Below, piece by piece: positions 1 through 43,876 of a stretch of 43,876 nt of DNA. Origin of the DNA: an uncultured Pelagibacteraceae bacterium (GTDB lineage Bacteria; Pseudomonadota; Alphaproteobacteria; Pelagibacterales; Pelagibacteraceae). Position 1 is the stretch's first letter; each line of letters opens with the position of its first letter. Where the stretch lies: contig CAJXBA010000009.1 of NCBI GenBank assembly GCA_913050185.1, forward strand, positions 1 to 43,876, read 5' to 3'. A model generated the notes under the pieces. The model was not told where the DNA came from, did no database searches, and saw only the letters and a program-made list of their open reading frames with translations. Made by a program: the position numbers and the translations under genes.

Positions 1-244
1 CTAGCGGCTCATTATTTATTTTTTCTTTTTTGTCTCTATTCCACCAATCGACATAACCAGATTTATACCTGCCCAGGAATTTCTGTTTGTGTTCCGGACT
101 TCCTAGCTTCGGCTCTTTTGACTTCATGTCATACGACGATACATGAACTAAATCGTCCTTATGCTCGAATTTATTTTCTGCGGGATTAAATATGTAGTCC
201 CTTACGTTATTCCCGAGCCCGTCTTTTGCTGGTTTACGTATCAT
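1..244 (-). CDS. Unknown protein of the integrated element, C-terminus beyond window
   Basis: An open frame begins with ATG at 244 and stays open to the window edge, giving 81 residues of an incomplete protein. Its start overlaps the stop of the AlpA-like gene by one base (TAATG), and an AGGA Shine-Dalgarno lies seven bases upstream, so the two genes are probably translationally coupled. The visible part is hydrophilic and rich in Lys, Asp and Glu, with no signal peptide or membrane segment. It begins MIRKPAKDGLG, followed by VRDYIFNP and later GYVDWWNRDKK. I do not recognise a family. The early glycine-rich stretch followed by an RDYI segment loosely recalls relaxase N-termini, but no catalytic Tyr or His triad is visible in this portion, so that remains a guess. 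Confidence 0.7.
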   Translation of the reverse strand, partial: MIRKPAKDGLGNNVRDYIFNPAENKFEHKDDLVHVSSYDMKSKEPKLGSPEHKQKFLGRYKSGYVDWWNRDKKEKINNEPL

Positions 245-441
245 TACAGTTTCCTATTCTTCGCCCTGTACTCTTCAATTTCCGCAACGTCATATCTAAC
301 AATACCGCCGTGCTTCGTTCCTTTCGGTCTTCCAAAAACTTGATAAGGGAATCCTCTACCCGCCCAACGCCATCTTCGCAAAGTCCCAGGCGCTATGTTG
401 TATTGTTCGGCAACTTGTTTTTCGTTTAGTAAATCGCTCAT
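244..441 (-). CDS. AlpA/MerR-like helix-turn-helix protein, probable excisionase or element regulator
   Basis: This 65-residue protein consists of a single winged helix-turn-helix of the AlpA/Xis type. Residues 7-27 (EKQVAEQYNIAPGTLRRWRWA) form the helix-turn-helix, the GRGFPYQVFGRP segment forms the wing, and IVRYDVAEIEEY is the closing helix typical of the family. Such proteins bind DNA and act as recombination directionality factors or as activators of integrase genes in P4-like elements and islands. Its place three genes from the integrase within the same leftward array fits this role. Upstream spacing to the 109-residue gene is 50 bases. The downstream unknown gene starts inside its stop codon. 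Assignment to the fold is confident; whether it promotes excision or regulates transcription is inference. Confidence 0.85.
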   Translation of the reverse strand: MSDLLNEKQVAEQYNIAPGTLRRWRWAGRGFPYQVFGRPKGTKHGGIVRYDVAEIEEYRAKNRKL

Positions 442-491
442 AAGCGACTTCTAGAACAAGAAGAGCGTTTGGTCAGTAGTCTCAAAATTAA

Positions 492-821
492 TTATTTTCT
501 TTTTTTTCTATGAGTATATTCGGAAGGTTTTGTGCGGACTAAGGTTTGAATACCAGTAGCTTTCCGTTTGATGTTGTTAATATAAAACTTATCACGAGCA
601 GTTTTATTATTTAATATTCTATTAATGTAATAATCTTTATTCGTTTTTCCTTTATAAAACTTCTTCATTAAGTCTTTGAATGCTTCGTGTTCAGCAAGTT
701 TGTTCCAGGCATTCCAGGCAGTTAATTTATATTTCTTTCTGTATTCAATAACTTTTGTATAAATTATATTGATTACAAAGCTATCACCGGTCGGTCGCCC
801 GGTTCTTTCTAATTTGACCAT
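492..821 (-). CDS. Basic 109-residue protein of unknown function in the integrated element
   Basis: I do not recognise this gene. It encodes 109 residues, strongly basic (Lys/Arg-rich throughout, ending HRKKRK), with no membrane segment or signal peptide. The N-terminus contains RTGRPTG, similar to the GRP-type AT-hook-like start of small DNA-binding proteins, followed by a predicted helical stretch with several Tyr, Trp and Lys residues. The gene sits 32 bases after the integrase stop and 50 bases before the AlpA-like start, in the same direction, so it is probably co-transcribed with both. A nucleic-acid-binding or regulatory role for the element is plausible from composition only. No clear Shine-Dalgarno precedes the ATG at 821, so the start is uncertain. 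Confidence 0.6.
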   Translation of the reverse strand: MVKLERTGRPTGDSFVINIIYTKVIEYRKKYKLTAWNAWNKLAEHEAFKDLMKKFYKGKTNKDYYINRILNNKTARDKFYINNIKRKATGIQTLVRTKPSEYTHRKKRK

Positions 822-853
822 TCATTGAGAATAAAGCAATAAGTCTCAAGTGG

Positions 854-2215
854 CTACTTCTTAAATTCCAATACCTTCGATTCCTTCGTTGGTTTCTGGT
901 CCATTTTTTCTAAACCGGAAACAACTTCTGTATCAAGTATCTTTGCATATCTTTCAGTTGTTTTGACATTTGAATGACCTGCAGCCTTTTTCACAACCAT
1001 GATATTTTTTGATTTATCAAGCAGCAAGGTCAAGAAGGTATGACGACATTGTTTCGGTGGAATGTATTCTATTCCCGCCAATTTCAAAACTCTCTTCCAG
1101 GTCCTTCTTACTGAACCAAAATAACCTTTGGTACATTTCTCTCCCCTACTGTTTTTCTTTCCAAAATTATAAGAAGGGAAAACATACTCCTTCGTGCTTT
1201 CCTTCCATAATAACGGACCGGAGGTTAACCTTTCCTGATGGATCAGTTGAAGAAGTTTTAATGCGTTTGGTCCTATGTTGTAAGTTTTTGCACCGACCTT
1301 ACTATCTTCAAAAGATATTTTCTTTAATGGAAAGCTTATTTGTTTCCATTTAATCTTATTGCCTTCACTAACATTTCTGCGTCCCGTTAAAATCCACCAA
1401 GCAATTATTAAACAAGCGACCAGGTTCAAGGCTTTTTCAGTATAATAATTATAATGAATCTTGCCGGTTCTTCCGTCAGTTTTTAGAACAATAGACAAAA
1501 GATTTTCACGTTGGGTTTCGGTCATAATTCTATTATCTTCTTTATCCGGGGACCAGTGCTTCTTCTTCATCTTAATAGGATTTTTAGCCAACTCACCGAC
1601 TTCAACTCCGTACTTAAAAATAACATTTAAAAACTTAATCACTTTGTTAGCAACGGAGGGGCTTTTTAATCTAATTATGTCGTGCAGCCCCTTCATATCT
1701 TCTTTAGTGATTGAGGATAGTTTTTTGTGCTGAATGCTATACGGATTTTCTTTTTGTACTTGTAGAATCGCCGGCTTTATAGATTTTTTATTCACCCAAA
1801 CATCAATGCAAGTTTTTACAACTTTGATAGTTTTTGGCTTATATCCATAGTTCTTATTGAATCTTTTAGAATAGAATTGCTCGGTTAATTCATGCAAATT
1901 TAATTCAGCTTTTAATTCTCGTCTAGCAATTACCGGATCCTTCCCGTCTAGTATAGCAGCACCATATCTTTTTGCTTTAGCCCTAGCTCCCGGAACATTT
2001 AAGAGCGTAAAATTGCCAAGTTTAATTCTCACCCAATTTTTCTCGTTCTTCGGCTTGTAGCAATAATAAAAGTTCTTGGTCCCGGAAGTTTCAACATAAA
2101 TCCTTAACCCGGGGACTTCACTATCACCGACAGAAAAAAGTTTGTCTTTTTGTCTTAACTTTTTAATGTGGCTATCACTTAATCTTACTCTTCGCTCAAC
2201 GTGTTTTATTACCAT
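854..2215 (-). CDS. P4-type tyrosine site-specific integrase
   Basis: This enzyme integrates and excises the element by breaking and rejoining DNA at the tRNA-Lys site. The 453 residues show the usual P4-integrase order. An N-terminal arm-binding DUF4102-type domain spans about residues 10-105 (VGDSEVPGLRIYV and LGNFTLLNVPGARAKA), a core-binding helical domain follows to about 215, and the C-terminal catalytic domain completes the protein. Catalytic residues visible are Arg in TGRRN, the second Arg in KQCRHTF, His in AAGHSN and Tyr in TTERYAKI. The first His of the usual HxxR motif is Lys here (KQCR), a variation seen in some active family members. The ATG at 2215 is preceded by AGGA at good spacing. 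It lies 166 bases from the tRNA-Lys 3' end and is transcribed away from it, so its promoter lies next to the attachment site. Confidence 0.95.
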   Translation of the reverse strand: MVIKHVERRVRLSDSHIKKLRQKDKLFSVGDSEVPGLRIYVETSGTKNFYYCYKPKNEKNWVRIKLGNFTLLNVPGARAKAKRYGAAILDGKDPVIARRELKAELNLHELTEQFYSKRFNKNYGYKPKTIKVVKTCIDVWVNKKSIKPAILQVQKENPYSIQHKKLSSITKEDMKGLHDIIRLKSPSVANKVIKFLNVIFKYGVEVGELAKNPIKMKKKHWSPDKEDNRIMTETQRENLLSIVLKTDGRTGKIHYNYYTEKALNLVACLIIAWWILTGRRNVSEGNKIKWKQISFPLKKISFEDSKVGAKTYNIGPNALKLLQLIHQERLTSGPLLWKESTKEYVFPSYNFGKKNSRGEKCTKGYFGSVRRTWKRVLKLAGIEYIPPKQCRHTFLTLLLDKSKNIMVVKKAAGHSNVKTTERYAKILDTEVVSGLEKMDQKPTKESKVLEFKK

Positions 2216-2260
2216 TTTTTCCTTTCAATTTGTGTTTTGAACAACCCGTGAACATTTGGG

Positions 2261-2278
2261 CTATACAGTTTCTATACA
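2261..2278. repeat. Direct repeat CTATACA x2 beside the attachment site
   Basis: The heptamer CTATACA occurs at 2261-2267 and again at 2272-2278, with starts 11 bases apart, about one helical turn. It lies between the integrase start (2215) and the tRNA-Lys gene (2381), the place where arm-type integrase or excisionase binding sites and the integrase promoter are expected. The surrounding 165 bases otherwise hold no gene. The role as arm site or operator is inference from position and spacing. Confidence 0.45.
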
Positions 2279-2380
2279 AAATCTGTAGCGCCATAGAGAG
2301 CAAACGTCACTCGTCTCAAAACTATTTATCTTTCAAATATCAAGGAATTTTAAATGATCGGGCGAATTAAGCACCTTTTT

Positions 2381-2456
2381 TGGTGAGCCGTATTGGATTC
2401 GAACCAATGACACCTTCCTTAAAAGGGAAGTGCTCTACCAACTGAGCTAACGGCCC
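2381..2456 (-). tRNA. tRNA-Lys(UUU)
   Basis: A 76-base cloverleaf with CCA encoded in the gene. The acceptor stem GGGCCGT pairs with ACGGCTC with one G-U pair, the D arm is GCTC/GAGC, and the anticodon stem CTTCC/GGAAG encloses loop CTTTTAA with anticodon TTT. The T arm is ATTGG/CCAAT around TTCGAAT, and the discriminator is A. The gene is intact although an integrase lies directly beyond its 3' end, so the integrated element restores the tRNA sequence at its border. It lies 67 bases downstream of tgt on the same strand. Confidence 0.97.
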
Positions 2457-2523
2457 TAGGAAAAATACTACTATATATTTTTATCTTTTTTTCAATTATA
2501 AATTTCACAAATTGCAAGTAAAA

Positions 2524-3636
2524 TTAAATTATATTGCTATATTTGTTATAAAAATCACCAAAAGTATTATTTTTTATAGCTTCTCTAATTTTTTTCATTA
2601 AATCTTGATAAAAGAACAAATTATTCATTGTTAAAATCATAGAAGCCAATATTTCATTAGAATTAATTAAGTGATTAATATAACTTTTAGAATATGAATT
2701 AAGACTGCGATAGCTCATTTTTTGGTTAATTGGAGAATCATCTTTTTGATATTTAGCATTTCTTAAATTAAGTCTGCCTTCCCATGTAAATGCCAAACCA
2801 GTTCTTCCCGATCGTGTAGGTATAACACAATCAAACATATCAATACCACGCTTCACTGCTCCCAAAATATCAGATGGGGTACCTACACCCATTAAATAAC
2901 GAGGTAAATTTATAGGCATAAAAGGAACAATATCATCAAGAACCTTAAACATTTGTTTTTGAGTTTCTCCTACTGCCAGGCCGCCCAACGCATAACCATC
3001 AAAAGAAATTTTATTAAGATTATCCAAACTTTCCATTCTTAGATCTTTATAAATACCCCCCTGAATTATTCCAAATAAAGCTTTTCTTGGATTATTACCG
3101 AATTCATTTTTTGATCTCTCGGCCCAACTACTTGAAAGTTTTATTGATTTAATGAGTTTCTTTTTATCATTAGTTAATTTGGGACATTCGTCTAAGACCA
3201 TGACTATATCAGAATTAAGGTTTTTTTGAATTCTAATACTATCTTCCGGACTCAAAATAAAACGTCTACCGTCTATATGAGAATTAAAAATTGCACCTTC
3301 TTTTTCATCAATTTTGACTAATTTTGATAGAGACATAATTTGGAAACCGCCAGAATCAGTTAGTATAGGCAATCTACAATTCATAAACTTATGTAGTCCA
3401 CCAACTCTCTTTATTCGATCAACACCAGGCCTAATCATTAAATGATATGTATTTGATAAAATTATTTGAGTACCACAAGAGATTAAATCATCAAGAAAAA
3501 TTGATTTGACTGTACCCTGTGTTCCAACAGGCATAAAAGTGGGGGTATCAATTAAGCCTCGATGAGTGCTAATAATACCAAGTCTTGCCGAATGATCCTC
3601 TTTCGAAAGATAAAAAGAAAACTTTTCGGAAGACAT
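2524..3636 (-). CDS. tgt: tRNA-guanine transglycosylase lacking the zinc site
   Basis: TGT exchanges guanine-34 of GUN-anticodon tRNAs for the queuosine precursor preQ1. The 370-residue length and TIM-barrel motifs fit the bacterial enzyme. The general acid/base Asp94 lies in LTDSGGFQ, the nucleophile Asp269 in DMFDCVIPTR, and GGLAVGE and RSGRTGLAF are also present. The structural zinc site at the C-terminus is missing. By alignment with the Zymomonas enzyme (Cys318, Cys320, Cys323, His349) the equivalents here are Met307, Tyr309, Leu312 and Asn338, with spacing and flanking residues (SYxxxYxxHL, FYQxLMxKIR) kept. The protein may therefore be folded without zinc or have shifted function. In many alphaproteobacteria queA precedes tgt; here the cyclophilin gene is directly upstream by 15 bases and queA is not in the window. 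Confidence 0.93.
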   Translation of the reverse strand: MSSEKFSFYLSKEDHSARLGIISTHRGLIDTPTFMPVGTQGTVKSIFLDDLISCGTQIILSNTYHLMIRPGVDRIKRVGGLHKFMNCRLPILTDSGGFQIMSLSKLVKIDEKEGAIFNSHIDGRRFILSPEDSIRIQKNLNSDIVMVLDECPKLTNDKKKLIKSIKLSSSWAERSKNEFGNNPRKALFGIIQGGIYKDLRMESLDNLNKISFDGYALGGLAVGETQKQMFKVLDDIVPFMPINLPRYLMGVGTPSDILGAVKRGIDMFDCVIPTRSGRTGLAFTWEGRLNLRNAKYQKDDSPINQKMSYRSLNSYSKSYINHLINSNEILASMILTMNNLFFYQDLMKKIREAIKNNTFGDFYNKYSNII

Positions 3637-3651
3637 GAATAATATTAAATT

Positions 3652-4206
3652 TTATTGAGAAGAAAGACTTATAATTTTGTCAGGATCTGATACTTCGCCA
3701 TTTGCACCTTCTCCCCTCTTAATTAAGTCGACAAATTCCATACCCACGATTACTTTTCCAAAGACAGTATACTGTCTATCTAAAAAAGGAGACGCCTTAA
3801 AACATATAAAAAATTGACTATTAGCGCTGTTAGGATCTGATGAACGAGCCATAGATAAAGTTCCTCTATCATGCGGCAAATTACTAAACTCTGCTTTTAA
3901 ATTTGGATATTTAGAACCTCCGGTGCCTGCTCTTTTAAGATCATAACTTTCTAAAAGTGAATTGCCATATTCAACGTCACCAGTTTGTGCCATAAATCCA
4001 TCTATCACCCTATGAAAAACTACTCCATCATATTTTTTTTCTTTGGCTAATTGTTTTAATCTTTTTACATGGCCTGGAGCAACGTCATCGAATAATTCAA
4101 GAACAACGTCACCATCTTTTAATTTCATGATCATAATATTTTCTTGTGCTTTAACCTCTGTGATAAAAAAAATAAAAATTAGAATTGGAATAATCTTTTT
4201 TATCAT
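3652..4206 (-). CDS. Secreted cyclophilin-type peptidyl-prolyl isomerase
   Basis: This enzyme catalyses cis-trans isomerisation of prolyl peptide bonds during protein folding. The 184 residues begin with a signal peptide (about residues 1-20, Lys-Lys then a hydrophobic run ending VKAQ), so it should act in the periplasm. The cyclophilin core follows, with the catalytic FHRVIDGFMAQTGD segment, the SMARS/SQFFICF strands and FLDRQYTVFGKV. Its start overlaps the stop of coaD by four bases (ATGA type), and tgt follows after 15 bases, so it is part of the gyrA-coaD-ppi-tgt transcription unit. Alphaproteobacteria often have a secreted and a cytoplasmic cyclophilin side by side here; only the secreted one is present. 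Confidence 0.95.
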   Translation of the reverse strand: MIKKIIPILIFIFFITEVKAQENIMIMKLKDGDVVLELFDDVAPGHVKRLKQLAKEKKYDGVVFHRVIDGFMAQTGDVEYGNSLLESYDLKRAGTGGSKYPNLKAEFSNLPHDRGTLSMARSSDPNSANSQFFICFKASPFLDRQYTVFGKVIVGMEFVDLIKRGEGANGEVSDPDKIISLSSQ

Positions 4207-4697
4207 ATTTTATTTTTAATAGCTCTAACAACGCTTCTTGTAACAAAACTGTCTATATTTCCATTCAAGATGGCTATTTCCTTAACAAATTTTGATGAAA
4301 TTACCTGCTTATCCACATCCGCCATTAAAAAAACTGTCTCTATTTTCTTGTCAAGTTTTCTATTCATTCCTGCTAATTGAAATTCATATTCAAAATCTGA
4401 TGTAGCTCTTAATCCTCTAAACAGTGTTCTAGCTTCATATTTTTTGCATAACGAAGTAGTTAATGAACTGAAAGATAAAATTCGAATGTTATGTGAACAT
4501 AATTTTAAATCTCTAAATAATGAATTTTTTATAATAGAAATTCTTTCATCAGCAGAAAACATATATTCCTTATTGCTACTTTCAGACACTGCAACGATTA
4601 ATTTATTTACAATTTTTAAACTTCTTTTAATAATGTCAATATGCCCATAAGTGAGTGGATCAAATGTCCCTGGATATATACCAATTTTTCTTATCAT
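4203..4697 (-). CDS. coaD: Phosphopantetheine adenylyltransferase
   Basis: CoaD transfers AMP from ATP to 4'-phosphopantetheine, the penultimate step of coenzyme A synthesis, in the cytoplasm. The 164 residues are of normal family length. The nucleotidyltransferase signature GTFDPLTYGH (residues 10-19) is intact, including the T/HxGH histidine. The RGLRATSDFEYE segment that binds substrate and the C-terminal SSKFVKEIA (ISSTxVRE-like) motif are also present. It follows gyrA by five bases and overlaps the cyclophilin gene by four, the conserved alphaproteobacterial order. Confidence 0.97.
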   Translation of the reverse strand: MIRKIGIYPGTFDPLTYGHIDIIKRSLKIVNKLIVAVSESSNKEYMFSADERISIIKNSLFRDLKLCSHNIRILSFSSLTTSLCKKYEARTLFRGLRATSDFEYEFQLAGMNRKLDKKIETVFLMADVDKQVISSKFVKEIAILNGNIDSFVTRSVVRAIKNKI

Positions 4698-4702
4698 CTA
4701 AA

Positions 4703-7309
4703 TTAATTAAAATTATCTTCTATTTTTATTGCCGAAACAACTTTTTCTTCGCCGGATAGTTTAAATATTCTGACTCCTTGTGTATTTCTTCCGGCACTCC
4801 TTATTTCCTTAACCGCGCACCTTATTACTCTACCTTTGTCAGTAGACAAGATAATTTCATCACCTTCGTTTACAGGAAAAGATGCAGCAACATTACCATT
4901 TCTTTTAGAGTTAACAATTCCAATAATGCCTTTGCCTCCTCTATTGGTGATGCGATAATCATAAAAAGACGTTCTTTTTCCAAAACCGTTTTCAGTAATT
5001 GATAATATGTATTTTTGCTTTGCTAAAATTTCAGATGATTTAATTTTATCAGATGAACCATTTTTGAGTAATTTTTTTACTGTTTGAGGTTTAATATTTA
5101 TGTTATTTACAATAGACAAAGAAATTACTTTATCTTCTGGTCCTAACGCTATACCCTTAATTCCTTTGGACGATCTTCCCTTAAAAATTCTTAATTTATT
5201 AGACATAAATCTTATGCATTTACCTAATTGTGTACTAAGAATAATGCCTTGATCATCTCTGCAAATTTTTACTCCTATTATCTTATCATCCTCATCAAGC
5301 TTCATAGCAATTTTACCAGTAGATTGAATATTTATAAAATCTTCTAAACTATTTTTTCTGATTTTGCCTTTTGATGTAGCAAAAATAGCATAAAGATTTT
5401 TCCATTCATTTTCGCTTTCAGGTAAAGGCATAATTGAACTTATAGAATGGTGATTTTTCAATGGAAGAAGATTGAATAAAGTTTTACCTTTTGAATTAGC
5501 TGTTCCTTGGGGTATTTTCCAGGCTTTTAGCTTATAAACAAGTCCTTGTGTTGAAAAAAACAAAACGGGAGTGTGAGAATTTACAGTAAAGATTTGTATA
5601 ACAAAATCTTCATCTCTTGTCTTAATGCCAGACTTTCCTTTGCCGCCTCTTTTTTGAACCTTTACAGAAGAAAGTGAACCACGTTTAATATAACCCTTGT
5701 GTGTTATGGTAATTACAACTGCTTCTTTTTGTATTGTCTCTTCTATATTATAGTTTAAAACAGCATCTATAATTTTGCTTCTTCTTTTTATTGAAAATTT
5801 TTCTTTTATTTTTGTTAATTCATCTATGATAAATTCAAAAAGATCTCTTTTTGATTTTAACAGTTTTTCATATTTTTTAATTAACTCAGAAAGTTTTTTT
5901 ATTTCATTTTCAATCTCTTGAATTCCATAAGCTGTTAATTTTTGCAATCTTAATTCTAAAATAGCAGATACTTGCTTTTCCGATAGCAAATAAGCGGCTT
6001 TTAATTTCTCTGAGGTGACAAGCTTTATCAAACGGCTAGTTTTATTAATTTTCCATTTTTTATTTAATAGATTTTTTTTAGCCAAATCTACAGTATCAGA
6101 ATTTTTAATAATTTTTATTACAGCATCAATGTTTTCAACCGAAACTGAGATACCCAATAAAATATGAGCTTTTTCCTGAGCCTTGCTTAAATCAAACTTT
6201 ATTCTTTTTGTTAAAGTCCTTTCCCTAAAACTGACGAATTCAGATAATAATTCCTTTAGATTAAGAATTTTTGGTCTTCCACTTACAATAGCTAAGGTAT
6301 TAAAACCAAAAGAAGACTCTATTGATGTTAATCTATATAACTGTCTTTTAATAGTTTCTGGCTCAATATTTCTTCTTAAATCCAATACAACTCTTACTCC
6401 TTCGTGATTAGACTCGTCTCTTATATCGCTTATACCTTCTATTTTCTTGTCTCTAGCTAATTCGGCTATTTTTTCATTTAATGTAGATTTGTTAATTTGA
6501 TAGGGAATAGATTTTATTACCAATCGATCTTTCCCATTTTTTAAACTTTCTTCTTCAATTAAACCTCTAATTTTAATTGAACCCCTACCCTTGGCATATC
6601 CTTGCTTTAACCCTTCTTTACCTATAATTATTCCCCCTGTGGGGAAATCTGGACCTGGAATCTTTTTCATTAATTGGGAAATAGTAATATTTTTATTTTT
6701 TATTAAAGCTATAGTTCCATCAATGATTTCACCCAAATTATGTGGAGGAATGCTTGTAGCCATTCCCACTGCAATGCCTCCGGCTCCATTCACCAGCAAG
6801 TTTGGAAATTGTGCTGGCAAAACAGATGGTTCTTTTTCGCTTTCATCATAATTGCTTTTAAATTCAACAGTATTTTTTTCTATATCTTCGATTAAATATT
6901 GCGAAAGTTTAGCTAATTTTGTTTCTGTATATCTCATTGCAGCAGGCGGGTCACCATCAATAGATCCAAAATTTCCTTGACCATCTGTTAGCGGTTGACT
7001 CATGGAAAAATTTTGCGTGAGTCTAACTAATGCATCATAAACTGCTTGATCACCATGTGGGTGGTATTTACCAATAACATCTCCTACTATTCTTGCAGAT
7101 TTTCTAAACTGTTTTGACCAATCGTAACCACCTTTGTACATTGCGAAAATTATTCTTCTATGAACCGGTTTTAATCCATCTCTTGCGTCTGGTAAGGCTC
7201 TACTGATTATCACGCTCATTGCGTATGATAAATAAGATGAGCTCATTTCATCGTAAACAAAAATTGATCTGTGATTTTTTTTAATTAAATTGGATTCTAT
7301 ATTTTCCAT
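4703..7309 (-). CDS. gyrA: DNA gyrase subunit A
   Basis: GyrA is the cutting and rejoining subunit of gyrase, which introduces negative supercoils with GyrB and ATP. The 868-residue protein has the N-terminal breakage-reunion domain with the conserved [16 protein letters not shown] segment. The active-site Tyr is in AMRYTETKL, and a long coiled-coil region spans about 360-500. The C-terminal beta-pinwheel contains a GyrA-box (QKRGGKG) that marks it as gyrase rather than topoisomerase IV. The residue equivalent to E. coli Ser83 is Gln ([10 protein letters not shown]). The gene lies five bases after ssb, and coaD follows after five more, so all are probably one transcript. Confidence 0.97.
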
Positions 7310-7314
7310 TTAAA

Positions 7315-7773
7315 TTAAAAAGGAATTTCGTCATCAAGGTCACTTGATGAAATATTATTCTCATTTGGAAGTGCACTTTTATTTTCTACAGTATCTTGTG
7401 ATATAGTGCTTTGGTTATTTTTTCCACTTAGAATCGTAAATGTTGAATTATAACCTTGAAGAATTATTTCAGTTGAATATCTATCTTGTCCTGATTTTTC
7501 ATCAGTCCATTTTCTAGTTGTAAGTTGACCTTCTATGTAAACCTGGGCTCCCTTTTTTACATACTGTTGCACTACGTTAACTAAACCCTCATTAAATATT
7601 ACAATTCTATGCCATTCTGTTTTTTCTTTTTTTTCACCTGTATTTTTATCTTTCCATGTATTGCTAGTAGCCAAACTGAATCTCGCAACACTCTTGCCAT
7701 TCGCCATTTGTTTTACTTCAGGATCGGCCCCTAATCTGCCTATCAAAAGTACTTTATTTAAACTTCCAGCCAT
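7315..7773 (-). CDS. ssb: Single-stranded DNA-binding protein
   Basis: SSB coats single-stranded DNA during replication, recombination and repair and recruits partners through its acidic tail. The 152 residues have an N-terminal OB fold ([36 protein letters not shown]), a short flexible linker with Asn/Ser/Thr, and the canonical acidic tip DLDDEIPF. The gene is divergent from uvrA with 99 bases between, the usual alphaproteobacterial arrangement, and it starts the leftward gyrA unit. I see no GTTC-N7-GTTC LexA box of the alphaproteobacterial type between the two genes. Confidence 0.97.
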
Positions 7774-7872
7774 ATTGTCTATAAAATTATTTAAAGATTA
7801 ATTTTTATTTTATTCAAATATAACATATTTTTATATTTTTATTAAGTAAGTAAGATATAGTAGTAAAATTTT

Positions 7873-10749
7873 ATGGTCAAAAAAATCGTTATTAAAGGGG
7901 CAAAAGAGCACAATTTAAAAAATATTTCGCTTGATATTCCGAAAGACAATTTCATTGTAATAACAGGCCTATCTGGATCAGGAAAATCATCTTTAGCATT
8001 TGACACTATTTACGCAGAGGGTCAAAGAAGGTATGTGGAAAGCCTTTCAGCTTACGCGAGGCAATTTTTAGACAAAATGAAAAAACCTAAAGTTGATTCA
8101 ATTGAAGGATTGAGTCCTGCTATTTCAATAGAACAAAAGAATACTCCCAAAAATCCTAGATCTACTGTCGCCACCGTTACTGAAATTTATGATTATATGC
8201 GAGTATTGTATGCAAGGACTGGCACTCCCTTTTCTCCATTTACAGGTAAACCTATTAAATCACAAAGTGTTGCAGAAATTGTTGACAAAATAAAAAAACT
8301 GCCAAAAAAAAATACTATTTATCTAATTTCACCCATTATTAGGGGTAGAAAAGGTGAATACAAAAAAGAAATAAAGGATTTTAAAAGAAGAGGTTTTCGA
8401 AGAATAAAAATTGATGGCATTTATTACAATATAGATGAAGTGCCTCAGTTAAACAAAAAAATAAAACATGATATATCAATTGTAGTTGATAGAATTATTA
8501 TAAATAACGAAATGGGAAATAGATTAGCCGAAAGTGTTGAAATGGCTCTTAATTTATCTGATGGATTGTTATTCGTTGAGTATGAAAATGAAACCCTTCC
8601 TAAAAAATTTAGAAAAATAGAAAAAATTATTTTTTCATCAAAATTTGCTTGTCCAGAAAGTGGTTTTACAATCGAAGAAATTGAACCAAGACTATTTTCT
8701 TTTAATAGTCCTTATGGTGCATGTGAAGAATGTGAAGGCATAGGATTAAATTTAAATGTAGATGCAAACTTAGTTGTTCCGAATAATAAAAAAAGTTTAG
8801 CTGATGGAGCTATTGAACCTTGGTCAAAAACAACTTCATTTTATTATGCTCAAACGTTAGCTTCTTTAGCTAAGTACTATAATTTTTCTTTAGATGAGCC
8901 GTGGAAAAAATTACCTCAAAAGATAAAAGATATAGTGCTTTACGGTTCTCATGATGATGAAATAAAATTTAATTATGACGATGGATATGAAAAATATACA
9001 ACTAATAAATCATTTGAGGGTGTAATTAATAATTTAGAACGAAGATACTTGGAAACAGAAAGTGAATGGAAAAGAGAAGAAATTTCCCAATATCAAAGTG
9101 AATCAGATTGTGAAAAATGCAAAGGAATGAGATTAAAAGATGAAGCTTTATGCGTAAAAATAGATAATTTAAATATTAGTGAAGTTACAAAAAAATCTAT
9201 ATTTGAAGCAAAAAAATGGTTCGAAAGCTTAAATAATACTTTGCCCGAAAAAGAAAAAAAAATTGCTCAGCATATTTTAAAAGAAATCAACGAAAGATTA
9301 GATTTTTTGCTCAATGTAGGTTTAGATTATTTAACATTATCAAGAGAATCTGGAACTCTATCTGGTGGAGAATCACAAAGAATAAGATTAGCTTCTCAAA
9401 TAGGATCGGGTTTAACCGGCGTACTATATGTTTTGGATGAACCTTCGATTGGTTTACATCAGAAAGACAATATCAAGTTAATTAATGCTTTAAAACGACT
9501 AAGAGATTTGGGTAATACAGTCATAGTAGTTGAGCATGATACTGAAACAATGCAAAATGCTGATCATATAATTGATCTTGGCCCCAGAGCTGGAAATGAA
9601 GGAGGGAATATTGTTGCGCAAGGAAATTTAAAAAAAATAATCGACAATGAGAATAGTATTACTGGAAACTATTTATCAAGAAAAATGAATATTTATGTTC
9701 CTAAAACAAGAAGACTAGCAAAAAACGAAAAATATTTAGAAATTTTAGGCGCCACTGGCCATAACTTAAAAAATATAAATCTCAAAGTACCACTAGGTAC
9801 ATTTACTTGTGTGGCAGGTGTGTCAGGTAGTGGCAAATCTACGTTAATACTGCATACTTTGTATAAAGCTTTAAATTTAATGTTAAATAATAATAAATCT
9901 AGAAAACTGCCAAAACCATTTAAAAGTTATAAGGGTATAGAAAGAATAGATAAAATTATAAATATAGATCAATCTCCTATAGGAAGAACACCAAGATCGA
10001 ATCCTGCTACTTATACAGGAGCTTTTGGACCGATAAGAGATTGGTTTGCAAATTTGCCTGAATCAAAATCACGCGGTTATAAAGTTGGAAGATTTTCATT
10101 TAATGTTAAAGGCGGAAGGTGTGAAGCTTGCGAAGGTGATGGTGTGATAACTTATGAAATGCATTTTTTGCCTGATGTATATATAGCCTGCGATGTGTGT
10201 AAAGGAAGTAGATATAATCGTGAAACTTTGGAAATCAAATACAAAAATAAAAATATAGCTGATATATTGAGTATGACGGTAGACGAAGGATGTGTTTTTT
10301 TTGAAAATATTCCTGCCATAAAAACTAAATTAGTTACTTTAAAAAAAGTCGGTCTTGGCTACATAAAAATAGGCCAACAAGCCACTACTCTATCTGGTGG
10401 TGAAGCGCAAAGAATAAAACTAGCCAAAGAATTATCTAAAAGATCAACGGGTAGAACCATGTACATTTTAGACGAACCAACCACAGGATTGCATGCTCAT
10501 GACATTAAAAAGCTATTAGAAATCCTACAAGCTTTTGTTGATCAAGGAAATACTGTTATTGTTATAGAACACAATTTAGATGTAATTAAAACGGCAGATT
10601 GGATAATTGATATGGGGCCAGAAGGAGGTATTAGGGGTGGCCAAATAATTGCTGAGGGTAATCCAGAACAAATATGTGATATACCTAACAGTTATACGGG
10701 AAATTTTTTAAAAAATGTTATCAATACAAAGCTTAAAATATCAGCTTAA
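7873..10749 (+). CDS. uvrA: Excinuclease ABC subunit A
   Basis: UvrA is the damage sensor of nucleotide excision repair and loads UvrB on lesions. The 958 residues carry two ABC ATPase modules. The first Walker A is at residues 32-40 (GLSGSGKSS) and the second around residue 650 (GVSGSGKST). Two LSGGE signatures and two Walker B motifs (LDEPSIGLH and LDEPTTGLH) are also present. The zinc modules include the C-E-x-C-E-G pair after FSFNSPYGA and the C-E-A-C-E-G/C-x-x-C pair in the second half. One Cys of the first module is Ser (CPESGF), as is common in alphaproteobacterial UvrA. It is divergent from ssb, and a puuD-like gene follows after 50 bases with its own candidate promoter. Confidence 0.98.
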
Positions 10750-10774
10750 ATTTCATCATAAAAAGTGCTATAAT
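10746..10774 (+). promoter_or_regulatory. Candidate sigma-70 promoter for the puuD-like gene
   Basis: A perfect -10 hexamer TATAAT lies at 10769-10774. Seventeen bases upstream is TTAAAT at 10746-10751, which matches the -35 consensus at three of six positions. The motif sits in the 50-base gap between the uvrA stop and the next start, so the puuD-like gene may be transcribed independently of uvrA. In a genome this AT-rich chance matches are frequent, so confidence is moderate. Confidence 0.45.
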
Positions 10775-10799
10775 TAACTTGGGAGTTAGTTAAATTACG

Positions 10800-11402
10800 A
10801 TGATATCAATACTGCAATCACTAACAAAGACGATTCATTTATCAATAGTCCTTGCGATATTATTGTTTCTGGGATTATTTTTTGGTGGTGGAGATTGGGC
10901 TTTTGACCAATTGTTTTGGAGTTGGTTATTTAGATATTTACACGTTCTTGCAGGTGTTATGTGGATAGGCCTCCTCTGGTACTTAAATTTTGTTCAAATA
11001 CCAAGCATGCCAAAAATTCCTGATGATCAAAAACCGGCGATTGGTAAAGTAATAGCGCCAGCAGTACTTTTTTGGTTCAGATGGGCAGCGTTCGCTACCA
11101 TAGTTACCGGTTTAATAGTTGCTACTTTAAATGGTTACGCTCATCAAGCTTTGGCATTAGGAATTGGAAGTGGCGGAGGTAAAAACACTGCTATTGGTAT
11201 TGGAATGTGGTTGGGCCTAATTATGGCGTATAATGTTTGGTTTATAATTTGGCCAAATCAAAAAAAAGTACTGGGAATTATGGAAGTTACTCCAGAAGAA
11301 AAAGCTAAATCAGCAAAAACGGCAATGTTAACTTCTAGAATAAATACGTTATTGTCTCTACCAATGTTACTATCTATGGTAATAGCTCAAAACTTATATT
11401 AA
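10800..11402 (+). CDS. PuuD-like (urate hydroxylase N-terminal domain) membrane protein
   Basis: The 200-residue protein matches the membrane domain of the PuuD/DUF989 family. There are four to five hydrophobic segments, including one at about 15-30, LFRYLHVLAGVMWIGLLWYLNF at 44-65, one at 88-110, one at 133-153 and a C-terminal one. The His-containing HVLAGVMWIG and W-rich segments are characteristic of that family. Full-length PuuD ends in a cytochrome c domain; there is no CxxCH here, so this is the membrane domain alone. No other purine-degradation gene is in the window, so urate oxidation is not demonstrated. The stop overlaps the stop of secF by four bases on the opposite strand. Confidence 0.75.
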   Translation: MISILQSLTKTIHLSIVLAILLFLGLFFGGGDWAFDQLFWSWLFRYLHVLAGVMWIGLLWYLNFVQIPSMPKIPDDQKPAIGKVIAPAVLFWFRWAAFATIVTGLIVATLNGYAHQALALGIGSGGGKNTAIGIGMWLGLIMAYNVWFIIWPNQKKVLGIMEVTPEEKAKSAKTAMLTSRINTLLSLPMLLSMVIAQNLY

Positions 11403-12322
11403 TTATTTTCGACACTATCTTTATCTTTTAAGACAGTTTTTTGATTAACTTTTGTGTAATTTAAAATTGGAGTTGCGACAAATATTGAAGAATAAGTTCC
11501 AACAATAACTCCTATTATCATGGCAAAGGAAAAACCTTTTAGTATAGCACCACCAAATATATATATTGATAATAGAGCCAAAAGCGTGGTTACAGAGGTA
11601 ATTAAAGTCCTAGAAAGAGTTTCTTTGGTTGATGTATCTGAGATTTCGCTAATTGAAATTTTTGAAAACTTTCTTAAATTTTCCCTTATACGATCAAATA
11701 TTACCACTGTATCATTCATAGAATAACCAACTATGGTCAAAACGGCAGCCACAATAGATAAATTTACTTCATAAGATAAGAAAGAAAAAATTCCCACTGT
11801 TATAATGACATCATGAATTAATGCAGCGATAGCAGCTAAACTGAATTGCCATTCAAATCTTATCCAAATATAAATCAGCATAGCAGCCAAAGATAGACTG
11901 ATCGCTAAGAGACCCGCTTGAAGTAGTTCATTACTAACTTTAGGACCAACGTTCTCAACTCTTCTAAAATTCGCTTTAGTACCCAAATCAGCAGATAATT
12001 TTTCGTTAATCGTTTTTATGAAATTCTTATCGTCAGTTTTTGATATTTCAATTTTTACCAAAAAATCATTTTTTTTACCAAATTTTTTCACGGTAACGTC
12101 TCCCAAATTCATTTTTAAAAAAGATTGTCTAATTTCACCGATATTAACGTTTGTATTATCCGTTCTAATTTCTATCAAAGTTCCACCTTTAAAATCTACT
12201 CCAAGATTTAAACCTTTAAATAAAATAATAAAAACAGACAAAACTATTAAAATTAACGATAAAATGTTTAATTTTCTGTAATGATTTGTAAACAAAAAAT
12301 CTTGTGGTAATCTAATAATCAT
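11399..12322 (-). CDS. secF: Protein translocase subunit SecF
   Basis: SecF works with SecD and YajC at the SecYEG channel, using proton flow to pull secreted proteins across the inner membrane. The 307 residues show an N-terminal membrane segment, the GVDFKGGTLIEI strand, a small periplasmic domain and five further membrane segments. Conserved motifs are RFEWQFSLAAIAALIHDV and VGYSMNDTVVIFDRIREN. Its start overlaps the secD stop by four bases. The gene ends the long dgt-secF operon, convergent with the puuD-like gene. Confidence 0.97.
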   Translation of the reverse strand: MIIRLPQDFLFTNHYRKLNILSLILIVLSVFIILFKGLNLGVDFKGGTLIEIRTDNTNVNIGEIRQSFLKMNLGDVTVKKFGKKNDFLVKIEISKTDDKNFIKTINEKLSADLGTKANFRRVENVGPKVSNELLQAGLLAISLSLAAMLIYIWIRFEWQFSLAAIAALIHDVIITVGIFSFLSYEVNLSIVAAVLTIVGYSMNDTVVIFDRIRENLRKFSKISISEISDTSTKETLSRTLITSVTTLLALLSIYIFGGAILKGFSFAMIIGVIVGTYSSIFVATPILNYTKVNQKTVLKDKDSVENN

Positions 12323-13872
12323 ATAGAGATTTTTTTATCTTTGTTTTTCATTACATAAAAAGATGATAAATGGCGAGCAAAGAAATATACCGAAAATAAA
12401 GTTGTTATGATTCCTATTCCTAAAGTAACTGCAAAACCCTTAACTGGACCTGAGCCTAAGAAATAAAGTATAATCGCTGAAATCAATGTTGTTATATTTG
12501 CATCTAAGACCGCTGATTGTGCTCTTTTATAACCCATATCAAAAGCATGAATAATTGATTTTTCAGTTCTCATTTCTTCTTTTATTCTCTCATAAATTAA
12601 AACGTTAGCATCAACTGCCATACCTACAGTCAAGATAATTCCGGCTATTCCTGGCAAAGTCAAAGTAGCTTCTAAAATAGTTAACATACCTAAAAGTAGT
12701 AAAAGATTAATAATTAAAGCTGTGTTGGCTACGATTCCCAAAAATCTATATTTATACAGCATGTAGACTATAACCAATAAAAACCCTATCAATAAAGAAA
12801 TGGCACCTGATTTGATAGAGTCTTCTCCAAGATCTGGTCCAACCGTTCTTTCTTCAATAATATTTAGTGGTGCGGGAAGCGCACCGGATCGAAGAAGTAA
12901 TGCAAAATCACTTGCTGATTGAAGGGTAAAACTTCCAGAAATTTGTCCATTACCTCCTAATATTGGTTCCCTAATAACAGGAGCGCTAATGATTTTGTTA
13001 TCTAAAACTATAGCTAATCTTTTTCCCACGTTGTCTGTAGTCACTCTTCCAAATTTCATTGCACCCACTCTATCCAATGTAAAACTTACTACAGATTCAT
13101 TATTCAGATTATCAAATGTTGGTCGTGCATTAACCAAATTATCACCACTCATCATTACTCTTTTGCTAATTTTTAGTTGTTTTTCACTATCTTCGTAAGA
13201 CATTAATTCTGATCCAAAATCACTTTCATCATCTGACACTAATCTAAAAGTTAAATTAGCCGTTTTACCCAGCAAATTCTTTATGCGATTAGGATTATCC
13301 AGACCAGGAAGTTCAATTAAAATTCTATCATTACCTCTTCTAATAATAGTAGGTTCGTTAGTACCAACCTCATCTATTCTTTTTCTAACTATTATTAGAG
13401 ATTGCTCTAAGGCCGAACTTTTTATTTCTATAAACCCATATTTTGAATAACTTATCGTAACAAATGTTTCTTCAACAGAAAAATCCATTTCGTACGATCG
13501 ATATTGTTGAAAATAATTATTTATAAGATTCTTTTTATTTAAAAAAAACTCTTCAAATTTGCTAATCTCATTAACATCTAATTGAAAGCTTATTTTCTCA
13601 TTATTTAATTTTAAATTTTTGTATTTAATCTTTTCATCTTTTAGATATTTTCTTAATGATAAAACTTTATTTTGTAATTTTTGTTTTATTAATGGATGGG
13701 AATTGACCTCCAATAATAAATAAGATCCTCCTTGTAGATCTAATCCCAAATTAACTTTTTTTGAGAATAAAAATTTATCGTCAATATTTGTAAAATTGGT
13801 AAGTGAAAATAGAGTTAAAATTATAATTATAAAATATATTATAACTAATTTTATTTTAGAGAAATATAACAC
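12319..13872 (-). CDS. secD: Protein translocase subunit SecD
   Basis: SecD is the large partner of SecF in proton-driven late steps of protein export. The 517 residues carry an N-terminal membrane anchor, NLGLDLQGGSYLLLEV, a periplasmic region with VRKRIDEVGTNEP and RILIELPGLDNP, and the C-terminal membrane bundle with LTLPGIAGIILTVGMAVDANVLIYERIKEE. Translation appears to start at GTG (13872), nine bases after the yajC stop, because no in-frame ATG occurs before the membrane anchor. The GTG start may lower its yield relative to YajC. It overlaps secF by four bases. Confidence 0.96.
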   Translation of the reverse strand: MLYFSKIKLVIIYFIIIILTLFSLTNFTNIDDKFLFSKKVNLGLDLQGGSYLLLEVNSHPLIKQKLQNKVLSLRKYLKDEKIKYKNLKLNNEKISFQLDVNEISKFEEFFLNKKNLINNYFQQYRSYEMDFSVEETFVTISYSKYGFIEIKSSALEQSLIIVRKRIDEVGTNEPTIIRRGNDRILIELPGLDNPNRIKNLLGKTANLTFRLVSDDESDFGSELMSYEDSEKQLKISKRVMMSGDNLVNARPTFDNLNNESVVSFTLDRVGAMKFGRVTTDNVGKRLAIVLDNKIISAPVIREPILGGNGQISGSFTLQSASDFALLLRSGALPAPLNIIEERTVGPDLGEDSIKSGAISLLIGFLLVIVYMLYKYRFLGIVANTALIINLLLLLGMLTILEATLTLPGIAGIILTVGMAVDANVLIYERIKEEMRTEKSIIHAFDMGYKRAQSAVLDANITTLISAIILYFLGSGPVKGFAVTLGIGIITTLFSVYFFARHLSSFYVMKNKDKKISI

Positions 13873-13881
13873 AGGATATAA

Positions 13882-14166
13882 TTATTTTTTTGTTTCAGGC
13901 TTTTTAAGCAAACTCTGTATTGTTGATTGAACAACTTGAACAGTTACATTATCTGAAATCATTAAATCAATTTTATCATCACCAAGTATTCTTTCTACTT
14001 TGCCAACAATTCCACCTGAGGTAACCACTTCATCCCCTCTTTTTAAAGCAGAGACCATCAGTTTATGGTCCTTAACTTTTTTTTGCTGAGGTCTTATAAG
14101 GAAAAAATAAAAAATAACAAATATTAATATTAATGGTATAAATTGCGCAAAACCCGAACCAGACAT
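13882..14166 (-). CDS. yajC: SecDF-associated protein YajC
   Basis: YajC is the small accessory subunit of the SecDF complex. The 94-residue protein has one N-terminal membrane segment (about residues 8-24, FIPLILIFVIFYFFLIRP), then the family signature PQQKKVKDHKLMVSALKRGDEVVTSGGI and a soluble C-terminus rich in Lys. An AGGAG Shine-Dalgarno lies eight bases before the ATG, one of the strongest in the window. A 58-base gap separates it from serS, which carries a candidate promoter. Confidence 0.95.
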   Translation of the reverse strand: MSGSGFAQFIPLILIFVIFYFFLIRPQQKKVKDHKLMVSALKRGDEVVTSGGIVGKVERILGDDKIDLMISDNVTVQVVQSTIQSLLKKPETKK

Positions 14167-14191
14167 AATTCACTCCTAAATTTGTATTATG

Positions 14192-14220
14192 ATTATACTA
14201 ATTTAAAAAAATAAACAATT
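14192..14220 (-). promoter_or_regulatory. Candidate internal promoter for yajC-secDF
   Basis: On the minus strand a perfect TATAAT (14197-14192) lies 26 bases before the yajC start and about 10 bases before its AGGAG. Upstream spacing places a weak AATTGT or TTGTTT at the -35 position. The gap between serS and yajC (14167-14224) is one of the few sizeable breaks in this otherwise overlapping operon, so separate control of the Sec genes is plausible. AT-richness limits the certainty. Confidence 0.4.
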
Positions 14221-14224
14221 AAAA

Positions 14225-15478
14225 TTATCCTAAACGCTCTTCACCATGCATGTAAGATCTTAGAACTTCTGGGATTACTATTGTTCTGTCTTTTTGTTGA
14301 TAATTTTCCATTATAGCTATTAAGGTTCTTCCGACAGCCAATCCCGACCCATTCAATGTTCCCAAAAAATCAGTTCCATTTTTTTCGTTTTTAAATCTAG
14401 CCATCATTCTTCTTGCTTGAAATTGACCGCATGAAGAGCAGCTTGAAATTTCACGAAATTTATTTTCGGAAGGTATCCAAACCTCCAAATCATATGTCTT
14501 TTCAGCGCTAAACCCCATATCACCTGTTGATAACAAAATTTGTCTATAAGGAAGTTTTAATTTATTTAAAATATTTTGCGCACAATTTGTCATTCTTTCT
14601 AATTCTTCTGAACATTTCTTTGGTTCAACAATACTGACAAGCTCAACTTTGTAAAATTGATGTTGTCTCATCATTCCTTTAGTATCTTTTCCATAACTGC
14701 CTGCTTCTTTTCTAAAACAAGCAGTTGAAGCAACCAATCTTAGAGGCAATTTATTTTTATCTATAAAAGATTCTCTAACTATATTTGTTAATATGACTTC
14801 GGCAGTTGGTATAAGGAATTTTTTAGATTTTTCATCATCCAATTTAATTTCAAATTGGTCACTCTCAAATTTTGGAAGTTGGCCAGTTCCATACATAACA
14901 TCTTCGTTAACTATTAACGGTGGTGATATTTCTTGATAACCAAATTCTTTTGTATGGCAATCAAGCATAAAATTAGAAATGGCTCTTTCAAGTAAAGCCA
15001 ATTTATCTTTCAAAAAAACAAATCGTGCACCAGAAGTTTTTCTTGCAATATCAAAATCCATCAAATCAAGCTTTTTGCCAATATCGTAGTGTGACAATGG
15101 TTTAAATTTAAATTCGGTAATTTCTCCAACTTTCTTCAACTCTTTATTATAAGTTTCGTCTTTACCAATAGGTACATCATCTAAAGCTATATTTGGCAGG
15201 GAACTAAGTGTAGCTTCAATTTCATTTTCAATTTTCATTTGAAATTTCTCAAGTTGTGCAATTTCTTTTGATATTTCTTTTGATCTTGAAAATTGACTTT
15301 CGTCCTGTTTTCTTGAGATCATTTTTTTTTCTTGTTCAAGTTTTTCTTTACTTTGAATCAATTCCCTATTTTTTTTATCTAAATTTAATAAGTTTTTTAA
15401 ATTAATATCTGTATTTCTGTTAGTAAATTTTCTTAAATAATAATCAGGATCTTTCCTTATAGACTTTATATTATGCAT
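14225..15478 (-). CDS. serS: Seryl-tRNA synthetase
   Basis: SerS charges tRNA-Ser with serine through a seryl-adenylate. The 417 residues have the N-terminal antiparallel coiled-coil arm (about 30-105, rich in Lys/Glu) that grips the long variable arm of tRNA-Ser. The class II core follows, with motif 2 (CFRKEAGSYGKDTKGMMRQHQF) and motif 3 (NGSGLAVGRTLIAIMEN). The ATG overlaps the tatC stop by eight bases, so translation is probably coupled. The tat-serS neighbourhood is typical for alphaproteobacteria. Confidence 0.97.
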   Translation of the reverse strand: MHNIKSIRKDPDYYLRKFTNRNTDINLKNLLNLDKKNRELIQSKEKLEQEKKMISRKQDESQFSRSKEISKEIAQLEKFQMKIENEIEATLSSLPNIALDDVPIGKDETYNKELKKVGEITEFKFKPLSHYDIGKKLDLMDFDIARKTSGARFVFLKDKLALLERAISNFMLDCHTKEFGYQEISPPLIVNEDVMYGTGQLPKFESDQFEIKLDDEKSKKFLIPTAEVILTNIVRESFIDKNKLPLRLVASTACFRKEAGSYGKDTKGMMRQHQFYKVELVSIVEPKKCSEELERMTNCAQNILNKLKLPYRQILLSTGDMGFSAEKTYDLEVWIPSENKFREISSCSSCGQFQARRMMARFKNEKNGTDFLGTLNGSGLAVGRTLIAIMENYQQKDRTIVIPEVLRSYMHGEERLG

Positions 15479-16235
15479 CTTTTCTCTTTTTTTCTATAAT
15501 CTTGACTGACAATATAGATAATTCATAAAGAATTAACAAAGGTATTCCCAGACCTATTTGTGTAATTGGATCTGGAGGAGTTAGTATAGCTGCTACCGCA
15601 AAAATAATTACGATAACATATTTTCTTCTTTTTTTTAAATATTCAGAATCTATAAAACCAACTCTGGCTAAAAGACTTAATAATACTGGCAACTGAAAAC
15701 TAATGCCAAATGCAAAAATAAGTCTCATAATAAGAGATAAATATTCATTTACCTTTGCTTCCAATTGTATGGGTAAACTATTAATTTCAGCCACGGTTTC
15801 AAAACTAAGAAAAAATTTTATAGCCAGAGGCATTACCAAATAATATACCAGCAAACCTCCCATAAGAAATAATGTTGGAGTAGCAATTAAATACGGTAAC
15901 AAAGCTTTTTTTTCATTTTTATACAAACCAGGCGCAATAAATTTCCATATTTGTGTTAATATTATTGGACTTGTGACAAACAGTGATGTGAAAAAAGCAA
16001 CTTTTAAATAAGTAATAAAAGTTTCATGTAGGGCTGTAAATATTAATCTTCTGTTGAGCTCATCTCCTCTAACAGCATCAGCATAAGGTTCGACTAAAAA
16101 GCGATAAATATTTTCTGCAAAAAAATAACAAATTATAAAAAAAATGAATAAATATACAATAGACTTAACCAATCTTGATCTTAACTCGGTGAAGTGTTCA
16201 ACGAAGCTGCCCTGGCTTTTTGTTTCATCATTCAT
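15471..16235 (-). CDS. tatC: Twin-arginine translocase subunit TatC
   Basis: TatC is the receptor subunit of the Tat system, which exports folded proteins carrying a twin-arginine signal. The 254 residues show six membrane segments and the conserved cytoplasmic N-terminal FVEHFTELRSRL (Glu/Arg-containing) motif. FTALHETFITYLKVAFFTSLF and the late FAVAAILTPPDPITQ loop are also typical. The start overlaps the tatB stop by eight bases and its own stop overlaps serS, making a tightly packed tatABC-serS block. Confidence 0.97.
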   Translation of the reverse strand: MNDETKSQGSFVEHFTELRSRLVKSIVYLFIFFIICYFFAENIYRFLVEPYADAVRGDELNRRLIFTALHETFITYLKVAFFTSLFVTSPIILTQIWKFIAPGLYKNEKKALLPYLIATPTLFLMGGLLVYYLVMPLAIKFFLSFETVAEINSLPIQLEAKVNEYLSLIMRLIFAFGISFQLPVLLSLLARVGFIDSEYLKKRRKYVIVIIFAVAAILTPPDPITQIGLGIPLLILYELSILSVKIIEKKRKDA

Positions 16236-16464
16236 CTTTTTTTTTATCTTTATTGTTATTTGAATATTTTTTTTCTACAGAAATTTCATCTTCTACGGTA
16301 TTTTTCATATCCGTTACATCTTTTTGAATTTCATTAAAATATCTTTTTATAGATCCGATCCAGGCACCCATTTTTTTTAACATTACTGGAAAGTCTTTAG
16401 GTCCGATAATTAATATTGCTAAAATAACTACAATTAGTATTTCAAACCATCCAATTTGTGGCAT
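16228..16464 (-). CDS. tatB: Sec-independent translocase subunit TatB
   Basis: TatB forms the receptor with TatC for twin-arginine substrates. The 78-residue protein has an N-terminal membrane helix starting with the TatB-type MPQIGWFEILIVVILAILIIGPKDFP, a Pro-containing hinge and an amphipathic helix (LKKMGAWIGSIKRYFNE), then a charged tail of Lys/Asn/Asp. Glu8 in the membrane helix and GPKDFP distinguish it from TatA. It is shorter than many TatB proteins, in line with a compact genome. It lies six bases after tatA. Confidence 0.93.
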   Translation of the reverse strand: MPQIGWFEILIVVILAILIIGPKDFPVMLKKMGAWIGSIKRYFNEIQKDVTDMKNTVEDEISVEKKYSNNNKDKKKDE

Positions 16465-16470
16465 TGTATA

Positions 16471-16683
16471 CTATTTATTCTCAGAATTTTGATCTTTGTT
16501 TGATGTATCTTCAGATGTTGATGTTGATGTTGATGTTGATTGATCGGGGTTATCTGACATGCCTTTTTTGAAACTTTTTATTCCCTTCGCTACATCTCCC
16601 ATCAAAGAAGATATTTTGCCTCTTCCAAAGAGAAGAACTACCAACACGACAACTATTGCTATTTGCCAAAAACCTATGCTCAT
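16471..16683 (-). CDS. tatA: Sec-independent translocase subunit TatA
   Basis: TatA oligomerises to form the passage for folded twin-arginine substrates. The 70 residues begin with [25 protein letters not shown], the membrane helix and FGRGK hinge of the family, followed by the amphipathic helix [13 protein letters not shown]. The tail is low complexity with an (ST)4 tract encoded by a 6-base tandem repeat, and ends in Asn/Lys/Glu. It follows scpB by 43 bases, and the tatB ATG comes six bases later. Confidence 0.95.
16514..16537. repeat. Four tandem copies of GATGTT inside tatA
   Basis: Four perfect copies of GATGTT lie in the 3' part of tatA, with a partial fifth (GAT) following. On the coding strand they read TCA ACA and encode the alternating Ser-Thr tail. 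Because the unit is six bases long, gain or loss of copies by slippage keeps the frame and only lengthens or shortens the disordered tail. Confidence 0.9.
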
Positions 16684-16726
16684 GATTAATTTATATACAA
16701 TTTTTTAAGTTTGTTAAAGAATTCTT

Positions 16727-17416
16727 TTACTCTTCTTCAGATTTAAGTGTTCGGCTGAGCATATCGTCGATATTAGAATATATATCCTCTTTCTTTTCAA
16801 TATTTTGTTCTTTCATAAATTTGTCAGTTCCGAAAATCGAAGGATCAACTCTTCCACTATCGATTAATCCTGCAGAAGTAAGTTCTTCAATATTAGGCAA
16901 ATCTGATAATTTTTGAAGATTGAAATGGCTAAGGAATTCATCTGTAGTAACATATTGAATAGGCTTTCCTGGAACATTTTTTCTTCCAGCGGGTCTAACC
17001 CAGTTGAGTTTTAATAGTATTTCTAAAGTTCCTGAGGCAAAAGTTACACCTCTTATTTCTTCTATCTCGGACCTTGTTGCTGGTTGTTGATAGACGATTA
17101 TTGCTAGAGTTTCTATGGCAGCCTTAGATAATTTTTTTTGATAAGATTTATGTAAATTCATTAATTGAGAAAGATTTGAAGCTGTTCTAAAAGACCATTT
17201 GTTTGCAATACAAACTAAATTAATTCCTCTATTTTTATATTGAATGACAAGAGATTCTAAAATTTTAGGAACATTAGCTTTTATTTTCATTCTTTCTTCT
17301 ATGCTTTTAAGATCAAGAGGTTCTTCGGCAGCAAATAAAACCGCCTCAACTTGTCTTTCGGATTCATTTATGCCAGATGGAAATTTCAAAATTTTAGAAT
17401 CTCTTTTATTATTCAT
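16727..17416 (-). CDS. scpB: Segregation and condensation protein B
   Basis: ScpB is the kleisin-binding partner in the SMC-ScpAB complex that condenses and segregates the chromosome. The 229 residues contain two winged-helix domains with the family signature AAIETLAIIVYQQPATRSEIEEIRGV, followed by LLKLNWVRPAGRKNVPGKPIQYVTT. The C-terminal 40 residues are acidic and probably unstructured. The ATG overlaps the scpA stop by four bases, as is usual for this pair. Confidence 0.96.
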   Translation of the reverse strand: MNNKRDSKILKFPSGINESERQVEAVLFAAEEPLDLKSIEERMKIKANVPKILESLVIQYKNRGINLVCIANKWSFRTASNLSQLMNLHKSYQKKLSKAAIETLAIIVYQQPATRSEIEEIRGVTFASGTLEILLKLNWVRPAGRKNVPGKPIQYVTTDEFLSHFNLQKLSDLPNIEELTSAGLIDSGRVDPSIFGTDKFMKEQNIEKKEDIYSNIDDMLSRTLKSEEE

Positions 17417-18153
17417 TTTCTTTCTTTTATTAACAGTTTATCAAAACTTTTCTTTTGCATGATGTTAATTAGTCCTTCTTTGGTTAGCTCAAGGGAAGCA
17501 GAAAAAAAACCTGCTATTCCCGATTTCCTAAGATTTTTGTTTTTTTTAAATTTATTTGGAATCATATCAAATATTTCTTTCCATTCGCTTAGAGTTTTTA
17601 TATTTTTTCTAATGATATCAGTTGCTTCTTCAGTTCTGCAAACCGGTAAACGAGGAATGTTTATTGATAAAAAACTTTTTTTCATGACATGATTGGAATA
17701 AGATTTCAACAATTCATATAAAGAAACTACAAATTTTGAATTGGCTGTTGTTCTGATTCCGCCAGACATACCTCTCATACAAACATCAGTCCCAAGCCTT
17801 TTCTTCTTTAGTAACTGATCGGATAACAAGCGCATTAATTCTAATTTTTTCAGTTGGAGCTTTAATTTTTCCGCAACTTCAGATGCTTTAAAATCATCAT
17901 CTTCATCCTCAGGCAATAACAATCTCGACTTGAGATAAGCTAGCCAAGTAGCCATAAGCAGATATTCGGAGGCCAAATCCAAATTTACTTTTTTCGTACT
18001 ATTAATAAATTCTATAAATTCATCTGCCAATTGCGTAATAGAAATTTCTGTTAAATCAACCTTCTGCAACTTTGCAAGGTCCAATAAAACATCCAATGGT
18101 CCAGAATAATTGTCTATATTTATTTTTAATTGTTCTGGTGATGTAAATTCCAT
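17413..18153 (-). CDS. scpA: Segregation and condensation protein A (kleisin)
   Basis: ScpA is the kleisin that bridges the two SMC heads. The 246 residues carry the N-terminal SMC-neck-binding helix after the conserved YSGPLDVLLDLAKLQKVDLTEISI motif, then the ASEYLLMATWLAYLKSRLLLP helix and an acidic linker (EDEDDD). The C-terminal winged helix that contacts the other SMC head completes it. It lies ten bases after nagZ and is translationally coupled to scpB. Confidence 0.96.
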   Translation of the reverse strand: MEFTSPEQLKINIDNYSGPLDVLLDLAKLQKVDLTEISITQLADEFIEFINSTKKVNLDLASEYLLMATWLAYLKSRLLLPEDEDDDFKASEVAEKLKLQLKKLELMRLLSDQLLKKKRLGTDVCMRGMSGGIRTTANSKFVVSLYELLKSYSNHVMKKSFLSINIPRLPVCRTEEATDIIRKNIKTLSEWKEIFDMIPNKFKKNKNLRKSGIAGFFSASLELTKEGLINIMQKKSFDKLLIKERK

Positions 18154-18163
18154 ATGACTAACT

Positions 18164-19111
18164 TTATCCTAAAAATTTATAAAAATGTGATGTTTTTCTT
18201 TGTGTAAATTTATCAATAATTGGCACAACTTTTATTAATTTTTTCATTTCCTTGATATTCCCGTTACAATGAAGAATCAGATTACATCCGGCATCTAAAG
18301 CTCTTGTAGCATTATTTATTAATCCATAATTTAAAGCCTTCATTGATATATCGTCTGATATAAGAATCCCTTTAAATCCAATAAGTTTTCTGATTACTTC
18401 ATTTATAACAATTTTAGAATGTGTGGCTGTATAAATAGGATCATAAATGAGGTAAATTATATGAGCTGTCATAGCAAATAACGAATTGCACTTTTTGAAA
18501 GGCTTAAAATCCTTTTTAATAAGTTCTTTTCTATTTATCTCAACTACAGGCGTTTTATGATGACTATCAATTTTAGATACTCCGTGTCCCGGAATATGTT
18601 TTATAACAGTAGCTATCTTTTTATTTTCAAATAAATTAATAGACAAATTACCTAATTTCGTTACTAAATCAGAATTTTCAGAAAAACATCGATCAACAAT
18701 TATTCTGTGAGATATTTTTCTTCGCACATCCAAGACTGGAACGGTATTAATATTTATACCAACTCTATTTAATATATCACAAACTTTTTCTGTATAAATT
18801 TTATAGTATTGATAAAAAATATTTTTATCTCGTGAATATAATTTTCCAAAAAATTTTTGAGAAAAAATACTAAAATCAATAATTGTATTTAATCTAGAAA
18901 CGCTACCACCTTCTTGATCTATCAAAATAGGGAAATATTTGTCATTAATATTATATTTGATTTCAGTAATAAGATGTCTTAGTTGATTCAAATCTTTAAT
19001 GTTTCTGGAAAATAAAATTACACCCCAAGGTTTTTCGTTTTTAATAAGATCTCTTTCTTCTGTAGTTAATTTTACTCCTTTTATTCCAAAAATAACTGCT
19101 TTTCTCTGCAT
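18164..19111 (-). CDS. nagZ: Beta-N-acetylhexosaminidase
   Basis: NagZ is a cytoplasmic glycoside hydrolase family 3 enzyme that removes N-acetylglucosamine from anhydro-muropeptides during peptidoglycan recycling. The 315-residue length is normal. Motifs include LIDQEGGSVSRLN, the KHIPGHGVSKIDSHHKTP loop with the catalytic Asp-His pair, and the nucleophile Asp in ILISDDISMKAL. It sits between the SPOR-position gene and scpA, the conserved alphaproteobacterial location. Its ATG directly abuts the stop of the preceding small gene. Confidence 0.95.
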   Translation of the reverse strand: MQRKAVIFGIKGVKLTTEERDLIKNEKPWGVILFSRNIKDLNQLRHLITEIKYNINDKYFPILIDQEGGSVSRLNTIIDFSIFSQKFFGKLYSRDKNIFYQYYKIYTEKVCDILNRVGININTVPVLDVRRKISHRIIVDRCFSENSDLVTKLGNLSINLFENKKIATVIKHIPGHGVSKIDSHHKTPVVEINRKELIKKDFKPFKKCNSLFAMTAHIIYLIYDPIYTATHSKIVINEVIRKLIGFKGILISDDISMKALNYGLINNATRALDAGCNLILHCNGNIKEMKKLIKVVPIIDKFTQRKTSHFYKFLG

Positions 19112-19378
19112 TTACTTACTTCCAATTAATTCCCAAAATTTATATTTTTTCTTCTTTTTTTTATAAATTTCTATATCGTTTCTATATTCAATTATGTTGC
19201 TTGTATCATTTTTTAATAAGGGAATATTCATCGTATCATTGCTAATTTTAACAGAGTAAGAAGATCTAGATTTATTTGTGGCTCTAATATTTTGATCTGA
19301 AAAATAAAAATTAGTTATTAATATTGCAAATAGCAAAAATGATACTATATAAAATGTATATTTAATTTTTTTCAACAT
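19112..19378 (-). CDS. Small membrane-anchored protein at the SPOR-protein position, no SPOR domain
   Basis: The gene encodes 88 residues from an ATG that overlaps the argS stop (TGATG); a GTG one codon upstream is possible. It has a cytoplasmic Lys-rich start, one membrane segment at about residues 10-25 (FYIVSFLLFAILITNFYF), a Ser/Asn/Thr-rich periplasmic stretch, and a Lys-rich C-terminus (KKKKKKYKFWELIGSK). In many alphaproteobacteria the gene between argS and nagZ encodes a longer protein with the same membrane anchor plus a C-terminal SPOR domain that binds denuded septal peptidoglycan. Here that domain is absent. I infer a shortened relative rather than a proven one, because no diagnostic motif remains. 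Confidence 0.75.
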   Translation of the reverse strand: MLKKIKYTFYIVSFLLFAILITNFYFSDQNIRATNKSRSSYSVKISNDTMNIPLLKNDTSNIIEYRNDIEIYKKKKKKYKFWELIGSK

Positions 19379-21105
19379 CACATTCTTTTTGGTGTTGATA
19401 CACCTAAAATTGACATACCATTTTTTATAACTATAGACAGCGCTTTTAGTAAAGCTAAGCGAGACTTATTATTAATTTTATTATTAATGATAAATCTATA
19501 TTCTTCATTAATTTTTCCCATATTCCAGTATGCGTGAAACAAAGTTACAAGATCGTATAAATAAACAGGTATTCTGTGTGGTTCAAGCTTAGTAGATGAT
19601 ATTGTAACACATTTTGGCCATTCTAAAACTTTTTTCAAAATTTCAATTTCATATTTATTAAATGTTAGATGCTCTTTATTGAAATTTATTTTTTTTTCAA
19701 TATCTAAATGAAGTGATCTAAAAATAGAATTAATTCTTGCATAAGCATATTGAACATAAAATACAGGATTCTCTTTTGATTTCTCTGTTACCTTATCAAA
19801 ATCAAAATCTAATTCTGCTTCATTGCTTCTATTTAACATGATAAATCTAACAGAGTCTTTTCCAACCTCATCTACTAGATCTTTTGCGGTAATATAATCT
19901 CCTTTACGTTTAGACATTTTAAAAGGTTCACCCTTTCTTAATAATTTTACAAGTTGAGTTACTTTACATATTAGATTAATTTTATTATTAGAAAGAGCTG
20001 ATACAGCAGCTGAAATTCTTTTTATGTACCCCGTATGATCAGCACCTAGAATATTTATTAATACATTGAATTTTCTGTCAATTTTATTTGCATGATAGGC
20101 AATATCACTAGCAAAGTAAGTCCAAGATTGATCTGCTTTTGTTAACGGTCTGTCAATATCATCTGTAAAATCCGTTGATTTAAATAACAACTGCTGTCTA
20201 TCTTTCCAATCATTGGTCAATTCCCCTTTGGGGGCCAGAAGTTTACCTCTATAAACGAAATTTTGTTTTTCGAGTTTATTAATCGTCTTTTGTACTAATG
20301 CATTTTTAATTAATTTGGATTCATAAACAAAATTGTCATGTTTAACTCCTAATGCTGATAAATCATTTTTAATAATTTCAACTGCTATACCTAAGGATTC
20401 CTTAGCTAATTTATTATATATTCTTTCATAGTTGCTAAAATTTTTAATAGTTTTATTTTTTAATATTTTTTTTGCAATGCCAACAATGTAAATACCTGGA
20501 TATAAGTTTAAATTATTTGGAAATGTTTTATTTTCTGTAATTTCCAAAATCCTACAATAAACAGAGAATACAAAGTTTTTTATTTGAGATCCATAATCAT
20601 TAACGTAATATTCTTTTGTAATTACATTTCCATTAAATTTTAACAAATTTGAAATAGCATCTCCTATTATAGCACCTCTACAATGACCGACATGCAAAGG
20701 TCCAGTTGGATTGGCAGAAACAAATTCGATATTGTATTTTTTTTTTGAAATCTTATTAGCTCCATAGGCTGGACCTTGCTTAATTATGTCGCGTAAATGA
20801 ATTTTCCAAAAATCGTTTCTAAAAAAAATATTTAAAAAACCTGGTTTTGCAAAATCGACTTTTTCAAATTCATTAAAATTATTTAAAAAATGTTTTTTTA
20901 GAATTTCTGCAATTTCTGAAGGTGCCTTTTGATTAGCTTTCGCTAGAATCATGGCTGCATTACATGACATAATTGCATCCTGATCTTTTGGTGGCAATTC
21001 AACTACAATACTCCTTAAATTGGAAGGAAGGTTTATAATATTCTTTTTTTCCAACTTTTTTAAAAGTAATAAAATTTTTACCTGATAATCCAAAAATAAA
21101 TTCAT
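19378..21105 (-). CDS. argS: Arginyl-tRNA synthetase
   Basis: ArgS charges tRNA-Arg and requires the tRNA for amino-acid activation. The 575 residues include the N-terminal Add1 domain, the HIGH-type motif in SANPTGPLHVGHCRGAIIGD (about 128-148), and KMSKRKGDYITA (about 390-400). The C-terminal anticodon-binding helical domain contains VQYAYARINSIFR. The family length is about 550-590. It overlaps dgt upstream by four bases and the small SPOR-position gene downstream by one base. Confidence 0.97.
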   Translation of the reverse strand: MNLFLDYQVKILLLLKKLEKKNIINLPSNLRSIVVELPPKDQDAIMSCNAAMILAKANQKAPSEIAEILKKHFLNNFNEFEKVDFAKPGFLNIFFRNDFWKIHLRDIIKQGPAYGANKISKKKYNIEFVSANPTGPLHVGHCRGAIIGDAISNLLKFNGNVITKEYYVNDYGSQIKNFVFSVYCRILEITENKTFPNNLNLYPGIYIVGIAKKILKNKTIKNFSNYERIYNKLAKESLGIAVEIIKNDLSALGVKHDNFVYESKLIKNALVQKTINKLEKQNFVYRGKLLAPKGELTNDWKDRQQLLFKSTDFTDDIDRPLTKADQSWTYFASDIAYHANKIDRKFNVLINILGADHTGYIKRISAAVSALSNNKINLICKVTQLVKLLRKGEPFKMSKRKGDYITAKDLVDEVGKDSVRFIMLNRSNEAELDFDFDKVTEKSKENPVFYVQYAYARINSIFRSLHLDIEKKINFNKEHLTFNKYEIEILKKVLEWPKCVTISSTKLEPHRIPVYLYDLVTLFHAYWNMGKINEEYRFIINNKINNKSRLALLKALSIVIKNGMSILGVSTPKRM

Positions 21106-22247
21106 TTTATTTTCTCATATATATTCGTTGCATATCTATCGGTCATTCCCGCAACAAAATCTGCTACCACACGTTCTTTTTGCTCTTTTTGAAATAATTC
21201 CCCATTAATATATTTTTTTGGATTTTTTAACAAATAATTAAATAAACCTTCAATTATTCTTTTTCCTTTATTTGCATTAACAATGACCTTTTTGTGATCA
21301 TACATATTGTGTTTCAAAAAAGCTTTTATTTGTCTGTCCATCTTTTTCATTTTATCTGAAAAATCGACTATCGGACTATTTCTATTGCAGATATCTCTTA
21401 TTGATTTTGGATTATTTTTCTTTATATTTTTATTTGTCGTATTTATAACATCAATTACCATTAAATTTATTAAATCTCTAACAATTTGACTGATGATTAT
21501 TTCTCTTCTAAAACTTTTCATATTCTTTAAATGTTTATTAATTAAAGTTGATATAAAAGGTATTGAAATAAGTTTTTGAATTGAAAACAAGCCAGCTCTT
21601 AAACCATCTTCCAAATCGTGATTATTATAAGCAATATCATCAGATATGGCAGCAACTTGTGCCTCTAGAGATGGAAACTTGTTAAGATTTATTTTGTTAT
21701 TAAGCAAATTTATTTTCAAAATTTTTTTAAAAGAATCTGCTTTAGTAACCGGACCATTATGCTTAATCAAACCGTCTAATGTTTCCATAGTAAGATTTAA
21801 ACCGCGAAATTTATAATATTTGTTTTCTATTAATGTAACTATTCTTAATGTTTGTATATTATGGTCAAATCCTCCATATTGTTCCATACATTGGTTTAGC
21901 GCTTCTTCTCCAGCATGACCAAAAGGTGCATGGCCAAGATCATGTGACAGGCTTAATGATTCGGTCAAATCTTCATTTAAACCTAAAGACCTTGCCAATG
22001 TTCTGGCGATTTGCGAAACTTCCATTGAATGTGTAAGTCTAGTTCTGTAATGATCTCCCTCAGTATTTACAAAAACCTGAGTTTTGTGTTTGAGTCTTCT
22101 AAACGATGAAGAGTGAATTATTCTATCTCTATCCCTCTGATAGGGTGATCTAACAAAGCTTTCAGATTCTTTGTATACTCTTCCCTCGCTATTAATTGAT
22201 TTAACAGCATACGATTTAAGATGATTTTCTCTATAATTTTTTTGCAT
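21102..22247 (-). CDS. dgt: dGTPase-like deoxynucleotide triphosphohydrolase
   Basis: Proteins of this family hydrolyse dGTP or related dNTPs to the nucleoside and tripolyphosphate, which helps balance nucleotide pools. The 381 residues contain the HD-domain metal ligands: His in RTRLTHSMEV, the His-Asp pair in LSLSHDLGHAPFGHAGEEAL, and a late Asp in AAISDDIAYNNHDLEDGLR. The N-terminal RSPYQRDRDRIIHSSSFRRLKHKTQV is typical of the type with dGTPase activity. It is the first gene of the long leftward operon and is divergent from the iron-sulfur carrier gene with only 40 bases between. Confidence 0.93.
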   Translation of the reverse strand: MQKNYRENHLKSYAVKSINSEGRVYKESESFVRSPYQRDRDRIIHSSSFRRLKHKTQVFVNTEGDHYRTRLTHSMEVSQIARTLARSLGLNEDLTESLSLSHDLGHAPFGHAGEEALNQCMEQYGGFDHNIQTLRIVTLIENKYYKFRGLNLTMETLDGLIKHNGPVTKADSFKKILKINLLNNKINLNKFPSLEAQVAAISDDIAYNNHDLEDGLRAGLFSIQKLISIPFISTLINKHLKNMKSFRREIIISQIVRDLINLMVIDVINTTNKNIKKNNPKSIRDICNRNSPIVDFSDKMKKMDRQIKAFLKHNMYDHKKVIVNANKGKRIIEGLFNYLLKNPKKYINGELFQKEQKERVVADFVAGMTDRYATNIYEKIK

Positions 22248-22287
22248 AATTTAATTAGGATGACTATATTACAATAACCCAGATAAA

Positions 22288-22605
22288 ATGATTAAAGAAA
22301 TAAACTTTAGTAAAAAAGCTGTGGAAAGAATTAATCAGCTAATATCAAAAAAACCTTCAGGTACATTTTTTAGAATTGCTATAAATGGCGGAGGTTGTTC
22401 CGGATTCAAATATGATTTCTCTTTTGACAACAAAATTGACGAAAATGATTTAAGGCATAAAAATATAGTGGTGGATAAATCATCACTGAAGATGCTTAGG
22501 GGATCTCTTGTTGATTTTTCAGAAGGCTTGATAGGAAGTTCTTTTAAAATATCAAATCCAAAAACAAAATCTTCTTGTGGTTGCGGCATATCTTTTTCAA
22601 TTTAA
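22288..22605 (+). CDS. erpA: A-type iron-sulfur carrier (ErpA/IscA/HesB family)
   Basis: A-type carriers accept a [4Fe-4S] or [2Fe-2S] cluster and pass it to apo-proteins. The 105-residue protein has the three conserved cysteines: Cys in NGGGCSGFKYDF (about residue 39) and the CGCG pair near the end. The position beside dgt and xth is the common alphaproteobacterial site for erpA. Discrimination between ErpA and IscA by motif alone is not safe. The stop overlaps the ATG of the exonuclease gene by one base (TAATG), so the two are coupled. Confidence 0.9.
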   Translation: MIKEINFSKKAVERINQLISKKPSGTFFRIAINGGGCSGFKYDFSFDNKIDENDLRHKNIVVDKSSLKMLRGSLVDFSEGLIGSSFKISNPKTKSSCGCGISFSI

Positions 22606-23381
22606 TGAAAATAAGTTCCTGGAATGTTAACTCTGTAAGAGCAAGAATTATAAATATAGTAAACTATATAAAAAAATCTAAGCCAGATGTTTTGTTCATA
22701 CAAGAGATAAAAACAGAGAAGAAAAATTTTCCTTATAATAATTTTAAACAATTGGGTTATGAATGTCATGTATTTGGGCAAAAAAGCTATAATGGTGTTG
22801 CCATCGCATCAAAAATAAATATTAGTGAAATTAACTTGCAATTTTTCAAAGATAAAAAAAAACAATCAAGAATAATCGCTGGCAAGATTAAGCATAATTC
22901 TAGTACTGTTTTTTTGATAAATATTTATGCTCCTAATGGAAATCCGATTAACACAGAAAAGTATGATTATAAAAAAGAATGGTTTGACACTTTTAATAAA
23001 AAAATAAAAAATACTTTGTCAGAAAATAAAAATATTATTATAGGTGGTGATTTCAATGTAATACCTGAAGAGATCGATGTCTACGATCATAAGAAATATC
23101 AAAATGATGCCTTGTTTAAATTAGAAATAAGAACAAAATTTAATGAATTAATCAATTTAGGTTTTCGTGATGTCTTTCGCTTATTCAATGAAAATAAAAG
23201 AGAGTATACATTTTGGGATTATATGAGTGGTGCATGGCAAAAAAATCACGGCATGAGAATAGATCATTTTTTAGTCTCAATGAATATTTTGAATAGAATA
23301 AAAAATATAAATATTGATAAAAATCCAAGGTCTAATATAAAACCATCAGATCATACACCAATAGAAATAGAAATCAATTAG
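22605..23381 (+). CDS. xth: Exodeoxyribonuclease III / AP endonuclease
   Basis: Exonuclease III cuts abasic sites and degrades 3' ends in base excision repair. I place the start at the ATG at 22605, in the TAATG overlap with the carrier gene, because it gives the family N-terminus MKISSWNVNSVRAR; this yields 258 residues. Catalytic motifs are the Glu in FIQEIKT, the Asp/Asn in GGDFNVIPEEIDVY, RIDHFLVS, and the final SDHTPIEIE with the catalytic Asp-His. The 3' end overlaps that of manC by eight bases in convergent orientation. Confidence 0.95.
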   Translation: MKISSWNVNSVRARIINIVNYIKKSKPDVLFIQEIKTEKKNFPYNNFKQLGYECHVFGQKSYNGVAIASKINISEINLQFFKDKKKQSRIIAGKIKHNSSTVFLINIYAPNGNPINTEKYDYKKEWFDTFNKKIKNTLSENKNIIIGGDFNVIPEEIDVYDHKKYQNDALFKLEIRTKFNELINLGFRDVFRLFNENKREYTFWDYMSGAWQKNHGMRIDHFLVSMNILNRIKNINIDKNPRSNIKPSDHTPIEIEIN

Positions 23382-24579
23382 CCCTTCCATAAATATCTCT
23401 ATACCTGACTATATCAGTCTCTTTTAAAATAGGACCAGTTTGAACTTCAATAATTTTGACTGATGTATTAAAAAGGTTTTCAATTCTATGAACTGTTCCT
23501 TTTGGAATAAACGTTGTATCGTTTGGATTTTTAAACAATTTACTCTTGTTAATTGTAATTTTTGGCTTGCCAGAAATAATAGTCCAACGTTCAGATCGAT
23601 AATGGTGTTTTTGCAAACTGATTGATGATTTTGGGTTAATTACTAATTCTTTCAATAAAAAACCTTTGCCAGAATATAAATTGATATACTTTCCCCATGG
23701 CCTGTAATACGTGTTTTTTCTAATATTTGTTTTTGAAATATGTTCTTTAAAAAACTTCCAAATTTCTTTCCAATTACCTAAATCTGTTAGGGGAATATTT
23801 AATTTAATTCCATTAACATTTTTAGCCTTTTCAAGAATTGCAAAATCAAATGATATTGGTTGGATTTTTCTAAATGATGATTTGTTTAAATAATAAATAT
23901 TATTACAATTTTTAGATCTTGCTACTGCATTATCACAATAGACATACATTTTCTTTTGAAATTTTTTAAAATTTGCAATTATTGAGTCTTTTCTTATAAA
24001 AAACATACCTAAATTCATATAAGCTTTTTTTTTTAAAATTGTTTTTAATTTATTTTTATCTGGTTTTTCAATAAATCGAATTACCTTATTTATATATTTT
24101 GAAATTTTTTTTACTAAAAAATAACCATATTCAGAAGATGGTGAAATAGTTTTATTACCGAAAATAAAAATATTATTTTTGCTTAAACATTTTTTATGAG
24201 TACTAATTGATTTATTAAATTGATTAATGTCACCAATTAAATTATCTGATGGAAGAAATAACATTGGTTGATTATTGTATCCTTTTTGAATTAAAGCTGA
24301 TGACAATATAGCAGGAGCTGTATTTCTTTTAAATGGTTCCAACATAATTTGATATTTTTTAATTTTGTGTTTTTTAAGATATTTCTTTACCAATTTTAAA
24401 TAAGCTGCATTTGTTGTTATTATAGGGTAATCAAATATTGATCCCTTAATACGTTCAAGAGTTTTGCCAAATAAAGTCCAACCACCCCAATCAATAAATT
24501 GTTTTGGCAGTTTCTTTTCAGACTCGGACCATAATCTAGTACCTGCTCCGCCACATAAGATAACTGGTTTTATTTTCAT
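23374..24579 (-). CDS. manC: Mannose-1-phosphate guanylyltransferase / mannose-6-phosphate isomerase
   Basis: The enzyme makes GDP-mannose from mannose-1-phosphate and GTP, feeding surface glycans. The 401 residues have the N-terminal nucleotidyltransferase signature LCGGAGTRLWSESEKKLPKQF (residues 8-28), then LEPFKRNTAPAI, FIEKPDKNK and the LTDLGNWKEIW segment. A C-terminal cupin domain begins at PWGKYINLY and includes QKHHYRSERW and FIPKGTVHRIEN, the type II phosphomannose isomerase-like region. It is shorter than the 460-480 residues of well-known ManC proteins, with both domains retained, so isomerase activity is less certain. ilvD lies seven bases upstream in the same direction. Confidence 0.93.
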   Translation of the reverse strand: MKIKPVILCGGAGTRLWSESEKKLPKQFIDWGGWTLFGKTLERIKGSIFDYPIITTNAAYLKLVKKYLKKHKIKKYQIMLEPFKRNTAPAILSSALIQKGYNNQPMLFLPSDNLIGDINQFNKSISTHKKCLSKNNIFIFGNKTISPSSEYGYFLVKKISKYINKVIRFIEKPDKNKLKTILKKKAYMNLGMFFIRKDSIIANFKKFQKKMYVYCDNAVARSKNCNNIYYLNKSSFRKIQPISFDFAILEKAKNVNGIKLNIPLTDLGNWKEIWKFFKEHISKTNIRKNTYYRPWGKYINLYSGKGFLLKELVINPKSSISLQKHHYRSERWTIISGKPKITINKSKLFKNPNDTTFIPKGTVHRIENLFNTSVKIIEVQTGPILKETDIVRYRDIYGRAN

Positions 24580-24586
24580 TTACTTC

Positions 24587-26302
24587 TTAAATGTCAGCGT
24601 AGCATTTTTTTTCTTTAGATGCCCCAGGATGTGTAACAGCACCCTTAAAAGCAGGACCTACAGAGTTGGAGTATTTCCATAAGGTACCAGAAGTGTATTC
24701 TATTTTTTTCGGTTTCCATTTATTTTTTCTTTTGATCAATTCCTTGTTGGACAAATTAACTTTCAGATAACCTTTGTCAGCATCAATCTCGATTACATCT
24801 CCATTTTTTACTAAACCAATAGGTCCGCCAACAGCAGCTTCAGGACCAACATGACCAATAGAAAATCCATGGGTACCGCCCGAAAAACGTCCGTCAGTAA
24901 TAAGGGCAACTTCTTCTCCCAAACCTTGTCCGTATATGGCTCCAGTGGTTGATAACATTTCTGGCATACCGGGACTCCCTTTAGGACCCTCATATCTAAT
25001 AACAATTACATCGCCTGCTTTTATTTTTTTTGCCAAAACCGCGTCTAATGCTAATTTCTCTCCATCGAAACATTTAGCTTTACCTTTAAATTTTTTTTTC
25101 TTCATTCCAGCAACTTTAATAATTGCACCATCGGGAGCTAAATTACCTTTTAATCCAACAAAACCTCCTTTTGGACTCAAAGGATTAGATGTTTTATAAA
25201 TTACTTTTTGATCAATCGGAAAAGTAATATCTTTATGATTTTCTCCAATTGTTTTTCCAGTAACTGTCATGCAATCTTCATGCAAAAAACCTCCATCTAA
25301 CAAAGCTTTAATCAAAATTGGAACACCTCCTATTTCGTATAGATCTTTTGCAACATATTTGCCTGCAGGTTTTAAATCAGCTATATAAGGAGTCTTTTTA
25401 GATATTTTTGTAACATCTTCTAAAGTAAATTTAATTCCAACTTCATTTGCTATTGCTGGCAAATGTAACGCTGCATTAGTAGAACCTCCTGATGCAGCGA
25501 CTACAACAGCTGCATTTTCCAAAGACTTTCTTGTAACAATATTCCTGGGTCTGATATTTTTTTCTAATAAATTCATTACAGCTTGTCCGCTTGAAACTGC
25601 AAACTTATCTCTATCTTTATATACTGCGGGTGTACTAGCAGATCCAGGCAAAGCTAACCCTATAGCCTCAGAGACACATGCCATAGTATTTGCTGTAAAT
25701 TGGCCACCACATGATCCTCCTGATGGACAAGCTACACTCTCTAACTCTAGCAATTCTTCTTTAGTCATATTACCGGTTGAATGTTTTCCAACTCCCTCGA
25801 AAACGTCAACTATAGTTACATCTTTCCCTTTGTAACGCCCCGGTAATATAGATCCTCCATAAACAAACACAGAAGGAACATTTAACCTTAACATGACCAT
25901 CATAAGACCCGGTAATGATTTGTCGCATCCAGCTATACCTATAAGTGCATCATAACAATGACCTCGCATAGTAAGTTCTATGGAGTCAGCTATTATCTCC
26001 CTGCTTATTAATGAAGATTTCATTCCAGCATGACCCATTGCTATACCATCGGTTACAGTAATGGTTGTAAATTCTCTTGGTGTGCCACCTGAAGACTTTA
26101 CACCTTTTTTAGCTGATTGAGCCTGTCTAGAAAGAGTTATGTTACAAGGCGCAGCTTCGTTCCAGGTAGTCACAACACCAACAAAAGGTTTTTCGATGTC
26201 CGTATTAGTGAGACCCATAGCATAGTACATAGATCTATGTGGAGCACTTTTAATGCCCACAGATACATGTCTGCTTGGTAATTTTGCTTTATTAAATTTC
26301 AT
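24587..26302 (-). CDS. ilvD: Dihydroxy-acid dehydratase
   Basis: IlvD dehydrates 2,3-dihydroxy-isovalerate and its ethyl homologue in valine, leucine and isoleucine synthesis, using an iron-sulfur cluster. The 571 residues carry three Cys motifs for the cluster: [18 protein letters not shown] and [17 protein letters not shown]. The family segments [24 protein letters not shown] and [21 protein letters not shown] are present. G+C is somewhat higher than in neighbours, as expected for a highly conserved enzyme. It sits between valS (two bases upstream) and manC. Confidence 0.98.
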
Positions 26303-26304
26303 AA

Positions 26305-28944
26305 TTAACCTTTAATACTATTTATAATGCTATTCAACTTTTTAAGTTCGATATCATAACTTACTAAGGCTTTTTTTTCTTTTTTGATAATTCGTTTTGG
26401 TGCATTTTTCAAAAAAGATTTATTTTTTAATTTGTCAGACAATGATGCTAGTTTCCTTTCTAAATCTTCAACATTTTTATATATTTTTCTTTTTTGACTA
26501 TGCAAGTCCAAACTCTGATCAAAATACAGGGTTATAGTTTCTCCGCCAACAATAATTTTTATTCCACTTCTATTTATTTTTGATTCGTGTATATTTAAGA
26601 TTCTTCCTATTCTTCTAAATACATCTATATTATTATTAATTATATTTCTTTTGGAATTTTTCATCTCATTGATAGAAATATCTAGAAATGATCCTGGTGA
26701 AACTTCTAAATTCACCTTGGTTGATCTTATATTAGTTACTAACTGTATCAACCAATCAATTTTGTCATAACTTTTACGAAAATTAAGTTGTGGTTTTAAA
26801 TCCCATTTTTTGAACATTAAAGAAGTTTTGAAGAATTTATTAAAGTTAAAATCGAGCCAAACTTTCTCCGTAAAAAATGGTATAAAAGGATGCAATAAAG
26901 TTAATATGCCAGATTGGACATAGCTGGCCATATTACGTGATTCTTCAACATTTATTTTATTCTTAGAGTCAAAAATGGGTTTCAAAAATTCGATATACCA
27001 ATCACAATATGAATGCCATACAAATTGGTAAATAATCCTCGCGGCTTCATCAAATCTAAATTTTGATATATATAGGTGTGCATCTTCTTTTGTTTTTATT
27101 AATTCGTAGTAAATCCATTTATTTACATCCAGTTTAACTTTTTTCATATTAATCTTTCTAATTAATTTACATTTGTTTAATTTAGAAAATTTATTTGCAT
27201 TCCATATTTTGTTCAAAAAATTCCTGTATCCTTTAACTCTATCCTCAGAAAGTTTTACATCTCTACCTGGGGCAGCCATAGAAATTAATGTTAATCTTAA
27301 TGAATCAGCACCGTATTTATCTATTATATCAAGAGGATCAATAACATTGCCTTTGGATTTGGACATCTTTTGACCTTTTTCATCTCTAACAAGAGCATGG
27401 ACGTAAACTTTTGAAAAAGGTTCTTTTTTTAGTAGATGATTTCCCATCATCATCATTCTGGCAACCCAAAAAAAAATTATATCAAAACCAGTTACAAGCA
27501 CTGATGTCGGATAAAATCTTTTCAATTCATAAGTATTTTTTGGCCATCCTAAAGTAGCAAATGGCCATAGTGCAGACGAAAACCACGTATCAAGAACATC
27601 ATTATCTCTCTTTAACTCAACATTTTTTTTGTAATATTTGTAGGAAATTTTTTTTGCTTCCTGTTCATTTTCTGCAACAAAAACTTTTTTATCTTTTGTA
27701 TACCATGCAGGAATTCTGTGTCCCCACCACAATTGCCTTGAAATACACCAAGGTTGAATATTATTCATCCAATTAAAATAAGTTTTTGACCAGTTATTTG
27801 GGAAAAAATTTGTCCTTTTTTTTTTAACAACTTCTATTGCTTTTTTTGCTAAAAATTTTGCATTAACAAACCATTGTTCAGTCATCAATGGTTCTATAAT
27901 TGAATTCGATCGATCACCATAGGGTATAACATTTTTAATATTTTCAATTTTTTCCAATAATTCTTTTTCTTTAAGTAATCTTAAAATTAATTTTCTAGCT
28001 TCAAAACAATCTAGACCAACAAAGTTAACAGGAGTGTTATTGTTCAACTTACCATTTTTTTCAAAAATATTTATAAACTCTAAGTTGTGCCTCCTGCCGA
28101 TATCAAAATCATTAAAATCATGAGCTGGAGTAACCTTAAGAGCTCCGGAACCTTGGTCTATTTTAACATAATTATCTGAAATTATTTTTACCTCTCTCTC
28201 AGTAATTGGAAGTAGAACTTTCTTTCCGATAAAATTAATGTATCGTGGATCTTTCGGATTTACAGCCACAGCAGTATCTCCAATCATAGTTTCAGGTCTA
28301 GTAGTAGCTATTGTGATTGAATTTTCTTCACCAACAATTTTATATTTTATATAATAAAGATTTGATTGGACTTCTCTTTGCTCAACTTCTAGATCAGATA
28401 TAGCAGTTTCTAATTTTGTATCCCAATTAACCAATTTAGTATCTTTGTAAATTATTTTTTGTTTGTAGAGTTGAACAAAAGTTTTTATAACTGCTTGTGA
28501 TAAATCCTTATCCATAGTAAATCTGTTACGTGACCAGTCGCAAGAACATCCTAATTTTTTAAGTTGATTAATAATCTGATCTCCAGACTGCTCCTTCCAT
28601 TTCCAAACTTCCTTAACAAATTTATCTCTACCAAGTCGACTTTTACTTACTCCTTTTTCTGCTAATTTTTTTTCCACAACAGCCTGTGTAGCAATACCTG
28701 CATGGTCAGTTCCTGGTTGCCACAATGTTTCATATTCATTCATACGATAAAAACGAACTAGTAAATCTTGCAATGAATTATTTAATGCATGACCCATATG
28801 TAAACTTCCGGTTACATTTGGAGGTGGTATTACTACAGAAAAACGTTTTTTTGAGCTTTTTTTAGGTTTAAAGAATTTATTTTTTTCCCAATAGTTGTAT
28901 ATTTCGTTTTCTATTTCATTGTGATTATAATTTGAATTTTGCAT
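26305..28944 (-). CDS. valS: Valyl-tRNA synthetase
   Basis: ValS charges tRNA-Val and edits mischarged threonine. I choose the ATG at 28944; a TTG three codons upstream is possible but has no ribosome site. The 879 residues have the HIGH motif in [16 protein letters not shown], the editing domain around [15 protein letters not shown], and [12 protein letters not shown] (about 520-530). [11 protein letters not shown] and the C-terminal coiled-coil tRNA-binding arm (last 70 residues, Lys/Leu-rich) are also visible. The order valS-ilvD links valine charging with valine synthesis on one transcript. Confidence 0.97.
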
Positions 28945-29011
28945 TTTATACAAACATATAATAATTTGGTAAAAAACAAAGAATTGAATTAAACAATTTT
29001 GTTATAAAATT

Positions 29012-29085
29012 GGCCACGTGGCGGAATGGTTACGCAGAGGACTGCAAATCCTTTTATCCCAGTTCGATTCTGGGCGTGGCCTCCA
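29012..29085 (+). tRNA. tRNA-Cys(GCA)
   Basis: A 74-base cloverleaf with encoded CCA. Acceptor GGCCACG pairs with CGTGGCC. The anticodon stem GAGGA/TCCTT encloses loop CTGCAAA with anticodon GCA. The T arm is CCCAG/CTGGG around TTCGATT, and the discriminator is T, the identity element for cysteine. It is divergent from valS and 45 bases upstream of tRNA-Asn. Confidence 0.96.
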
Positions 29086-29130
29086 AATTTCATGTTGTTT
29101 TGTTCTTAAAAAAAAGTATGCTATTATTAT

Positions 29131-29206
29131 TCCTCGGTAGCTCAGTTGGTAGAGCAGTTGACTGTTAATCAATTGGTCGCAGGTTCGAGTCCTGCCCGAG
29201 GAGCCA
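29131..29206 (+). tRNA. tRNA-Asn(GUU)
   Basis: A 76-base cloverleaf with encoded CCA. Acceptor TCCTCGG pairs with CCGAGGA. The anticodon stem GTTGA/TCAAT encloses loop CTGTTAA with anticodon GTT, and the T arm is GCAGG/CCTGC around TTCGAGT. The discriminator is G, normal for Asn. Its G34 makes it a potential substrate of the TGT encoded in this window. The 3' end lies five bases from the stop of the convergent XRE gene. Confidence 0.97.
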
Positions 29207-29211
29207 ACTGA

Positions 29212-29583
29212 TTAGCCCGTTTTTTCCAAATTTATCGTATTTTTTAGTACCTGCAATATACTCTCTTTTTGTTGTTCTGACAGATTTGCAAATAATTTTG
29301 CCAAAAAGGAATAATTTAAATTATCGCTTTCAATTTTTTGTTTTTCATTCGATTCCCCAGAATGGTTAACAAAATCATCAAAAAAATATAATACTGAAAC
29401 CTTTAAAAAATTTGCTAATTGCATTATTCTTAAAGAACTAATTCCATTTGTTCCCTTTTCATATTTTTGAATCTGCTGAAATGTTACGTTTATTGCTTGA
29501 GCTACTTTCGTTTGCGTTAAACCTAGCGCCAATCTTCTCATACGCAACTTTTTGCCTAAATGGCTATTGAAATTCCCCTCCAT
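29212..29583 (-). CDS. XRE-family helix-turn-helix regulator
   Basis: This 123-residue protein is probably a transcription regulator. Residues 7-65 form a lambda-repressor-like helix-turn-helix: LGKKLRMRRLALGLTQTKVAQAINVTFQQIQKYEKGTNGIS, with LMQLANFLKVSVLYFFDDF closing the domain. This is the form found widely in alphaproteobacteria. The C-terminal part is short, helical and without a ligand or peptidase domain. GGGG lies five bases before the ATG. A 206-base gap upstream (29584-29789) holds its promoter and any operator. The gene is convergent with tRNA-Asn. Its targets are unknown; nearness to the aap operon is the only hint. Confidence 0.9.
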   Translation of the reverse strand: MEGNFNSHLGKKLRMRRLALGLTQTKVAQAINVTFQQIQKYEKGTNGISSLRIMQLANFLKVSVLYFFDDFVNHSGESNEKQKIESDNLNYSFLAKLFANLSEQQKESILQVLKNTINLEKTG

Positions 29584-29789
29584 GATACCCCTCTAAAAAA
29601 AATTAATACTCCATGAATTGAACATTAAATTTATTTTCATTGCAACCTTAAAATAAACTTTTTTTGTTGAATTTATTTAATAAAAATCAATATTTTTACA
29701 TTGATCTACATCATAATACATGTCTTTCGCAATATAAATAACTTGACTCTACAATTAATTTTCGACAAAAGTCGGCGAAATTTTATAAA

Positions 29790-30473
29790 TTACCAAATTG
29801 ATTTAAGTTTGTATTCCCATTTACCTTTTTTATTAAATGACGCCTTGACCCAGTTGAGAGTTTTTTCATCATACCACACGTCTGTGTTCAATTTTTTATT
29901 CTTATTAAGTTTTTTATCTACTGATGAAAAGTTATAGTGCAATGTATTGTAGTAATTAACACCAATTTTAACTTTTTCCTTGCCTAAAAATTTCACCTTT
30001 TGTTTGATTATTCTTCCTGAAACTGCACTAATTTGTGCTTCAGCACCAACCATACTGTGATTCCACCATGTGCCAATTAAATAATGCTTGGGAGCCTCTC
30101 CTTTATATGAAGAGCCGTCAATATGATACTTGTCATCATTAAATATCATGTTTACGTATTTATTTTTTCCGTTTTGATTAGTTGTTGAAATGAATTTAAC
30201 TAGCTGATTTTCTCTATACACCTCAGTTCCTTCAGCATAATACTTATAAAGTGTAAGACCGAATTTTTTTATACTAAATTTGATCTCGCTTCTGACGAAT
30301 AATTGATCTCCTGATTTTTCAAAAGAAAAGATATGTGAACCAATATGATTACTGTTTCGGTAAATATCAAATTCAATACCACCTAAATTTTTATAATGCT
30401 GAACATGAGAATTTGCAGCAAATGGAGCAACAAAAAATATCAGCACTACCGAAATTTTAAATAATCTTGGCAT
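29790..30473 (-). CDS. DUF6134-type secreted protein
   Basis: I recognise this as a DUF6134-like secreted protein of unknown function. From the ATG at 30473 it has 227 residues; a TTG one codon earlier is possible. The N-terminus is a signal peptide (about residues 1-22, ending FAANSH), so it acts in the periplasm or outer layers. The body is beta-rich with IEFDIYRNSNHIGSHIFSF, a TGTEVYREN-like strand, and HYLIGTWWNHSMV, which is typical of the family. The gene follows aapP by 13 bases and could be read through from the amino-acid transporter operon, though no functional link is known. Confidence 0.7.
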   Translation of the reverse strand: MPRLFKISVVLIFFVAPFAANSHVQHYKNLGGIEFDIYRNSNHIGSHIFSFEKSGDQLFVRSEIKFSIKKFGLTLYKYYAEGTEVYRENQLVKFISTTNQNGKNKYVNMIFNDDKYHIDGSSYKGEAPKHYLIGTWWNHSMVGAEAQISAVSGRIIKQKVKFLGKEKVKIGVNYYNTLHYNFSSVDKKLNKNKKLNTDVWYDEKTLNWVKASFNKKGKWEYKLKSIW

Positions 30474-30486
30474 CAAAAATTAAAAA

Positions 30487-31221
30487 CTACAATATTTGAC
30501 TCAAGAAAAGTTTAGTTCTATCACTTTTTGGATTAGCAAAAAATTCTTTGGTTTCTGCCTTTTCAACAATCATGCCTTCATCCATAAAAATTACTTCATC
30601 AGCAACTTCTTTCGCAAAACCCATCTCATGAGTAACCACTATCATGGTCATTCCACCTTTTGCCAAATTTACCATTGCATCTAAAACCTCTTTGATCATT
30701 TCTGGATCTAAAGCAGAGGTTGGTTCATCAAAAAGCATAATTTTAGGTTCCATACACAGAGCGCGGGCTATTGCTGCCCTTTGTTGTTGTCCACCCGATA
30801 ATTGCCCTGGAAATTTTTTTGCCTGATCTGATATTTGCACTTTCTCTAATTGTTTTAATGCCATTTCTTCAGCTTGTGTTTTTGGTGTTTTTTTAACCCA
30901 TATTGGTGCCAAAGTGCAATTATCCAAAATTGATAGGTGTGGAAATAAATTAAATTGTTGAAAAACCATTCCTACTTCGGCTCTTATTTTTTCAATATTT
31001 TTTGTGTTTTCGGACAACTCAATACCATCCACAATAATTTTCCCTTTTTGATGTTCTTCTAATCTATTAATACACCTTATTAAGGTAGATTTCCCAGAAC
31101 CTGAAGGGCCACAAACCACTATTTTTTGTTTTTGAGAAACTTTAAGATTTATATTTTTTAAAACTTGAAAATCACCAAACCACTTATTTACATCTAACAT
31201 TTCAATTATTTGATCTGACAT
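30487..31221 (-). CDS. aapP: General L-amino acid ABC transporter, ATP-binding protein AapP
   Basis: AapP hydrolyses ATP to drive uptake through AapQM. The 244-residue protein has Walker A at residues 38-46 (GPSGSGKST), a Q-loop in [10 protein letters not shown], the LSGGQ signature at 141-145, Walker B at 161-166 (IMLFDE) and the switch His in VTHEMGFA. The closest type is the polar amino-acid family of GlnQ/AapP/BztD. It follows aapM after five bases and is the last transporter gene in the unit. Confidence 0.96.
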
Positions 31222-31226
31222 AATTT

Positions 31227-32492
31227 TTATCTATCTGTTTTATATTTTCTTTCTAAATATTGACTATATCTGCTCATAGAATAGCAAATAATCCAAAAAA
31301 CAACACCTGCAAAAACGTATCCTTCGGTAGCAAAACCAAGCCATTCAGGATTTGTTTTTGCCATATCTATCATACCTACTAATTCAAGCAAACCCACAAC
31401 CAAAATTAATGGAGTATCTTTTACCAAAGCTAAAAATGTATTAGCAACACCCGGTATAACAAGTTTTAATGCTTGTGGCAGAATTACCAACAAATGCATT
31501 CTCCAATATCCCATACCTAATGATTTTCCAGCATCATATTGTCCTCTTGGAAGTGCTTGAAGGCCGCCACGTATTACTTCTGCCATATATGCTGCTTCAA
31601 AAAGTGTAATGGCTATTATAACTCGTACAAGTTTGTCCATATAAACACCGTCAGGCAAAAACATTGGCATCATTACTGAAGCCATAAATAAAACTGTAAT
31701 TAAAGGAACACCTCTCCAAAATTCAATAAACCCGATTGATGAATATCTAACGATTGGAGCTGAAGATCTTCTTCCTAAAGCTAAAAACATTCCTACAGGA
31801 AAACAAAATAGTAGAGCAAAAATTGAAATAATAAATGTAAGAGATAATCCACCCCACGCTGGTGTTTCTACCCATTCCAACCCAAAATTTCCTCCAGAAA
31901 TTAAATTCATAGCTATGAATGGAAAAATAAATAAGAGAAAAATAATTATATATTTTTTAATTTTTGGAGCAACAAAAAATGCGGAGATTACTAAACCAAT
32001 CAACATTAAAAAAGAAAGATTAATTCTCCAAATTTCAGAGTTTGGATACAGTCCGTATATTAATCTTTTAAACCAAACATTAACAAAAATCCAACACGCA
32101 CCCTCACGAGAACATTCTTCCTTCGAAGTTCCTATAAAGTCAGCATCGAAAAACAACCAATTTAGCAAAGGTGGAATATTTTTAATCAATACAAAGATAA
32201 TTAACGAAGTTAGTATGGCATTAAACCAGTTTAAATTTATATTTTTATTCAACCTATCCAATATTCTGATACCTGAAAATTCAATTCTGACATAATGAAG
32301 TCCGACAAAACTAAAAACTAATGGTGTAAAATAATTTATCCATCTTGGTAAAAAAGATGTAATATTCATTTCAAAAAATGAATTAAGAATTACGTCAATT
32401 ATGCCTAATACGAACAATAACGTACCCACTGAAACAAATAGATTTAATTTATCTCTGGTGGGCATGCCTAAAAAATATAATTTTTTTATCAT
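31227..32492 (-). CDS. aapM: General L-amino acid ABC transporter, permease AapM
   Basis: AapM is one of the two membrane subunits of a broad-range L-amino acid importer. The 421 residues comprise about eight membrane segments. They include the long periplasmic insertion with two cysteines ([13 protein letters not shown], about 128-140) characteristic of AapM/BztC-type permeases, and the EAA loop [29 protein letters not shown] for coupling to AapP. The start overlaps the aapQ stop by four bases (ATGA). Confidence 0.96.
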
Positions 32493-33685
32493 TTTTCCTT
32501 GATGGCCATTTTTCTATTGTACCAGTTCATAAAAATTGAAATTACTATACTCAAGCTCAAATAAGTGAGCATAGTAATTGAAACTATTTCAATTGCTCTT
32601 CCTGTTTGCATCATTGCGGTTCCTGCAAAAACTAAAACAATATCTGGATATGCTATAGCGGCAGCTAGAGATGAGTTTTTGGTTAAATTTAGATATTGGT
32701 TAGTTGTTGGTGGTATAATTATTCTCAAAGCTTGGGGCATTATGACTAACCTCAGAACTTGTACAGGAGTTAAACCAATAGATGCTGCTGCTTCTTTTTG
32801 CCCCTTGGTCACACCTAAAATTCCTGCTCTAACGCATTCAGCGATAAAAGTGGCAGTATATAATGATAGTGCCAGGGCTAATGCCATTAATTCAGGAATT
32901 ATACTCACCCCACCTACATAATTGTAAATGGTTTCGGACATCTGTTTAAGAACTGGATATTCAAAAGTCAAGGATACACCGCCGAACAAAAACGTAAATA
33001 AAGGAATTAATATAATTATTCCAACAGATATAAAAAAAGAAGGTATCCGTCTTCCTGTTTGTTCTTGTTGTTTTCTAGCATATTTTAGTACAAAAATTAT
33101 TGCAATTATTGATGCAATTATTGAATAAAGAAAGATATCAAAATTAGTCCAAACAAATTTAGGAACATAAAGACCTTTTACTGACAAATACGAAATATCA
33201 AAAAAGTTAATTGCTTCTTTGGGTAAAGGTAAAGCCCTTAACGCGGCGAAATACCAAAAAAACAATTGTAACAACAGAGGAATATTTCTAAATATTTCTA
33301 TGTACCATTCAGCAACTTTTGCAATTAAGTAATTTGGAGATAGCCTTGAAATTCCAATAACAACACCTAAGATGCTTGCAAAAAATATACCTATAACAGC
33401 AACTAAAATTGTATTTAAAAGTCCTACTAGATAAGCTCTGGCATAAGTACTTGCGCCACTGTACTCTATTAAACTAAATTGTATATCAAATGAAGATTCC
33501 TCACCTAAAAAACGAAAACCAAAGTCAATGCCTCTGTTATCCATATTAACTTGGGCGTTGTAAGTAAAGTATCCGATAACAAATATAATAAAAAAAAGTG
33601 TTAAAGCTTGAGGTAAGTAATTTTTTAACCTTGGATTGGCATCAAAGAAATTAGTAAAGAGTTTGGTTGTATTTTTAATATCCAT
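32489..33685 (-). CDS. aapQ: General L-amino acid ABC transporter, permease AapQ
   Basis: AapQ is the first permease subunit of the AapQM pair. The 398 residues have an N-terminal membrane segment, a large periplasmic loop (NAQVNMDNRGIDFGFRFL), and the permease core with EIFRNIPLLLQLFFWYF. The EAA loop EAAASIGLTPVQVLRLVIMPQ contacts the ATPase. It is separated from aapJ by 69 bases that hold a strong hairpin. It overlaps aapM by four bases. Confidence 0.96.
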   Translation of the reverse strand: MDIKNTTKLFTNFFDANPRLKNYLPQALTLFFIIFVIGYFTYNAQVNMDNRGIDFGFRFLGEESSFDIQFSLIEYSGASTYARAYLVGLLNTILVAVIGIFFASILGVVIGISRLSPNYLIAKVAEWYIEIFRNIPLLLQLFFWYFAALRALPLPKEAINFFDISYLSVKGLYVPKFVWTNFDIFLYSIIASIIAIIFVLKYARKQQEQTGRRIPSFFISVGIIILIPLFTFLFGGVSLTFEYPVLKQMSETIYNYVGGVSIIPELMALALALSLYTATFIAECVRAGILGVTKGQKEAAASIGLTPVQVLRLVIMPQALRIIIPPTTNQYLNLTKNSSLAAAIAYPDIVLVFAGTAMMQTGRAIEIVSITMLTYLSLSIVISIFMNWYNRKMAIKEK

Positions 33686-33701
33686 CTAATGTATCTAAGA
33701 T

Positions 33702-33736
33702 AAAAAAAAGGGCTAGAAAAATCTAGCCCTTTTTTA
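33702..33736 (-). terminator. Rho-independent terminator between aapJ and aapQ
   Basis: The inverted repeat GGGCTAGA (33710-33717) and TCTAGCCC (33722-33729) forms an 8-base-pair stem with a four-base loop, flanked by eight A on one side and six or seven T on the other. Read on the minus strand it ends in a run of U, so it is a proper terminator 18 bases beyond the aapJ stop (the stem begins 26 bases beyond it). It can also work in the other direction. It lies between the binding-protein gene and the permease genes, so partial read-through would give far more AapJ than AapQMP. The A/T flanks also extend the stem. Confidence 0.88.
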
Positions 33737-33754
33737 ATAACTTTTTAGATATAA

Positions 33755-34804
33755 TTACCTTGCTGGTGGAACGTAAAGAATACCACCTTTAGTCCAAAGT
33801 TGATTTGGACCTCTGTCAGGCAAGATACCAGTGTCTGCTATATTACGTTTATAGCTTTCACCATAATTACCAACTTGTGTAATTATATTGTAACTCCATT
33901 CGTTACCTAGACCCAAAGCCGCTCCCAACTCTCCTTCAGATCCAACAAGTCTTTTAATTGCTGGATTTTCTGAAGATTTCATAGCGTCAGCATTTGAAGA
34001 ATTAACGCCGTATTCTTCTGCTTCTATCATAACATTTAATGACCAACGAACTATATCTTCCCAAACTGAATCACCTTGACGAACAACTGGTCCAAGTGGT
34101 TCTTTAGAAATTGTTTCTGGTAATACAATATGATCATCTGGGCTTTGCATCTTAGTTCTTTGAGCTGCTAAACCAGATTTATCAGTAGTATAAGTATCAC
34201 ATCTACCTGAATCATAAGCTGCTACAACTTCATCTGCTTTTTCAAACACAACAGGCTCGTACGAAATACCTTTTGATGTGAAAAAGTCTCTCATGTTTAA
34301 CTCGGTTGTAGTTCCAATGTTCACACACGCTGAAAGTCCACTTTGGAAATCATTTGTAGAAGTAATACCTGAATCTTTTCTGACCATAAAACCTTGACCA
34401 TCATAAAAATTCACACCTACAAAAGTTAAACCGATATCAGCATCACGTGATAACGTCCATGTAGTGTTTCTTGATAAAATATCAATTTCACCAGATGTCA
34501 AAGCTGTAAATCTCTCCTTCGCACTTAATGGAGTATATTTAACTTTATCTGCATCACCAAGTACAGCTGCTGCTACAGCTCTACAAACATCAACGTCAAC
34601 ACCTGACCAGTTTCCTGACTCGTCAGCATTTGAGAATCCAGGAAGACCTTGAGAAACACCGCATCTTACAAAACCTTTTCCTTTAGTGTTTGTCAAAGTT
34701 TTTGACTTGCTTTTTCCTTGCTGAGCTCCCTGGTCACACGCAAATGTGAACACCAATGCAGCTACAGCAAACAATGAAAACAAATATTTAAATGTTTTTT
34801 TCAT
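33755..34804 (-). CDS. aapJ: General L-amino acid ABC transporter, periplasmic binding protein AapJ
   Basis: AapJ captures amino acids in the periplasm and delivers them to AapQM. I use the ATG at 34804, because GGAGAGG lies seven bases upstream; the longer frame to 34831 reads through that ribosome site. The 349 residues begin with a signal sequence (KKTFKYLFSLFAVAALVFTFAC). The Cys at residue 23 could be a lipobox Cys or a signal-peptidase site; the preceding TFA is not a standard lipobox. The binding fold follows with GVDVDVCRAVAAAVLGD, KYTPLSAKERFTALTSGEIDILSRN and FYDGQGFMV, all typical of AapJ/YhdW. Codon use is richer in G+C than its neighbours, consistent with high expression. Confidence 0.96.
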   Translation of the reverse strand: MKKTFKYLFSLFAVAALVFTFACDQGAQQGKSKSKTLTNTKGKGFVRCGVSQGLPGFSNADESGNWSGVDVDVCRAVAAAVLGDADKVKYTPLSAKERFTALTSGEIDILSRNTTWTLSRDADIGLTFVGVNFYDGQGFMVRKDSGITSTNDFQSGLSACVNIGTTTELNMRDFFTSKGISYEPVVFEKADEVVAAYDSGRCDTYTTDKSGLAAQRTKMQSPDDHIVLPETISKEPLGPVVRQGDSVWEDIVRWSLNVMIEAEEYGVNSSNADAMKSSENPAIKRLVGSEGELGAALGLGNEWSYNIITQVGNYGESYKRNIADTGILPDRGPNQLWTKGGILYVPPAR

Positions 34805-35105
34805 TATTATTCCTCTCCTTATTGTTAACAATATTAGATTAAAAAAAATTAAATTTTTTTTAACCTAAAGTTCTATTAATATGATTTATATATTTGCTTT
34901 GATCAAACTTAAACTTGTAAAATTGCGATCTATATTTGGTATAAGCATAAATTAAGTTAACAAAATAACGTTTATTACAACCATATTACAATCATATAAA
35001 AAATTAAAATTTATTGGAAATTAAGTTATCGATTGATTGATCTTAAAAACTTACGCCAAAAAGTTGCTTAATCCACTGATGAAAAGTTTTCATTAATGAT
35101 AATGA
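34805..35105 (-). promoter_or_regulatory. Long upstream region of aapJ
   Basis: These 301 bases between the radical SAM stop and aapJ contain no open frame that I can support. They include the ribosome site (34811-34818), a perfect 12-base palindrome ATTGTTAACAAT at 34821-34832 just before it, an A8/T9 AT-only inverted repeat at 34841-34861, and a hairpin-like ATGAA/TTCAT near 35079-35093. A weak TTGATC and TATAAA pair is seen around 34880-34905 on the minus strand. The region presumably holds the main promoter and control of the amino-acid transporter. No known riboswitch core is visible. Confidence 0.5.
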
Positions 35106-36593
35106 TTAGTATTTGAAGTTCATGCCTTTTAGTATCTCATCAAATTCTTCTTCTATTTTATTACCCAATCTGAATTTTAAACTTTCCAAATACTGACTTT
35201 CACTAAGTTGTTTTGACGAAGAATCATTTAAATCTACGTCAATCAAAGCTCTTATCCATCTTTCGCTCATATCATATTTTATAAACATAGTTGCCATTTT
35301 CGTCATATTTTTTATTCGTTTCATTGTTAGTGGATCAAATTTTATTGAACCTTCACCACTATGCCATTCAAATTCACAAGCTTCGCTTAATGGAACACCA
35401 GCTTTTATACATTTTTTCCAGAGAACAGTTCCTGGATAAAGCATCAACGGAAAACATGATGTCCACGTCATACCTGAAGGCACCTCTCGGCTTATCCTTT
35501 GACACATCTGAATAGTTCTAACTGAATCAGTCACAGGATCTGGAACCAATCCATCTATATTAGGCAACCCAACTATAACTTCTAATTTAACTTTAATACC
35601 ATGCTCCGTTAATATTTTACACGCTTCTATAACTTGAGCTTCATCTTGAAAGTGTCTATTAAATAATCTGCTTGAATCACCTTGTGTTGTTTGAACCCCC
35701 ATTTGAACCGTTTCTACAAGATCTGCCAAAGCCACTAATGCTTCGTTGGAAGCATTAACTACGGTTTGTGGAGTAACATTAGCAAACATAGGTAGATTAA
35801 TCTCCTTTTTCCATAATTCTGTAAATTTTTTTAACCAACGCGTACCCTCAGCTCCCTCATGCGTGTCATACAAAACGTCATCATCTTCAAAAGAAACTTC
35901 CTTAGTATAAAATTTTAAAAATAACTTAGCTTCATCTATCATATTTTTAATAGGTCTACGTGCTAACCAATATTCTGTATAAGCTTTGGGACCATATGAC
36001 TGACGAGTAAGACTCGTACAACAAAACGAACAATTATAAACACAACCAAAATGAGACATAATATATTTTCGTTCTCTTTTTCCCATACGAGGAACTTGTT
36101 CAAAATATTCTTTCAGAGCTGGTTGCATATTATGAGGAAAAGTTGGTGAACCTTTAATATAAGTTTTGGGTGGACTGTTAATAATTTTATCGATTGTTTC
36201 ATAAACTGGGCCCCAAACCAAATAATCTATGTTTTCATTTTTTTTTATTTCATCAGGAATTGACAGAACATGTTTTCCTCCAAATACACTTTTTAATGAG
36301 TGTAATGTTTTTTTAAATGAATCAACCAATTCTAAAGAACGTTTAAACTCTGTAGAAAGCGGACCAAAACAAACATAATCAGGTGAAAAATCCTTTATTT
36401 TTTTATTAAGTTCATCAATTTTATCATCTCCATCTAACCACATAATTTTATGTTTATGTTTCAAAAGCTCAGCGGCAACAAAAGCTAGACCATAAGTTAT
36501 GTCATTACCAATATGGACCAAACACCACTTCTTTGCGTTATGGGTAGATTTTTTTACATTTAATGCTTTTTCTTTTTTGATCGATATTATCAT
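35106..36593 (-). CDS. B12-binding radical SAM protein
   Basis: The 495-residue protein belongs to the cobalamin-binding radical SAM class. Substrate is unknown; family members methylate unactivated carbons or rearrange bonds. Residues 20-150 form a Rossmann-like B12-binding domain with FGPLSTEFKRS, a GGKH segment and WGPVYETIDKI in place of the more usual GEGE. The radical SAM core starts near residue 190 with the cluster motif CVYNCSFC (CX3CX2C). It continues with FEDDDVLYD, VQMGVQTTQGDSSRLFNR and KVEVIVGLPNI-type strands, and a C-terminal extension. I choose the ATG at 36593; a TTG four codons earlier follows three bases after the upstream stop. Together with the two genes upstream it probably forms one transcription unit. 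Confidence 0.88.
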   Translation of the reverse strand: MIISIKKEKALNVKKSTHNAKKWCLVHIGNDITYGLAFVAAELLKHKHKIMWLDGDDKIDELNKKIKDFSPDYVCFGPLSTEFKRSLELVDSFKKTLHSLKSVFGGKHVLSIPDEIKKNENIDYLVWGPVYETIDKIINSPPKTYIKGSPTFPHNMQPALKEYFEQVPRMGKRERKYIMSHFGCVYNCSFCCTSLTRQSYGPKAYTEYWLARRPIKNMIDEAKLFLKFYTKEVSFEDDDVLYDTHEGAEGTRWLKKFTELWKKEINLPMFANVTPQTVVNASNEALVALADLVETVQMGVQTTQGDSSRLFNRHFQDEAQVIEACKILTEHGIKVKLEVIVGLPNIDGLVPDPVTDSVRTIQMCQRISREVPSGMTWTSCFPLMLYPGTVLWKKCIKAGVPLSEACEFEWHSGEGSIKFDPLTMKRIKNMTKMATMFIKYDMSERWIRALIDVDLNDSSSKQLSESQYLESLKFRLGNKIEEEFDEILKGMNFKY

Positions 36594-36607
36594 TTTATGA
36601 TTCAATC

Positions 36608-37639
36608 TTACTCATATTTTTTAGAAAACAATAAAATTTTTTTAATTGTTTTGTCATAATCAATTGATGGAATTATACGAAAATATTTTTTATTAAAAGG
36701 TGAAAATTCTCTGGCTGCATTTCTATAACTTTGTAAATCAGATTTGCTTAAGCTTTTCATGTAAAACAAATCAATAGTTGGAATATTATAAAAACTACTC
36801 AAATTTGTAAAAGAACTATGTGGAGCAATAGTTTTTGCTGAATTAGCAATAATTCTGAATAATTCTAAACCGACAATTCTATGAAGATAGGTAATTTTAG
36901 AGTTGCGTGAAAAATATTCATTCTTATCATAATCGTAGAAATTAAATTCTTCCATAAAAAAATTCACATAATTATTACCTTCTATATCAGTTATAAATAA
37001 GACATCGTGAATATCGGATAAGTTATTTAAAAAATTACTAATTTTGTTTTCATCCCAATTAAGATTTTCAAAAATATCGCTTTTAAAATGAAAAAAAATA
37101 TACTTATTTGGTGTTTTAAAATTAGTTTCGTTCTCTGGGGTTATTTTTAAATTGAGTCTATTTTCACTACGAATTATTTTACCTTCATTAACTAATTTTA
37201 ATTGAAGATTCTTTAAGGATTCTCTTTTTCCCTCTAAAGTTCTGTCATTAATTAAATAAAAATACAAATATTTCCTCATAAAAATCAATGGTCTAAATTT
37301 ATTATTGTTAGCATTTAAGCATAAACCACTAAATTTGGTATTTCTAAAAAAAAATGGCAAATAAAAATAAAAATTTTTGGGACATAATATGTAGGCAGTA
37401 TCGATTTTGTTAAATAAAAAAAACAAAAAAATTTTAATTTTTTCTATAAAAGATAAAGAATAATTAAAAATTTTTAGATGTGTATTAGATTTTTTAAAGA
37501 AAAAAAAAGTATACTGATTAATTTTAGATAAAAAAAAATAAATGTCGTCAGAATTATGTTTGACTAATATTTCATTAATGCTAGGCAGAGAGTGAATTGT
37601 ATCTCCTATACTGTCATTTTTAAGAACGACGACCTTCAT
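36608..37639 (-). CDS. Glycosyltransferase family 9-like (heptosyltransferase-type) protein
   Basis: GT9 enzymes transfer sugars, typically ADP-heptose, to lipopolysaccharide core. The 343 residues begin with the family hallmark VVVLKNDSIGDTIHSLPSI (compare RxDxIGDxxxSLP) and close with a GT-B C-terminal half including LEIFRIIA-like and TIAPHSSFTNLSSFYNIPTIDLF strands, where GT9 proteins bind the nucleotide-sugar. The middle is very AT-rich and poorly conserved, with many Phe, Lys and Asn. It lies seven bases downstream of the methyltransferase gene and two bases upstream of the radical SAM gene. The role in a surface glycan is inference. Confidence 0.8.
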   Translation of the reverse strand: MKVVVLKNDSIGDTIHSLPSINEILVKHNSDDIYFFLSKINQYTFFFFKKSNTHLKIFNYSLSFIEKIKIFLFFLFNKIDTAYILCPKNFYFYLPFFFRNTKFSGLCLNANNNKFRPLIFMRKYLYFYLINDRTLEGKRESLKNLQLKLVNEGKIIRSENRLNLKITPENETNFKTPNKYIFFHFKSDIFENLNWDENKISNFLNNLSDIHDVLFITDIEGNNYVNFFMEEFNFYDYDKNEYFSRNSKITYLHRIVGLELFRIIANSAKTIAPHSSFTNLSSFYNIPTIDLFYMKSLSKSDLQSYRNAAREFSPFNKKYFRIIPSIDYDKTIKKILLFSKKYE

Positions 37640-37646
37640 AAAGTTT

Positions 37647-38339
37647 TTATCTGTAAAAATATGAAATAAATTTTTTTAAAGCCTCAATCAAAGAATTTTG
37701 TTTTATTGAATCTTTGTAGTAAAGCTTTGCGCTTTTTCCTTTTTTAATCACTGCAAGATTTTGGTAAAAATGAACATATTTAATAATTCCATCATATTTT
37801 TTTTTTTTATAAAAAGGTTTGTCGTTTTGTTCATAATTAATTGAATCCGTCATAGATTTTATATAATTCATAGAAGTCGCACCTTTTAATAAATTATACC
37901 TGCTTCCTCCATATCTAGGAAAGTACGATGTTTGTAAATCTTCAACAATATAAAAACCGTCGTAATTTAAATAATCAAATAAATATTCAAGAGATTTAAT
38001 TACATGTTCATTTCTGTGGCTACCGTCGTCGATAATAATGTCAAACGATCCATATTTACTAACAATCTTAGTTAAAATATCCAAATTTGATTGATCGCCA
38101 ACAATTATATCAACGTTCTCAATTTCAAAATCTTTTTTATCGATATCGAGTCCACAAATTATAGCTTTAGAAAAATATTCACGCCATACTCTCAAACTTT
38201 CGCCTTTGTCGACTCCTATTTCTAAAATTTTAATTTCCTTATCTTGGTAATCTTTAAAATACTTATCATAAATCTCTAGAAATCCTTCCGGTTTAATTTT
38301 ATTAGGATATTTTTTTTCTATTTCGATTAAATTAACCAT
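37647..38339 (-). CDS. MycE/TylF-like class I methyltransferase
   Basis: This 230-residue protein is a SAM-dependent methyltransferase of the type represented by mycinamicin and sugar O-methyltransferases. Motifs are ILEIGVDKGESLRVWREYF (SAM-binding motif I, about 35-53), ICGLDID, VGDQSN, FDIIIDDGSHRNEH and YDGFYIVEDLQTSYFPRYGG, the last two being diagnostic. Typical substrates are deoxysugars in glycosylated natural products or surface polysaccharides. Its place next to the GT9-like gene suggests methylation of a surface sugar. The start ATG at 38339 is fairly clear, since upstream lies only a short untranslated stretch. Confidence 0.82.
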   Translation of the reverse strand: MVNLIEIEKKYPNKIKPEGFLEIYDKYFKDYQDKEIKILEIGVDKGESLRVWREYFSKAIICGLDIDKKDFEIENVDIIVGDQSNLDILTKIVSKYGSFDIIIDDGSHRNEHVIKSLEYLFDYLNYDGFYIVEDLQTSYFPRYGGSRYNLLKGATSMNYIKSMTDSINYEQNDKPFYKKKKYDGIIKYVHFYQNLAVIKKGKSAKLYYKDSIKQNSLIEALKKFISYFYR

Positions 38340-38345
38340 TTGATT

Positions 38346-38489
38346 TTATGCAAGAATAAAATACATAGTGATTAGCACTATAAACATCATAACAATTGAT
38401 CCAACGGTAAAAAATTTTTGATTTTTCAACGCTCTCGTTTTATCGTTAATCGGTTTTTCTAATTCCTCAGTGTAATATTCTTTTTTCAT
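38346..38489 (-). CDS. 47-residue single-span membrane protein
   Basis: A short open frame fits the gap between two larger genes. It encodes 47 residues: a charged N-terminus with MKKEYYTEELEKPIND and KTRALKNQK, then one hydrophobic segment of about 20 residues (FFTVGSIVMMFIVLITMYFI) ending in Leu-Ala. The stop lies six bases before the ATG of the methyltransferase, so translation may be coupled. There is no clear Shine-Dalgarno. I recognise no family. The compact genome and the positive-inside arrangement of charges make a real small membrane protein plausible. Confidence 0.55.
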   Translation of the reverse strand: MKKEYYTEELEKPINDKTRALKNQKFFTVGSIVMMFIVLITMYFILA

Positions 38490-38514
38490 TTTTTTATAAT
38501 TATTATCATATATA

Positions 38515-38994
38515 TTATTGAAGAACTGGAAAAACTGGACTCATTTTTAAAAATATTTTTTGATATTCTTGTTTTATACACTTATTTGCAACGTAATTAA
38601 TATTTTCTGAATCAGCAATTTTTTGCGCCTCTAAATTATGGATACCGTATTGTAACCACAATGTTTTTGCTCCAATCTTTGCTGCTTGCTTGGCTATTAA
38701 AGGGGTTTCTTGAGATGGTCTGAAAACGTTAACTATATCTATCGGTATAGTAATATCTTCCAATTTTGAAACCGCTACCTCTCCACATATTTCCTTACCT
38801 ACAGAAATCGGATTTACTGGTATTATTTTGTAGCCGAATTCTTGAAGATATTTCATCACAATAATTGAGGGTCGTCTCTTAATAGAGATAACATTTTCTT
38901 TTTCTTTAACCGAACTGACTCCTACCATTGCTATGTTTTTGGAAGAAATAAGAATTTCTTTCATTAATTTATTATTTGTGAATAAACTATCCAT
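38515..38994 (-). CDS. CoA-binding (YccU-type) domain protein
   Basis: The 159-residue protein is a stand-alone CoA_binding domain, a Rossmann fold related to the N-terminus of succinyl-CoA synthetase alpha. Motifs are IAMVGVSSVKEKENV and VMKYLQEFGYKIIPVNP. VNVFRPSQETPLIAKQAAKIGAKTLWLQYGI and a late CIKQEYQ segment are also typical of YccU-like proteins. The biochemical role of the family is unknown. It lies 66 bases after the crotonase gene on the same strand. Confidence 0.9.
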   Translation of the reverse strand: MDSLFTNNKLMKEILISSKNIAMVGVSSVKEKENVISIKRRPSIIVMKYLQEFGYKIIPVNPISVGKEICGEVAVSKLEDITIPIDIVNVFRPSQETPLIAKQAAKIGAKTLWLQYGIHNLEAQKIADSENINYVANKCIKQEYQKIFLKMSPVFPVLQ

Positions 38995-39060
38995 AATAAC
39001 TTTAGTTAGCTCGTTTTAACTTCTTTAATAATTTTTCGTGAAGCTTGCTCTGATATTACA

Positions 39061-39846
39061 TCAACTGTTTTTCCAATTAGGATTTCTCTTCTCTAAATAG
39101 GCTGAGATACCCTCCTTGGCATCCAAGGTCATCATATTCTCACACATAACCTTGCTTGTATATTTATAAGCTTCATCTAATGGCATTTCCAATTGTTTAT
39201 AAAAAGCTTCCTTGCCAATTTTAACTATTTTATTAGATTTAGAAGAAATTTTATCAGCCAATCTTAAAACTTCCTCTTCTAGTTTAGAATTTTCGTAATG
39301 ATCATTAATAAGTCCAATTTCTTTAGCTTGTTGGGCAGTAACAGATTCGCCCGTAAGTAACATTTTCATTATTTTTTTACGGGAAACATTTCTGCTTATG
39401 GCAACCATAGGAGTGCTACAAAAAAGACCTATGTTAACTCCGGGTGTAGCAAACATTGCATCGTTCGTACTTAAAGCTAGATCACAAGTTGCAACCAACT
39501 GACAGCCAGCGGCAAAAGCCGCGCCGTGTACCTTGGCTATGACTGGTTTATTATTATTAACTATTTTTAACATCAACTCAGAACATAAATTGAATAAATT
39601 TTGATAATCAAATTTTCCTTTTAATGAATTAATTTCTTTCAGATTGTGACCAGCACAAAAACCCTTTCCAGATCCTTCAATAATAATTACTCTTGTTTTT
39701 TCGTCTTCGTGAAAATTTTGAAAAGCCTTTATCAACAAATTAAGTGTATTCAAAGAAAGAGCGTTATAGGTCTTAGGTTCATTAAGAGTTATACGAGAAA
39801 TACCGTTATTAGATGTTTGAACAGCAATTGTAGGTTGTTGCATCAT
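39061..39846 (-). CDS. Crotonase-family protein of the ECHDC3 type
   Basis: The 261-residue protein has the crotonase fold with oxyanion-hole segments GKGFCAGHNLKEI and VHGAAFAAGCQLVATCDLALS, then FATPGVNIGLFCSTPMVAISR, the pattern of the ECHDC3 group. The two catalytic glutamates of true enoyl-CoA hydratases correspond here to Gln (AAGCQL) and Gly (ATPGVN). Hydratase activity is therefore doubtful, and the reaction is unknown. It lies 18 bases after the NAD kinase gene and upstream of the CoA-binding protein, so a CoA-thioester link is plausible. Confidence 0.9.
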   Translation of the reverse strand: MMQQPTIAVQTSNNGISRITLNEPKTYNALSLNTLNLLIKAFQNFHEDEKTRVIIIEGSGKGFCAGHNLKEINSLKGKFDYQNLFNLCSELMLKIVNNNKPVIAKVHGAAFAAGCQLVATCDLALSTNDAMFATPGVNIGLFCSTPMVAISRNVSRKKIMKMLLTGESVTAQQAKEIGLINDHYENSKLEEEVLRLADKISSKSNKIVKIGKEAFYKQLEMPLDEAYKYTSKVMCENMMTLDAKEGISAYLEKRNPNWKNS

Positions 39847-39864
39847 AAATTCTTAATACCTTTT

Positions 39865-40635
39865 TTATCTTCTCATTGATTGTTCTAATTTTATTTTTTT
39901 ATTCAAACTATTGTTTGGGTCATAAAGCAATTTAAATTTCATATCATTATTTATTCTTATTTTAACATTATTAATATTTCTTACTTCTACATTATCAGCG
40001 ACAACACTTATTGGTCTTTTTATTTTATTTAGGTTCTTAATTTTAATTAACGAAGAAGAAGGTACTATTTTACCTTTCCATCTCCTTGGTCGGAATGGAC
40101 TGATGGGAGTAATTGCAAGTTTTTTTGAATCTAAAGATAAAATTGGACCATGAACTGATAAATTGTAGGCAGTACTTCCCGCTGGAGTAGAAACCAAAAC
40201 TCCATCGGAGATTAGTTTTTTGATTACAATTTTTTTACCATTAGAAATTTGTAAAGAAGCTGCCTGTCTCCCTTGTCTCAATAATGAAATTTCATTAATA
40301 GCAATCGCAGTTTTTTTTACATTATTTATTGTATTAGCGTGCATCTCAAGAACTGAAATTGAGATTGTCTTTGCTCTAGAAATAAATTTCTCAATATTTT
40401 TTGATTTATATTTATTCATTAAAAAACCAAAGGTACCTCTATTCATTCCATAAAAAGGTTTATTGTATTTTTGATATTTTTTTAATGTTTTAAGCATAAA
40501 ACCATCTCCACCAATAACAACCATGACGTCTGATTGATTTGGCAAGTAATTTTTATATCTTTTTAAAAGAGCTTTTTGTGAAGTATCAGCTTTTACATTT
40601 GTGTCTATAGCAAAATGTATTTTTTTTGAAATCAT
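39865..40635 (-). CDS. nadK: NAD kinase
   Basis: NadK phosphorylates NAD to NADP. The 256-residue length is normal for the compact alphaproteobacterial form. Motifs are the VVIGGDGFMLKTLKKY (GGDG) catalytic segment, the GMNRGTFGFLMN substrate loop, VLEMHANT with NEISLLRQGR, and the signature LISDGVLVSTPAGSTAYNLSVHGPIL. The gene begins 12 bases after the DUF3047 gene and is followed by the crotonase after 18. Confidence 0.96.
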   Translation of the reverse strand: MISKKIHFAIDTNVKADTSQKALLKRYKNYLPNQSDVMVVIGGDGFMLKTLKKYQKYNKPFYGMNRGTFGFLMNKYKSKNIEKFISRAKTISISVLEMHANTINNVKKTAIAINEISLLRQGRQAASLQISNGKKIVIKKLISDGVLVSTPAGSTAYNLSVHGPILSLDSKKLAITPISPFRPRRWKGKIVPSSSLIKIKNLNKIKRPISVVADNVEVRNINNVKIRINNDMKFKLLYDPNNSLNKKIKLEQSMRR

Positions 40636-40647
40636 ATTAGCACTTTA

Positions 40648-41268
40648 TCAATTATCGCTAAAATATATATCTCGGTAATATGCAATAATTTTCTGTTTTG
40701 AGTTGTTAGAGTCTGAAAATATGGCAAGAAAATTAGTAAAAGAAATATTGTGGGTATTCTCAAGTAATTCTTTTACATTAACTTTACGCGTATGCCACTC
40801 TCCACTCTTATCGTTCGAGATAACATAGTCACGACTACCTTTAGTCCATGGACTTTGTTGGAGAAAGCCTTCTTCCAAAAAAGACGAATGAGACAAACTC
40901 AGTAACTTAGATCCAATTTTTTTGCCATAACCGACCATTACTCTAGCTGCCCAATCATGACCATCTTTAGTTGTTTGGTCAATATTTGAAAAATCTTGCT
41001 CAATTTTAAATGTAACATTTAAAAAAGGCATTGCTTTAAGAAGTTCTTTATTTTCAATTTCAATACCAAGTCCTGTTGCGCCTGAATCTGCCACAGCTTT
41101 TAAATAATAACCTTTATCATCTTTACCGTTGGTATAAATAGTTTTTTTACCAAAACCTTTTTTCTTTAAAAGCTTCATGCCCTCATCACTGAGATCAATT
41201 CTAAATTCCTTAGCTGTAGTTGGAGAAAAAAATAATAAAAATGTTAATAAATAAATTAGAATTTTCAT
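40648..41268 (-). CDS. DUF3047 family secreted protein
   Basis: The 206 residues start with a signal peptide (MKILIYLLTFLLFFSPTTAKE, cleaved about residue 19), so the protein is periplasmic or outer-membrane associated. The DUF3047 hallmarks are present: VADSGATGLG, LNVTFKIEQDF, the DWAARVMVGYG segment, and the late FLAIFSDSNNSKQKIIAYYRDIYF. The function of the family is unknown. The gene follows tRNA-Leu closely on the same strand (14 bases from its 3' end to the ATG). Confidence 0.88.
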   Translation of the reverse strand: MKILIYLLTFLLFFSPTTAKEFRIDLSDEGMKLLKKKGFGKKTIYTNGKDDKGYYLKAVADSGATGLGIEIENKELLKAMPFLNVTFKIEQDFSNIDQTTKDGHDWAARVMVGYGKKIGSKLLSLSHSSFLEEGFLQQSPWTKGSRDYVISNDKSGEWHTRKVNVKELLENTHNISFTNFLAIFSDSNNSKQKIIAYYRDIYFSDN

Positions 41269-41282
41269 AGTTTATACCTTTC

Positions 41283-41368
41283 TGGTGCCCTCGGCCAGAC
41301 TCGAACTGGCACTCCCTAATGGGCAAGGATTTTAAGTCCTTTGTGTCTACCGATTTCACCACGAGGGC
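41283..41368 (-). tRNA. tRNA-Leu(UAA)
   Basis: An 86-base class II tRNA with CCA encoded. Acceptor GCCCTCG pairs with CGAGGGC. The anticodon stem AAGGA/TCCTT encloses loop CTTAAAA with anticodon TAA, and a long variable arm follows (TGCCCATTAGGGAG). The T arm is GCCAG/CTGGC around TTCGAGT, and the discriminator is A. It sits between the GT8-like gene and the DUF3047 gene, both on the same strand. Confidence 0.97.
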
Positions 41369-41409
41369 TCATTTAAATACTTACTATTTATGATACGACA
41401 AGCAAAAAC

Positions 41410-42321
41410 TCAATAGCCATATCTTAAGCTTTTATCTAACTTTGATCCTTGTATTGTTTGGATTGATATTTTAACATTTTTATCAGTTCTCATATCCTTA
41501 TCATCTTTCCAAATACCCGCTGCTAGGTGCATTATTCCTATTTCCTTATGAGGTAAATAGGGTTCTACAAAAGTTCTTTTCTCTTCATCAAATTTAGGTA
41601 AAACATTACTAGCAATCCAATTACATGAAAGAGGTAAAAATTCAACATCAACATTTTTGTCATACACTGCTATATTCATGGCTAATCCTTCAGAACCAAA
41701 AATTCCACCAGAAGAAAGTGCTTTAGTTAAAATTTCCTGCCATAATTTCCAACATTTGGATTTATTTTCCAAGGAAAAGACACCAATATTTAAATGTGGT
41801 GCAAATGCAAGTTTTCTTGCTGTAGTTTCAGAAAAACCAGATTTCTTTGCATGTTTATAATTTTGTGATTTGATTAGTGCTAGTTTTCCAAAAACCCATT
41901 GAACTCTACTTAATACTCTATAACCCGGACCAATTGTTTGTGTAATCCCAAGCTTTCCATTTTCACAAGCCTTGAAATATAATTCTACAGTATCCCAAGA
42001 ATTTATCCATGCGTCGCAATCAATCCAAAGATATTTTTCAAATTCTGGAAAATAATTTGGCAAAAAAGCTCTGGACACTTGACTTTTAAGCCATTCTTTT
42101 TCTTTCACTTTATGCGCAGGAACGTTTATATCCCATTTTGCTTTTCTAATTAAATGTGATTTATTTTTTAATATACCTAATTGTTTTTCACTTAATCCTG
42201 CATCTAAAATGCATATACAAACATTTTCACTCTCTTTATGCGATTTTATTGAAGCAATAAGCTCTAAAAGTAATTCAAAGTAATTGCTGTCAGCTAAAGT
42301 GACAATGGCTCTGGTTGGCAT
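41410..42321 (-). CDS. Glycosyltransferase family 8-like protein
   Basis: The 303-residue protein resembles GT-A type transferases of the GT8 group, which use a nucleotide-sugar and a metal. It begins with AIVTLADSNYFELLLELIASIK, typical of the first Rossmann strand, has VCICILDAGLSEKQL, and carries a DxD-type metal site in LWIDCDAWI (about residues 99-107). HLNIGVFSLENKS (metal-supporting Asn region) and IGIMHLAAGIWK follow, where the late His fits the GT8 HxxGxxK-like motif. Acceptor and donor cannot be told. Confidence 0.82.
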   Translation of the reverse strand: MPTRAIVTLADSNYFELLLELIASIKSHKESENVCICILDAGLSEKQLGILKNKSHLIRKAKWDINVPAHKVKEKEWLKSQVSRAFLPNYFPEFEKYLWIDCDAWINSWDTVELYFKACENGKLGITQTIGPGYRVLSRVQWVFGKLALIKSQNYKHAKKSGFSETTARKLAFAPHLNIGVFSLENKSKCWKLWQEILTKALSSGGIFGSEGLAMNIAVYDKNVDVEFLPLSCNWIASNVLPKFDEEKRTFVEPYLPHKEIGIMHLAAGIWKDDKDMRTDKNVKISIQTIQGSKLDKSLRYGY

Positions 42322-42423
42322 TTTACAAAAATTCTTTAATGTTTAATAAAATATGTTTCAACATTTATTATCTAGATGGAATATGTTTTATCTGTGACAG
42401 GGTGAAATATAAAATATTAATAC

Positions 42424-43521
42424 TCATTGATAAAACAAATCCTTTAATGATTTCATCATATATCCAAAATCATTTGATTTATTATACAGCATTCGTTGTT
42501 TTGTTGATCCTGTGCCTTGATTTAATATTTCTTCTACTGTTTTTATATATTTTTTGGAGCCCAAAGTAATGACAGCTGGCTCTATCATTATGCAAAGATT
42601 TTCAATCGCTTTTCTTATAGTGATTTTTTTAAATGTTTTTGGCTCAACAAAAACTCCTTCTAAACCATAACGTACGGCTTGCCATTTATTTGATTGAAGA
42701 ATCTGAATATGAGTATCGGGATAAGAACTTGTATTTTCTAGAGTCACGACAAGAGCTTGTATTAAAGCAACTAAAGAAAGAATTTCTTTGAAATTTATCG
42801 GAATATCACAAACTCTTATTTCAACAGTACCAAATCCGGGATGGGGTCTAACATCCCACCATAGATCTTTTACTGAGCTTATAATGCCGGCATTTTGTAA
42901 TTGTTCTGTTAAATTTACAAAATGATTCCAATCATTCAAATAGTCTGGCATGCCCGCTAATGGTAAAGCTTCAAAAAGTTTTGTTCTATAAGAATAGAGG
43001 CCGGTATCTTCGCCTTCGTAAAAAGGTGAAGAAGTTGAAAGAGCAAGAAGCAATGGCAAATATATTCTTAATGCATTATTAACTCGAATTGCTTTTTCAT
43101 TATTACTAATACCTATATGCACATGAAGTCCTTGTGTGATAAAACGTTTTCCGATTATCTGTAGGTCTTTCATTATACGTTGATAACGAAGGTTATTCGT
43201 AACAATTTGATTCTTTCCTATGGAAAATGGATGAAGGCTAGTACAATTTATATTCGTTTTGTAATTTTTTAAAAATTCTTCAAGATGCGTCAAAATTTCA
43301 ATAATATTACTCCCAGCTTCTTCAATAGTAGGACAAATATTGGTGTTTATTTCTATCATTGACTCTATGAGTTCGGATTTAACATTATCTGAAAATTTTT
43401 TATCTATATCAGTCAGTAATTTAGGTGCGATATTTTTCAAACTTGAATCTTTTTCATCAATTAGCTGAAGTTCAATTTCAACTCCTATTGTTGGTTTGGG
43501 GCTTGAATTAAATATTATCAT
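42424..43521 (-). CDS. YbdK-type carboxylate-amine ligase (GCS2 family)
   Basis: The 365 residues belong to the GCS2 family of glutamate-cysteine ligase-like enzymes. Segments are TIGVEIELQLID (metal and ATP-binding Glu residues), SELIESMIEINTNIC, QGLHVHIGISN with the HVHIGI signature, WDVRPHPGFGTVEIRVCD and AVRYGLEGVF. These enzymes ligate glutamate or a related carboxylate to an amine using ATP; YbdK has weak gamma-glutamylcysteine ligase activity. Its start adjoins the gamma-glutamylcyclotransferase stop directly, suggesting joint action on gamma-glutamyl compounds. Confidence 0.9.
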   Translation of the reverse strand: MIIFNSSPKPTIGVEIELQLIDEKDSSLKNIAPKLLTDIDKKFSDNVKSELIESMIEINTNICPTIEEAGSNIIEILTHLEEFLKNYKTNINCTSLHPFSIGKNQIVTNNLRYQRIMKDLQIIGKRFITQGLHVHIGISNNEKAIRVNNALRIYLPLLLALSTSSPFYEGEDTGLYSYRTKLFEALPLAGMPDYLNDWNHFVNLTEQLQNAGIISSVKDLWWDVRPHPGFGTVEIRVCDIPINFKEILSLVALIQALVVTLENTSSYPDTHIQILQSNKWQAVRYGLEGVFVEPKTFKKITIRKAIENLCIMIEPAVITLGSKKYIKTVEEILNQGTGSTKQRMLYNKSNDFGYMMKSLKDLFYQ

Positions 43522-43876
43522 TTAAAATTTATTGATATATTTCAAATCTATATTACAATTTTTATATCCCTCTATAATTAGATTTAAATAACTTCTTGGT
43601 GGTTTTTTAACAAAACTGCCGTTCATGATATAAAACATGATCTTTTTTCCATTCAGGTAAAAATATTTCTTTTGATATGATTTGGGAAATTCTTCATAAC
43701 GATCCAATATTTTTTCATGTTTTTTTGTAATTTTCCAAATTGCGCCGGGTACTTTAAATCCTTTTTTTTTAACAATATTTCCATATCCATACTTATTTAA
43801 TTTATTATGATGGCAAAATAATAATTTATAATCTTTTAGAAAAAACATTTTCAAAAATTTTGATCCTTTGCATCTG
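43522..43876 (-). CDS. Gamma-glutamylcyclotransferase-like protein, N-terminus beyond window
   Basis: The frame is open at the window edge and gives 117 C-terminal residues. TTG at 43854 and ATG at 43848 are internal: upstream codons read RCKGSKFLK, matching the RCPGSKF element that follows the YFAYGSN start in GGCT proteins, so the real start lies beyond 43876. Further motifs are VPGAIWKI and the catalytic Glu region LDRYEEFP. These enzymes release 5-oxoproline from gamma-glutamyl amino acids or amines. The pairing with the YbdK-type ligase fits gamma-glutamyl metabolism. Very AT-rich. Confidence 0.85.
   Translation of the reverse strand, partial: RCKGSKFLKMFFLKDYKLLFCHHNKLNKYGYGNIVKKKGFKVPGAIWKITKKHEKILDRYEEFPKSYQKKYFYLNGKKIMFYIMNGSFVKKPPRSYLNLIIEGYKNCNIDLKYINKF

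Follow-up and report, generated by a model that had tools for sequence, protein, structure and literature searches.

The window analysed here is a stretch of 43,876 nucleotides from an uncultured Pelagibacteraceae bacterium (contig CAJXBA010000009.1). On its minus strand, positions 2524–3636 hold an open reading frame of 370 codons with an ATG start, which is the tgt gene for a tRNA-guanine transglycosylase (TGT) without a zinc site. The gene is flanked by a tRNA-Lys gene (2381–2456, minus strand) on one side and a cyclophilin gene (3652–4206) on the other, the latter separated from tgt by a gap of 15 bases (3637–3651, minus strand). Further along, ARAGORN identifies a tRNA-Asn (GUU) at 29131–29206 on the plus strand, which is presumably one of the expected G34 substrates of the enzyme. 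Adjoining the tRNA-Lys gene, positions 854–2215 (minus strand) encode a tyrosine integrase with an arm DNA-binding domain (Pfam Phage_integrase and Arm-DNA-bind_3), and a small reading frame near it (492–821) has no Pfam family. Together they may represent the terminus of an element integrated at the tRNA-Lys gene and severed by the window edge. The UvrA of the window (7873–10749, plus strand) reads CPESGF at its first zinc module, which normally has C-x2-C, and one Cys looks replaced. This may be ordinary for alphaproteobacteria.

The TGT scores 443.6 bits against TIGR00430, for which the curated cut-off is 306.75, and 460.7 bits against the Pfam TGT family (PF01702). Residues 4–364 align with the Zymomonas TGT in the PDB (1ozm) with an E value of 5.5e-120. 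Residue by residue, this alignment is gap-free around the zinc region. Opposite the CxCxxC motif and the later His of the Zymomonas enzyme, the window TGT has Met307 in the place of zinc ligand Cys318 (ATG, 2716–2718), Tyr309 in the place of Cys320 (TAT, 2710–2712), Leu312 in the place of Cys323 (CTT, 2701–2703) and Asn338 in the place of His349 (2623–2625), all on the minus strand. Both catalytic residues are kept in the same alignment, the general acid/base Asp94 (3355–3357, minus strand) and the nucleophile Asp269 (2830–2832, minus strand). The base-binding motif GGLAVGE is found at residues 218–224 (2965–2985, minus strand) and is of the preQ1 type by the motif assignment of PMC10723273. 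The four replacements, the intact frame and the two retained aspartates, all claimed in the first-pass annotation, are confirmed by the alignment, the codons and the TIGR00430 match. A zinc-type TGT has a Cys3His set (CxCxxC and a His, 31 residues from first to last), where the window TGT has Met, Tyr, Leu and Asn; by these residues it would not be classed as a zinc metalloprotein TGT.

An AlphaFold2 model made from 54 rows, mixed relatives included, has a mean pLDDT of 91.4, and residues 301–340 reach 79, 87, 95 and 93 for each ten in turn. Its best match is the Zymomonas TGT (TM 0.96, 1.2 Å), so the predicted fold is the TIM barrel of this family. A control model made from 29 rows of zinc-incomplete relatives only has a mean pLDDT of 87.5, with 88, 94, 92 and 90 over the same residues, and its best match is again the Zymomonas TGT (TM 0.94, 2.0 Å). 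The confidence of the control model means that prediction of the fold does not depend on aligned sequences with a full zinc site; as AlphaFold ignores metals, neither model can show metal dependence or prove stability. No compensating positions were established by an uncorrected column scan, in which positions 25, 48, 56 and 336 differ with at most five independent pairs per position listed. The window TGT shares with the Zymomonas mobilis or E. coli type (TIGR00430, PF01702) the predicted fold, both aspartates, the GGLAVGE motif and a gap-free zinc region, but it lacks all four ligands and any Cys past residue 270. The TIM barrel and C-terminal subdomain are also common to human QTRT1/QTRT2, of which QTRT1, unlike the window TGT, holds zinc by Cys317, Cys319, Cys322 and a His (PMC6165067, in excerpt).

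Zinc might still be held by other residues, and in other lineages one to three of the four places indeed keep a Cys or His. The Cys residues of the window TGT, however, are at 54, 87, 151 and 270, and the sole His near the zinc site is His322. A possible alternative metal site, Cys-x(1,2)-Cys within the last 95 residues, is present in just 2 of 114 incomplete proteins (L137 and L140), each of which has lost only one ligand. Retention of zinc by substitute residues is therefore highly improbable. The first-pass annotation had also named what would speak against the loss of the zinc site, namely a full Cys/Cys/Cys/His set at this locus or a second, normal tgt beside a decaying one. Neither is found: the window's genome (93.9% complete, 1.24 Mb) has a single tgt match and no second one, and 13 further genomes of the same genus are likewise without the full site. 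Sequencing or assembly error is ruled out, since many independent genomes share the ligand loss and the replacement sets of those 13 are different or overlapping.

The absence of a full site is widespread. We read 220 TGT loci, weighted to relatives of the window and of Rhizobium; Cys-Cys-Cys-His is present in 104 and incomplete in 116, fractions that are not unbiased because the loci come from the best or listed parts of the matches. (Loci collected for queA, transporter, QueC and QueF, L191–L208, are excluded from the 220, though four have a flanking tgt.) Equivalents of Asp94 and Asp269 are present in 218 loci, and the remaining two end before the first Asp. All 45 SAR11 loci lack the full site, as do 71 of the 175 loci outside SAR11. 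In the window's genus 13 of 14 loci have none of the four ligands and the remaining one has the His; counted without the window, these are 12 with none and the one with His. The other loci of the window's SAR11 family (f1) are incomplete in 15 of 15 cases and show assorted remnants, for example Val-Cys-Ser-His, Cys-Asn-Leu-His and Val-Lys-Leu-Asn. In the sister SAR11 family (f2) all 16 loci have Ser-Asn-Cys-His. Among the best 80 of at least 590 loci, the named ones closest to the window TGT, at 64–67% identity, belong to uncultured Pelagibacteraceae (L031–L039), which places the window in SAR11.

Outside SAR11, 23 of 70 named loci are incomplete; placed by title, these are 22 of 49 from alphaproteobacteria, none of 16 from other classes and 1 of 5 unplaced. 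They include Rhizobium, Mesorhizobium, Brucella rhizosphaerae, Xanthobacter, Caulobacter, Phenylobacterium and Brevundimonas. The class draw, picked from the best matches listed (360 of 387 genomes matching), gives 18 incomplete loci of 75, in 14 of 65 alphaproteobacterial families. All 30 loci of a Rhizobium-like family (f152) are incomplete; we take it as the Rhizobium family because the segment of its member G405 is almost identical to that of a named Rhizobium locus, and because named Rhizobiaceae cluster with the family in the tree. Other classes of Pseudomonadota have a full site in 39 of 40 loci picked among the matches listed. The fortieth (L271), counted as not full, has a shifted Cys-Cys-x-x-Cys in the zinc region. 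Compared with the window TGT, the zinc-incomplete enzymes of Rhizobiales and Caulobacterales are likewise ordinary TGTs apart from the loss of the Cys3His set, but they mostly keep the second Cys, some keep the His, and most lie beside queA. Total loss outside SAR11 is seen in one Hyphomicrobiales metagenome-assembled genome (L080), where Ser-Ser-Ala-Ile stand in the four places and queA is adjacent. Two loci (L083, L088) have a one-residue gap at the former zinc site in pairwise alignment, and the multiple alignment places both differently; a tgt match from the phylum draw (G631) has one internal TAA. With 116 of 220 loci short of at least one ligand, SAR11, Rhizobiales and Caulobacterales among them, the earlier statement that the site is nearly universal does not hold, and the premise that its loss is exceptional to the window's bacterium is wrong.

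The number of losses was estimated on a gene tree of 95 rows less than 72% identical to each other, with the four ligand columns removed. Parsimony gives 11 label changes (10–12 over the bootstrap), and the well-supported branches alone force at least five. A tree of 209 rows, which omits short or partial rows, near-identical rows of the sister family (L019, L021–L023, L026–L030) and 40 loci of other classes, gives 11 changes as well; the exact count is soft, because it comes from a gene tree that contains AT-rich, compositionally unusual rows. A single ancestral loss is rejected on the gene tree, which may differ from the species tree: a tree that keeps all 32 incomplete rows together as a clade is worse by 291 log units (p-AU 8.2e-7). 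Among these 32 rows the first Cys is gone in 28, the third Cys in 29, the second Cys in 12 and the His in 12. The TGTs of the two SAR11 families are not sisters in the gene tree; their rows are AT-rich, and the fork holding both is drawn open.

The first-pass annotation proposed a search for queA, queF and a precursor transporter, which was carried out here. queA, which the first-pass annotation had noted as absent beside tgt, has no match anywhere in the window's genome. It is found in 0 of 29 genomes of the window's family, many of them incomplete, and in none of six relatives of that family at least 95% complete, five of which are single-contig. In the sister family 6 of 6 genomes have queA, and 15 of 16 loci carry it upstream of tgt, compared with 0 of 29 loci of the window's family (26 with more than 1.3 kb of upstream sequence). 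QueC matches in SAR11 genomes stay at or below 34.1 bits, against 220–265 bits in four of five comparison alphaproteobacteria, and QueF matches in 17 SAR11 genomes at or below 28.6 bits, against 106–114 bits in three of four comparison genomes; some of these weak matches exceed the Pfam cut-offs, which are low. Among those that do so are the single queF match of the window's genome and two of its three queC matches. The QueF-like frame is FolE (TIGR00063, 214.5 bits), the two QueC-like frames are MnmA and GuaA, and the third reaches 19.3 bits, below the cut-off. A PF02592 (YhhQ/QPTR) transporter is present in 26 of 29 genomes of the window's family, in the window's own at G000:C2:66998–67408. 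With tgt and PF02592 present, queA absent and QueC and QueF matches weak, the genome has the gene set of preQ1 salvage without Q synthesis. The tgt-only state of Pelagibacter, its GGLAVG pocket of the preQ1 type and preQ1 salvage have already been described or proposed (PMC10723273, in excerpt); the transporters found here fit that proposal.

The altered subdomain might instead permit a change of substrate, to queuine or another finished base or to another tRNA, as was also considered in the first-pass annotation. The zinc site of TGT, however, is located outside the base pocket. Of the incomplete loci outside SAR11, 66 of 71 have queA no more than 2.1 kb upstream and in the same orientation, compared with 60 of 98 complete loci (those with enough upstream sequence, other classes with other gene orders included). 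These incomplete enzymes lie mostly within apparent Q operons, and a tie between loss of the zinc site and loss of queA is unsupported. As QueA acts after preQ1 insertion, its presence beside such TGTs argues against a finished base. The missing queA of the window's family does have a parallel in queuine-salvaging Chlamydia, which also lack the gene; but GGLAVG marks preQ1-inserting enzymes, queuine salvagers typically have GG[LS][AS]G (both PMC10723273, in the part available), and the window's family has GGLAVGE in 28 of 29 loci and GGLAVGD in one. A switch to salvage of a finished base is hence unsupported, substrate change as a whole is quite unlikely, and loss of the zinc site and change of substrate appear not to be tied.

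Alternatively, tgt could be a relic of a queuosine pathway that is otherwise lost, with the zinc site as the first part to drift. The lack of queA and the weak QueC and QueF matches would agree with such decay, and so would position 307, which lies at the 99th percentile of variability among 13 members of the genus (309 at the 89th). Positions 312 and 338 are moderately conserved, mostly as Leu and Asn. Against decay, the median dN/dS over 78 pairs of these members is 0.098, at a median dS of 1.52 that is near saturation, and 190 of 370 sites are invariant, both catalytic aspartates included. These values are as expected for a working protein in which only the metal has become unnecessary. We searched 40 genomes for tgt (the window's own, 22 of the same genus, one more of the family and 16 more of the order) and found a match in 31. 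The nine without a match all belong to the window's genus and are 55–78% complete, so that missing contigs are the likely cause, with gene loss possible in some. Absence from 9 of 22 same-genus genomes could be read as decay. Of the genomes with a completeness of 90% or more, however, which come from both SAR11 families and include the window's, all 14 have tgt, as have another five of five from the window's family that are 99–100% complete. In addition, the same loss occurs in the 66 loci that have queA next to tgt. The gene does not appear to be decaying, and functional decay is an unlikely account of the missing site.

The habitat of SAR11 bacteria is poor in metals, and in other protein families replacements that save zinc are known. 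This background favours an adaptation to low zinc, as suggested in the first-pass annotation, in which the ligands were dropped to save zinc in a zinc-poor ocean. However, the loss is equally common in soil and symbiotic lineages (Rhizobium, Mesorhizobium, Brucella, Caulobacter, Xanthobacter, and 30 of 30 loci of the Rhizobium-like family), and a marine SAR116 locus (L093) has the full site. Because soil and symbiotic lineages show the same loss, low-zinc adaptation is not needed as an explanation, and we regard it as very unlikely. The distribution found points toward no correlation between environmental zinc and loss of the site in TGT.

Sequence databases may annotate zinc conditionally in the TGT family. 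The zinc ligands of E. coli TGT were reportedly mutagenised in 1995 by Chong. TGT is said to require zinc for activity, with E. coli ligand mutagenesis cited (PMC9508795, 2022, in excerpt), and on that statement removal of ligands from a zinc-type TGT may well be harmful. The zinc domain has been called a hallmark of TGTs (PMC6165067, in excerpt) and the zinc-binding residues highly conserved (PMC4425180, in excerpt). We found no published report of TGTs without a zinc site in the open-access literature, and the main text of PMC10723273 makes no mention of zinc.

Work on relatives suggests that such enzymes function. In the accessible part of PMC3568095, tgt mutants of Sinorhizobium meliloti lose their effects on HeLa cells and fix nitrogen less well in symbiosis, and addition of preQ1 rescues queC and queF mutants, not tgt mutants, in the HeLa-cell test. 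With preQ1 supplied at concentrations as low as 10 nM, the TGT of Bartonella henselae brings Q-tRNA back in an E. coli queDF tgt mutant, and tRNA of B. henselae itself has just trace preQ1 (PMC10723273, in excerpt). That the TGTs of these two species lack the full site is a good though indirect reading from their relatives (30 of 30 in the Rhizobium-like family, Brucella, Rhizobium). The same source groups Pelagibacter with Bartonella for preQ1 salvage without queA, and the window's bacterium shares with B. henselae a tgt, a PF02592 transporter, a pocket of the preQ1 type and the lack of queA. Three genomes of the Rhizobium-like family (G513, G585 and G430; 1.1–1.6 Mb) also have tgt and a PF02592 match without queA, and QueF matches are weak in G513 and G585. 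Their site is Ser-Cys-Ala-Asn, compared with Met-Tyr-Leu-Asn in the window.

From the ligand loss, its spread, the pocket and the selection, all read from sequence, we infer a metal-free, active enzyme: the tgt of the window is likely a bacterial-type TGT that folds and works without structural zinc, an end point of repeated loss of the zinc site. Since relatives have lost the site repeatedly while the gene stays intact, zinc is probably dispensable for the TGT of SAR11 and its relatives. The loss would have recurred several times in Alphaproteobacteria, chiefly at the first and third Cys. The small C-terminal subdomain would be held by ordinary packing in place of zinc, and position 307 would have been freed to vary. 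Across the window's genus, Ile, Leu or Val is the usual residue at 309 and 312 (Tyr309 in the window), and Asn is the usual one at 338. The enzyme of the window's family most likely inserts imported preQ1 at G34 of tRNA-Asn, -Asp, -His and -Tyr, and with queA gone the modification chain would end at preQ1. The tgt-only state and the proposed preQ1 salvage of Pelagibacter were known (PMC10723273, in excerpt). The window adds a new form of a familiar enzyme, with a broad pattern of evolution behind it, rather than a new kind of system.

The wider statement, that TGT needs no zinc, that Alphaproteobacteria have dropped the site many times and that SAR11 combine a transporter with a metal-free TGT to make preQ1 their final wobble base, stands in our view at an even chance. 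If it is true, very abundant ocean bacteria would carry out a queuosine-type tRNA modification without any metal enzyme. The rule that TGT requires zinc (PMC9508795) would fail as a general statement, because 18 of 75 class-draw loci among the matches listed, in 14 of 65 families, are without the full site. The links that have been proposed between queuosine and the homeostasis of zinc would need room for lineages whose TGT cannot respond to zinc, and natural metal-free TGTs would serve the study of dimer formation and tRNA binding. A structural metal site is also seen here vanishing stepwise, mostly with the first and third Cys earliest, and with its intermediates still living.
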